A stretch of DNA of 64,000 nt from Pascua guehoae (taxonomy: Eukaryota > Basidiomycota > Tremellomycetes > Trichosporonales > Trichosporonaceae). Of the stretch, positions 1-64,000 are shown in pieces (the stretch's first letter is position 1; each line of letters begins with the position of its first letter). The notes under the pieces were generated by a model. The model was not told the DNA's origin, did no database searches, and saw nothing but the letters and a program-made list of their open reading frames with translations. The stretch is taken from positions 1,604,169 to 1,668,168 of the forward strand of contig BCJX01000004.1 of NCBI GenBank assembly GCA_001600415.1. Reading direction: 5' to 3'. Both the position numbers and the translations under genes were made by a program.

Positions 1-448
1 GGTGACGTCACTTGGCGTGCGTCTGGCGGCCTGTCCCGATTGCACCCTGACTCGACATCACGACTTTGAATTCTTCCACCTCTACTCTCTCCTTGACATC
101 AACAAATGCTACGTCTTCCATTCCCAAAGCCAAGAGCTCATCGCCCGAATCGCGACGAGCGCACCATCAGTGACGGCCTCACATGATCGCCCCTCATGGT
201 TCGCCATGGGTGCGATGTGCGATGCGACGCTCATCGCACGTGTCCACGTGTGGTGGGTGCCGTTTGTACGCGTTGTACGACCCCCAGTGGTTCCAGTTCG
301 CACGCACACCATGCCGACTGCGCCCCTCCTCTCTTTGCTCTCTCACACCATTCACCCTCTCCTCTATTCTCTCTTCTCTTACACCATTCACCATCTCCTC
401 TCTTCTCACACGTCACTTGCATAGCTATCATCCGTTCTTCCATACCCA
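1..448. other. Upstream region of the first gene
   Basis: No gene is supported here. The last 100 bases are a pyrimidine-rich tract with repeated CACCATTCACC(A)TCTCCTC units (about 330-410), typical of fungal promoters or 5' leaders, running up to the start at 449. Several reading frames are open across the tract but none has a recognisable protein. Confidence 0.4.
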
Positions 449-1332
449 ATGGCAGCGGAACAACCCGCGACGACCACGCCCCGCGGCGCAGCCACGCCAC
501 TGGGCTCTGTTCCTCCCCCCGTCCCTCCTGGTGATCGTACGTATATCACTATGGGAGAAAACAGCACTTGCTCATGCACCTGCCAAAACCTCCGACAAGG
601 ACGTGGCAGCGGTGGAGGGAAGTGAGGAATTGGAGGGAAGTGCGGGATCAGAGTCCTCCTCGACCGCCAGCTTCTACACCGCGCAATCCACCCAGGTGCC
701 GTCAACCTCCAGCTTCCAAACCCCTCAGTCCACCCCAGTGAGCCAAACCCAGACCACAGCATCTACAATGGAATACTTGAACCAACCGTCGTTTCAGGCG
801 TCAGTCCCGGAAATCCATAGCGGAGCGCCACCGGCTGAGACCGACCACGTCGATGAGGGCGCGCACAGCGACGACGGCACTGTAGCCCCGGCCCGTGACG
901 ACGGGGCAATCACCCGAGAAGACATGTCAACGGCCGACGACAGCGGAGACGACCAGCCGGGCCCCTCATCCCAAAGAGTTGATCTCCACCAGCAGCTCGC
1001 CAAAGAGGCTCAGGTAAGTAGGTGCTGTTTGACCAGCGACTGAAGACTACAGGAAGAAGAGGAAATCCTCGATGAACTCGACGAATTGATCACACGCTAC
1101 TATCGCACATACGGAATGCAAGCCGTCATCCCAGACTGGATTCTGGAGGTGAGCCAACGATTTGCCCATCCGTACTAAATTTCAGGACCGAAAGTACTGT
1201 CTGGACAAACTTCGCGCAATCCGCTGTGTACAGCAACGAGGGGAGGAATGGTACAAGGGATATATTCAGCTGAAAGCAAAGGAGAGGGGGGTCGAGTGCC
1301 CAGAAAGGTATCTTCCATCACGACAGACCTAA
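449..1332 (+). CDS. Unrecognised acidic, Ser/Thr/Pro-rich protein
   Basis: I do not recognise the family. In-frame splicing joins exons 449-536, 610-1013, 1053-1148 and 1186-1332. Introns 537-609, 1014-1052 and 1149-1185 have GT-AG ends, and the stop TAA is at 1330-1332. The N-terminal two thirds are low complexity: Ser/Thr/Gln-Pro runs followed by an acidic Asp/Glu segment, which suggests disorder. The last 80 residues are different, with few repeats and an EEEEILDELDELI helix, then a Trp/Tyr/Cys-containing segment (RYYRTYGMQAV, EEWYKGYIQL, ECPERY). This tail is the only part likely to fold. The first acceptor is uncertain because an AG at 599 would break the frame. The gene lies alone in repeat-rich DNA and could be a decaying or fast-evolving lineage-specific gene. 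Confidence 0.5.
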
Positions 1333-1967
1333 AGCGCCATGTCCATATCACCACTGCCCATGTCCATCAATGAAGGCCACGATATGTATGATGTCGAAGT
1401 CGCTGTTCACCATCATCGTGGGTGCCGTATCCCTCTCTCCTTTGCATTCCCACTGCTGGCAGCGCGGGGACGTGACTTTGGTACTGCCTTCGCTGCGTCA
1501 TAGCTCTCCCTTCCATCGGTGTTTTGTGCCATTCTTGCATTTCCCACCATTCTTGCGCCCATCTCCAAGCCTCCACGTACCACGACGCATGTATGCAGTG
1601 CGTGCAGCATGCAGGCGCCGCCTCTTCATGCAACCACTAGACCACTCTCCCTAGAGACGACGCACTCTGGCATGCCGTCAAGATTCTCCTCCCATAGTTG
1701 GCAGCAGTCGTACGAACAACAGGAACATTACCCTGCCGCGACTCCGCACGGCACCCGGTGAGCGCTAGGGGACTCGAAGAAAAGAGAGAGGACAGAGCGC
1801 GATCGCAGCCAAACCCAAGGAAGCTGCCTAATGAGGTTGGGCACGCCTTCCGTGGCCTGCTCTGTTCCACATCTCCAAGAACAGACAGACGCAGTTGCAG
1901 ACGATAACGGAGACAGGAACGTGGAGCACAAGCCTTGTAAGCGAATCAATATACACTAAAACATCAA
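1333..1967. other. Intergenic with part of a dispersed repeat
   Basis: No gene is supported. Bases about 1503-1580, read on the minus strand, resemble 14120-14192 on the plus strand (shared GTGGAGGCT, GCAAGAATGG and GATGGAAGGGAGA blocks). Short GCATGCAG motifs cluster around 1590-1620. Confidence 0.4.
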
Positions 1968-2072
1968 GGTCGCGTGGCCAAATGGTACGGCGTCTGACTA
2001 CGACTTTTAAGCATCAATTCCTTGGTGTTTCGCGTTATCAGGAGATCGCGGGTTCGATCCCCGTCGTGACCT
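1968..2072 (+). tRNA. tRNA-Arg (anticodon ACG) with intron
   Basis: The acceptor arm GGTCGCG (1968-1974) pairs with CGTGACC (2065-2071), with T as discriminator base at 2072. The D arm is GCC/GGC. The anticodon stem TCTGA (1993-1997) pairs with TCAGG (2038-2042) through one T-G wobble, and the loop reads CT-ACG-A, giving anticodon ACG (2000-2002). An intron of about 33 nt (2004-2036) sits one base 3' of the anticodon, the standard place for a nuclear tRNA intron. The T arm is GCGGG-TTCGATC-CCCGT. A T-rich stretch at 2072-2080 is a plausible RNA polymerase III terminator. Confidence 0.93.
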
Positions 2073-2845
2073 TTGCTTTTTGGATGTGGACAATGTGCGT
2101 GTCGGTGGTGTGTTGTGAGTCGAAAGAAGGTCGAGACGGTGACTGGAAGTTGTCGTCTGCACTTGCCAGAGGCGGATGTTGGATCCGTGGCGCCACGAAC
2201 CGAACCAGGCACCAGCTGCCACAACCAATTCGAGCTGTGGGTGCGTCTTGCACGCCAGCTGTGCAGTTCAACTCATCCACAATGGCAGTGGTGGGCTTCT
2301 GCGGTGGGCTGCAGCGTGACAGTGAATAGAGGATGGCGGTCTGTGGCAGCGTAGCAGGCAGCAGTGTTCCTTGGAAATAACGAGTGGGACGATGAGAACG
2401 GCGCCCAGCTGGGCGCACCAAGCTGATGGATGGTTTCACGGCCACACAGGCGTCGTTGACACACCAACTGATGAGCGTTAGCGAGCTCCGACCGGCCGCG
2501 ACCGGCGCCACCTGGCGCACTCCGGGCACACCGGCGCCCGTCTCAGGATCGACGGAGACGGCCACTTCGAGGCCCTGACGCGGGCACATCGGGGCCCGAG
2601 ACGTGCCCATGTCCGTTGCTGCGGCGATATCAGGGGTAAACGCCGAATATTCCCCGAAGCCGTTGCCCAGGGTCCAACAGACAGCGAACAATGAACGAGA
2701 TGACTGCGTCTCCTCCATCATGGACTGCAACCGTCCAGTACGGCATGGAAGAATGTGCCATTGTCGATAAATTGGCGAGGTACATGGTACAGGAACGCAA
2801 AGCACACAGAAATCCACCACAACCTAAACCCCGCTCGTCCGCTTG
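2073..2845. other. Region without a supported gene
   Basis: Long frames are open here, including one that runs antisense through the tRNA, but none shows a domain or a convincing splice pattern. It holds a perfect 16-base palindrome at 2401-2416. A segment at about 2172-2212 resembles 7739-7775 (GATGTTGGATCC followed by GTG, CAC and CAGGCACC blocks). Confidence 0.35.
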
Positions 2846-3485
2846 CTACTGCCCCACAGTGGGGAAGTGATGAGGAAACTCCTTCTGTTGCAAGTCAGCT
2901 TATGACTCGACTACACATGTGGACACGTACTGCAATAATCGATTCGAATGCCTCGAGAGCACCATACTTGCAAGCTGTTCCCATAGGCTCCCCACGATCA
3001 GACCTCAGAGCGTCCACGAGCCACTCCAGAAATGCGAAGTTCTGCGTGTCAGGCGGCGAAATACCCAAATTGCTATCGCGCTACCTGTGATGAAGCGGAA
3101 GTATCCTCGGCCTCAACTCCGTGTTGCGAATCGGCATGGCCTGCGGGGGCGTCGGGGTGCTAAGGCGAGTATGAGCTCAATCTCACACCATGCTCTAACA
3201 TACAGTCCTGAAGTATTTCAGGCGAGCAAGAGCCTGCAGGCGTCAGCACATGGCTCATAATCTTAAGCACCGAGAACAAATACCTTGCAATAATTCTTCA
3301 CACTTGCACCATACATGTTGCGGAACTCAACTGGAGCTGAGAGCAGCAAGCTGAGAAAGCTTTTAAATTGCTTCAGTACGTTGGCTTCCAACTCGAAAGT
3401 GTATGTCCCGTCTCGTACACTTCCAAGAACGTACCAAACGCATTAAATAGCTGGTTACTAGCATCTGGCTCACAGTATACAGCAT
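2846..3485 (-). CDS. Unrecognised spliced exons, possible 3' part of the protease-like gene
   Basis: Read on the minus strand, five short exons join with all junctions in frame. They begin near the ATG at 3485 and include the segments VLKQFKSFLSLLLSAPVEFR and FLEWLVDALRSDRGEPMG. Next comes CKYGALEAFESIIA, then KEFPHHFPTVGQ and a TAG at 2846-2848. The ATG at 3485 lies immediately after a CAG acceptor-like triplet and only 30 bases past the stop of the protease-like gene. The same exons could therefore be a 3' continuation of that gene if a GTAAAC donor near 3524 is used, giving the frame that reads EPDASNQLFNAF and removing the 3515 stop. No family is recognised. Codons here are visibly less GC-rich than in later genes. 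Confidence 0.4.
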
Positions 3486-3514
3486 CTGAGGCTCTCAATA
3501 AAGATACAATGTGA

Positions 3515-5564
3515 CTACGACGACCGTTTACACTCGAAACAGGGGGGCTCATTCATTGGCCAGACTGTGAACGGCCCAAACCTCCTCCTCAACATTGCGA
3601 TTGCAGCACTCGAGGCGCGCGCGCTAGGCTTGGTGGTTGGGCGGCCGTGTTTGCAAAGGATGGTATACTTGGAATCGTCCGGGGCGGGGACGACGTCCTG
3701 GTCTTCCTGGAAGAAATGACACGATCTCCACGCTTCGAGCCAAGTACGGGAGATAGCGTAGCTTACGTCCGAGGGGTACCGCCTGTTAAGGATGTCGAAC
3801 TCGGATATCAGTTCGAATTCTTTGGTAAAACGTCGGCGTTCCCGGTTATCAATTTCGAAGCATTGCAGGCAGTAATCGGTCGTTTTCCCCGTTCGGCGAT
3901 CTCTTCGCGTCACTGCTCCATGTTCACATTCTTTGGACACGAAGAAGTGGCATTTGACCTCCTCAGGGCATGGCTGCGGAGTATCAGCGACCGGCTTGAG
4001 TTGCACTGACATCTGCGGAATACGACGTAGGTATGTCGTCGTCGTCTACTGGCGGGGCGCATTGCTGGAAATTAGTCACACCGGCCTGATTGGGGATAAG
4101 GGCGTACCTCTTTGTCCCTGGTCTCTTCGGGGTGGCCGCCAGATGGGAGAAGAGATTGTATACTCCGATAAAACCCGTTGGGATCAATCCTGTCCAATGT
4201 GAGCGACGGCCATGCGAGTCAGACGTACCAGCGTATTCCAGAATTAAGGGACGCTCCTTGACGTCCGTCGCCGGCTTGGCGGACCTCGGAGTAGACGAGA
4301 AGATAGGCGGTGCCCGATTCGTACCGGGCTCGAGGGATTATCGGGCTGACCTTTTCTCTATCGATGAAAAGGTACTCCCAGGGGCTGGGTGTTAGGTTTG
4401 GAGACAGACTTCAACGCACTCTTGGTAAAAAGCTTCACAGTGGTAATCTCCGCCATCCCCGTCATCGCCATCGTCGCCATCACCATTAAGGCCCTTGATG
4501 TTAGCTTGTCACGGGCTCCTCACTTACGGTGGGTCCACAATGCGATACCACCATCCGAAGACGGTAGTCTGTGTCGAGCAACGTCATGCGAAACGCATAG
4601 GTAACTATGCCGCCCCTCTCTTTCGACGGTTCATTGCCCAGATTTTGTTTTGAACGGTCTATCTCGATGTGGAGCGTTGGCGGTAGTCGGAAGATGCTCA
4701 TCTCCTCTGTTGTACCCCCGCAAGTTCTACATAGGTAGGGTCCGGGGAAGGCACGAGGCTCCAGCTTAGGTTGAAGTAGGGTCTCAATTGACCGGTTCTT
4801 GTCCTTGACGCAGTTAGTGCCTGTGTCCCACTGGGAGTCAACGCACAGAAGGGCTAATCTTGAAGCCTTGGTATACGACTTTCGACTCCCCATACTCTCC
4901 CAGCCATTCAATTCCGAGCTCCTCGTCCAAGAACTCTCGGACCCGGATGCTAGTGTTAAGGCGGAGCCTGTTTGCCCAAAACCGCATGTTGAAACTGGGG
5001 GTTAGGAACTATCTGCTTTATTGTGAGAGCATAATCGTTCAAAACGCAACAGGAAGCTGGGGTTCAATCCAGTGCTCGCTTGACGTACCGGGAGGGATCA
5101 AGACAGCGGAGGGCATTGACTTCAACATATAGACACCAAAGAAATCTGTCGGTGTCCACTGCCTCCCCCCAATCCACCGCCCGGAGGATGTCATAGAGTT
5201 CAGCAAGGCCGTGGAGCTCGGGTGGACAGTGTGTTCCGCCTTTCCAGGCAGCGATAATGTGCCAGCGAAATGGGGGGTGGCTGACGAGCATGGTGAGAAC
5301 TTTATATACCTGCTATCAGCACTTGACTACGTTTCCACGTACAAAGTCACCGGTCCACTGGCTCGCGCGGCCGGTGATCAGGGCTCGAAATTCGAACGGC
5401 AGCATGTCTGTTTGATGGTTGCGATGGATTGTGGTAAACTTGGCGAATGCAGAAGGCCCTTGATGGTAAAGTAGTAGACGGGGTTAAGAGGAGCTCGTGG
5501 GAGACGGGAGGATAAGGGGCGACTGAGAAGGGTGGAAATGTGACGTACAGCCAGGTAGCAGCAT
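3515..5564 (-). CDS. Ubiquitin-specific-protease-like protein, probably catalytically dead
   Basis: My model joins nine exons: 5564-5549, 5458-5343, 5309-5089, 4994-4877, 4830-4528, 4493-4416, 4374-4229, 4189-4108, 4064-4011 and a last one at 3973-3515. All phases match and the product is 530 residues. The USP fold is readable in order: VLTMLVSHPPFR (after the Cys box), CLYVE...RCLDPS, TSIRVREFLDEEL (QQDAxEF position), CRTCGGTTEEMSIFRLPP (zinc finger and LPP), and YRLRMVVSHCG. These are followed by GGDYHCEAF (His box) and YLFIDREKV...TAYLLVYSE. The C-terminal part has two CxHG...CxxC elements plus ISRTWLEAW, like the DUSP region of USP48/UBP26. The Cys box reads GDFVY instead of GNTCY and the His box GDY instead of GHY. 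A pseudoenzyme binding ubiquitin or a partner is inferred. Some introns are only 33-34 nt, so boundaries may shift. Confidence 0.6.
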
Positions 5565-5878
5565 GGTTGTTGGGCGTAAATGATGACTCGCGAATGACCC
5601 ATCCCAAAGCGTGTCAATGTCAAGCGAATCTGTCGCCCCTTATTGTTACTGCGCAACGCACACACACATTTATCCCACGCCCCCCGCCCCCAACACACGC
5701 ACACCCACACGCTCCACCACTCACGAGCACAGTCGGCAGGTCTTGCCGACAGTCTCATACCCCTTTACACAACCTCTGGCCTCACCACAACACTTCTGCC
5801 CAAAGCAGTCATCTCCTATTTCTTCTCTTTGTTGTCTACCACCAAAGCACCGAGTCATCAAACTCTGGTTGTGCTGCC

Positions 5879-7134
5879 ATGTCGCAATCTCAAAACACGC
5901 CATCTGACGCTCCTCTTCCAACCCAGCCTGGCCAGGGCCCGTCCTCCCCTCCCGGTGAGTCCAGTATCCTTACAGAATCAACCAACATTCCTGGGCCTCC
6001 ACGGCCGAAATAATCACAAGGCTGGTGCTGTGTGTTCATGGCTGCCCGCAGTACGAGCTCTTAGCCCAATTGCACCACTGATGTAATGCCTGAGACTCCC
6101 GCTGACAAGAGCAGGTGGCGATCCTCCAGGCTCAAGCGGCCCTCTCCAAGGTTCGTTTGCCGGGGTACCACCCAACGAGGATTCAGCAGAACGCGGTGTC
6201 GAAAATCCGTCATCAACCCTTCCAAGGGATACAGCACAGAGGCGTCAGCCTAAGAAACGGATTCTGCAGAAAGGTGAGCTGAAGACGCCTCTGACGATGC
6301 TAATGGCGAGTATCCTCAATTCGGTCTCGATGGGCTACCTTTACCTCTCCGAACATACGTTCGGGACAGACGACTGGCGAGGGCTCGCGTAAAGGTCCCA
6401 CGCCACGTCAAGGCCGCATTCGGCACCGTACGTGGACTCACGCTGTGTACCTACGCCCACTGACTGTCTGCAGTTCTCAGGCTGTTTTCGCGGCCTGTGT
6501 CGACTACCGAGACCGCACAAGCACCCGCCCGAGCCACTGCAGCCTGGGAGCAAAAGTCCGACGTACAGACTGAAGAGGGAGAAGGAGGACCAGTCAAGCC
6601 CGGACCAGTCGATTCCGCCTCCCAAAGCACATCCCCCGGCCCGCAACGCCCCGACGATGAAACTCGCTCGAAAGAGCGCGGTGAACCCGAAAAGGCAGAA
6701 GCGATTCAAACTGCATCCTCAAGGACAAACGTCGCCCACGCGTCGTCTTCAAACACTCAACAGACTGTGCAGCACTCGACGGCGACGCCCCAACGTTCGT
6801 TGGACAACGCCTCGATGAGGTCACAAGTTCGCTACATCGCGCCGCCGACTCCAACGCCCCCGGAGGATGTTGAACCTCAGGGCCTAACCCGCGCGAAAAT
6901 TCGCGTGAGTCACATTGTGCTGGGGTGATATGCCATGCTGACATTCTGTAGGAGATGGACAACATCTTCGACGTCATGGAGGAGCAAGAGCCCCAAGGAC
7001 GCGCCGACCCGAGGTTGAGGGTAAGTCGTGTCCCAAGCAATCATGCTAATTCACAGTTACGGTTTCAGGAACTCTGGTCGGAGGCTCTCTCTAGCAACTT
7101 CAGAGTCACGGATGGTGTCCGAAGGCAACCATAA
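5879..7134 (+). CDS. Unrecognised low-complexity protein
   Basis: Six exons (5879-5954, 6115-6273, 6311-6427, 6474-6904, 6952-7020, 7069-7134) join in frame to give 305 residues. The family is unknown. The start ATG follows a pyrimidine-rich leader. The N-terminus is Ser/Pro/Gln-rich, then a basic patch (QRRQPKKRILQK) that could be a nuclear localisation signal, then a long Ser/Thr/Ala/Glu-rich stretch, and finally a compact C-terminus (REMDNIFDVMEEQE...LRELWSEALSSNFRV) that looks helical. It is divergent from the protease-like gene, with about 315 bases between the two starts, so they may share a promoter. Its build (disordered N-terminus, short folded C-terminus encoded by tiny exons) matches the gene at 449-1332, though I see no sequence similarity. 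Confidence 0.55.
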
Positions 7135-8918
7135 GGGCGCAAGGATGCCAAGGCAGCCGACGTGCAGACCTTCCAAGAGGCACCCACCAGTCTCACGTTG
7201 GTCTAGGCCGTTTTGACACCTTCTGTTCGTATGTACTAGCGCATTGTGAGTGTCTGAGTGGGACTCTCACCCAAGTCTGATGCAGCTTTGCACAGTCACC
7301 TGTTCGATTTCTGAGGTTTGGAACACGCTTGAATCTGACGAGTGAGGATAATGGGCCTCCCACGTTTACGACATGCAGCATGCAGTATGCTTGCAAATGT
7401 GGGGACACGTCGGCCCATGTCGGCCAGTCGGCTGGCCATGCAGCCATGGCTGCCCACCTTCCTCAGCTGGCATGCATACACCGCTGCACTTGTGTGTCCC
7501 GATTCCAGCCGTCCGGAAGTACTTTTTGTTTCTGAACGCCACAGTGATATCTCACGCCCCTTGTTGCCTGCAGCCAACGTCAAGTAGCTCGAGTCGATAT
7601 GCGGTTTATTGGCGTGGTTGGTACACGTCCAGGCATCCAAAGGTCTAATCCAGACGTGTCGCCCCTTTGCAGCAGTGTGCATGCTAGTTTGCCGTTGTTG
7701 GGAGTTGAAAGAGTGGAGATGGCGAATTTGGAGTGGTGAATGTTGGATCCTGTGCCACACACTAAACAGGCACCGTACTACACCCTGCCGAGTGTGCCAC
7801 ACACGCAGAAGGCGAACAGGTATGGCATGATCCATGACATCGCGCCACATTGACACGGTCCATCACGTATCGTGTCCACCGTCATTGTGCACCTCAACAC
7901 AAGCGAGACATGTGCCGCAACCTGTATCTTTCACTGGTATCAGAGACGCACCACAGCGTTCGCTGGGGAATGAATGCTGCGCAACTTTACCGTCCGGCCA
8001 AGAAGCTTGCGAGTTGGATTCTGACCTTGGCTAGAGCGTGATTCAATACCTCTTTGGCATGAAAGGGCCTACTGTCGAGCTGGGCTGTTGTCGTGTGGCA
8101 CCCGTGCTGCTAAGATTTAGAACAGCATTGTGCGCGGACGTGTGCCAAGAACGAGGCTTGCGCTTGCCTGCACGCATGGGGGGCCTGGTTCTACAAAGGG
8201 TGCAGAGTGTGCAGCATGCAGCACGCAGGACACGCAGCAACGTACTTGCCGGGGTGAGGTGTGATGTGGCGTCCACGCCCCATTCATGGACAAGGCCATG
8301 AAAGGCATGGGTAGAGGGATAATAACAAGCACCTGCCACACCCCCATCATTGCAGCAAGGCTTTTGGATAGTTGAAAACCCCACCGCCTTGGAACTGGTT
8401 GTAGGACGTCCCAAGAGCATTTGGTGCCAAGAAGGCACAATTGTTGCAGATAAAATTCCACGGCCACGGGTACCAGATGCCGTGTCCAGCTCAGGTAGGC
8501 ACATCACACACGCTTTGCACAGCATTAATTAAACATCACACATAGGAGCAAGGGGCTTGCAGGAAACGTAGGGCTCAAAGGTTGCACACACCCGCGGCCG
8601 CCAGCGACAGCGACGGCAGGCGTGTTGGACGTAGCGAATTGTGCGCCCACGTTCTCACACTCCCAGAGATCAAGAGATCAGAGGATGAGAGGGCGCACAC
8701 CAGCAAGCAGCAACGTGGTCATGCGCGCTGCCCCATGTACGCTCGAGCCGCTGCGGGTGCAATATCAACTCACCCGGGCACACGATTCCTGCGTCGCTCT
8801 ATCGTCCATTACAACCACCACGACCTCTCCCTGCTCAACCTCACCCTTCACTCTAGCTATTCCCACTGGTGATCAAATACCATCATCCTCGGCTAGCCCC
8901 TTCGAAAGGCCGGCAATC
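7135..8918. other. Gene-poor stretch with repeats
   Basis: No gene is supported over 1.8 kb. Frames are open on both strands but change constantly and show no domain. Clusters of GCATGCAG-type motifs occur at 7370-7390 and 8200-8230. Bases about 7739-7775 resemble 2172-2212. Confidence 0.4.
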
Positions 8919-9607
8919 ATGAGTCTGCCCAAGCAGGACTCCCTGCTCGAGTGGACTGACCCGGGTAGCAGCAACCTGTCCGCTAGGTAGGTGTCTGTCT
9001 GTTGAAGTAACCCCCGGTTCCGTGTCTTACTCAAACAGCTCCTTGCGCAGGGCCGGGGTGACACGCTCTACAAAACTCGGTCGTCTCAGAGCCACAACGT
9101 CCTCGCAACCCCAGGCCGGTCGCACCGCGGACACGACCTCGCCCGCCCCGGCTAGCCTCCCGGCAGACAGGCCGCCCGGCAACTTCGTCATCACGTTCAA
9201 AGACGAGCGCGAGGTAGAGAATGCGCCTGCAGTTGAGCTGAGGCCGTATGTGAGTGACTCTCCCGCACGCACTTCTGCACCTTCTAACAGTCGAGGGCGA
9301 CTACGTTGCTCCTGCCGACCCCAAGAACAGGACTCCGGGACGCTGGGACTACTCGTCCCTTATGTGTCGTCATGGCCCGATCGATCCGGCCACACTTGGC
9401 ACCTCGGCCGTTCTCCTCACCAAACGCGAGTTTCTGGAGCTGCCTGGGAACCCTGGGGCGCGTGGGGCGGTTGATGATGACAATCTCTGTACCACGTGCG
9501 CCTACGAGGACTTTGTGCGCTGCAAGGGCATGGTCAAGGAGGCGGAGAAGATTGCAGAGGAAAACGGTGTGAACAACTTTTGCCCTATTGTAGATCTCGT
9601 CGAATAG
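8919..9607 (+). CDS. Small protein with a CxHG...CxxC zinc-like element
   Basis: Three exons (8919-8986, 9039-9249, 9296-9607) give 196 residues, with the stop at 9605-9607. The N-terminal half is basic and Ser/Thr/Ala-rich. The C-terminal half reads GDYVAPAD...LMCRHGPIDPATLGTSAVLL, then LELPG, then LCTTCAYEDF, followed by a helix (KGMVKEAEKIAEENG). CxHG followed by CxxC about 40 residues later is the same signature seen twice in the protease-like gene 3.4 kb away and is reminiscent of the segment next to DUSP domains in USP48/UBP26. It may be a truncated relative of that gene or an independent reader protein. The third acceptor was chosen to hold the frame (GTCGAG, not the preceding AACAG). 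It sits 450-550 bases upstream of the HINT gene on the same strand. Confidence 0.55.
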
Positions 9608-9953
9608 ACAGTATCGTACATGGCGCGCATGCAACGAGGATGGTGTATAGTCTACTGTGAATGGCGTAGTATCCCTCTTCAGCGAGATAATTGCGGTGCA
9701 TGCGGTGTTTGGTGGAAGCGTGACCGTTGGTGGTTGGACTGCAAGGCATGCAAGGTGCAAGGCCACCGTGTGCGCCCCCGCGCCCCCGCGCCTCGGCCCC
9801 CTTTGATCGCCATGCATGCACCTATGCAGACGGGGCCGACGGCCGACCGGAATCGGATCATGCTGTGCGCATGCTGTGCACATGTGCTCGCACCTTCGCA
9901 CGCATCACCTGATCACCAGCTCCTCGCTCACCAGATCACCAGGATGACAAAGA

Positions 9954-10002
<49 letters not shown>

Positions 10003-10158
10003 CACATTTGCACAGCATTCAGTGCACTGCTCTCTACCTCTCCCATTCTCACACCATCCCCTTCCTCGCTTTTCTTACTCTTTCAGTTCCACCACCTCAC
10101 TCCCAACTTGAGCTTCAAGAACCCACGCACCAGTAACTTGCGGCCATTCGCGCCGATC
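9608..10158. other. Intergenic with a (CA)n microsatellite
   Basis: No gene is seen. A CA repeat of about 50 bases spans 9954-10006 and is followed by a pyrimidine-rich stretch leading into the HINT gene. Confidence 0.5.
9954..10006. repeat. (CA)n microsatellite
   Basis: CA repeated about 25 times with a single CG interruption, 150 bases upstream of the HINT gene. Confidence 0.95.
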
Positions 10159-12153
10159 ATGACAACCGGGTCATGCAAAACCCGCAATTCTGCCGGTCCA
10201 GAGACTATCTCCGTAAGTGCTCCTTCGTCTCGGCACTGTCAATGCCTGACGGCACGCGACTGACTCATGAGCTACCCCCTGCAGCTATGCAGCGCAGCCA
10301 TAGCTTTTCCCCAGAAACTAAACTCATCATATACACGACCTCGGGACAGTACAGCACATCCGCCGCCGTCGTTTGGGTCGGGGATAAGCTTCTTGGTCCA
10401 GACGGTAGGCCGAGGGAGGTTCGACAGGTTTCCAGGGGCTCGTCTCGCCTCATTCAGATCGATTTCCATGGGCACGAGTCGCTCATCGTCACGCCGGGTC
10501 ATCAACTAGTTTTGCACGAGTGGAACGCCGCTACGTCTCGGGACACGACCGACCGACTCGCTCACCTGGTTCCGCTCGTTGCCAAAACACATCTCAACAC
10601 GATTGAGCGTAAAAACAGGCACCAGAAGGATCAGAGCACGGTCCTCGAGGTGCGCTGCGCCACGCTGCAAGATGCAATCCTCCAGGCCATCAAGTATCGC
10701 TCCGAGTGCTCGGACGACCCTCTGGCCTTTCTGCGCAAGCTGAGGGATGGGAGCCACACCATCAATTGCGACACGGCGGGTGTGGATGCGCACACTCTCG
10801 ACAATCTCGCCCAGCGGTGGGTGAAGAAGGTCCGTTCGTTCTTCCCTTTCAGCCTCTGCATCGACGACCTGCTCCCCGACGTGTCCATTTGCGAGGAGAG
10901 AGCTGTGATGGACGTCCGTACCCACGAGGTCTTTGTCCGGGTCCTTGTTCGGCACTCCGACTCCCACTGGCCCGAAGGTCGCTTCTACACAAACCTTGAG
11001 ACTCCAACAATCAACATTCCAATCTTTCCCATCCCGCCTCAGGTGGCCAGGTCGGAATGGCATGGTCACATTGGTGGCGTTGTTCTCAAATCCCCTGCCG
11101 AGCTCGCATCCATGAGTCCCAACGACAGGGACAGATACGTCGCATTCAGCGTGATCGCCGGTGTGGCTCGACCCATCCACATCAAGGACGTACGCTATCA
11201 AGGAGAAGAACGAAACCGATGGATCAGCTTCGTCCTTGCAGGAGAACACGACGACTTCACGCAAAACCAGCTGATCTTGAGGCACGACTCAATGGTCTTG
11301 TCGGCACAGGGGATGCGCGTGAGTTTTCAAAGGCAACCTCCCTCAACAGAGTTTGCTAACGTTCAGGTTGACGTCCGGGCGGGATATTCAGCCTCAGTGA
11401 GCAAATGGGCCCCAAATGTGAGAGTGAAGACTGATTACCGAGGCCGAGTCTGTAAACATCGCGCACCAAAAGGTTCTTAACACACTCGATCCCATCTCTG
11501 CAATCAGTCGCCCGTTCTCTGCCACGTTCCTGGATCAGAAGGCCGTACGTGAAGGTTTTGCCACGAGCTGACTCGGGTTCAGGAGCAGTCTAATGAAGAG
11601 TTTGAGCTCGTCATCGCGCAGTTTGGCAAGAGACTGGATAACTTCGTGGAACAGAGTGTATCTGTGCCCCCTGGCGTCTCGTGGGAATCTTACAAGGCAC
11701 TGACAGACGTGAGTGAACCACGAATCGCCCTGTTACCCAATCTCAGACTGTTATGACCAAAATTTGCACATGAAAAGCTGACATTGGCAGGACCGGGGAC
11801 GTCTCATAAAGCTGCAAGCGCTCTTTCAAGAATCGTACAAGGCGATGAAGGAGGTTGCCGAGTCAAGCGAGATGAAGGGCCGTGAACATTCTCGAGCCGT
11901 CTATTCGAGCCAGACTGGGCCCCGGGAACTTGTCGTCCAAGACTCTGATTCTGATTCGAGCGGCCCGGTGGAGATCCATTCACACCGTCCAGCTCTCCGA
12001 TCCAGACAGGTCCGACCCGGACCGGACCGACTCAGCCAAGTCCAATTCAGCCACGTCCGATCCAGCCAGGGCGACGACTGCAAGCCCACCAACGAAGCTG
12101 ATGTGAGTGTAGCAACGTCCCCCGAGTCGGAATCATTGTTCTCTGACTCATAG
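10159..12153 (+). CDS. Free-standing intein-like (HINT domain) protein
   Basis: The HINT fold is readable. Its N-terminal block is SFSPETKLII...VWVGDKLLGPDG, and block B is HESLIVTPGHQLVL with the conserved TxxH. The C-terminal part reads PAELASMSPNDRDRYVAF, then HIKDVRYQ, then NRWISFVLAGE...LILRHDSMVLSA, closely following fungal PRP8 inteins. The first intein residue would be Ser and the terminal His-Asn is Ser-Ala, so protein splicing is unlikely. About 200 residues separate blocks B and F without a LAGLIDADG motif. The C-terminal 200 residues are helical, then Ser/Asp-rich. Exon 2 ends at 11318; later exons are 11367-11396, 11443-11544, 11583-11708 and 11791-12153. Either ATG 10159 with acceptor 10292 (566 residues) or ATG 10173 with acceptor 10284 (564 residues) keeps the frame. 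It is not inserted in any recognisable host protein; a domesticated intein relic or a HINT protease-like protein is inferred. Confidence 0.72.
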
Positions 12154-12556
12154 GAATCGCATTTCACTTGGCCGTAGAGTCAGAAACAGTAACCCCTCCC
12201 CAAGCTCCCACCTTAAGGTGACGACGTTTATTCCCTAGGATAACATGTGGCCGTTACCTCAGGACTTTCAGGACATATGGTCTGATATCAATTGTGTACA
12301 TGTGGCATGCCAAAAGACTTTGCACGTTCTGTAAATGAGGCAAGCAAAGACTCCGGTTGTTGCTCAGTGAGGTGGTGACCTCCCCGAAACAGATTGAGTC
12401 TGAGCTTGAATACTCCTTCAGTCATGTTTAAGATGTCTGTTCGCCATTGCTAAGCATCACAAAATGGGAATCTATCAACAACCTTCCTAATTCTCAGTGT
12501 CACGGCCTCTCTCTTTCTCTCTCTTTCTCTCCATAGGTCTTGAAAATCACTGTCTA
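12154..12556. other. Convergent intergenic region
   Basis: Short region between two genes that point at each other. It contains a CTCTCTTT pyrimidine repeat near 12508-12532. Nothing else is seen. Confidence 0.45.
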
Positions 12557-13770
12557 CTAATCGACCATGTTCCGGCCAGTGGCCCCCCGCTCCATGTTTA
12601 CAAGCTTTTCAAAGAGAATCTTCTCGATTTGTAGTTAGTTAGGTAATCCTAAATGAGTCTCACCTCCACAACCCTTTCCGGGACAGGCTTGTTGGCGAGT
12701 TGGAACTTGAGGTGGACTTCTTGAACTCGCTTGAGTTGCTACGTACGTGAGTAAACGGGCTTGGCAATCATGATCCCAGCATGTACCTCTTTCAGTGTCT
12801 GGAAAGGAAACCGTCAACACAAGACCAACATGTTGCGGCCATAAACACTCACCCGCACCCATATCGCTACGTTGTGACGGTTGCCTTCGCCCAAAACGAA
12901 GTCGTCGTCACTGTCTAGGACATGTCAGATGACCGTAGCTTCAACGTTCTTGTCATACCTTCCTCTTCTCCACCTTGTCCCTCGAGCTCTCGGGCAGTGT
13001 CGCTGTCGATTTCCATGCTGCTAGACGAACTGAGGCTTGCGAGCTGTTCGTACCCCTCCTTGGCCGCAGATCTACCAGACTTGATCCGTTTGCGGTCTGG
13101 TAAGCCGCCACCTGCGCGCTGTTCGTGCGCTGCCTTCCTGGCGGATTCCCAGGATGCTTTGGTCTGCTCAGCAGCTGGATTCTTTGCAAAGAGATCCAGC
13201 AGCTGCGCCTGCATCTGAAAAATCAGCTCACGACTCGCCAAGGCACACACACTCACCTCTTCCCACGATGGGGGCGGTGGTGCGTTGGGGTTGGCCTTGT
13301 ACCACTCAATGCGACGGTTCAGGTGCTCGGTGGCTGCCTATTAAAGTCAGTTTGGCAGGGCCGGCAGCACCTACGTTGACAGCCTCGGCGAGCCACTCTG
13401 CGTGGCCTGGGTTGCTGGCACGCGACATTCCTGGATGGTGCCTGGGTTCGTTCGGGGTAACCTCTTCGTGAACGAGTACTTGCAGTTCAGGATGTGCGCG
13501 CAGCGGAGGGGGTGTTGCCGATACAGACAGACCAAGTCGCTTGGAAGTTGGGGGTGACTCGGGGTGTACGGGCTCGGTGGCGATTCGGGGTGTACGGGCT
13601 CGGTGTATGCGTTTGAAGTGTCGGCCGGCTGCGATGAGGTGATGTCTGGTGAAAGAGACCAAGAACCAAGACCTGGATCCTGGTGGATAGTCGCAATTGA
13701 AGATGGTCAATGACTGAGCGACAGCACAAATCGACGGCTCCGCGACGCCAAACGAGAAGCATGTGAACAC
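12557..13770 (-). CDS. Unrecognised multi-exon protein
   Basis: Minus-strand exons join in frame and end in TAG at 12557-12559. In order they encode HPELQVLVHEEVTPNEPR...GHAEWLAEAVN, then EHLNRRIEWYKANPNAPPPP, MQAQLLDLFAKNPAAEQTKA, a Ser-rich acidic stretch, SDDDFVLGEGNRHNVAIWVR, RVQEVHLKFQLANKPVPE and KILFEKLVNMERG. The predicted protein is mostly helical with a Lys/Arg patch (RKRIKSGRSAAK) that may be a nuclear signal. No family is recognised. The start is uncertain: the frame stays open to the ATG at 13770, but the first 80 codons include a tandem DNA repeat (about 13555-13612, CGGGGTGTACGGGCTCGGTG twice) and may be untranslated or separately spliced. Confidence 0.5.
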
Positions 13771-14809
13771 GCCAGCCTCAGCGGATCAGTGGGCTGTCGT
13801 TGACGTGGAAACGATGTGGGCTGCGTGTGGGGCGTGCTTCTGCACACTCAGCTGTGTGGGTGTCCCAAGCTGATCGCTGATCGCTGAGTAGCTCTCAAAC
13901 CGAGAAGCCGCGGGATCAGTGCAACGATGCTGTCGTGGGAAAGGGACTGCCAAAGCAAGGGGCGTGGATGTGCGCATGAAATGCATGGGATGGACGCAGA
14001 AATGCGTTAATGCGCGTTAATGCGCACTGTTGTACGCCAACGCGCCAGCATCGTCGCACGCACGTGTTGCGCGTGTGGGTGTGGGTGTGCGCATATGCGC
14101 CTGTTCGATTGTGGAGGCTGTGGAGGCCGAGGGTGGAGAAACAGTGTGAGGCAAGAATGGGACAAGACACTGATGGAAGGGAGACGTGCGGCGCGGAGAG
14201 ATGAACTGCACGCAACTGGCGACGGGCAAATACATGATCACATGAACACCACTCCGAAAGTTACTTGCAGTCCAGAAGGTACAGAGTGCCGTTTCGCTAC
14301 GACGTGCAACGCATGGTCAACAAAAGGAACACACTCCAGAAGCATAGTTGGCAACTGGACGCGTCGCAAAGGTTGTTGGCAGATTTCATTTGTGCCTGCC
14401 CAAGCAAGCTTACCTATTTGTTTGGTTCCGTGCGCCAAAGAAGGGCGACACGCGCGACACCGAGATGTGGCCAGCAGGCTGTCCCCGCCACCCCCCACCA
14501 GCGCGTTGTCAATTTTTTAGCACGTCGTGAGCACAGAAACGATACCTTTGTGCAATCGAGCGAGCCAGAAGCATATCCACGTCGCTACACGTCTCTGGCA
14601 CTACAGTATGAGTAACGGAGCAGGAAGCGAGGCGTGCCTGGTGAGTCGTGTGCATTCTGTTTTCTTTTTTGCCACCGTGCCGTGACGAAATTGGGCGGCC
14701 CACGCACAAATGACACACCTCACCGGCCTCACCTCCACATTTCGCCATCCACTCCTTCCTTTCTTCCTCCATCCAAACCAGCGACGCGCGTCGAACCCAG
14801 CTCGACACC
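13771..14809. other. Intergenic, repeat copy, leader of the next gene
   Basis: No gene is supported. Bases 14120-14192 are the plus-strand relative of 1503-1580. The last 100 bases are pyrimidine-rich and lead into the start at 14810. Confidence 0.4.
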
Positions 14810-16511
14810 ATGGCCTCGGCAACACTCCCATGGCCAGCGGCACTCGGCACGGACGAGCTCTCGCTCCTCGCGCGCGCGACGCTGCACGACCGCGCAGTGG
14901 GCGTCCTCGTGGGGTCTGCGCTCGGCGACGCGATTGGTCTATACACCGAGTTTATGAGCGCAGCCCAAGCGCGGTCTCATTACCCCGATGGGCAATTCAC
15001 GCTCCTCCCCGACCCGACGCCGTTTGCGCACGACGACCACCGTCTAAAACACCGGCACGGCGAGTGGACCGACGACACGGACCACGCGCTCCTCATCCTC
15101 TTGTCGATTCTGCACCGCGACGGCGGCTTATCGCCGACCGACTTTGCGGCCCGCCTCGAGGTGTGGGTCCGGATGGGGCTGCGGGCGCTCGATAGCCTCC
15201 CGCTCGGATTGGGAGGGACGACGGCGTCCATTGTCGAGGACCCAGAGTACCTCGACGACCCGGTGCAGACGGCGTACATTGCCTGGGCGGTTGGCGAGTA
15301 CGACATTGCGCCCAACGGCAGCCTGATGCGCACCCACCCCCTCGGCGTCATTTGTGCGGCCCGCTCCCTCGAACATACCTTTGAGGTCGCGGCGCGCTTC
15401 TCCCGCGTCACCCATGTCGATCCCAGATGCGTCGTGGCGTGCATGGTTGGCACGGCGCTCATCCGCGGCATCCTCCGGAGCGAGGTTGTGGATGAGGCTG
15501 GTATCGACAAGGTTGTCGAGCAGGCCATTACGGCGTACACGGGTCCCGGGGGCCTGGAGGAAACGTTTCGCGCAGAGGGGCCAAACCAGGACGGCGAGCC
15601 TGGGCTGGACATAAGCGAGGTGAGTGCGTGTGTGTGTTGTGGGGGTGCAGAAGGTGTGCTGCGTGGCCTGCGTGGCTCGCACGACACACCGAGCCACGAG
15701 GGAGTCCCATAACAATGATCGGCATCAACATTGTTTACTCGACGTGGGACCAGACTCCCATACGGCTGGCAGTCACCAAACTCTGCCCATGACAACGCCG
15801 GGAGGTTTCCGTCGTGCTTGGTTTCATGCTCCTTCCCACCTCACTGACGCGCAGTTCCTGAAACACACCACATGCACTGCACTTTCCGACCTCGAGCTCG
15901 ACGACGAAGACACCATGGGCTACGTCCTCAAGACGCTCGGATCCGGCATCCTCGTCTTGCGCCTTGCTATGCGCCGCGTCGCGTCTGGCAACGGCACCCT
16001 CTCTACCCGGCTAGACGTCTTTGAGCCCTTGATCTCTGAACTGGTCATGTGCGCAGGGGACGCGGACACGAATGCATGCTTTGCCGGAGCGCTTCTCGGC
16101 GCATACCTCGGGTACCACGCCCTGCCGCCCCAGTGGCGCAATGGACTCCTCCACGGCGACTGGCTGCTGGAAAAGGCCGAGGCGCTGTGCGTTGTGCTCG
16201 GTATCAGCAGCGGAACATATGTTGGTAAAGAGGACAAGGACACGTATCCCGACGGTGGCCGAGGGTTCTTAACCGAAGACGATGTGAGTGCCAACTGATG
16301 ACGGCTGGTTAAGAGTTTAGGCTGATGGCAGATGGCGAATAGGTGGGCGCTGCTCAATCTGGAGATGGATGAGGGCACGCGGCAGGTGGTGGTGGAGAAG
16401 AAGAAGGCGCTGGTGAGGAAGATGCGGGTAGCCATCAACGCGAGCCGGATACCACCGGTCGTGGTGGAGAGGCAAACGAAGCGAGCAGAAATCTCCGTTC
16501 TGGATTCGTGA
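14810..16511 (+). CDS. ADP-ribosylglycohydrolase-like protein
   Basis: Three exons (14810-15619, 15855-16283, 16332-16511) give 472 residues. ADP-ribosylglycohydrolases (DraG/ARH family) use two magnesium ions to remove ADP-ribose from proteins or small molecules. The family's metal-binding motifs are present: GSALGDAIGLYTEF near residue 45, EWTDDTDHALLILL near residue 90 (TDDT), and GDADTNACFAGALLGAYLG in exon 2 (DxDTN). The start has a good context (CACCATGG) after a pyrimidine-rich leader. The 235-nt first intron is longer than its neighbours and is the least certain element. The last exon is Lys/Arg-rich and may be a disordered tail. The true substrate cannot be told from sequence. It converges on the SnoaL-like gene with 160 bases between. 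Confidence 0.85.
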
Positions 16512-16670
16512 TGCTGTAGCAGTAGAATGGGCAGCGTGTCGTTTCGCGGGCTGCAATGTAGGTCTAGAGTTTCCGTGGGTTCTGGCAAGTCACGGCTCGA
16601 ATGACAAGGCGCTCATACATACCACTAATCATCGGTCTAAACTGTGCCAGCCGTGATGTACAACAGCCTC

Positions 16671-17201
16671 CTACTTACTGCCCCCAGCGCGTCCCCGCCC
16701 ATCCACGCGCTCCATTGTCCTCGCGTCCGCGGCCCCCACAGCGGGCGGAAACTCAAACCTCCCCGCATCCCACCCCTTGCCCAACCCCGCCCAGAAGAAG
16801 AAGGACACCTTGCGCGTCTGGAACCGCCACCCATCGGCAGTCCGCACCATTTCATCCTCATACCGTCCCGCCGCGAGCTGCGCCTCGCCGCCCACGACGC
16901 ACGGCTGGAGGAGCCACGTGACGCCCCGCGCGGTATCCCCGTCGACCTCTGTGGTCTCGTTCGAGCTAAAGTGCCACCAGGCCGTGACGGTCGACGCGTT
17001 GAGAGTGGGGAAGAAGGCGAGCATTTCGTCGCGCCCCCGCGCGGTGGAGAGGCCGATGAAGGCGCCGTCGGGCGTGAAAGTGTCGGCGAGGGCGGACCAG
17101 TGGCCGTCGTCGAGGGCCTGGCAGTAGTGTGCGCGCAGTTGCTGGATGGCGTGGAGGTCTTCGAGGCGTTGGATGCGCGCGATGAGGTCGGGCGTGGTCA
17201 T
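16671..17201 (-). CDS. SnoaL-like (NTF2-fold) domain protein
   Basis: This is a single uninterrupted frame of 176 residues. The start region LIARIQRLEDLHAIQQLRAHYCQAL followed by DDGHWSALADTFTPDGAF is the characteristic opening of SnoaL-like polyketide-cyclase-related proteins. It is followed by the expected beta-sheet segments (VTAWWHFSSNETTEVDGDTA, GRYEDEMVRTADGWRF). Members range from cyclases and dehydratases to small-ligand binders, so no reaction can be assigned. No biosynthetic gene cluster surrounds it. Length is typical for the family, with an extra Gly/Arg-rich C-terminal tail. Confidence 0.8.
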   Translation of the reverse strand: MTTPDLIARIQRLEDLHAIQQLRAHYCQALDDGHWSALADTFTPDGAFIGLSTARGRDEMLAFFPTLNASTVTAWWHFSSNETTEVDGDTARGVTWLLQPCVVGGEAQLAAGRYEDEMVRTADGWRFQTRKVSFFFWAGLGKGWDAGRFEFPPAVGAADARTMERVDGRGRAGGSK

Positions 17202-18607
17202 GGTGCGTTTAGGGGGGAGGGGCTGGGGGTAGGGGCTGGGGGGAGGGGGGTGAATGGGTGGTTTTGGGGGTGGATGAGAGGTGCGAGGGCGCTGCTCTTG
17301 GAGGTGGTGTTTTCGTTGCTCGAGCTAGTGGGCGGTAATCGCGGCAGCTGACAGGCTTGGTCGATAACAACGGTGCTCTCTGGGACGCTGGGTGGAGATG
17401 GCTGCGCAAGGAGCGTCTCGGAGACGGTTTCTCGATATTTCTAAAGCTGGGACTCTGCTTGGCGATGGGAGACAGGCTCGTCGGCGTCTTATGCGTCTTT
17501 ATGGACGTCTTTGTTGAACGGTCATGCGTACATCCACATCCGCCGGGAACCGGGGCCGAATGCCGAGATACCGACGGGCATCGCCCAATCTCCGCCCCTT
17601 CTGTGTTCGATTGTGTACCATGCTCAAGTTGTGGATATCGAGAGAGTTTCTCCAGCATAGAACGGGTAGAACTGGAACTGCCAACGTCTTGTGGCATATT
17701 TGAACGCTCAGTGCCAATGAGAGTCACGTTGCCTTCGTATCTGTTTCTTGCACACTCTGGAGCTAGAGTGAGCAGCCTGGTCCGCGAGCTGGCGAGGGAT
17801 TGAGACCTTGTACCCAAGTCACCATTGCTCGGTGCAGTCGACACCGTCAGGCTGCTCTGCTTGGCCTCGATGGCGCGGTGGCTCGAGGCCAGCCTGTGTT
17901 GGGATATGCTCGCCCAGTTCGCCTGGCTGTGCTGCGGTGCCTCATTGCGATCCAAGGGGCGGTTTACTCTGAGCCGAGGTCATGTTGATCGCAGGCAAAC
18001 TCGTAGAACTAAAGGTCGCGTTTCAGTGACACACTGCCACTCTTCCTGAAGCAGGGCTTATCAAGACTGAGCGCAAGCCTTATCAAGACTGACCTCATCT
18101 AGACCTCGGTGTTATCTGTATATTCCCACACGGGTAGGCAAAGCCGGGTGCGTCGTCGAGCACCCCCTGCTCCTGGTAGCGGCTGAAGATCGCAGCCCGT
18201 CGAACTCGTAAGATCGCACCCCGTCAAACTCGTAAGAGCTCCTCCCGCGCGTGTATAGTACTGTACATTGGAGACTGCTATGTAGTTTAACCTGTGCTTT
18301 CGTGACTGATGCTTTCTACAATAGTGACAACATTACGTGGGTTTGTGTCTTTGAAACTTGTCGAGTGGTGGATGAATGGTGCGCAGTTCGCGAGGGATGC
18401 AGTCTTCGCTGGCTGTGAACGAGTGGGTCCTCGACAACGTCGATGCTCATGGGTGGTGGTCGCGGCTAGAGCTCGCTGGTAACGCGTGGTGGAGCCAGCT
18501 CGGAGGGCTCGAGGCCGAGGTCAGGGGCTGGACATACAAGCCCACGCCGCCGTCATCGCTAGAGCTCACACTCGCGGACGACCCTGGCCCCCCTCCAGAA
18601 GCACCGC
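17202..18607. other. Intergenic with short tandem repeats
   Basis: No gene is supported across 1.4 kb. A minus-strand frame is open from 17955 to 17209 but is Ser/Pro low complexity without a domain. Two small tandem duplications are seen: TTATCAAGACTGA units at 18054-18093, and a 24-base unit AGATCGCANCCCGTCNAACTCGTA twice at 18187-18234. Confidence 0.4.
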
Positions 18608-19640
18608 CTACAGCTCGATGCTCACCAGCGCCCACCGCTGGCTATCCCACTCCCACTCGCCGACGGGCACGCCCGGACACACCGGCTGCCCGCCGACGTA
18701 CATGAGGGCGTGCATGAGCTCTGCGAGGGGCTGCGGCGCGCGCTCATCCTTGTCGAGAATGAGCAAGAGCTGCGCGGTGTCGAGCGTGTCCGCGAGGTCG
18801 AGGAGGGCCGTGAGCGACTCGCGGATATCGAGGGCCTGGGGCGCGGGCGCCGAGCGCGACGCCCTGGTGGGGACGGGGTGTGCGCGGCGCGGATCATGGG
18901 GGCGGAGGACGTCTGAAAAGTGCGGGGCGAGCGGGTCGGGGCGCGCGGGGGCCGACGCGTGCGTGGGGGGCAGGTGGACAAACATGATGCGGCCGAGTTC
19001 GGGGTCGTCTGCGATAAAGCCCTGGAGGACGTGGTCGGGGGGTGTGACGATTTCGAGCATGTGCGAGGCAGACGCGACGCCCGAGGCGGCATAGGGAAAC
19101 ACGGCCGTGATGAGGGGAAGGACGGGGGCGCAGCGCGATGCCGCCGAGGTGGAAGAGTGGTCGGACGCGGAGCGCGCAAGATGCGGGGCTTTCACGTCAT
19201 GCGCCGACGACGGCGGTGAGGGAGGGTGGTTTGGCTTGTGTTTGCTTGTAGATGAGGTTGTGTTATTGGTATTCGAGGTCGGGAAAATAGGCCGAACCGC
19301 GCTCGGAGGAGAGAGTGAGCACGGTGGCGTAATGGGCATGCTTGTGGTGGTATTCGTGCTCGAGGCGTGGTGCGAGGCGGGAGGAAGGACGCCATCCTTG
19401 CCGCAGCTGGGCGGGCTCCCCCCGCCCGCCTCAAACCCACTGCCGGGCACCGCCACCCAACGTCGAGCAGTAGCCCTGGGCCGTGCCCAGGGCGGCCGAC
19501 TCTTCGGTGTACAGGTACGTCTCTCCCGCACGCCCGCCGGCGCGCGCGAGCGCGAGCGCAGGCATGGACATTGGCGAGCGGGCCGCTGCCGCAGCCGAGA
19601 AGAGCCACGGCAGGTCGTCGGAATTTGGCGTGATATTCAT
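18608..19640 (-). CDS. OAZ1: Ornithine decarboxylase antizyme (programmed +1 frameshift)
   Basis: Antizyme binds ornithine decarboxylase and sends it to the proteasome, limiting polyamines. The gene has two overlapping frames. ORF1 runs from ATG 19640 to the TGA at 19433-19431 (69 codons, ending GGGARQWV). ORF2 continues in the +1 frame from 19432 to TAG 18608-18610 (274 residues). The C-terminal half of ORF2 carries the family signature: IRESLTALLDLADTLDTAQL, LLILDKDERAPQPLAELMHA and LMYVGGQPVCPGVP. The preceding part contains GRIMFVHLPP. The middle is a Ser/Thr/Pro/His linker. ORF2 has no suitable start of its own, which supports frameshifting. Polyamine-stimulated +1 shifting is the known regulation of this family. 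It is divergent from the Bax-inhibitor gene with 575 bases between. Confidence 0.85.
19431..19436 (-). promoter_or_regulatory. +1 frameshift site GTT-TGA of antizyme
   Basis: On the minus strand the last sense codon GTT (19436-19434) is followed by the ORF1 stop TGA (19433-19431). Skipping the T at 19433 enters the antizyme frame at GAG (19432-19430). A sense codon followed by TGA is the usual antizyme shift site, although TCC-TGA is commoner. No 3' pseudoknot could be recognised by eye. Confidence 0.75.
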
Positions 19641-20215
19641 GATGCAGTTGGGCGGAGGCGGGGGTAGCGCTCCGAGGCCGAGGGGGGTGTGCGCTGGACG
19701 TCGTGGATCGCACAGAGTTGGAGTAAGGAGAAGGGAGTGTTGCCGAGAGGGAGCGCGGGATGGTCAAGTGACGAGGTGGTTTGTGCAGCGGCGACGGGGT
19801 TGGTGATACGAACAGAGACAGGCACCGAATGCCAGGCAGGCAGGCTGCTCCTGGATGCCAGGCTGGATGGTCCGACCGCCGCCGTCAACACACAGCCAAG
19901 ACGCGGCCCAAGCTGCCGAGGCCGAAGCTCGGTCTTGCCACGTGGCATTCTCCGCGGAGTTTGATTCTTGTGGCAGGCTGTTTCTAATGGTGCCTGCCCT
20001 GCTTTATTAGCGGAAGCTAAACTGGCATTAGCCCTGTTCTCCAGGCTTCTGGGCCCAAGCCACCACCGCCTTGGGTGGCAAAACGCGCGTCATATCATCG
20101 GCCGGCCACCGGGCCCACCAGGCCACCAGGCCAAGTTCCCCCCTCTTTCCAACCAGGCTTCTCACCTCGTTCCATACTCTTCCACTCCTCCAATCCACCA
20201 AAAATCTCACCAACA
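19641..20215. other. Divergent promoter region (antizyme / Bax inhibitor)
   Basis: Holds the two 5' leaders. The plus-strand side becomes pyrimidine-rich in the last 80 bases before the start at 20216. No other feature is seen. Confidence 0.5.
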
Positions 20216-21256
20216 ATGTCTTCACCGCCACAGTACGCGCCCTCGTCGTCGCAGTATGGCGCGACCAACGCTCAGGACGACTCTGGCGCCAACGAGCCAC
20301 TCTTGGCGACCCACAAACCCCCCGCGGGCAGTCCCGCGTTTGACCCGACGCTCGCGATTGCCGCCCAGGCGAGCTCGTCGCGCAACGCGTGGATGGAGAC
20401 GGACGACGATATCCCCGACGACTTTAAGATTGGCGTCGTCGTCATGGACTGCGACGAGGTGATTCGCCGCGCGTTTATCCGCAAAGTCTACACCATCCTC
20501 CTGTGCCAGCTCGGACTCACCGCCGTCGTCGCTGGGTGCCTCAGCATCCCGGGCCCAAAGGAGTTTGTGCAAGACAACCCGTGGATCGTGTTCGCGTCCG
20601 TCATCGGATCGTTTGCGTCCCTCGCAGGTGTATACTGGAAGCGCCACGATTTCCCCGCCAACATGATCGTCCTCGCGCTCTTCACAGTGTTTGAGAGTAT
20701 CATGGTCGGATCCGTGACGAGCTACTATTCCGCCAGTATTGTAAGTCGCACTCGTCTGTTCCGCAAGGGCAAACAGGCACGCGCCCGCACACACGCGCCC
20801 GCACTGCTAACACCCCCTAGGTCCTCCAGGCCCTCGTGATCACCGCCGGAGTCTTCCTCGGCCTCACCCTCTTCACATTCCAGACCAAGTTTGACTTCAC
20901 CTCGTTTGCGCCCTACCTCTTTGCTGGCATCTGGGGTCTCATCACGGCGGGCTTTGTCGGATTCTTCCTCCCGTTCAACCAGACCTTTGATCTCGTCCTT
21001 GCCTGCTTTGGTGTCCTTATCTTCTCGGGTTTCATCCTCTACGACACCCAGCAGATCATGAAGCGCCTAAGCGTCGACGAGGCCATCCTTGGTATGTCTC
21101 GTACCCAACTCGCACTAACCCACCAGGTAGCCTTTCACTTTACCTCGATGTGCTCAACCTCTTCCTGCAGATTCTGCGTCTCGTAAGCGTCTTTTTAGTG
21201 TCCCAGGCGATGCAGAAGACTGACATTTCCAGCTTTCCAACTCGGACCGCGACTAG
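20216..21256 (+). CDS. BXI1: Bax inhibitor-1 / TMBIM family membrane protein
   Basis: Four exons (20216-20740, 20821-21091, 21127-21182, 21233-21256) give 291 residues. The family forms six- or seven-helix proteins of the ER, Golgi or vacuole that act as calcium leak channels and modulate cell death. After a disordered N-terminus of about 75 residues comes the family entry VIRRAFIRKVYTILLCQLGLT, then hydrophobic helices (IVFASVIGSFASLAGVY, MIVLALFTVFESIMVGSV, VLQALVITAGVFLGLTL, YLFAGIWGLITAGFVGF, LVLACFGVLIFSGFILYDTQ). It ends with SLYLDVLNLFLQILRLLSNSDRD. FILYDTQQIM and the Asp-rich end are family hallmarks. The third intron is only 35 nt. The last intron and exon are duplicated just downstream. 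Confidence 0.93.
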
Positions 21257-22283
21257 GCGTTGTGAAGAAGGGAACCGCTCTCGTGTATATCTCGACATTC
21301 TAACCTCCTGCAGATTCTGCGACCTCGTGAGTGGGCTTTCTTGGCATCCCAGCCGATGGAGCTGACATTGGCAGCCCTCCAAATCTGATCGCGACGAGGA
21401 GCGCGTCGAATGTCCGCGACACCCACCCCTCCGTAGAAGTGTATTGTTGATATTCCCAGATAGTCTAGTTTTCGTATCATATTCTAGTTTGCACCCATGA
21501 AGTGCTTTGTGAGGTTTGAAGCTAGATGCTGCCTTGGGCGTCTGGCATGGCTGGCACCGCCCGAGACTCGTACAGCGCGATGCGGAAGAGGGCATGACGT
21601 CAGGATGGGATTCCGACGACGTTAGCACGCAGCACCCACGGTTTCATGGTAGCATCGAGGTAGCACGCACGCTTTCATGGTAGCATCAAGGCAACACGTA
21701 CATGGTGGTGTCAAAAGCACGTACGCGTTCAGCCAAGAACAGGTCACTGCCAGCCCAATCCATGTCGAAAATGCCCCGCATCGTTTCGACTCCACGTTAT
21801 CCTGCAACACAACTGTTTACGACCAATGTACAAATCCCTGCCTCTCTAATGACCATGGTGTTGAGCAATAATGGCCGGGATACGAGCGCTCAATGTCTGA
21901 TGCGGTGGAAAGTCACAAATATCTCATGGCTTCCTCCCCTTTGATATAGAGGTTGGCCAGCCCCATGCCTCGCCATCCCTGCGCCACCTCGCCAACAGGC
22001 GCTATGTTGAATACCCTACTCGCCACATGCCGAGTGGACCACCACCTCGACCGCCAGGGCATTTGATCGGCACTGCTCCGAGACATCGTTGAAGCCGAGA
22101 TATGAATGGGCACGTGTCAGTAGTGACCAGAGCACAATCCAAAAGCACCATACCGCGTTGACACGATCCCGCCTTGGTGGTCCAAAACATTATGCCTAGC
22201 TAGTTTACAACAAGTCTACGACGACGAACCGAGGTTCAGCCACAACACTCCAGCCCCAGCACCACGACAGAGACGACATCCCA
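21257..22283. other. Convergent intergenic region
   Basis: Besides the duplicated exon at 21310-21400, it contains a roughly 35-base repeat (TTTCATGGTAGCATC...GCACG) twice at about 21640-21690. No gene is seen between the Bax-inhibitor gene and the end of SMC2. Confidence 0.5.
21310..21400 (+). repeat. Tandem copy of the last intron and exon of the Bax-inhibitor gene
   Basis: CCTCCTGCAGATTCTGCGACC, a GTGAGT donor, GGCATCCCAGCCGATG, a CTGAC branch site, GGCAG and a final CCAAATCTGATCGCGACGAG run parallel to 21162-21255, about 145 bases upstream. The copy keeps donor, branch and acceptor but its final exon lacks the immediate stop, so using it would change and lengthen the C-terminus. Confidence 0.75.
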
Positions 22284-25200
22284 CTACCTCACCGCAAGCG
22301 CCGCGGGGGCGGCGGGTGCTCGTCCACTGCGCTTCTTGCTCGGAGCCGACTGCTCGTCGCTGCTGTTCTTGTCGTACAGCGCACTGGCCGAACGAGAAGC
22401 CGTACGCTCGACAATCGAAGTGCCGTCGCGGAATCGTGCGCGGAAGAGCACATTGGCATTGGTAAAGAGACCCTCCTTGAGCGAGACGACGATAAACTGG
22501 CTGCCCTTGAAGCGGTTGCGGAAGAGCTGGCCAATGTGCTGCGTGTGCTGGAGGTCGAGGGCGGCGTCAATCTCGTCGAGAATGTACATTGGCGCAGGCT
22601 TGAATTGGAGTAGCGACATGATGAGCGAGAGCGCAATGAGCGAACGCTGGCCGCCCGACAACTCGGTGAGGGACGCCTTCCACACTTCGCCGAGGCGGAC
22701 TTTAACTTCGAGGCCGTCCGTGACGTCCTGCCCCTCGGGAGGCTGGAGCTTTGCAAAGTTGCCAGGAAGGAGTTCGGCGAAAATGTTGCCAAAGTCGCCG
22801 TTAACTTTTTCCCACGTCTTGACCAGCGCGTCGCGCTTGTACCGATCGAGCTCTTCAATCGTCGCTTCAATCTTGGCCTTGTCCTTGAGCACTGTCGACA
22901 TCATCTTGTGCAGCGCCTGCTCCTTCTTTTCGACATTGTCGATCATGTTCATGACCTTGGTGTTAATCTTGCGTCCCATGCCCTTGTGCTGCGCCTCGAG
23001 CTCGCGGCACTGCTCGCGCGCCTGGCCGAGGTTGACACCTGCAAAGTCGTACGGCGACCCTGGCTTGCCGAAAAACTTGTGCTCGTCGAGAATCCATGTA
23101 AATTGACGCTCCAGTGCCTCCTTGGCCGCCTCGGTCGACGACCGCTCCTTGGCGACAAGGGCCAAGTCGTGGTCGAGCTTTTTCAGCGCCAGCTCGGCGT
23201 CGACAATCTCTTGGCGCTTGGCCTTGAGGTCGCGTTCGAGGTCGGCCAGCTCATTGTCAAAGCGGACAAGAACAGCGCGCTCAGCCTTGAGCCTGCCCTC
23301 GGCGACCTTGTACTTGTCCTGCTGCGTCGTGAGGACCTTGTTGAGCGCCGCAAGTTCATTCTTGCTCTTTTCGTGGGCCGCCTCGGCGTCCTCGACTTCG
23401 GTGCCCGCGCTTTCGAGATCCGCCTCGAATTGCTGCAGCTCGAGCTCGGCGGTCTGGACCTCCTTTTGGTGCGTCTTGACCGCAACCGTCTGCTTGGCCA
23501 GTGCCTTCTTCTTGCTCGCAATGTCGGCCTTGATCTCTTTCAGTTTCGAGTCCTTGTTGTTCTTAAAGTCGGCCATTTCCTTTTCGAGCCGCTTGCAGTC
23601 GACCGACGCAGCCTTTTGCTTTTCCTTGGCAGCTTCGACGACCGCTTTGAGCTCGGACAGACTCTTGCGCGCAGCCTCGACCTCGGCGATAATCTGCCGT
23701 CAGACAATACCGAAAAGGATACTTTACTCACCTTGGTAGCGTTGCTTCCGCTGACCTGCTCCTCGAGCAGGCGCACTTCGTGCGCACGAAGGTCCACCTC
23801 GCGCTTGTCCTTGCGCCACTGGTCAATGACCTTTTTGGCGCTGGCGAGCTCTTGCGACACTGTGTCGAGGGCCTGCTTGTGCTCGGCCATGTCGCGCTCA
23901 ATGGCACGCAGCTCTTGGACCTTTACAAGAAGACCCGAGCTCGACGGGGCAGCACCGCCCGAGAGCGTACCGGAAGGGTCGTACACGTCACCCTCGAGCG
24001 TGACTGAGCGAACGCCAATGGCCTTGTTAAACGTGACGGCCTTGGCCGACTCCTTGTCCTTGCACACAAAGACGTCGCCAAAGACGTACGACATTGCCGC
24101 GCTCACGTCGTCGTCGTAGCCAACGAGGTCGAGCGCAAGGTTGACCTTGCCAGGCGCCACCCTTTCGGCGGCAGCGAGTTTCTCGGCCGACATGCGGAAC
24201 GCATTAATCTTGTTGAGAGGGATAATCGTCACACGCTTGCGCAGGCGGCCCTTGTCGAGAAGAGCCGAGCCGACCTTCTCGTCCTCGACGACCACATTGT
24301 ACAGCTTGCCGCCGGCACAAATCTCGAGCGCCGTCGAGCTGGCAAAGTTGGCCTGGTCGAGGTCGACAAGTGTAGCCACCAGACCCTTGACTTTGGACCG
24401 GTCAAAGTTTGGGTAGGGGTCAGAGTACGAAAAGTCAATGGCCGCGAGGCGAGACTTGAGCGTGTCGCGCTTCTCTGAGAGGTACGCAATCTTTTGGCCG
24501 TGGTTGGCCTGCCGTTCGAGAAGGTTGCGCTCCTTGTCCTCGTCCCAGCCGGCGGCGTTGACATGCGCACGAAGCTTTTCCACTTCGGCACGCTTGGTGG
24601 CCAGCTCCTTGATTAAGCCCTCGCCCTCCTTTTCGGCCTTCTTTGCACGCGGTTCCTTTTCTTTAATCTCGCGTTCGGCAAGACCAATCTTGACCTTTGC
24701 CTGCTCGGCCTCTGTTCCAGCCGCAGCAAGACGCGCCTTGGCCTCGGCGAGCTGGCCCATGTAGCCACCAGCACCCTCGTCGTCATTGGACGACGACGTC
24801 AGACCGGTAAGAAGAGTCTGGAGCAGCTCTTCCGTGCGTGCCAGCTCGGCGGCACCAGTGTCATAGGCCGTCTTGAGCTCGGCAAAAGCGGCTGCCTCTC
24901 GAGACGACGATTCGCGCTTGGCGTCAAGAGATTCTTGCACCTAAATGTCAGCCCCACACTGTGCCCGCTTGCTCACCTCTTTGACATTTGCCTTGGCGCC
25001 CTCGACACGCTTGACGTCTTCGGCGACAGTGCTCTCGGCAATGTCAATCTGGGCCTTGACCTTGACGAGCTCGCGCTCGAGTTCGTTGACAGCATCGGTA
25101 AGGGCCTGAACCTTGCCACCCTTTGCCATCTCCTGTACTATAAGCGAATGTCCCACCCCATACCAAACTCACCTTTGCACGGCGCGCCTCAATCTCGGTA

Positions 25201-26294
25201 AGCTCCTTTTCCATTCCTTCACACTCCTTGCCGCCACGCTCCACATCCTCCTTGGCGTCCTTGAGCTCCTTTTGCTTATGCTTGAGAGTCACCGTCGCCT
25301 TCTCTGCCTTTTCGACAACGAGTTTCCACTCGTACGCCTTGACGAGACGCGTCAAACGCTCGAGCTCGCTGGTGGTCTTCTGGTACTCGAGGTAGGAGCG
25401 CTTCTCCCCGCGAAGTTTCTCAAGCTTTGGCTCAATCTCTTCACGCAAGAGCTACTTGTCAGCACCGACGTCCCGCACCCCTCACTCACGCTCTTAATCT
25501 CCTCGACCTTCTTGTCCTTCTTGGTCATGGTCTTGACGGCCTTCTCCTTGCGCTCCTCAAACATGCGCGTGCCTGCCGCCTCCTCGACCATGCCGAGGAT
25601 TTCGACTGGCTTCATGTTGAGCACCTTTGTAATCTTGCCCTGCATGATGAGGAAGTTGGGGTTGTTGATGTTGAGCTGGACCGACTGGAATAGGTTTTGG
25701 ACCGCTTGGAGAGTCGACTTGTGGCCGTTCAAAAGGTACTTTGAGACATTGCCAACTGCAATCTGGGGGTTAGCTCGTGTGGTGCTAATCTAACCCACCT
25801 GCCGAGTGACGGTAATCTGCGGCGTGTTCTCAAAGCCCACGGGACTCTTGGACCTGTCCTGGTTGTTGAACACAATCGTTACAGATGCCTTGGTCACACC
25901 TGCCTGGCCACTATATCCGTCAGCAAGGCCAGTACACGCCACCATACCGCTTGTAGATGAGGTCCATCAGATTGTTTGCGCGGACCTGTTCGTCAGCAAG
26001 CCAACCGGCGAATGGGCCACAATGCTACGCACCGACTGCATGTTGGTGATACCGAGGACAAAGCAGATGGCATCGAGAATGTTCGACTTGCCCGAGCCGT
26101 TCAGGCCGGTGATTGCGTTGAACGACTCATCAAAGCCTTCATGTCAGTGCCATCACCCTGTGTGTTTGTTGTTGTGATGTAGCTCACCGGAAATGGTGGT
26201 TCGTACGGGATACGACTTGAAGCCTGGAAAGCGGTCAGCGCTGGATACGGGATGGTGCGCACGCACCGTCTAGGATGAGCTCCTCAATCCTCAT
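22284..26294 (-). CDS. SMC2: Condensin subunit SMC2
   Basis: SMC2 pairs with SMC4 in condensin and compacts chromosomes using ATP. The start ATG (26294) begins [10 protein letters not shown], the canonical opening. The Walker A exon includes [36 protein letters not shown] and [15 protein letters not shown] follow, which distinguish SMC2 from other SMCs. The first coiled coil comes next, then the hinge ([19 protein letters not shown] ... [11 protein letters not shown] ... [13 protein letters not shown]). The second coiled coil follows, then [20 protein letters not shown], the ABC signature [16 protein letters not shown] and Walker [12 protein letters not shown]. Several short introns lie in the 5' half (visible near 26250, 25930, 25780, 25480, 25160, 24950 and 23720). 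The C-terminus has an extra Ser/Lys/Ala tail. Confidence 0.96.
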
Positions 26295-29200
26295 CTTGAC
26301 CTTGCCTGTGGATGTAGTTGCGGTCAGGTAGTGGAGCGATGAGAGAGCAGCGTGTTGGTACTCCGAGTTGTTTTGTTGACAACACAAGCCAGGCGCGTCG
26401 CAAGTGGGATGATAAGAATGTATCCGTCATCGGGGAAGGACATTAATACACGACATTATAGTCACTTTTGGTTCCGTGGCTTTGTTGATGGTGCTTTTGC
26501 CTTACGTGATGGTGACTTTAGTGCGTGGCATTTTTCGTGTCGTGACAGCTGGCAGAGGGCGTCGCGCGTCGCGTCCATCGCCCGATCCCTTGGGCCTTGA
26601 TCCCTTGAGGCATGCACGCACATGTGCCTTGGGTATCGTGCAATCGTGGGATGGGCGTTTGGCGCGCGTATGGCGCGTGTGTGACAGACGCCACACATTT
26701 GCGAGTTTACCAACAGATGAGCAAACATGTAAACGTGTGTCATTGCCGCATGCGTTGCATACCAGTCATGCCAGCGTCTCCAGGTTAACCGTAAGTTATC
26801 CTGGGCACGCTGGCACGCTGGCGCGCGGTGGCGCACATACCCCCCTTTTACTGAGCGCCTGCCCCGTTGTCCCCTTAGTCCCTCATTTGTTCCTAATTCC
26901 AGTGCAAAGTGTCAGTGCCCATCCCCTAAGCTCGCAACTTTGGATTGGCTTGCATAATTGCACACCAGAGTCAGCACGACAGTCCCACATGCCGCCGGTT
27001 TGTACATTTGCTCTTTGGAAGGCTTCCCTACCTTGTGGCCCTCGCCCCGTCCTGCATCGCCCACTGCCCCTCAACACCATGCAACGCTGTTGCCCATCGC
27101 TATTCGTGTCACCAATGGACAGACTCGTCTCAATCTCCTGGACAACTGGAGGCTAGATAGATACGCTACTCTCATTTGTCCCTTGTGTGGCCATGCAGAC
27201 ATACGTCCTCTACGTGTGGCACAGTAGTGCCGTACGTGTTTTGGCCCCAAGGTGCGTAGCGTGTCCCAATGTGACCCTAGCAGCATCCGTATGATGACGA
27301 CGCGCCCTGTCGAAGGCGGCCAACAGATCAAAATAGGAAGTGACACGGCTGTTCCATCCACAAGCGGCACTAGCATGAACGACATACGACAGCTGTATAC
27401 ATATAAGTGCAGCGGCCTGACTGGACCTCGTTGTTTCGCCGCGGACGGTCATCAAGTGCGGAGCGGCCTTGCCCCGAAACAGTGCCAGCCATTGACTGCC
27501 CTGCATAGCCGCCGACACCTGTCCTTTGTTCTCGGCCTCACAATACCAGTGGCCTTGAAACTACGCCGGTCCCTATTGGCGTCGGTATCGCTCGGTATCG
27601 CATCGCATTCTGCCCCTGCTCGGTTGTATGTATGGCCTGTGGCGGCGGCGTGTGCTTTGAATAGGCAGGACTGCACCGCTTTGTGGATGAGAGGATCCGT
27701 ATGCCGAGCGACTTCCCACAGTGCTCTGAACTCTGCGTGTAATAGCGATGACCAATGTGGAAGGAGTGTTGCGGAGAATGAATAATGCTGTCGCGCTGGC
27801 CGATCGCATGCCGTGGCTGGCTGCTGGGGGACTGTGCTCTGCCAAGGGGTCGGGGGGCACGGCCAGTGGGCAGCCGACATGTACGGACCAAGGAAATCTG
27901 GCAGCAGATTGAGCAGATCGACTGGATGAAACCTGATACATGGCTGGTTGCGGCAACCGGACAAGCCCCGACCATTGGCCCAGAAGGGGGGGGCCGTGCA
28001 CCAGCTTCGGTTTCTGGCAGCATGATACCAAAGAAAACGTCGCATTGCTGTGAGGAAGAGCCGCCCACTAAGGCCATCAAAGAGCGCGATGACGCGCACC
28101 TGCGCTGGATATGAGTGGCATGAGTAGTGGATCTACTGTGCAGCTGGCAACGAAGGGATGCAGGTACAAGTTTTATCGGCACATCGGCGGTTTCTGCCAA
28201 CAATGCTGACATCACCCGAGTTCTAGTGCCAAGGTATCTCTCGTAAGCTCAAGTTTACTTGCCCTCGAATCTCTTCCATGAAATCATGAAATGGCCCTGA
28301 AGAATGGAAGGTTGGAGTGGTAGGGACGTGTCTCCGAGCTGTGAGCGAGCAAGGTAGGGGGCGAGGGAGAGACGTGGCAATGCCGAGAGCTTGGCATCCT
28401 CTGATCCTCAACATGATCTGTGACACGTCCGTCCGTCCCTTGTCTGCATCTGTATGGTTGGCATTTGAAAGCATCTGCTCTGGAAAAGGTCCAGTGGCTT
28501 CAGGTGGCGCAATGTCATGGTGGCATGCTGCAGGCTGTTTCGTTGACAGTCTTTTGGTACATTTCCGGCCGTCCCTTGCTCCCCTTTGGGTGTTGACGTG
28601 TTGACTGCTTGTCGTGAGGAAGGTGCCCTCGCAACCGTCGGCTGTCTCCAAGAGGCGGCCAATCATGGTTCCCGGTCGGAACTGATAGACCCCCGTCTGT
28701 GCCTAGCTTGCCAGTACCTAGCCCAGAGGGAACCCACTTCTTTTGGCTGGCCTGCGTTCTTGTCCCGTGCCCAGCATTGCCCAGCCAACCCAGCAACGCC
28801 TTCAATTTTGACCATCTGTCTCGAGATGTCTTACGCCCATGATCTGCCTCTCGCAATCTTTTTGCACATAAAGTTGGTTTAAGAAGACGTTGCATTGCTG
28901 GGAGGGCCCTGAGGAAGAATTGGATTGCGCGTCCCCTCTGCACCCTCCAAAACCAAAGACAGACAGAGAGAAGAAAAAAAAAAAAAAAAAATCTATTGTC
29001 GGTGCCTTTTTTCCATGCCGGTACATATGGCCCTTTGCCATTTTCGCCCCAGTTTCCCTATGAAGGCCGACGTCTGAGCCGTCTGCCCCTCTGCTCTAGT
29101 GCCTGCCTCTATGGCGCACTATCTGGCACTCACCGTGCCTTTTTATTTTTGATACTGTAGTTTGGCACGCGCCTTTGCCTAAACCCTGGGGTGCCCTGGT

Positions 29201-29490
29201 TCAAAAGTCCCCACCTGCTTCCGATGGTCCCTCTCATCCCCTGGTCTACTGTACACGGTCCGAGGGCCCTGTCTTGTCCTTGGGCCCTGCTGCCCGATGC
29301 TGCCGCGTGCACCCCCGTAGCTTGATTCATTGCCCGGATGCCATGCATGCCGTGCCAAGGTGGGTTGGACGGACGGCCAGTTTGCGACCCTCGTTACTGG
29401 CTCCTCCCCGGATCCCCGAGTGACACAGAAGACGAGAGACGACGACCTGGCACTTGGCCAGATATCCAAAGTCAAAGTTGACCCACACAC
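26295..29490. other. Gene desert between SMC2 and AGS1 (first part)
   Basis: About 3 kb without a supported gene. Frames on both strands are short or have atypical composition. Two diverged copies of AAGAAAACGTCGCATTGCTG(T)GAGG...GAGGAAGA occur at about 28034-28066 and 28882-28920. An A-run of 18 occupies about 28974-28991. Confidence 0.4.
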
Positions 29491-30317
29491 ACACACACAC
29501 ACTCCTTCCTTACTCTAGCACCCACAGAAACTTATCATCCCTCTCGCCTCGCCCTCACCTCACCTCACCTCGTGCCGCCGCCAAGTTGGTCCGCTGCCAA
29601 ACGCCACCACGAGTCACTACCGCAGGAACACGACAGGCCGACGCCCCCCCAAACCTCAATCTCGCCCCTCGTTTCTTCAACTCTCATCTTTCCGTTCGAT
29701 CTCCCATATCGCAACCACCTCTTGACGCGCGCCTCCTCGACGTCGCATCAACCTCGTCCATCTCCCAGTCCGCGACCNNNNNNNNNNNNNNNNNNNNNNN
29801 NNNNNNNNNNNNNNNNNCCCCCCCCCCCCCTGCCTCGACTGCATTCCTTCAAGCCCGCGACGACGCGAGGACGACGACAGACCGCCCCCTGCATACTCCT
29901 GTTCACGACCACAGTTCATACACGCCGGTCGCGCCCCCAAAGTTGAATTCCCACCTCGAACGCTGGACGGACACTTGAATCAACCCAAACGCGACCGCAA
30001 CAACCCTTGACGACCTCGCCGACAGTGTACCGACGATACATGTGTTAATCCGCGGCAGAGACAGCACATCGTCCTCCACATCACCTCTGGACTCTACCTT
30101 CCCCTACCCATTCTCGCTTCATCACCCTTGCCGGCGACTGGTTCCCCGTTCAACATCTTTCCTTCTCCACGAGCGAAACCTCAAACGCGAGCGCTGTCCC
30201 ATTCGCGTCTGCCATTCTTCTCTCTAGATCGACAGCCCCCGCAATCCAACGGACACTCCCAAGTGCACACACTATCGACCGCCCCGACCTTCCCAACCCT
30301 CTGGTTGACCCCCCAGC
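29491..30317 (+). promoter_or_regulatory. Probable promoter and long 5' leader of AGS1
   Basis: From a short CA repeat at 29485-29500 to the AGS1 start, the plus strand is strongly pyrimidine-rich (CCTCACCTCACCTCACC, CTCCTCGACG and so on), as in fungal leaders of highly expressed genes. The stretch is interrupted by the assembly gap, and several ATG triplets precede the AGS1 start, so upstream ORFs or a 5' intron are possible. Confidence 0.35.
29778..29817. other. Assembly gap (40 N)
   Basis: Forty consecutive N directly followed by a run of C at 29818-29830. The gap sits in the AGS1 leader, not in coding sequence. Confidence 0.99.
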
Positions 30318-33300
30318 ATGAGAAGAGGGTCCAGTCCATACGCCCCAGGACTGGCATTGCGGGCAATGTACCTGCTAGTGCTAGGCCTGTTGGCGATTGG
30401 CGTAAACGCCCATATCTACAACGAGAGTCTCGACCCATGGAACATCAACAAGAATAAAGGTGCGTTGCGCGCGCATACCCATAAAGCCGATCCTAACACT
30501 GCCCCAGATGCCACTGATCCAGTCGACTACTCGACGCCAAGGAGAGCCAACGGCTACACGCAATCACCAAAAAACTGGCGGGTACGTGCCTTGTGTCTCA
30601 ATCATGGCGTGCGCGCAAGCCCTCATTGACACCTGCAGACTCTTCCCATGTACACTCTTCTTGTTGACAAGTGGATCGACGGTGACCCGGAGAACAATGA
30701 CTTCTTTGACTTGATCTACGAGTACGACTGGCGAGAGACTCAGCTCCGTGCGGGCGGCGACGTCGCAGGCCTCATGGACGACCGCGGTCTCGACTATCTC
30801 TTATCAATGGGATACAAGTCGATTTACATTGCCGGCACCAACTTTGTCAACATGCCATGGCAAGCAGACGGCTACTCTGCGCTCGACTTTTCGCTCTTGG
30901 AACCTCATTTCGGCAACCTCGACGAGTGGAACGCATTCATCGACCGCGCACACCAGAAGGGCATCTACATCATCTTTGATTTCACCGTCGGCACCATGGG
31001 TGACATGATCGGTTTCAAGGGGTGCGTTGTCTGTCAACGCCGTGGTATCAACCCGCTAACAGTCCAGTTTCATGAACAGCTCGGCGCCATTCACCACGAA
31101 TGAGCACGAGGTTCAGTGGAAAAAGCCCGCGTACGCGCCTTGGGGTTTCACTGGCTACCCCGATTGGAACTTTACAAACAGTGAGTCGGAAGTGCGCCCT
31201 GCCTCGCTCTTGCCCACAATCCTAATGGAACGCAGCCTACAACGAATCCTGTGTCTACCCGACATTCTATCAGGACGACGGTTCGATCATTGACCCACAG
31301 CTCGTTGGTTGCTACGAGAGTTCGTTTGACCAGTATGGCGACATTGAGGCGTTCGGTACCTTCCCAGACTGGCAGCGTCAGCTGGCCAAGTTTGCCTCGG
31401 TGCAGGATCGTCTGCGCGAGTGGCACTCGGACGTCTTGGAGCGCCTCAAGGTGTTTGCTTGCATGACTATTGAAGCCCTCGACATTGACGGCATCCGTAT
31501 CGACAAGGCCACCCAGGTCACTGTCGACGCCCTGGCCGAGTGGGGCCAGTCATGTCGCGAGTGCGCCGTCCGCATAGGCAAGGATAACTTCTTCGTGAAC
31601 GGTGAAGTCACTGGTGGCGACACGTTTGGTTCCATCTACATTGGACGCGGCCGCACGCCACAGATGCGCACGACCTACCTCGAGGCGCTCAACTTGACCG
31701 AGCAGGACAACTCAAAGTTCCTTCGCGAGGAGCACCTTTGCCCCCTGGACGCCATCGCCTTTCACTATTCGGTCTACCGTGCTCTGTTGCGCTATCTCGG
31801 CTTGGACGGTGGCTTTGTTGTCCCGTACGACATTTCAGTCAATTTTGTCGACGGCTGGAACCAGATGCTCGTCAACAACGACTTTCTCAACCCGCAGAGT
31901 GGCGAGTTTGACCCGCGTCACATGTACGGTACCAGTAACCAAGACGTGTTCCGCTGGCCCATCATGGCCAATGGCACCCAGCGTCAGCTTGCCGGCAATT
32001 TCATCACGCACATTCTCCTTCCCGGTATCCCACTGGTCTGGTACGGCGAGGAACAGGGGCTGTACATTCTCGACAGCAGTGCCAGCAATTACCTCTACGG
32101 CCGTCAATCGATGATTGCCACCCCGGCCTGGAAGCGTCACGGCTGCTACCGGCTGGGTGCGGACCAATACTACAACCTTCCGTACGACAAGGTCCTGACG
32201 GGCTGCTACGACCCCAAGGTCGCCCTTGACCACTTTGATCCCACCGCGCCGCTTCGCCGCGCCCAGCGCAACTTCAACTTTGTCCGTTCTCTGTACCCCT
32301 CGATTCAGGACGGATTTATTCTCAACCAGTTGAGCAACATCACCTCCATTGTCCAGTACCCGGGATCGAACGGTACTGGCACCGAGATCGGTCTGTGGTC
32401 GTCTGAGCGTGCACCCTCCGACATGCAGATTGCGAACAGCACCGGTACGTGGCAGGCCGACGGCAAAGTTACGCAGACGGTTTGGCTCCTCTACACCAAC
32501 GAAAACGTCACAAGGACGTACCAGGGTTGCGGCCAGGAGAACTCTATCCGAGCACCGTACGTCGGCGGCACGACTGTTCGAAATGTCCTCTTCCCGTACG
32601 ACACCCAGATTCTCGGCGATACCTCCGACTCGTTTTACGACAATGGCATGTCGCCGTACCGCGGATGTCTCCAAAACCTCGAAATGGACGCCTACGGCTT
32701 CAAAATCTATGTTCCCGAGAGCCAGTGGCAGGCCTTGCCGCCAGCACTCTCGGGCTTTACACCTGGTCACGATGCGCGTGTCGAACTCGTCGGCGACACT
32801 GTGGACATTGAGCTTACTTGGGATCAAGAAATGAGCTGCGACAGCGTTACCAACGCTCTTACCGGCACTGGGGGGCTTACCTACTCGGGCGACTCGTCCA
32901 AGACGCCCAAACTCGTCCACACGCAGGGCGGCTGCGAAAAGCTTCCTGTAGCGGGCGCGGGCGAGTATGTGAGTGTCACCCCACCTGCGTGGAAGTGGAC
33001 GGGTCAGATCCAAGGTGCGGGTGAGGGCATCTACCACATCAACATTGGCAACGTTGCCGCCGAGTCTGGAAACGGTTCGACTGGTGCGACCGACCACCTC
33101 CTCCTCCGTGTCGGCTCAAAGGCCAACCCAATGGTCTTCCCGGACAACGACTATGACAACTCGATCTTTTCGGTGGCCGGTGACACGTTTACGCTCAACC
33201 ACAAGGCGTTTGGTGCAGACAAGTTCCGCTACAGCGCCGACTTTGGCCAGCACTGGACATCCTGGACCGACATGGAGACGACGACGTCGCTAAACGCGAC

Positions 33301-36300
33301 CATGTTCAAGAATAACTGGTGGAAGGGACATCACCTCATGGTGCAGTATTACACTACCCTGGCTGGCTCGGCCGCTACTGTCGTTCACGCCGACGCCGAC
33401 TACACCGGTTACCAACGCCGCTACCCCCAGTTGCTGCTGCGTGGCGAGTTTAACAACTGGGGATTCGACCTCGGCCTCAATGCTCACCTCAAGAGCGAGG
33501 GTGACGGTCTGTGGAAGATGCCAGTCATGAGTGCCTGGCCATCGACCTTCCAGGTCAACGTTTGGGCCTTTGACGACTACTTTTACGGCGACGCTGATGG
33601 CGATGGCGTCATTGATCGCTATCCACCCAACGCCCTCACACCCAACTTCCTCAACGTCTCGACGCCGCCTCGTCCCTTCCTCGCGTGGCAGATGAACATC
33701 AACGACAAGAGTGGTCGTTGGTACCTTGTCCCCATTGGCCACGAGGTTTCCTCAATCGTCTCGTTTGCTCTGCTCCTCACGATTCCGCTTCTCACGGCCG
33801 CGGGCGCAGCTGCCATCTTCCGTTACTCGTTCTACTCGATCAAGATCAACAAGTGGGGTCAAAAGCCGACCAAGGAGCCATACTTTCCCATTGTTGGTGG
33901 CCACAGCAAAAAGGAAGAGAGTGGTGTTGTGTCTGAAAAGGCTCACCACCACCTTTCTGTGGTCCCACACGAAAAGCTCAAGCCCCTCGATCACGTTATC
34001 GGCTGGCCCGAGGACCCAAACAAGCGCCGCAAGGTGCTTATCGCTACACTCGAATACGAGATTCTCGACTGGAAGCTCAAGGTCAAGATTGGCGGTCTCG
34101 GTGTCATGTCGACACTCATGGGCAAGGCCATGACCGATGTCGACCTCATCTGGGTCGTGCCAAAGGTTCAGGATCTCGACTACCCGCAGGGTGACTTTGC
34201 GGAACCCATCGAGGTCATCATCTTTGGCGAGCCCTACCTTATCGAGGTGGAGACGCACGTCGTGGACAACATTACCTATGTTATTCTCGACTCGCCCGTC
34301 TTCCGCGCCCAGACAAAGTCTGATCCTTACCCGCAGCGCATGGACGACCTCAGCTCGGCCATCTTCTACTCGACATGGAACCAGGCCATTGCCGAGACGG
34401 TTCGTCGCTACGAGGACATTGACATTTACCACATCAACGACTACCACGGCGCCCTCGCTCCTCTCTACCTTTTGCCCGAGATCATGCCCGTCTGTCTCTC
34501 GCTCCACAATGCCGAATTCCAGGGTCTCTGGCCGCTCCGCACCAAGGACGAAATGAAGGAAGTGTGCGCAGCCTTTAACATTTCCAAAGACGTTTGCTCC
34601 AAATACGTCCAGTTTGGCAACACGTTCAACCTCCTCCACGCCGCTGCCTCGTTTATTTCGCACCACCAAAAGTCGGTTGGTGTCGCGGGTGTGTCGGACA
34701 AGTACGGCAAGCGCTCATGGGCCCGTTACCCGGCGCTCTGGACACTGCGCAACATTGACTCGCTGCCCAACCCCGACCCGACCGACATTGCGGCTCTAGA
34801 TGAGCACGCGATTGCCGTCGACAAGATCCAGATTGATGAAGAGGCCGAGTCCAAGCGTCCCGAGTTCAAGCGCCAGGCGCAAGAGTGGGCGGGTCTCAAG
34901 CAGGACCCCACCGCCGACCTGTTTGTGTTCGTTGGTCGTTGGTCCAAGCAAAAGGGTGTCGACCTCATTGCCGATGTCATGCCGTCCATCCTCGACAAGA
35001 AGCCCAAGGTCCAGCTCATCTGTGTCGGCCCCGTCATCGACCTGTACGGACGCTTTGCCGCCGAAAAGCTCGCCCGCCTCATGGAAATGTACCCCGATCG
35101 TGTCTTCTCCAAGCCCGAGTTTACCGCACTGCCACCGTACCTGTTCTCGGGTGCCGACTTTGCCCTCATTCCGTCGCGTGACGAGCCATTCGGTCTGGTC
35201 GCTGTCGAGTTTGGTCGTAAGGGTGCCCTCGGTGTCGGTGCGCGTCTGGGTGGTCTCGGTCTCATGCCTGGTTGGGTAAGTTTTGACACTTGAACGCCGC
35301 CGTGCACACGCTAACGTTTTCAGTGGTTCCCAGTTGAATCTACCGGAACGCAGCACATGCTGTCACAGCTCACAAAGACAATCAAGCTTGCGCTAAAGTC
35401 GACCCAAGAGGAACGTGCAATGCTGCGTGCTCGCTCAGCCGTCCAGCGTTTCCCGGTCGTAGAATGGCGTCAGCGTCTTGAAGACTTCCAGCGCCGCAGT
35501 ATCCAAATGTCCCGCTCCCAGGCCGGCGAGCACGCTTGGGGTTACGGTCCTGCTGCCGAGGGTGGTGCCAAGCGGCACACACTGTACAGTCTTGGTGCGA
35601 ACGACAGCAACACGTCCCTTGCTCAATGGAACCGCTCCGGCACACCCGACTCGTCGCTCTCCGTGCCATCGACACCAAACCAAGAAACCCGCCGCTTATC
35701 GGGCAACAGCAACTTGAGTCCAAACATCATGCCAAGCGGTCTTCCTGCTGGTGCTGGCTCGTCACACAGGGGGTCTACAGGATCCGACTACCACCGCCGC
35801 TTTGACCAACGTAACAGCCGCCAGTCGACCGACTCATACATCGAGGACTCCAACCAGACGGGGCTCTATGACCATGGCGAACTGAAGCGACCAAGGTTCC
35901 TGAGTACCTATGACGACGACAGGTCAGAGGTCTCGTCTGACGCCGGAGACAACCCTACCATCATGACTTCGTCTCGCCTGTCTGATGCGGGTGGTAGCGT
36001 CAACGGCAACGGCACTGGCCATGCGTACGACAACTTCCTTGCAGCCGCAAACCGGCAGTTTGCCAAGACAACTGGCATGCGCAACGTGCCCGACCCGTTC
36101 ATGGAGCGCCGGGCGAGCACAATGAGCACCAACTCGGAATCCAACTTTGCTCCTGCCCGGCCATTCTCAATGATGTCCCACGTTTCCTCGTTTGACTCCA
36201 TTTCGAGTCTTGCAGACGAAAAGCACTCGTCGCCGCTCAACAAGGCCATGGAGTCGTTTACCGACGCTGATGGCGAAGTGGCACAGTCATTCGTTCAAAA

Positions 36301-38063
36301 GCTCCAGAGCCTGTCGGCTGGCAATTCCAAGGGCGACTTGTGTATCGAAAAGTTCCTCATGAAGAGCGAAAAGCAATTCTTCACCGAAATGAAGAAGGAA
36401 AAGCTCACTGCCGCAAGTGCCAGTGTCCGCTCGCGTGACTCGATCATTCACAGCTCCAAGAATGCCAGCATCATGGACGGCTTCCGACCAGATTGTGAGT
36501 TGTACCCCTACCCCATGACCGCACTAAAACAACAGCTGACACCCATCCAGCACCGCAGCAAAACTCGTTTGCCGGCCACAGCATCGCCGAAGACTACTAT
36601 GGCGGATCGATGATGTACGACGACGGCGAACTCGAAAAGCCCATGACGCGCACCCAAGTGATCATGGACCACTCGATTGCGGGATGGCCACTGTACGCCA
36701 TTGTCATCGGTCTTGGACAGCTGCTCAGCGCCACTTCGTTCCAGCTGTCGCTCCTCGGTGGCGCAAACACGCAAACCGCGGTCGACATGTACGTCATTTG
36801 TGCCATCTTCGTCGTCGCCACGACGTTCTGGTACACGCTCTTCCGCATGCGCCCCTCAGTCTACGTCCTTGCCCTGCCCTGGGTCATTTTCGCCATTGCC
36901 TTCTTCATGATCGGCCTCCCATCGCTACGCGGCCCCTTTACGTATCCGCGCCAGTGGATTACGCGTGTTGCCACCTGGTGCTACGCGACGGCGTCTGCTG
37001 CTGGTTTCCTCTTCTTTGGCCTCAACTTTGGTGAAGAGGCTGGTGCCGCCGCCGAGATTTGGATTCTCCGCGCCTGTATCGTCCAGGGTCTCCAGCAGAT
37101 TTGGGTCTCGGCACTGTGGTACTGGGGTTACACGCTCGCCGGCGTCGACCCTTCGACTTGGGTTGTGCCCCGCGCCATCATTTACGTCGTCTGGCCACTC
37201 GCCGCCATGTCGGCCCTCTTTGCGTTCCTCATGTTCTTTGGCCTGCCCGAATACTACCACCAGATCCCGCCATACGTGCCCAACTTTTTCAAGACGCTCG
37301 TGCGCCGCAAGCTCGTCATTTGGTTCCTCATCTCGGAGATTCTTCGCAACTACTGGCTGTCGACTGTTTACGGTCGCAACTGGGAGTTCCTATGGCGCTC
37401 GGCAGATGTCCCGCTCTGGTCGGTGATTGTGATGATTGGCATCTTCTTCATCGGCGTGTGGGGCCTGATTATGGGTATCCTGATCAGTGAGTCTCAAAAC
37501 ATGAGTGTATCAAGAGTGCTTGCTAACCCCCGCTTCAGAGTACGCAAAGGTCCACTCATGGCTCCTGCCTGTTTTCGCGGTCGGTCTCGGCTGCCCGCGC
37601 TGGTGCCAGATGTTCTGGGGCATCTCGGGTCTCGGACTCTACGTTTCTTGGGGCGGAGGTGCCGGTCCTTACATGTGAGTATTTAAACAAGTGCCACATC
37701 TTCTAGCAGTTTCACTGACGGTACAGCGGAACATGCCTGTGGCTCTGGCTCGGTGTCCTGGACGCGATCCAGGGTGTTGGTCTGGGCATGATTCTCCTGC
37801 AAACACTATCGCGTCTGCACGTGTGTGCGACTCTGGCCGCAGCACAGTTTATCGGCTCGATTGTCGTCATGATTGCGCGCGCCACAGCACCAAACAAGAC
37901 TGGACCTGGCAACGTGTTCCCCAACGCGGCGTTCTGGACACCATCGACGGGCGAAAACTTCCCGCTCGCACACTGGGAGTTCTGGGTCTGCCTCGTCTGC
38001 CAGATGATCATTCCCTTTGGCTACTTCTTCTTCTTCCGCAAGGAGCAGCTCGCCAAGCCGTAA
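30318..38063 (+). CDS. AGS1: Alpha-1,3-glucan synthase
   Basis: Makes cell-wall alpha-1,3-glucan at the plasma membrane. Nine exons (30318-30459, 30508-30581, 30639-31021, 31068-31180, 31236-35275, 35324-36494, 36551-37486, 37539-37674, 37727-38063) give 2443 residues, the usual size. A signal peptide (residues 1-35, hydrophobic YLLVLGLLAIGVNA) comes first. An extracellular GH13 amylase-like domain follows (ALDIDGIRIDKAT, FVNGEVTGG, MYGTSNQDVFRWP, PLVWYGEEQ). A single membrane helix (IVSFALLLTIPLLTAAGAAAI) leads to a cytoplasmic GT5 glycogen-synthase-like domain (KVKIGGLGVMSTLMGKAM, FVGRWSKQKGVDLI, PSRDEPFGLVAVEFG, WWFPVESTGTQHM). A Ser-rich linker and a multi-helix C-terminal membrane region complete the protein. 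The GT5 domain would add glucose inside and the GH13 domain would remodel outside. Confidence 0.97.
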
Positions 38064-39915
38064 GGTATGGGATGGGACATTGGGGATAGAGATGACGGGG
38101 AGGGAGAGAAGGAGGAGAGATGGGGACAGGAGAGAAGAGAGAGGTGGAGGAGAGAGAGAGAGAGAGAGAGAGAGAGCGAAAGAGACTGGGGTTTTTTTCA
38201 GACATTAGACCAAGAATCCTCGCGCGCCTCGTGCGGTATGTACATTTAGTGCCTGTCGCGTGTCGGTAGATACACACGACGTGCTCAGCGAGACGTTACC
38301 CTCACGAATTTCATATCATGGACCTTTCAATGCAACCTGTGCTTTCAATTGGAGTTGTTTTGTGTTGCATGCCTGCAAGGTGTTGGGCCGGTGAGGAGTA
38401 GATCAGTGGAACCGTTGAATGGTATTCTGCATCGTTTCTTCCTCGTATTTATGACTGCGGTCCGACACCCGATGCCGACTCGGCCACTTTGCAACGGACT
38501 GTGATCACATCCTTATTCTAGACCAATCCAAATTCACCCTGACAAAGCCCAGATGTGCCGAAACACGACCTCAGACCCTCGAATGAGCGTAGCATCACCT
38601 ATCGCGCGCAACCCCCACAATCCCACTTCATTACCCATCGACAGGCTGTGGGCTCGTCAACGAGATAGGCAGGCCAGTGTCACGCCGGTGTGTATCTGTC
38701 CAACCACACACCCACACACCCCAACTCTCTGTCTCTCCCCCAGTCTGATACCAAAGGGACATCCACTGAGATGGGGATCGGGCTCGGGCCCAGAGTTGGC
38801 CCCGATTCGGGCTCAGAGCATGCCCTGGTGGCTGGTAAGATGGTGAATGGTGCACGTCCCCGACGCCGGTGTTTCAGCCATTGCGACTTGCGCTTGGATT
38901 GCCGATACGAAACGCGGCATCTGGCAGTGGGGCTGTCGAGCGGCCAGCGGCCAGTGGTAACTGAGCGCGCCGATAAACGTTGCCGAAAGAAACGTGTCCA
39001 GAAACACGGGCGCGGTCGCAGATACAGTATACGCGACGATGGAGAAGCGTGGACACGTTGAATTCTGGCATGCTAGGCGCAGTACGAAACAAATGCTTGT
39101 CCAACCCCGCCGGGAACCGGGCCGACCATGGCTGTATCCCATGTACGAGGCGCTTGGCTGAAGAAAAGAAAAAAGAAAGGTCGGACCTTGCGCGATCGCA
39201 CAAGGGCCAATGTCGGACAAAGGACACGAGAGACGCGCAAGACGCAAGATCGCGCATGATGAGAATTACGCCGAAGGGGAGGACGAGGACGCACCGACCG
39301 CCGCGCTTGGTGGACCCCTCCCTCCCTCTTGCCCCCCCCTTGAAACCCATCCATTCCCTTGCCACTACTTTTCCTTTGCTCACCCCTCAACACCTCAACC
39401 TGCGTCCATGTACCAACCCATCTTACCTGACCAACTGCAGCCTCAAAGTCGTCAACCGCGACCGTGCTCACACGCAGCAGTGCTCCCCCTCACCCACTGA
39501 CGCACTCCACCCCTTGTCCCCACCCAACCACCTCTCCAGTTATCGACCCCTCCCGCCGCCGTGTGCTGGACGGCGCACGAGCCTCCGGCGGGGCCCGGCA
39601 TCGTGCGGCAAGCGGCAAGTGCGGTGCGATGCGGCATGCGACATGTGCCTACGTGCAGCAGAGCACACGGTGCATGGCGCATTGTGCTCGGTGCTCGGTG
39701 CTCGGTGCAATCTATAAGCCTGCGTTTCCACGTTTGCACGATTCTCTCGACCGACCTTTGCGTTCTCCAGCATTCTCATCACTCCAGCACAAGCACAGTA
39801 GAGTACGGAGTACTGTGTACTCGACATCCTCCACGACCACCCCCACCCACCGTCCTTCCTTACCCCACCACCACCACCACCACCACTCGCGCCCCCCGCA
39901 CCCACACTCACTCCC
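38064..39915. other. Intergenic between AGS1 and the BTB-like gene
   Basis: A GA microsatellite lies at about 38148-38178 in the AGS1 3' region. The last 100 bases before 39916 are CCACCA- and pyrimidine-rich. A plus-strand frame is open from 38980 to 39717 but has no domain and I do not support it. Confidence 0.4.
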
Positions 39916-41842
39916 ATGTCCCCGCTCCAGCCTCCCAAGTCGCCCAATCTGCAGCCCAAAGACCCCCTCGCGGTCGTCAACGCGCTCAAGCTCAACCCCA
40001 ACCCATCCCCGTGGGCGCCACACAGCCCCCTCGCGTCCTCGCCCCACAGCCCCTCCCGCTCGCTCGCACCATCGCCCACCGTCTCCCCCCGCGGCTCGGT
40101 GAGCGGTCCCTCTGGCGGCCTCGGCCTCACCAATACCTTTTCCGCCCTCGCGTCCCCCACCCCACTCGCGCTCTCGCTGCCCCCCAACGTCAACCTCGAG
40201 CGCCGCGACTCGAACCCGGGCCCGCTCATGCCCCCGCCCTCGCGCTCCGCAACCGCGTCCCCGGCCATGGGTCCCAAGAGCCTCGCGCCCCCGCCCGTCG
40301 AGGACGGCCGCTGGAATACGGGCGACTTTGAGCTCGTGTCCGCGGACAATGTCCGGTTTAGGGTCAATTCGTACCATCTCTTCTCGGCTAGGTGAGTTGC
40401 ATCAGAAGGCGGGGCATTAGTCTCGACCCCGGTGGCTCGGGAGACGGCGCGGAGGAGAGTGACGGCGGGGAGGGGGGGAGGCGAACGCTGGAGAGCGGTG
40501 CGTGCGTCCATGCTGTATGACCGGGCTTGACTTCAACCATCGAGGCCGCTGTCCGCCGTGACGACCCACGTTGAACTAAGTTCCGTCGTCGTGCGCGCTA
40601 CGAGCAGCAGGCCGGACCACGCCTAGCTCCCCACTTCATCCCTCGCCCGGAGTCGTCTTGAGGAACTGGGGCATTCTGTCCACCGCTCGAGGCGGTGGCA
40701 CTGCCTCCACTCCTTGCCACTACCAGCGACTCTTGCTGCACAGCACCAGTGCGAGCCTGCATCTTGCGTCCTACCAATCCCGACCCGGTTACCCTCCGAT
40801 TCTGGGCGGTGGCCGTGCGGTGCGGTGCGATCCAACTTTTCGGGATCGCAGTGTTTCCACGGCCCCGGTTGGGGGTAACCGGGTGCCTGGTGTGACGAGG
40901 GAATGTTCGGGTGGCCCAAGTGTTGTTACTGTGCGCATTCTTGGACTGAGTTGTGTGCGATTCAAACCCTGCAGAACGCGATCGCTGCAATTCGCATTGT
41001 TGCCATTCTGACAATGGCGACACGTTGGCATCCTGCACTGTGCTGGGTGTCAAGTCCATCGCACTCTTCGTTCCCTCTGTTCCCACAATACACAGCTTTC
41101 CTACGCTGTCGTGTCTCTCACCTCAGCCCACGTTCCCCAGCCTTCCCTACACACATAAACCCTGGCCACAGCTGACCCCCGCAGCTCGGTCTTCCGTGGC
41201 GCGTCTGAATTCGACAACGACGACGAGGGTGCCCCCCGCCGGCGACAGATTCACTTTTCCGACGACGAGATTGAGGCGGCGCTGGTGATCCGTGCCTTCC
41301 TGCGTGTCATTACGACTGGGCAGGTCGCGACCACACCGGACGGGTCGGGCACGCCATCCGTGTCTGCACTTCGGCGCCTGATCCTCTTTTTGCGCAAGTA
41401 CGACTGCCCCGTGGCGCTGAACCTGGTCATGTTCAAGGTCAAGGAGCTGCTGGCGCAGGGCATCTCTGTGCCCATGTACACCTTTATCCTGGGCGCGACC
41501 GCCGACGACGTCGACACGTGCACGCTTGCACTCAAGTATATCTCGCAGACGTGGAACGGCCCCGCGGGCTATACCGACGTCCGGAACGAAGGCACGCCCG
41601 GCGCGGCCACGATCGACCCCACCAACCTGCCATACACCCTCTGGCAGTGGATTCCCGGAGACTACATGTGGGCCCTGTCGCGCGCATGGGGCAAGCATGT
41701 CCAGGACGGCACGCGTCTGCCCGACGAGTTCCGCCGCATCCTCGCCATTGTCAAGGGCTCGACGCGCCCCAGTCGGAGCTCGTCCCTGCTCGAGGACCCC
41801 ACCAACGGCCGCCGGTCCCGCAACAGTGTCGGATGGGCGTAG
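39916..41842 (+). CDS. BTB/POZ-like domain protein
   Basis: Two exons (39916-40391 and 41185-41842) give 377 residues. After a Pro/Ser-rich disordered region of about 135 residues comes GDFELVSADNVRFRVNSYHLF, continuing across the intron into SASSVFRGASEFDN. This matches the opening of fungal BTB domains (D..L.S.DGV.F.VH...L...S.VFR). The downstream exon continues with IHFSDDEIEAALVIRAFLRV and LRRLILFLRKYDCPVALNL, as in fungal BTB proteins where a helical region follows. BTB proteins dimerise and often serve as Cullin-3 adaptors or in transcription; the role here is unknown. The phase-2 intron of 793 nt is an order of magnitude longer than most introns in this window. Serines in the N-terminus fit SP phosphorylation sites. 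Confidence 0.68.
40392..41184 (+). other. Long intron of the BTB-like gene
   Basis: GTGAGT donor at 40392 and CCCCCGCAG acceptor ending at 41184, in phase with both exons. It has a purine-rich 5' part (about 40440-40500). Open frames inside (for example minus 41086-40598) show no domain. No tRNA or other RNA gene could be folded from it by eye. Confidence 0.5.
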
Positions 41843-42354
41843 AGATACCCCCCAAAGACTTGCGTGAGGACACCGCACACTGGGGCCGTTGAGCGGCCAC
41901 CACAACCAGCTGTACACGCAGTCTCGCCTTCCCCCCCCCCCCCTCCCAAAGACCCAAAGAAGCATGAAACGCAGAACAGCAGAACCGTTGTTTGTGGAAT
42001 GTAGATAGCCATGCCGCCTGTAGCATTGGCTTTGCATGTACTTGGACACTGGACCGTATGCATACCCCCTCCTTGAATCTAGCCAGAGTCGCACAGTCGT
42101 CGTGGGAAGTGGGCATGGCGACTGGCCAAATGCCACATTGGTGATGATGTTTGTGGCATGCGATTGGCGGTGCGGCGGCGATTTCCCTGTGATTTAGTGG
42201 CTGTTTGGCCCCGCGTCCTCGGTGACCACCCCCCAGACCGTAGACTAGATACTAATACTCTCATCGTCAACCTCGCATCCATCTCCTCTTTACTCACCAC
42301 CACTCTACTTTTCACTGCTCTACTACTCTTAAACCCCAGACCCACACGCTCAGC

Positions 42355-42372
42355 ATGTACCCCAACCCCTAA
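42355..42372 (+). promoter_or_regulatory. Five-codon upstream ORF before MED13
   Basis: ATG TAC CCC AAC CCC TAA ends 15 bases before the MED13 start at 42388. If the transcript begins upstream of it, this uORF would be read first and could lower MED13 translation. A CTGCAG just after it could instead be the acceptor of a leader intron that removes it. Confidence 0.4.
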
Positions 42373-42387
42373 CTGCAGCTCCACCAA

Positions 42388-45300
42388 ATGGACATTCTCG
42401 CCGGCCAGCCCGCGCGCCCCACCACCCCCGTGCCGGGCGTGTGGCTCGTCGACGCGCCCCCGACCATCCAAGTGCGCGTCTATGCCGTCGTGACAAAGTT
42501 CGACCCTGCCGCCGCTGCGAGCCTGGCCGATACGGCCGGCGCGGGATCGGGACAGGCACCTGTTACTTCTACTGGTGGTGGTGGTGACGACGCGGCGGCG
42601 GCGGACGACGCTGCGCCCCATCCGCCCCTGATCCCAACACCCCCGGGCGTGCTTGACCGTCTCCGCGCCGACCCCCTCGAGCGCGCATGGCATGCTCTCA
42701 ATGCGCGCGCAGACGAGCCCGCCCTCTCCCTCCTCTCGCGCCCGTGTGCGGTCGTCCGCCCGCCCGCCGACGGGCGCCGCCGCCAGCTGTGGGTGTTTGG
42801 CCAGGACCCAGATCTCGCTCTCGCGGGCGTCGATGGGCTTATCGGTGCGTTCTGGCTGTTTCTTGTCGGCAAATGCCCAAGTCTAGCTGACAGCGATACC
42901 AGAAGTGGAACGGCCCGCGCCGATAGTGGTCGCCAAGACGGTCGTATGCAAGGAGCACGGGAGCAAGCTGAGCTGCCTCGCTGCGGCCAACGGCAACACG
43001 GATCCCACGTCAGGCACGGCGGGCGATGGCGCAAAGACGCCCTGCTCGCCGACGTTTGCGCCGCCGCCGGCCTGGACACTGCTCGAGGCCGCGGCGGGCG
43101 AGGCGCTCGCGTGGACGCAGGGCGTGCGACTGTCGCTCCTCTCTGAACGACCCGTGTACGACGTGACACTGCGCCCTACGCCCGGAGGGCAGCTGGTGCT
43201 CTGCGCTCGACCGCGGGCGGCTCTCCACTGCCTCCCCCGCGAAGGACAGCGGGCACCACTCCGCGCTGGGGTGGAGCCACTCGTCCTCCGCCCTCTACTT
43301 CTCCCTGCCCTCCTCGTCTCCCCCCACATGGCCAATGGAGCGCAGGACGCGCGCCTCACGGCCGCATTCGACGCCGCCCTCGGTCCCGGGTGGAAGGCCG
43401 GCCGACGCGAGGCGCGGATCACGGCACAGGCGTCCGGCGCCAGTCTGCCCGACTGGAGTATCTACTTTGTGCCCCTCGTTGCTGGAAACATCAAGGCGCT
43501 CCCTGCCGCCCTCGCGGCGCGGTGGCGCGGGACCCACGGCGTGCTCACCGTGTGGCCGACGCATCTCGCCCGCGGGCTTGCTCCGCCATCGCGCGTCGTG
43601 CCGCCCCGCCCACCGCGGCGAGGCGGGGACGCGCTCGGCCAGCCCGCCGACCTGCTCATGGCCGCGGCGGGGCTGTTTGACTTTTTCACCGCGTACGAAC
43701 CCCCAGCAGAGGACGAGGGCGACGGCGAGGCCGAGGGCGATGGCGACGCGGACGCCGACGTCGAGCCGGAACCCGAGCGGACCACAGTGCCGGACGGCAC
43801 TGGCGATGTGGACATGGAAGCATACGACGACGCGAGCGACGTCGACGACCTGTTCGAGTCGCACTCGTCCCCCGAGCCCGAGCCAGACGACGTCCCCGCC
43901 CCCTCGGAAGGCGGCGACCTCTTCATCGGCAGCGCATTCACGTCGCCCCGCGCGGGATCCGCACTCGAACTCGACGTCAATGACCTCTTTGGCTCGTCGG
44001 ACGCCGGCACCGCTCCGCCCTCGGCCGTACCCCGCCACAATAGCGCGACGCCCATCCCCGAGTTCGCGCGCCGGTCCATCCCCGTCAGCCGCCAGCAGTC
44101 GGCCGCACCCATGTCCCGCGTCACATCCGAGTTTGGCGAAGACCGCCCGTTTGTCACAGAGGACGACTTCAACTTTTTCGACTCGCCACCAAACCCAAAC
44201 CCCGACCTGCCCGTGCCGCCCACTGGCGCCGAGGCCAAGAGCGACTTTTCGCCCTCGGACTGGCCAGATATTATTGATGCACGCGACGAGTCGGCGCCCG
44301 CTGGTCGCGACGTGGTGATGGCTGATGCAGACAAGCAAGGCGGGCCCCCAGATACAACAGCCGAGCCGATTGCTGTGGATCAAGACGACACACCAAAGTC
44401 GGCCGACGCGCCGCCAGATACAAACGTCGTGCCTCGCGACACTGCTCCGGGCGATGCGACCGCCGAGCCGCCCCGCAAACGCGCAAAGATTTACATTGAT
44501 GTCGTACCCCCAGCATTTGCACCCCTCGAACTCCCCCGCCGCTCCCGCCCACGATTCCGGTACGGCCTCCCGTCCCCCGCTGCCGTCTCGCCGCTGTCCC
44601 TCCGGACCGACCTCGTCGAGCGACTGCAGCAGCAACAACAGCAGTCGGGCAAGAAGGCCTCGTACGACTACACTGCCGGGTGGGAGCTCGACTCGTCGAC
44701 ATCGGACAGCGAAGACGACACGCCCCTCACGACCGGCATGCCCCCGACCCCGGCATCGACTGCCGACCTCGACGAGCTGCCCACGCGCGCACCCAGTGTC
44801 GCGCCCCAGCCCGTCGTTCCCGACGACGAGGTCGAGTTTGACGGCACAGTCTGTGTCGGCGGCGAGTGGGTGAGCCTCAAGGACGAGCCTGGCCCGGCGC
44901 GCTCTCTCGCCCGCCCCTGGGGCCCAGCGTGGGTCGAACTGTACCACCGGCACGAGATGGCTATCTCCACCCCAAGACCGCCAGACGAGCTGCCCCTCGA
45001 CCTCGACGCGCTCCTCGACGCTGTCGTGCGCAACCGCTTCCTCCGTGCCCTGTTCAACGACGTCCCAGCGACCGTAGATGACAATGCGCCTTCACCAAGC
45101 ACGCTGCTCAAGCACGGTGTCGCCCTCTCCGAGTTTGCGGCGGCCAGCATCAACACGAACGGCAGCAATGGGCTCAGCGGCAGTGCATCCGACAGCCCCG
45201 ACATTACAAAGGCAGGGTACACTCTGCCTCCCACCGCGGTCAATGTCGGGTTTGGGGGCGCAATCATGTCCCTTTCAGCAGCCGGACTGCGGTACTGGCG

Positions 45301-47021
45301 CGAGCTAGGCCTGTCGCCCGCGGGTGGCATAAAGGACCTCGCGGCCGTCGCAGTGTGCGAACCCGGAGACGAGAGTGCCCGGATCGCGCGGGCTTTCCTC
45401 CGGGACATGGGCGAGGTTTATTCGGTAAGTTGACCCCCTTCCCCGTGATCCCTGTGCTGACGTCCAGGCCCATCACCTTGGCGCGCACACTGTAGGAGAC
45501 GACGAGGCAGCGGTTGACGGCATTGTGACGGCTTCATCCTCGGCGTTGGCCAGCACAATTGCCCGTGTACGTGCGCGCGCGACGCGTCCAACCGTAGTCT
45601 ACGTGATCACGTCGGCGACAGCGACGGCCGACGCGCTCGCACCGCTCGCCGCACGTGCGTCGCCGTCGAGTGTCGTGTACGCTGTCCCCGAGTCTGCAAT
45701 CCACGTCACCAACCTCGTCCCGATTGCGTTTGAGGTGTACGACCTGCTCCCGCGCGAGGTGCACCGTGTCATGCCACGCGGGCGCCCGCTTGAGCGCGCC
45801 CCGGCCTTTCTCCCGTACCACGCGTTTACGCTCTCTGGTGACTTGACGCCGCGGCCAGAACTGACCATGTCCTGGCCGCCGCGGTCATACGACCCATTCA
45901 TGCGCTGGCGCTGGGTACACGCCGCATACGCGTGGGTGCCCGGTGTGCCGCCCGCGAGCCGCGACGGCGAAGCCAAGCCGAGTCCGAAAGACGCAAAGGA
46001 CAGCGGAAAGACGGCGAGCGGCGTGCTCCTCCTCGCCACGATTGACGAGGTCGGCGACGCGCTCGACCTGCGTGCCCTCCGCCTCGACGCATGCACGGCC
46101 GCGGACCGCGTCCAGCGCGCCTGGGACGTGTTTGCCGCCTCGGCCACGGCTGTCGCGTTCGAGTGGCGCCTGAGCATCACCTGCCTCGGCGTCATGCCCG
46201 AGGACGAACTCGGGGCCTGGCATGCCCTCCTCGCCAAGCGCAAGGACCCAGTCACGCTCCTCATGACCGAACCGACACCGCCCGTGCGTGCGCGTCCACG
46301 CACGCCCGTCTCCAACATCCCCCCCGCCGCATTCGTCGACCCCGCCGCGGCCATTGTCGACGAGAGCCTCGCGGGCTCGGCCGTCGCGCTAGCCCACCGC
46401 GTCGCCGTTGAGATGCCCCTCACGACTGAAACGTTACATCCACCAAAGGACGACAGCACACCCACGCCCACATCAACAACAACACTCCTCCCCGCATCGT
46501 CCTTTCTCCTCTCCCTCGCCACCTCCAACGGCACGGGTGCGACGACTGCACCGTACCACGTCCTCTTCCACCGCGGCGCGCGCGGCGCCCCCCTCGACCC
46601 GACCGCGTTCGCGGGCGAGATGCACGCCCTCGCCGCCCTCGGCCGCCGGCGCTGGGGGCTCGACGGCCCCGCGCACCTCGACGCCGTCAGCGTGGGCGCC
46701 ACCGTCGTCCGCGCACTCGCGAGGGGCGGCGACGAGCGGCGCGCCGACGTGCTGCGCGGAGCGGTGGTGGCGGCCGTGGACGACGAGGCGGGCGAGGAAG
46801 GCGAGCTCAAGGACGGCAGGGACGGCAAGGACGACGAGCAGGCCAAGGAAGAAGAGACCAAGGGCAAGCAGGAGGGCAAGCCCAAGGCAGGAGCTGGGGA
46901 AAAGGCTGGGGGTAAGAATGGAGGAGGAACTAAGGCAGACGGCACCGAGGAGGCAAAGTCCACGCCGGTCAAGGACGAGGGCAAGTCGCCCGTCAAGAAG
47001 GCAAAGAGTGGGGCCGAGTAG
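42388..47021 (+). CDS. MED13: Mediator subunit 13 (MED13/SSN2)
   Basis: Links the CDK8 kinase module to core Mediator in RNA polymerase II regulation. Three exons (42388-42844, 42903-45424, 45468-47021) give 1510 residues. The N-terminal part includes RRRQLWVFGQDPDLALAGVD and APIVVAKTVVCKEHGSKLSC, typical of the MED13 N-lobe. A disordered acidic Ser/Pro centre holds FVTEDDFNFFDS, the conserved motif of the family. The C-terminal PIWI/MID-like region includes VVYVITSATATADALAPLA, VPIAFEVYDLLPREVHRVMP, FTLSGDLTPRPELTMSWPPR and FEWRLSITCLGVMPEDEL. The last 80 residues are a Lys/Glu/Gly-rich tail. The second exon start uses the acceptor at 42901-42902 to keep frame (EVERPAP). Confidence 0.85.
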
Positions 47022-47827
47022 ACGCGGAGTAGACGCGGAGCAGACGCGGAGTAGACCTAGCTTGAGCCGTTTTTGAGTGTATGCATTGTTGTATCATCCT
47101 GGCTCGTCCCACAGGCGACAGTGCGAGGCTGACGTTTGACCACCGCGGGTGGAATGATGGCGGTCCACTAACTGCGATGGGTTTGGTGCTGCTCTGCTGT
47201 GGCTGAACGTGGTTGCTGGAAGGAGGTCAGGGAGGTCAGGGGGAGATCGGGAAGAAGTCCGGGAGAGGCCATGAAGGAGGCCATGAAGGTCGGAAGGAGG
47301 CCATGAAGGAGGCCATGAAGGAGGCCATGAAGGAGGGCATGAAGGAGGGCATGAAGCAGGCGGGAAGGAGGCTGGAAGGTTGGAGGGAGGCTGGAATGAG
47401 GTCGCAAGAGGTTCTGGGGGAGGCCAGGAACGAGACGAGGAAGGAGGTCGCAAGGAGGTCGGCAGGAGGCCGGAAAGAGGTCTGAAAGAGGCCCATGAGC
47501 ATACCCTCGACGTCGGACAGCAAGTGCATTCTGTTGTGGTACGTATACTGTATGCAAACAAAAAGGGAGATATGCCCCACAGATGAACAATATGGCTGCG
47601 GGGAGAGTCCATGATACAAGGTCGTGTGTGAAGATGAGGGGTGTGAGATGAATATCGTGAGGATCCGTCTCGACCCCACGTTGTCCCGGCCCCGGCGACA
47701 GAGATGATCTATCAATAAATGCCATCTATGGCGGCGTGTCCCGCCGCTTGCGCCATCAAGGCGACTAGCGACTGGTAGCTCGGCTCGGCACGGCGCGGCG
47801 ACTAAGCGACTGGCGTCGACTCGGCGA
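47022..47827. other. Convergent intergenic region with minisatellite
   Basis: Between the 3' ends of MED13 and the GH105-like gene. It is dominated by the tandem array at about 47213-47480. The flanks hold GACTAGCGACTGG- and GGCGACTAGGCGA-type short repeats at 47755-47835. Confidence 0.5.
47213..47480. repeat. GGAGGC(CATGAA)-type minisatellite
   Basis: The core 47270-47360 repeats GGCCATGAAGGA (12 bases) about seven times with drift to GGGCATGAAGGA. The flanks continue as GGAGGT and GGAGGC purine-rich repeats. The 12-base period keeps frames open on both strands, which explains the apparent ORFs. Confidence 0.85.
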
Positions 47828-49992
47828 CTAGGCGAGGACCCAGAGGGACGCGACGGCCGCCACCAACGCGGCGGCACCGACACCCGCGCCCAGAGCACGC
47901 GCGCCATTGTCCTTTCCGAGCGGATGGTCGCCGTGCGTGTTACCGGGCCCGCCCATGGCGAGCCACTCGTTGTAGGCCGCATAGGCGAGGATGATAAAGC
48001 TCTGGCCCTCGGGCGAGTAGTCGCCCTCGACCGTAAAGCGCATCGGGTCCGTGACCTTGTTCAGGTGGCCCGTGTCGTTTACGCACAGACCGACGCCCGA
48101 GAGCAGGTCGAGCGACATGTCGACATAGTCGTTTGTCAGGTTCATGGTCGCAAAGCGCAGGCCGGCGGCGGCCATGAGCGCCGTCGCGGACGAGTCTTCA
48201 AACTCGGACGCATTGTTGATGTAGTTGCGCAGAAGCTTGTTCTCGGTCTGGAGAGTGTTAGTGGGGCTGCAGTGCACCGGATCTGTGGGGCAGGAACGTG
48301 TCGAGAATGGTGATAATGTGTCAAGACTCGTTACATTGAGCTCGGAAGCTTCCAGGTCGCACCGTCTCGTGACTTTAGAGGTGGCGTTGGGGTCGTGGTG
48401 CACAGGTGCAACCACGACGCCCAATCTCTCCCTGCCCAAGCCCAAAGTGGCAGTCTTGACACCACCCCACGACCCACGGCCGACTCACAATGTACGGCTT
48501 TGCGCCAGTGAAGATTTCGTTTGCCCACACCTGGAGCTGGGTGACCTGGTCGCCCATCGAGTCTGCAAACTGCGAGCGCTTGATGGTTGCAATCACACGC
48601 GCCATGCCAGCGACTGCCCAAGCGTTGCCCGTCGCCCAGAGGCCCGTGTCTGTGCCCTCGGGACCGATGGGGGCCATGTGGGCCCAGAGATTTTCAGTCT
48701 CGTTGCGGAGGCCGTCGCGGTAGAGACGGATCTGGTCATAGGCCTCCTGGACCAGCGTCTGGTTGTTGGTCACTACGCCGTAGTAGGCCAGGAACGGTGG
48801 GACCATGTATACATTGTCGGCCCAGAGCTGGGCGCTCCAGAGGCGGTGGGAGATTGCGCCGTTGGGAAGCTGGACATGTTGTTAGCGCGTGTTTGTGCCT
48901 GGGGACGGTGAATTTCATGGTGACTGTCAGTTGGCGCGTTGGCGAGCCGTTGTGCTTGGCGCCAAGTGAGCCAAGGTGCGGCCTGGGCGGACCGGTGCAA
49001 AAGGCCAAGAAATTTCGCGACACGGCACTGACACCAACACGCGTCTGGCGTCTGGGGAATCTGGGCTGTGCACACACGAGAAACTCACGCGGGGGACATG
49101 GTAGAGGAGGAAGTTGACCTGGCTCTGTGCAGCGTCGCCGTAGCCCGAGTTGTTGACGACGGCGTTGTTGGATGCAATGTTTGCGAGCACGACGGCAACG
49201 CCCAGACTCGGCGGGTCGCCTGCGGCCCCATCGGCCAGCAGCGGGGAGCCGGCGGGCAGGTTCGAGTTGTTCGTGGCGGGAATGTTGAGCGGGAGCCAGG
49301 TCTCGGTCGGTGTGGGGGTGGCGGAGGGGTGGCTTTGGGTAGGGGACTCCGGTGCGTCACCGGCGTCCTGGCGTTTTCGGCGGCGCCGGGCGCCACCGCC
49401 ATTGTCGCCGTTGCCCTCATTGTCTTCGCCGCCGTCCGGGGCTGCGTCGCCAGTCGCCTCTGCATGCGCCGTGGTCGTCGTCGGTGTAGGCTTGGGCCGC
49501 TGCAAGAGCACGTCCTGAGCAAGCTGCATAATCTGCGGAATCTCCCCCGTGCTCAGTCCCGATACAGGGAACGGGTCGCCGGTCGAGAAGACCGAGCGGT
49601 CCGGGTACGTCCACTCGAGGATGGCTTGGGCGCGAGTGCCATTCTCCCAGCTCCCAAACCTGCAATGGTTAGTGCGTGTCCCAGCAGGTTGCACCCTATG
49701 CATGCCGGGCAGCCAGTCGAGTCGCCAGCAAGCTGCAAGCGATAAGGAAGACGGGCGACAGGTGTGCGAGCACACTACCACGCTACCACGTGCTAGCCCA
49801 GTGCTAGCGACGCGGTCTGTGCGCTGGCAACCCGTGTCTCGGAGGGGGACCCCGCCGACCGAAATAGGTCACTCACGGGCGGTCCGGGGGCACCGTGTTC
49901 ATGAGGTCCTCGACCTTTTTGAGCATCTCGTCGTTGAGGTGCCTCGCCGCGGCCAGCGGGGCGAGGGCGAGGAGCAATGCCGAGGGGCGCAT
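47828..49992 (-). CDS. Secreted GH105-like six-hairpin glycosidase
   Basis: The start ATG (49992) gives MRPSALLLALAPLAAARHLN, a clear signal peptide. Four exons follow, separated by introns near 49660-49870, 48870-49090 and 48250-48490. The enzyme part reads FGSWENGTRAQAILEW, LWADNVYMVPPFLAYYGV, EAYDQIRLYRDGL, DTGLWATGNAWAVAGMARV and ATALMAAAGLRFATMNL. These match fungal relatives of family GH88/GH105 unsaturated-rhamnogalacturonyl hydrolases, which have an (alpha/alpha)6 barrel. A Ser/Thr/Pro and Arg-rich linker (about residues 95-150, including GGARRRRKRQ) interrupts the domain and could be a processing site. The C-terminus is hydrophobic (GAGVGAAALVAAVASLWVLA) after a Gly/Asn segment, as in GPI-anchored proteins. 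The exact substrate is unknown. Confidence 0.8.
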
Positions 49993-51913
49993 GGTTGATG
50001 CTGATAGCCGTATCGCCTATCGATGGGTCCAAAGGGGTTTGGGGGGTTTGATCGACAGTCACTGGCAACTGCAACGTTTGCGAGAGAGATATGGGCAATG
50101 GAGAGGGATACGAAGAGGAGAGTGAAGAGGATGTGGGGACAGGAATTGAAGCGCTGGGCGAGTCGGGACCAGTCGCTTGGCGGTGGGCACGGGGCGAAAC
50201 GAGTCGTCACCGATGTAGGGTAAGGCAGTGCGAGGTGCCCCGTTGGTTTGGTTATGATTAAATGAGAGTTAAAGTGTTGCACGTTACAGCCAGAGCCCAA
50301 AAGGGGGGAGGGGGGGAGATAGCTGAGGCAAGAGGAGAGGGGAGCGATGGGGATGACAATGGCAAGGGATGGGAGGGCGAACAGGAGGGAGAGTATGGGG
50401 TAGTATGGGGTTGCAAGGGGGGTGTGATGGCGGCCCAGAGGCACACCTGGGCAGGAGAGGGCTTGGCAACAAATAGCAACAACCATGGCATGTGGTCGTC
50501 GATCTGGATTGCTGAAAAATCATCCCTGGTGCCGAGACTTTTTGGCAATGTGGCTGCAAGGCTTGCAAGCGGGGGCAAGCGGATGGTAATCATATCTTCT
50601 CGTAACGGAACCCAAGGAAGAGAACCAGAGTGATCCCCATGAGCGTATTCCTGCGAACAATGAGGCTGCGAGGTTTACATGGGCACTGGGGGAACGGCCG
50701 GCAGCCACTGACGAAGAGTGCCAGACGGCGCAGGGTGCAGGTTCTCGGCGTCCACAAAAGGAGCGAGCCATGAGCGTCACTGGGCAGAATAAAGTGCATG
50801 TACAGGCCTTTTTAAGGGTCCCCCCCCCCCGCGCCCCTTTCTCAAACCTCCCCCCATATGGTCATGATGACCCACGTCGCTTTTTATTGTTCCCTTGCGA
50901 AGTGCAGGTGTGATGGCGACATGGTTTGCACCGCCTCGCGCAGCTCGCCGAGTTTTGATTTTTTAGGCGTCTGGGAACAAAGGGGAAGGGTTTGGGATGC
51001 CGACATGCCGATCAAAATGCACCCGACGGCGACCTGGAACGCACGCCGACCCCCTTTGTCACGCCATTTTCAGGAGTTCCACGTGGACCACGTGACTAGA
51101 GCGGGAGTATTCCAGAAGACTAACTCTTAAGGCCTATTTTAACATACTTTAGGCCTGCAAACTGCCTTGGCACGCCTTTGTTCATTTTTATTTGTTTCTT
51201 CTGGGGGGTTAGGTTTGGCGCCCCACGTGAAGGTTTAGCGGCAACGGCATGTGGACGCGACACCACGAGACGCGCTATCTCAGAAAACGGGCTGGCTGCA
51301 CAGGGCACCGACCGGCGAGGAAAATATCAAAGGCATGCAGGAATGGAATGAATGGGCCTTCCTTGCCCGCCCTTGGCTCGAAAGAGCAGAGGGCCCGAAT
51401 ACTGCAGAGGTCTGAGCGGGTATACGCAAGTGTCTGCATGTCTGGGTGGGTGGGTCTGGGTCAAAGGGGGGGAAGAGGATGCGTACTGGTGGACGCGCCA
51501 TGACGCCTGGACTGGAGCCAGCCGCCACCGCGCCTCAGTGTCAGACAGCCCCAGCCAGACAGGCCAGCCAGCGCGAGCTGCAGCCAGCCAGGCTAGCCAG
51601 GGGCGCTGGAGCCACCACCCCCACTTCAGGTACAGTACGAGCATGCACCCAGGATGCAGCAGGACGCGGGTGCTGCTGCATGGCATGCCCCGATTCCATC
51701 CTACCCAAGAGAGAGAGCCTAGCGCCATGACCTTTGGCTCGTTGCTTGCCCGTCCTTGCCTCGTTCGCTCCTGGTCGTTGGCCTGCCCTATTCCTCGTTG
51801 CTCCATCAAAGGCCTCTTAACCCATCCTTTGCTCTCATTCCTCCACATCTTTACCAACCTTCACACTCGTTCCCCCTCCACTCTCTTAAACATCACCACA
51901 TTCCATCTCCATC
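49993..51913. other. Divergent intergenic region
   Basis: About 1.9 kb between the starts of the glycosidase (minus) and beta-tubulin (plus). Contains purine-rich stretches (50290-50420), a run of 10-13 C at 50820-50832, and a CAGCCAGCCAGG-type repeat near 51540-51600. The last 120 bases are pyrimidine-rich with CATCACCACATTCC just before the tubulin start. No gene is supported. Confidence 0.4.
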
Positions 51914-54296
51914 ATGGGAAGGGAAATCATCAGCGTTGCCGGTACGTACAACACCCAACACCACCACCTTGCCCACTCATCTGCGCGCTCCCAAGTTGTT
52001 GACACTGACCCCTCACAGTCGGCCAGGGTGAGCTCATCGCAACCTTCCCCTTGTCCGAGGTGTCGGACGCACAAATCGCGGCGGGATCCGCATCGCGTCG
52101 CATCACAAGCGGCCACGACGCCATCGCCTTCCTGCCGCAGACTCGGCGTCCGACACGCTCGTGGTCCCGAACACTCTGACTAACACACCACAGCTGGTAA
52201 CCAGATCAGCACTGCGTTCTGGGAGAACATCCTTCAGGTGCGTACACTTGGCATTGGCTCGATGCACACCCGCAGTGCCGATGGCTACTCTGCCGCGCGC
52301 GTCGTGGGCAAACGGGGACTGGGGACTCTGCCTTCCTTGCTTCTCTCGTGTCCTTGGACCAAGCTGACAATGCCCAGGAGCACGGCCTTGACCGTCAGTA
52401 GCATGGACAATGATACCCGTGTGCGATTGCGCGGCGCCCGTCGCACCGTGCCCGTCCCCGCACCCGCACGGTGCAGGTGCATGCGCAGCCAGCCACGGGC
52501 GTGTTCTGACAAGACTAATCCCCCCAGGTAGCGGCAAGTACATTGGCAGCGACGCCCAGCAGCTTGACAAGGGTGCGAGGAAACTGGCATTGTGTAAAAG
52601 AGGTTGCTGACACACCCAGTCTCGGTCTACTTCAACGAGGCCGCCAACCAGAAGTATGTTCCGCGCTCGATCCAGGTCGACCTCGAGCCCGGTGTCGTGG
52701 ACCTCGTCCGCTCGGGCCCCCTCGCCAACCTGTTCCGCCCCGACACGTTTGTCCACGGCCAGAGCGGTGCCGGTAACAACTGGGCAAAGGGCTACTACAC
52801 CGAGGGTGAGTTGGCGTAGGTCGCGACGTGCTAACTCTACAGGTGCCGAGCTTGTCGACCCCATTCTCGATGTCCTCCGCAGCCAGGTCGAGAGCTCCGA
52901 CTCGTTCCAGGGCTTCCAGCTCTTACACTGTGGGTTGTGGCTATACCGCTGATGCTGGCGGATGCTTACCGACCAGCTCTCGGTGGTGGTACTGGTTCGG
53001 GTCTCGGTGCCCTGCTTCTGAGCAAGATCCGCGAAGAGTACCCCGACCGCATGCTCGCGACCTTTTCCGTCTTCCCTTCGCCCAAGGTCTCGGAGACTGT
53101 CGTCGAGCCCTACAACGCCATCCTCTCGACGCACATTCTCGTCGAGAACAGTGACATTACCTGCTGCATTGACGTGGGTGCTGCTACCAGTTCGTCTGCT
53201 GACCCACCAGAACGAGGCGCTGTACCAGATCTGTGTCAACGACCTGAAGCAAAAGTCGCCAGAGTACAAGGACCTGAACGAGCTGATCGCAAAGGTCATG
53301 ACTGGCTTCACCTGTACGTTTCGGCCCGAGGTGCCTGGCCATGTCGGAAATTGTACGCTGACTTTGCAGCCACGCTTCGTTTGTGTGTATCGCACTACTG
53401 ACTGATCCACCCGGGCCAAGCCGAAACTGACACAGCAGCCCCGGTGTCCTCAACTCGGACCTGCGCAAGCTCGCGGTCAACATGGGTGCGTGGCGTGATC
53501 TGTGCCAAATCTGACGCCCAGTGCCCTTCCCTCGTCTCCACTTCTTCACCGCCGGTTACGCCCCGCTCGTTGCCGCGACCAACCGCGCCTACACGGTGAG
53601 AAGCAACACCTGAAACGGGAGGATGAAACGCGTGCTGACAGTTTCCTCCAGGCGTCCAACGTGCCCGAGCTCACGGCGTCGCTCTTCCAGCGCCGCAGCC
53701 TCCTCGCGGCTATTGACCCACTCATGGGCAAGTACCTCACCGTCTCGGTCGCCTACCGCGGCAAGCTCAGCATGCGCGACAGTGAGTACGAGTGGGGGGG
53801 CGTTGGCATGTAAACTCACACCCGCAGTTGAGACGGCCGTCTACGACTTCCAGAGCAAGAACTCGGACTACTTTGTTCCTTGGGTATGTTTCGAGACGAG
53901 TCGTAGCGTGCCTATGGCTAACGACAGATCCCTAACGGTGCCCTCACCACTCTGTGCACTGTCCCGCCCATTGGCCAGACTGCGTCGGCAACCCTCGTTG
54001 CCAACACGACTGCCATCTCGGAGGTCTTCAAGCGCTCGCACGTCCAGTTCCGCCAGCTCTTCAAGCGGAGAGCTTACATCCACTGGTACACGGGCGAGGG
54101 CATGGACGAGATGGAGTTTACCGAGGCCGAGTCGAACCTTGCAGACCTGTGCGACGAGTACGACCAATGTGAGCTTGCTGTCTCGTGAGTGTGGGTCAAA
54201 GCTGACGATGCAGACGAGTCGGCGCAGCTCGACGACGAGTACGAGGACGAGGCAGAGGAGGTCGCCGAGGAGTACGCCGAGGACTATGCGGAATGA
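51914..54296 (+). CDS. Divergent beta-tubulin
   Basis: Beta-tubulin polymerises with alpha-tubulin into microtubules. At least 13 exons join in frame, including 51914-51941, 52019-52027 (9 nt), 52194-52237, 52378-52393 (16 nt), 52528-52572, 52620-52805, 52843-52929, 52977-53173, 53211-53313 and 53370-53382 (13 nt). Motifs in order: [129 protein letters not shown] and an acidic tail. All are beta-type (for example RKLAVNM and [13 protein letters not shown]), but many usually fixed residues differ: Ala for Cys in [16 protein letters not shown] for GTYxGDSDLQ, and SDITCC for SDETFC. It is therefore probably a second, specialised paralogue. Confidence 0.9.
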
Positions 54297-55819
54297 TACC
54301 GCCGAGTAGAGTAAATGTAAGGTCTATGTGTTAAAGCCCCATCCCTCGTTCGCTCTTGTCCATGGTTAAGCCCTCTATGCCTATGCATCCTAAAGTCCAG
54401 TATGATTGTGTTGGCGGACAATTCCAACTGGTGGAGGAGTGTGCGCGAGAGTCCGACGAGTCCGAGGAGCCCGAGGTTGGGGTCGAGGTCGAGCGTGGGC
54501 CGAGGTCTGGCCGAGGTCTGGCCGAGGTTGAAAGTCGAAGCCGAGCCGAGGTGACCTTTGAGCGTCCCTCTATTCCCATTTCTCTGCAAGAACAAGGCAT
54601 GCTCTTGACGAGACGCCCCGCACTCCAAGATGCCCAAGGGCTCAACATGAGACTGCTTCGTTGGCCATGGTGGCAACAAGAGATACGACGCTGGCCATTC
54701 ATAAACACTCGATCTCAAGTCGGGCCGAGACACAGCCGTGGCCCGCTGGCCTGCTGTGGCCTGCTGTGGCCTGCCGTGGCCAGACCAACTGCGTGCCCCT
54801 TTGCCCATCAACGTAGGGTTTGCCATGTGCCATTTTTCCGCAACATGGACTCGACCCATCGACGTGGGGTTTGCCATGTGCCATTTATTTTTATTTTTCT
54901 GCAACATGGACTCGAGACTGACAGCCAATGGCGAGCTACTGTAGCTCGACTTGGCGAGGGTTGCCGTGGCAGACGGGTGCTCGTCGAGCATGAGCATGGC
55001 CGCTGCTGTGGGTCGGCACGGGGGTCGGCACGGGTCGGGCCGCTCACGTGTGCGCCGTGGCCATGGGCGGGTCGCGCGTCGCGTCCGTGTCATGGCGGTC
55101 GCTGGGCTGCACTGTGGCATGCGCCGAGGCATGTGCGGTGGCATGCGCTGGGCTGCGCTGGGCTGCGCGGTCGGATACGCTGTCGGATGTGCTGTCGGAT
55201 GTGCTGTCGAGACGCACTGTTGCGGGAATGTGGCAGTCGAGTGGCTATGGAGTGGCTATGGAGTGGCTTGGAGTGGATGTCGAGTGGATGTGGTGTTGTG
55301 GTGTGGATGAAGATAAAGCGCTGGTAGTCGTCCTCTGGTCCTCTCGTCCTCTCCACCATGCTCATCTCCACCATGCTCGTCTACACCATACTAGCCCACA
55401 CCTCGTCCCTCTGCAACCGTCAACGAGCAATCATGCACATGCAGTCTACATCTAGAGAGTATCCTCTTCTCCAACCCGTCTCGTGGCCGTCTCCCTCCAT
55501 GCTAGACGCTCGCGTACTGGACAACAACTAATCTCGTCTGGGTAAACGCTTCTCACTCCGGCCAACTCGCTTTGTCCACTCTCTTCGCTAGCCACGTCCA
55601 TCCCTAGACCCCTCTCGTCCTCTCTCCACTCTGCTCCCCTCCACTCTACTCCCCTCGCCTCCTCTCCCCTTCAAACTGTCCACCGTACTCTCCTTGAGCT
55701 CCTCTCCCCGATCCGCCGTGGTCCTCCCCTCCTCCTCCTCCTCCTCCTCCTCCTCCTCCTCCTCCCTCTCGTCTTTCCTCTCCAAACTACTCCCCACCCT
55801 CCTCTCCCCCGCCGCCCGC
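54297..55819. other. Intergenic, rich in short repeats
   Basis: Contains a duplicated unit GTxGGGTTTGCCATGTGCCATTT...CAACATGGACTCGA at 54820-54915, a GCTGTCGGATGT / TGGGCTGCGC array near 55120-55210, GAGTGGCTATG repeats at 55240-55290, and a (CTC)n tract at 55727-55765. No gene is supported. Confidence 0.45.
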
Positions 55820-57929
55820 TCACCTCACCCTCACCCCCCGCAACCTCCCCTCGACCTCATCCAACCGCTCGCCAAACCCGCGCATCACCTCGCGCATCTC
55901 ACCGCGCACATCCCGCCTGTGCCCGTCGGCAATGTGCGCCTCCCACTCGTCGACGGCGCGGCGGCACGCGTCCTCGGCCGCCTCGCGCTCGCGCCACACT
56001 TCGAGGCGGACGCGGATGCCGCGCAGCTGCCGCGCCGCGCCCTGGGACATGGCGAGGGCCAGCGCCGCGCGCTCGTGCAGGGCGCCGAGGGACGTGGCGA
56101 GCGACGACGTCGCGTCCATGAGCGTATGCGAGGCCGAGACGAGGGGCGGGGACGGGGTCGTGCGGGGCGGGAAGGGCGTCGGCGTCGTGGGCGTCGTGGG
56201 CGAGGTGGGTGAGATGGGGTTGGGGGATGTGGGCGATAGGAGCGTGGGTGAGGCCGGGTACAGGGGGGATATGGGCGACGTTGAATCTCCAAACAAGTCC
56301 GACTTGGGCTCGGGCTCGACAATCGCCGACAGCATGTGTGGGCGGCCGTTGGGCTGGGGGGCTCCGCGCCCGCGTCCCCGGCCGCGCCCATGGCCCACCC
56401 CGCGCGTGTACGGTGTACCATTGCTCTGTGCGCGCCCAAAGTCGTGCCCGAGGTCGGGCTCGCCTTCGGGGGTAGCTTCGCGCGCGGCGCGATTCTCAGA
56501 CTCGAGTCGGTCGTGCTCGAGCCCGTCGACGTCGGCACCCCGGCTTGCGTCGCCGTTAGTCACGCGCGCGGGCCCATCCACAGCCACCTCGCCCGTCCAC
56601 CCGGGACTCGGGCCGTCGGCAGGCAGGGCGAGGTCGGCGACCCACGCTGCGGCGTCGTCGCGGTCGACCGCGACGCGCTCCAGGTCGCGGAGGAGCAGGG
56701 CGGCCTCGCGCGTCTGCTCGTCGCGCGCGCGCTCGGCCTCGCTCAGGCGCGCCATGTGCGCCTGCAGGCGCTGTTCGAGCGGCACTGGCGCCGCAGGGGG
56801 TCCACGTGGGCTCGCGGGGGAAGGGTGCGATCGAGACGGGCCTGGCGCGCTCGGACTCGTCCCCTTTGCGTTTGGGTTTGGCGCGTCGAGCGTGCGGAGG
56901 AGACCCACGAGGCCGCGACTCGCGTCCAGGCTATCCCGGAGGGCCGCGATGGCGTCGGCCGCCGCCGCCTCGTCGTCGCTCACCGCGTCCGACGGCGGCG
57001 AGTGCGGTGTCCGCGGCGTACGTGATTGTGGCGTGCGCGAGCTGCGTGAATTGGGCGTGCGCGAATGGGGTGTGCGCGAAGCCGAGCGCGAGGGTGTGCG
57101 CGAAGCCGAGCGCGAGGGTGTGCGCGGGTGCGGGAGCTCGGGAAGCAACAGGTCGGGATTGCGAGTGTCGCTCGTCTCGTCGCCCTCGGTCTCCTCGGAC
57201 ACGGGCCCGAGGCCGTGGGTGTGCCGGTGGCTGATGGAGCCGAGTTCGCGCTCCAGGGCATGGTCGAGCGCGGCGTGTGGGTCGAGCTCGAGCGCGAGCG
57301 AGCCGAGCCCCGAGGGCATTGCTGCTGTCAGCAGGGGGGTTGGGGTTGGGGAGGGGGGGGGGGGGGGGGGGGAGTGGCCAAGAGTGGGGAGACAGGGGAG
57401 TGCTCGGGGCAGCATCGAGGTCATGACATCAAGGGCACAGGAGAACGCAGAATTCCAGCGTTGCCGGGCCATGACCAAGTCGGAGCGGCGACATGTTGGT
57501 CAACAGTCCTGTCAGACGCCATCGTGGCAAGTCCATGTATCACAGCCATAGCCAGCATGACGCCAGGTGACCGCAACAGTAGAGACCCCCAGAATGCGTG
57601 GCCACCACGGCCACCACGCCACCACGGCAAGCAAGCGCCAACAACGCACGGCAACCTAGGCCACCGGCACTGGACCACATGCCAAAGCCGCACACCATGA
57701 CGCGGCCCATAGCCCACGCCCCGACACCGACAAGCACCAGCCACAAAACAATCACAATCACACAATCACGATCACACGACCCCCCAGAGTCCAACTCACC
57801 AACGCCCGGATCCAGCTCGTCAGCCAGACTCATGCCAAAGAATCCCGGCGACGCGAGCATGTCCAGGTCGCTCGGGCCGGGGCTCATCTCGAGCTCGAGA
57901 TCGAGCTCTTGGGCTAATGAGAATGCCAT
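55820..57929 (-). CDS. Unrecognised protein with SR/TP repeats
   Basis: The start ATG (57929) opens MAFSLAQELDLELEMSPGPS. The first exon (57929-57800) joins in phase to 57324, after a 475-nt intron, and continues to TAG at 55820, giving roughly 540 residues. The middle is a striking Arg/Thr/Pro/Ser repeat (RTPSRSASRTPSRSASRTPH and onwards to RTPRTPHSPPSD), resembling cyclin-dependent-kinase-site-rich or splicing-type SR regions. A Glu/Ala/Arg coiled-coil-like part (QRLQAHMARLSEAERARDEQ) follows, then a Gly-Arg run (GHGRGRGRGRG) and a Pro/Ser/Thr-rich region. The protein ends in a helical C-terminus (GALHERAALALAMSQGAARQ and EVWREREAAEDACRRAVDEW). Family and role are unknown; an RNA- or cytoskeleton-binding scaffold is only a guess. 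Confidence 0.6.
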
Positions 57930-59414
57930 CGTGTCCTGTGGGAGTGTGTAATGTGACGAGGTCGAAACTGTGATCAAGCCGTGTCGCGACCTCGACGGGG
58001 CAGGGGCGGGTGGCGAGCGCAGAGGCAGTGGGCAATGTCCAGACGAAACGAGTCGCGGAGCGGCGGGGCGTGTCACCCGTGGCGGACGGTGGTCAACTCG
58101 CAACTCTACAGCGGCTGGGTCGCCGTTGCGATCTGGCAGAAGCCGCGTGGACGACGCAGGGGCAGGGGGTCGGGGGTCCGAGGTCCGGTTGTTGGGTCCG
58201 GGTCCGGGTGTCGCGCCGGGTGTCTGCACGGGTCCGAGGTCCGGGTCGGCGGACGGCGGGGAGCGAGGGGTCAAGGGGTGCGGGGTCCGTAGACGGTGAT
58301 GGATAGTGGTGGATATCGTTGATTGTGAAAGAATGGATGACGAGGGGTGCGTTGGTCGTCGTTGTGGGGGTCCCGGTTCGGGTTCGTGTTCGTGTTTGTG
58401 ATGGGTCCGGTCAACGTGTGGTCGTAGATGCGGATGCGGACGTGGCCGTGGCCGTGCTCGAGGTCGTGCAGAGAGGTCGCGGTCGGTCGTAGTGGAGGTC
58501 GTGGTCGTTTACGTGGCCGTGAACGTGAATGTGGATAAAGGACGAAAAAAAGAGACACGACTGTGCTGGAACCCGAATGCAAGTCGGAAATGCCTGAGGT
58601 CGAGTTCCGAGTCTACTGTAGTGGATCTAGTGATGTTGTAGATGATACAAACCAAAGGGACCCACCCACCCACAAGACTTGCCTCCCTCCCTCGTCCCCG
58701 CCGCTTGAACCCACTCGCTTCAACTCTGGACGCGCTTGGACCTCCACCCTTTGCGTCCGTCATGTTTCAGGTTTGCAATCGAGAGCCATCCAGCCGCGTG
58801 GCGCGTGGCGCGTGGCGCGTGGCATGCTGGCACGACTGTAAATGTACGGCATGCTGCATGCTGCAACAACGCTTGGCATCAACCGCTTGCCAGGGCTTGC
58901 AAACGCCGACTTTGACTCAACCGTGCATCTTGCATGCCTCCAGCACTCCCGCCTGCATCACACTCCAGCACGCATCCACCCATCCACCACGCCCCAACCA
59001 CCCCCGCACTCCATAATCTATCGTGTGCATACAACACGTCTATGTCCGTGCAAGACGCAAACAGTGGTGCTCGGTGCCCCACTCATGTACCCATCCTCGT
59101 CCTGTCCTTCCGATGTATCCGGTCCTTCCGATGTTGCTAGATGTACGGTACTGTCGTCTCTGTCCTCCCATCGCCGCACGGGTACGTCACGCGCTGTGCT
59201 CTGTAGTCGTGCGCAGCCGTCCCGCGAGCCAGCGCACGCGCCGAGCTCAAGACGGCTCTCCCCGGCTAGGCGTTTCGGCGTCTCTGCCTTTCTGCGTGCG
59301 TCTCTGCGCCTCTGCATGCGTCTCTGGGTCTCTGCGTCTCTGCGTCTCGAGACGCCTCGACCCTCGCCACTATTCGACCGCGGCGCCTAACGGCGCCTGG
59401 CGCCTGGCGCCTCG
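57930..59414. other. Intergenic with simple repeats
   Basis: GGTCCGGGTCC-type repeats at 58170-58260, GTGGCGCGTGGCGC at 58797-58830, GTCTCTGCG arrays at 59280-59345 and GGCGCCTGGCGCC at 59385-59410. No gene is supported. Confidence 0.45.
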
Positions 59415-62367
59415 CTAACGCGGTCCCATGGGTCGCCTCTGTTCGGGCTTTGGCGGGAGTGGCCGGTGGACCGTTGGTGGTGTCCCGGCCATGCCGACGC
59501 CCGTCACTGTGCGAATCTCGCCAATGCTCTCCATGGTCATAAACGTCTGGCCCTCGTCGGGTGAGTGGTGGCCCTCGTCGCTCATGTGGTGGCCCTCTTC
59601 CGTGTCGCTGCCGTCACTGACGAGCGCCTTGCGCTCCTCGCGCTCCTTGGCCGCATCATTCTTGAGATGCGGATAGTCCTTCATGCCGCGCGCGGGGCCG
59701 CCACGGACCTGGTCGCGCGGGCTGCTCGCTTGTCGGGGACTGCGCGAGTTGTGTGGGCTGACGTCGCGTAAGCCAGTGTTGATGCGCAGACTTGGGTTGT
59801 GGGTGAACGAGCCCAGCAGCTGGGTAAACGACGTCTTTTCGCCATGCGTCGCGTCGTACTGTGAAAACCCAGGGGGTGGACTCGCCAACCGGTCGTGCAT
59901 CGCCTCTGGCGACGACGAGCGCGGCATGCCGCCACGCTCGTCGCTGTCGCTGTCAATCATGGGTTCCATGCTCCGGATCGTGGAGCCAGAGTACTGTCGC
60001 AGATCCGCGCGCGAGCGGACATCCGCCTCGCGCACAGAATGCATAGCGTCCGTGTGGCCCTCGTGATGCGTGTACCCGTACTGGTGGACAATGTCCTGCG
60101 AGTCAAACTTGAGTGCGCTCGGCGACCGCGGAGGCACCGATCCCGGTGACCGTGGCGGCGCAGTCCAGTCGGACCGCAGGCTGTTTCCTCCAGTGGTGGG
60201 CGTGAGCGATACGCGCTCCAGGTCGTCGTCTTCGCGAATCGGATTGTCCTGCACTGCGGGCGAGAGTTAGCGCTGCAAACACACCACATGACGTGACCAC
60301 TTACGTCGGTAGCGGGGAAGATTGTTCAGATCGTACGAGTTTGAGTCTGCAGACCCGACGCGGCCTCCTTGCTTGCCGCTGGCGTCGCTCATGCGGCGCG
60401 TCACGGTGCGCGCGCGGATGATGGATCCGACAGCGCCAAAGCCGCCGCGCAACGCGTCCATGCCAGGCTCCTCGATGGCCGTCGTCTCGCCCTTTTCCTG
60501 CGACTCGGTGCCGTGGCGCGACGCAGCAAGGAGCATGGTCGAGCGCCGGTCGAGACCCTGGAGCTGCTTCGGGTCGACCTTTGACATTTGCAACAGCGTA
60601 ATGCCAAGACAAGTCACGAGGAAACCGAGAATCATAGTGACGAGCGACACGGCCGACGCCTTGAGGCCGCGGTAGAGGATAAACGACGTGATCATGGTCG
60701 CCGACGTAAAGTAGCAAAAGTAGACGGGGACGACCATGGACGTGTTGAACAGTTCCAGCGCCTTGTTGAGATAATTAATCTCAATGAGGAGGGTGATCAC
60801 GACAAAGAAGAACAGGAACCAGAAGAACCAGTGCTTGACTTGGTTCTCACTGATAACGTCAGCCATGAGTTTTTCCTGGATGCGTAGCTCTGCTCGACTC
60901 ACCCCTGGATACTTGTAATGATGGCCGCGCCCAGACCCTGCGTACATGACACCGAGATGCCGCCGATGAGCGAGCACACTGAAATGTACGGCATCATGTT
61001 CTTCTTGCCCCAGCGCGGCGCGACGTAAAAGACAATGACGAGCGATACCGCGATACACAGTCCGGCCCAGACGAGGAATCCAGGCGAGACAAAGTATTTC
61101 ATAAACTCTTTGATGGTCCGCACCGATTGTTCCTGCGGTGCGTTGAGGGCGAGAACAATGGAGCCCAGGACGCACAGCGCACACCCGATCCAGCCCTGTG
61201 GTGTGAGTATGGGCGGCGGCCGGTGGTGCGCAATGCGGGGCGGCCCCAAGCGCATGCAGAAGCAAGTGAGAGGCACAGAGCAGGGCCGAGAATAGCACTA
61301 GCGGCTCCTCCCGTGGCCCATCTTTCACATGGGCGGTACTCACAAAGAATGTGAGAGTCTCTTTCAAGATGAAATGGGACAGGACAGCGGCAACGACGAC
61401 CGAGATCGAGCCCATTGCGGTGACAAGAATGGCGACGGTGAATGCACTGGGGTGGTTAGCTCCAAGCCGCTTGTAGAGGCTCTGGCGTGTATGCAGTGCT
61501 GTCTCTCGCCGTCTCCCTTCTCTCGTCGCGGTCTCCCTTCTCCCGTCGCCGTCTCATTCTCCCTCTCCTCGCGGCACGCCACTCTGACACGACCGCGTCC
61601 GACAGATATCCAACCTGGTCTCGTGCTGCCCACAGGCACCACTCTCGAACCACTCACTAGGCGACAAAGTTGAGAATCTCGCCAATGACCATCAACGTCA
61701 TGCCGGTCCACCACATTGGGCTCTTGAGGTACGCGTGGCCCTCGCCCGCCTCGTTGCCAGACTTTGCGGTTGAGCTCAGGAGGCCCTTTTTCTTGATGAC
61801 GAAACTGGGTGTGAGCGGGGGGGCGTGGTGCGCGGGATTGCTGGTAACTGGGGGAGGTTGAGGCGGTGGGTAGGGGGTAGCATGTTGGGGAGGCAGAGTC
61901 TGGCTGCTCAGGAGTCGAGCCGAGGAGTCGAGCCGTGTAGCAAGCAGTCACAATGGCTCGACATAGAGGTCATGGCCATTGAACGCTGGCTGCTGGCTGG
62001 TTGGGCAAGGAGAAGGCCTCGCCTCGGTCGTCCCCGGACCGACGACGTACACTCAAGCCAGTCTATTCAAGTCGCTTGACAGAATACCGGATCAAACCGC
62101 CGTCCTGCTCGAGCCTCAAGAGACAGAGATCATGACGCACCTAACACCGATGAAGAGACCACTCCCGACGGCCAGACACGCGCCGACAATCTTGAATGCC
62201 GGGTTGCTCTGGCTGACGATCGAGTGATCCGACGCCGACGCCGATGCCGATATAGACTCGGACAAGGACGCGGACACGGTCGCGGAGATCGACTCTACCA
62301 CGGACGCGGTGGGGCTGGGCGTCGGCTCCGGCGTCCACCATTGCGTGGACGGTATCCCGTTGTCCAT
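59415..62367 (-). CDS. NIPA-type magnesium transporter
   Basis: NIPA proteins are multi-helix magnesium transporters of the plasma membrane and endosomes. The start ATG (62367) opens MDNGIPSTQWWTPEPTPSPT and a Ser-rich extracellular stretch. The first helix follows, then GVSFVIKKKGLLSS across the first intron, the family's conserved entry. Further segments in order are SPMWWTGMTLMVIGEILNFV, AFTVAILVTAMGSISVVVAA, LSHFILKETLTFFGWIGCAL, VLGSIVLALNAPQE, FVSPGFLVWAGLCIAVSLVI and ISVCSLIGGISVSCTQGLGA, with more helices after them. Introns lie near 61790-62135, 61455-61660, 61200-61340, 60870-60900 and 60255-60305. The long C-terminal tail (about 380 residues, from LLQMSKVDPKQLQGLDRRST on) is hydrophilic and Ser-rich, and ends KPEQRRPMGPR; it is probably cytoplasmic and regulatory. 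Confidence 0.9.
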
Positions 62368-63721
62368 GTTGCGTGTTTGGGTGTGGCGGACGTTGAGGGT
62401 TGTTTGTTGTTGGCGGTGGGGGTGGCGTTCTTCCTCGGCGTCCTATCAGGTGTGGGGGACGGTGGCTATGCTGATGTGGTTGCGATGCTGTACAGATGCT
62501 GTTGGATGCGTGCAGTTGGAATGGAACGGAATGCGGTGCAGTGTGGTGCTTTGCGGTGTGCACGTGTGAGTGCGCGTGCAAGCCTCGAGCCTTCTTGATG
62601 ACGGTACGAGAAGTGATAATGGTAGTGGGTGGTGGATGCCGACAGTGATCCTGCGACTTGAGGGAACCAAAGTGTGCAGGCCTGCGGGTACGCTTGGACA
62701 CGAGGGGCTGCGCACTGATCCCAGCTGCTCCTGCAGCTTTAATCCACACCCGCTTTTAAATACAATGTCCCTTGCCTTTGCTCTTGCCTCGCTCGCTTGC
62801 TCGTGCCAAACGTCGCCGCTAGACGTTGCTCGCCGCTCGGTTGTCGGCCTCGACGTTTCGGATCGGCCTACTCGCTGGCTGTGACTGTCCCGCAGCACAG
62901 CTTGCGGTGTCGCGTTGGGGGCGGGAGGGCGACGACAGACGCCAGAGCGCGGTATGTATCTCCCACGGGAGCTGTACCTACACGGGGCGATGCGGCGCGG
63001 TGGTGCGCTACGGCGGGTCGTGTGGGTACGTGTGTGCGGCTGTGTGGTGTGGGAGAGCGTGTACCGTGTCGAGCGTGTCGAGGTCCAAGTGTGGAGAAGC
63101 AAGTGTTGGGTGGAGGTGCGTGTGTATGGGTGTCTTTGGGTCTTGCTCGCGGCTTGGCGCGGTCTATACTTGTCTCGGACGCCGGGGTATCGCCGCAGTT
63201 GGTTGTAGTTCGTTGCCCGTAGTTGGCAGTTCGTGTTCGCGTTCGTGCTCGTGTTTCCGGGTGCCGCCGTGCAGACTTGCCTGTGCAGATATGGAAAGAG
63301 ACGAGACGTGAAGGGAAAAGGGAGGGGGGGAGTAGGAGAGATGGGCCGTGCAAAACAGAGTCTTGTGCATATGTACATGTCGGGGGTGGGGGTGGGGTTG
63401 TGGCTTGAGATTCATGACGACGGCGGTGGTCCAAGGCGATGCACCTTCAATGCACAGGGAAAAATAATAGGTGTGCAGTGCAGTGCAGTGCAGTGCAGTG
63501 CGTGCAGTGTGGTGGTGGTTGCAGCGCAGTTGTACTACCCGCGTTGGGTCCACACCCTGGGTACCCTCGTCCCCCAATATCCCATCCATTCATCTCGAGC
63601 AGTATCCTGATGTACAGCCTGTCTCTTCCCATCACTCGCGCGACGCGGGACAGGGTGATACAGGGGGTACAGGCACACCAAAAAAAAAAAAACATGCAAC
63701 GCGCGCGCGTTCCAGGCGCAG

Positions 63722-63775
<54 letters not shown>

Positions 63776-64000
63776 TGCGGAAAGGGTCTTCGCAGCATGG
63801 CGTATGGGCAGTGCCCCACCCCCCCGTCCTGGCTCGATGGCAGTTCCTGAAATCTCGACAATGGGCGGCTGGGGGTGGCGCGGCGCGGCTGTGCTCTACA
63901 TTACGGCGATCCGACGCATCATCTCTCCCACTCTGGGCCAATGGCCCTCGTCACCCACATCGTCCCACAATTGACACCGCCAGCTACCGTCTACATGTAC
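62368..64000. other. Upstream region of the NIPA gene to window end
   Basis: No gene is supported. Frames are low complexity (His/Thr or Cys/Gly from GT-rich DNA). It contains GTGCAGTGCAGTGCAGTGCAG at 63475-63502, an A-run at 63679-63690 and a GA microsatellite at 63726-63770. Confidence 0.45.
63726..63770. repeat. (GA)n microsatellite
   Basis: About 22 uninterrupted AG dinucleotides. Confidence 0.95.

Follow-up and report, generated by a model that had tools for sequence, protein, structure and literature searches.

The stretch of DNA analysed here (the window, 64,000 nucleotides of contig C4 of Pascua guehoae) carries on its forward strand a gene whose predicted product resembles the HINT domain of inteins (Table 1). 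Candidate starts of the gene lie at 10159, 10173 or 10287, and the stop-to-stop frame (10137-11477, +) stays open for 447 codons. The candidate exon at 11508-11544 does not keep the phase (worked out by hand), and for this reason 11397-11582 may be a single intron, beside candidate introns at 11319-11366 and 11709-11790. Of the helical C-terminus of 200 residues that the preliminary description had proposed, two later exons (42 and 120 codons) are likely, the full extent being unconfirmed; the last exon found one more match in the genome, a weak one (E 0.21). A fragment similar to a USP48-like deubiquitinase gene lies 0.58 kb upstream of the HINT gene and shares its strand, and two further USP48-like pieces lie on the opposite strand. 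The upstream frame is closed by a stop codon at 9605-9607, which agrees with the earlier view of the HINT gene as free-standing, without long exteins; the frame of the HINT gene is intact. A CA repeat occupies 9957-10005, between the fragment and the HINT gene. Elsewhere in the window, 18611-19636 (-) encodes an ornithine decarboxylase antizyme domain (E 1.4e-14); antizyme genes usually need a programmed frameshift.

Table 1. Features of the window and of related loci (positions are those of the window unless a locus is named; scores are given against shuffles as mean±s.d.)
Feature	Position	Strand	Evidence or remark
Stand-alone HINT gene	10159..12153	+	Extent from the preliminary description; open frame, splice candidates, coding signal
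Main exon with complete HINT region	10287..11318	+	344 codons, Met at 10287 to GT donor at 11319
Block A region, position 1 Ser (SFSPETKLI)	10302..10343	+	MAFFT alignment to the genome's own PRP8 intein; not covered by the local BLAST match
GDKLLGPDG to block B	10380..10502	+	phmmer, BLASTP, shuffle tests
Middle region, 210 codons	10542..11171	+	Neither an endonuclease nor any other domain detected
C-terminal HINT blocks, ending LRHDSMVL-Ser-Ala, not His-Asn	11178..11306	+	Shuffle tests, profile
Possible phase-0 intron, 48 nt, directly 3' of block G	11319..11366	+	GT..AG with CTAAC
Likely exon of the C-terminal extension, 42 codons	11583..11708	+	Codon-position bias 0.60/0.33/0.62; single in genome
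Likely final exon (120 codons, then the stop)	11791..12153	+	Codon-position bias 0.64/0.47/0.62
USP48-like fragment, similarity at 9344-9574	9254..9604	+	tblastn E 5.6e-6; 95 vs 29.2±4.7, 0/2000; genome search E 0.0012
USP48-like paralogue, post-UCH region	3518..4045	-	tblastn E 2.2e-11; 147 vs 31.7±5.0, 0/2000; genome search E 1.2e-9
USP48-like paralogue, part of UCH domain	4504..5001	-	Pfam UCH E 0.03, under cut-off; tblastn E 4.5e-5; 88 vs 29.7±4.7, 0/2000
The genome's own PRP8 intein	L003:490-1737, contig C1	-	Cys1, His-Asn, Hom_end_hint 3e-11, Hom_end 7e-7
Two ectopic LAGLIDADG intein-derived copies	L019:4163-5946 and 8909-9304, contig C6:1706000-1715999	-	Among UCH-domain pieces

The preliminary description had read blocks of a PRP8-intein-like HINT domain in the protein, and the comparisons bear this out. 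The profile search suggested there did return Hom_end_hint (Pfam, E 4.2e-5), yet at 24.1 bits, under the cut-off of 32.1; NCBIfam gave no match to the protein. A phmmer search of the PDB gave 13 sequences at E<=10, the top three being PRP8 inteins (E 9.8e-5 to 1.3e-4), with PI-SceI, the VMA1 intein, ranked under them (0.057 vs ~1e-4). The genome's own PRP8 intein was matched by BLASTP at E 5e-8. In Smith-Waterman alignments the N-terminal half of the HINT domain scored 94 with that intein, against 25.8±4.4 for shuffles (0/2000), and the C-terminal half scored 49 with 6mx6 (19.3±3.8) and 48 with 6mwy (19.7±3.9; 0/5000 in both cases), and only 31 with the genome's own intein (18.9±3.6; 51/5000). 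These scores indicate that both halves are present, the N-terminal one more firmly, with the PRP8 inteins (6mx6, 6owu, 6mwy) as the best sequence match for both. It is scarcely credible that the similarity is a chance resemblance, given the scores of the two halves against shuffles and the correct order and spacing of the blocks, even though the Pfam match is under the cut-off, a three-row profile of the C-terminal blocks is unconvincing (2.3 bits, exceeded by at least 8 of 2000 shuffles) and a single-sequence structure model is of too low confidence to be usable (mean pLDDT 34.6, pTM 0.23).

Over the first 50 intein residues the protein scored 85 with the genome's own PRP8 intein and 73 each with 6mx6, 6mwy and PI-SceI (all 0/2000). 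Since PI-SceI ties with 6mx6 here, descent from a PRP8 intein is likely, if unproven, and a PRP8-like intein appears the better fit for the origin of the domain. Cys1 and the terminal Asn are given as features of a functional PRP8 intein (PMC6805012). The window gene shares the TxxH of block B with PRP8 inteins (TPGH at 10491-10502) and differs from them in lying outside PRP8, in having Ser for Cys1 (10302-10304) and in having Ser-Ala for the terminal His-Asn (11301-11306), all as the alignments read and as the preliminary description had stated or, for the Ser, had suggested as a possibility. No LAGLIDADG endonuclease was detected in the protein; a degenerate motif picked by eye was dropped, its score being at shuffle level (27 vs 30.8). 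With neither a detectable endonuclease nor a terminal Asn, this copy should neither home nor complete splicing, and its predicted product should be unable to cut DNA by an endonuclease domain. An acyl shift or the cleavage of a short leader would be possible, given Ser1 and the TxxH.

We searched the genome (33.6 Mb, 28 contigs) for relatives. PRP8 itself sits with its own intein on contig C1, not on C4, and so is not the host of the window gene, again as first described; by eye, the first LAGLIDADG motif of the C1 intein (WFIGFCMADD) looks degenerate. The window protein had no match in the genome beyond this intein, the Intein_splicing profile had none at all, and tblastn found no relatives of the protein in viral contigs. 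Hom_end found one place on contig C6 (E 0.014) in addition to the PRP8 intein. Two ectopic copies lie there, matched by the PRP8 intein in tblastn at 2.9e-10 and 7.5e-8. The first (C6A) is a 132-codon frame with the motif LLAGLIDSDG and reaches Hom_end E 2e-4 on its own. The second (C6B), 4.4 kb away, has the motif FAGLLDSDG and is 58% identical to C6A. Within C6B the first LAGLIDADG motif is preceded by a stop codon, FLDLWLGDGS standing right behind the stop (by eye), and the parts occupy different frames, with introns possible between them in places; because of the stop codon and the frame changes this copy looks disrupted. Taken together, the C6 copies are ectopic genes of intein origin, fragmentary or disrupted.

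C6B also has a HINT-like C-terminal block, LRNDNVILSS (picked by eye), with Ser-Ser for His-Asn. It scored 40 with the genome's own PRP8 intein, against 19.4±3.6 for shuffles (0/5000), with shuffle counts of 10/5000 for 6mx6 and 18/5000 for 6mwy; its likeness to the window protein is weak (177/5000). A possible N-terminal block of C6B resembled the window protein (28/5000) and showed no likeness to PRP8 inteins (3059/5000 and 4013/5000), and Pfam found neither a HINT nor a LAGLIDADG family on the C6B frames. A possible phase-0 intron follows block G in both genes; counted from where the LRxD motif starts, it lies 14 codons away in the window gene and 13 in C6B. A likeness between their linkers seen by eye was at shuffle level, and their tails are not alike. 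The C6 locus is flanked by paralogous frames about 37 kb apart (L016:7864-9336 and L055:8637-9350, both -; E 8e-17).

The state of these relatives raises the question of whether the window gene is itself an old mis-homed intein copy, dying neutrally, open by chance and functionless. The fragmentary or disrupted C6 copies, the loss of the splicing residues and the endonuclease, and the exon that breaks phase all fit this, as does a weak coding score: per codon, the HINT frame reached 0.04, where the PRP8 intein had 0.44 and the training genes 0.46-0.66. The frame was the top of the three plus frames in all 13 segments of 180 nt scored (starts 10140-11220), with an antisense frame outscoring it in three of the 13. 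Against a neutral copy, 344 codons stayed open in 15 of 20,000 simulated sequences of the gene's composition, and a codon-position bias persists in the main exon (the frame has G+C of 0.60/0.42/0.70 by position) and, to a similar degree, in the two later exons. We therefore regard a dying, functionless copy as quite unlikely.

Pieces of one other gene accompany the intein-derived genes at both loci. An apparently complete USP48-like gene lies on contig C1 and encodes UCH (6e-14), DUSP (0.015, under cut-off) and ubiquitin-like (2e-7) domains by Pfam, a layout that we take to be that of USP48. In a tblastn search with parts of this gene (152,802 bases), the window was matched at 3527-3877, 9344-9574 and 4519-4791 (E values in Table 1) and the C6 locus L019 at three places (2.6e-6, 1.5e-5 and 1.9e-4). 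The C6 locus has UCH-domain pieces at 9.5e-6, at 2.8e-4 (under cut-off) and, with eight in-frame stops, at 4.2e-5; the UCH profile had 35 matches in the genome as a whole. When 17 pieces were compared with five parts of the C1 gene, eight exceeded shuffles by 3 s.d. and nine did not. Among the eight, six gave 0/2000, one 1/2000 and one, L019:6040-6174, 20/2000; the last rests on seven residues and was left uncounted. The pieces share about 30% identity with the C1 gene (tblastn), and are for that reason old, and no fresh products of homing. Next to the C1 gene no intein-derived element turned up, and a comparison of the tails of the HINT genes with the USP48-like gene, as their possible source, came out negative.

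When the genome was searched with the post-UCH region of the C1 gene (272 residues), scoring best candidates only, four matches came up, one of them the region itself. The three others, C4:1607689-1608048 (1.2e-9), C4:1613509-1613742 (0.0012) and C6:1708352-1708573 (0.0024), the latter two weak, each lie no more than 6.3 kb from an ectopic gene derived from an intein; a single event may account for the two in the window. By arithmetic, 10 kb on either side of the two loci makes up about 0.12% of the genome. This concentration of all three non-self matches, among the best candidates scored, makes it distinctly improbable that the proximity is a coincidence, or reflects a shared unstable region, and that the HINT gene escaped from PRP8 by itself. 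Such a coincidence would fit the little sequence common to the window gene and C6B and the absence of other gene content common to both loci (968 frames compared with 1274 by blastp yielded two weak matches, both away from the elements).

The position of the pieces allows a different reading, in which the window gene is the relic of a true intein once inside a USP48-like paralogue, whose exteins decayed while the HINT part acquired its own start, with no free homing stage. USP48-like fragments indeed lie upstream on the same strand both in the window and at C6B (L019:6202-6600 and L019:5509-5946). However, the fragment in the window comes from the post-UCH region and that at C6 from the start of UCH; because they derive from different parts of the gene, there is no common insertion site. 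As the tails too are unlike the USP48-like gene, we think this relic unlikely, though it deserves to be kept in mind.

We instead favour, at a probability of about one half, the view that the window gene survives, without an endonuclease, from a small family of intein-derived genes that stand alone in this fungus. In its favour are the scores of both HINT halves, the presence of PRP8 with an intein elsewhere, the C6 copies with their LAGLIDADG motifs, the similar place of the possible intron and the USP48-like pieces at both loci. Against it are the endonuclease undetected in the window protein, the unlike linkers and tails, the weak likeness of the C6B C-terminal block to the window protein, the C6B N-terminal block unlike PRP8 inteins, the lack of Pfam matches on the C6B frames, the tie of PI-SceI with 6mx6, the two weak genome matches, the age of the USP48-like pieces and the C1 gene with no element next to it. 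We infer that a PRP8-like intein left its host gene and acquired a promoter of its own and an extension at the C-terminus. The escaped intein would then have turned into a homing element that cut the USP48-like deubiquitinase gene and took pieces of it along, in the manner of the WHO elements. The C6 copies would have decayed thereafter, and the window copy would have lost its endonuclease and retained its frame. Its product would most likely be a HINT scaffold retained because it binds something, or else a late relic.

The model for this scenario comes from yeast, whose HO and WHO proteins derive from inteins but stand alone, without exteins; WHO clusters are described as combining free intein-like genes with decayed sisters and with pieces of a single other gene (PMC7282813). 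By this model, the lineage found here would once have homed into the USP48-like gene, or ridden with it. The layout resembles that of the selfish elements that gave rise to mating-type switching in yeast. The likeness extends to stand-alone genes without exteins, disrupted sister copies, fragments of a host gene nearby and an extra C-terminal part. In contrast to HO and WHO as described there, the intein is here most like PRP8 rather than VMA1, the accompanying gene is USP48-like rather than FBA1 or MAT, and the shape of block G is kept in the window gene, motif G being absent from HO and WHO. Further differences are that LAGLIDADG is undetected in the window protein and carried by its C6 relatives, that Pfam finds no zinc finger on the two likely tail exons, and that homing is here a proposal. 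A neighbourhood like that of HO was looked for, and Pfam found no mating-type gene among the 29 window frames scanned.

These known systems speak against one remark of the preliminary description, which was aware of no described family of this kind. Besides HO and WHO, fungal and protist open reading frames with Hint motifs A and B that are neither inteins, Hog nor BIL proteins were reported in 2008 (PMC2362128). These unclassified frames may include relatives of the window gene. Another study groups HO with VMA1 inteins and notes that the function of most Hint proteins is unknown (PMC5784728). Among the matches listed from open-licence PubMed Central papers, a set with most subscription papers outside it, neither a free-standing gene for a PRP8-like intein nor a link between an intein and a deubiquitinase came up.

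More tentatively, and somewhat short of even odds, we propose that these genes are a second, independent homing lineage of the WHO kind, with a PRP8-like intein as its origin and a USP48-like gene as its target, one member of which is now an endonuclease-free, non-splicing HINT protein with a cellular role. Such a parallel case, arising from a different intein and involving a different host gene, would show that the escape of an intein into a free gene has happened more than once, and would allow a comparison, across two origins, of the stages through which an intein becomes a selfish element and then a domesticated protein.
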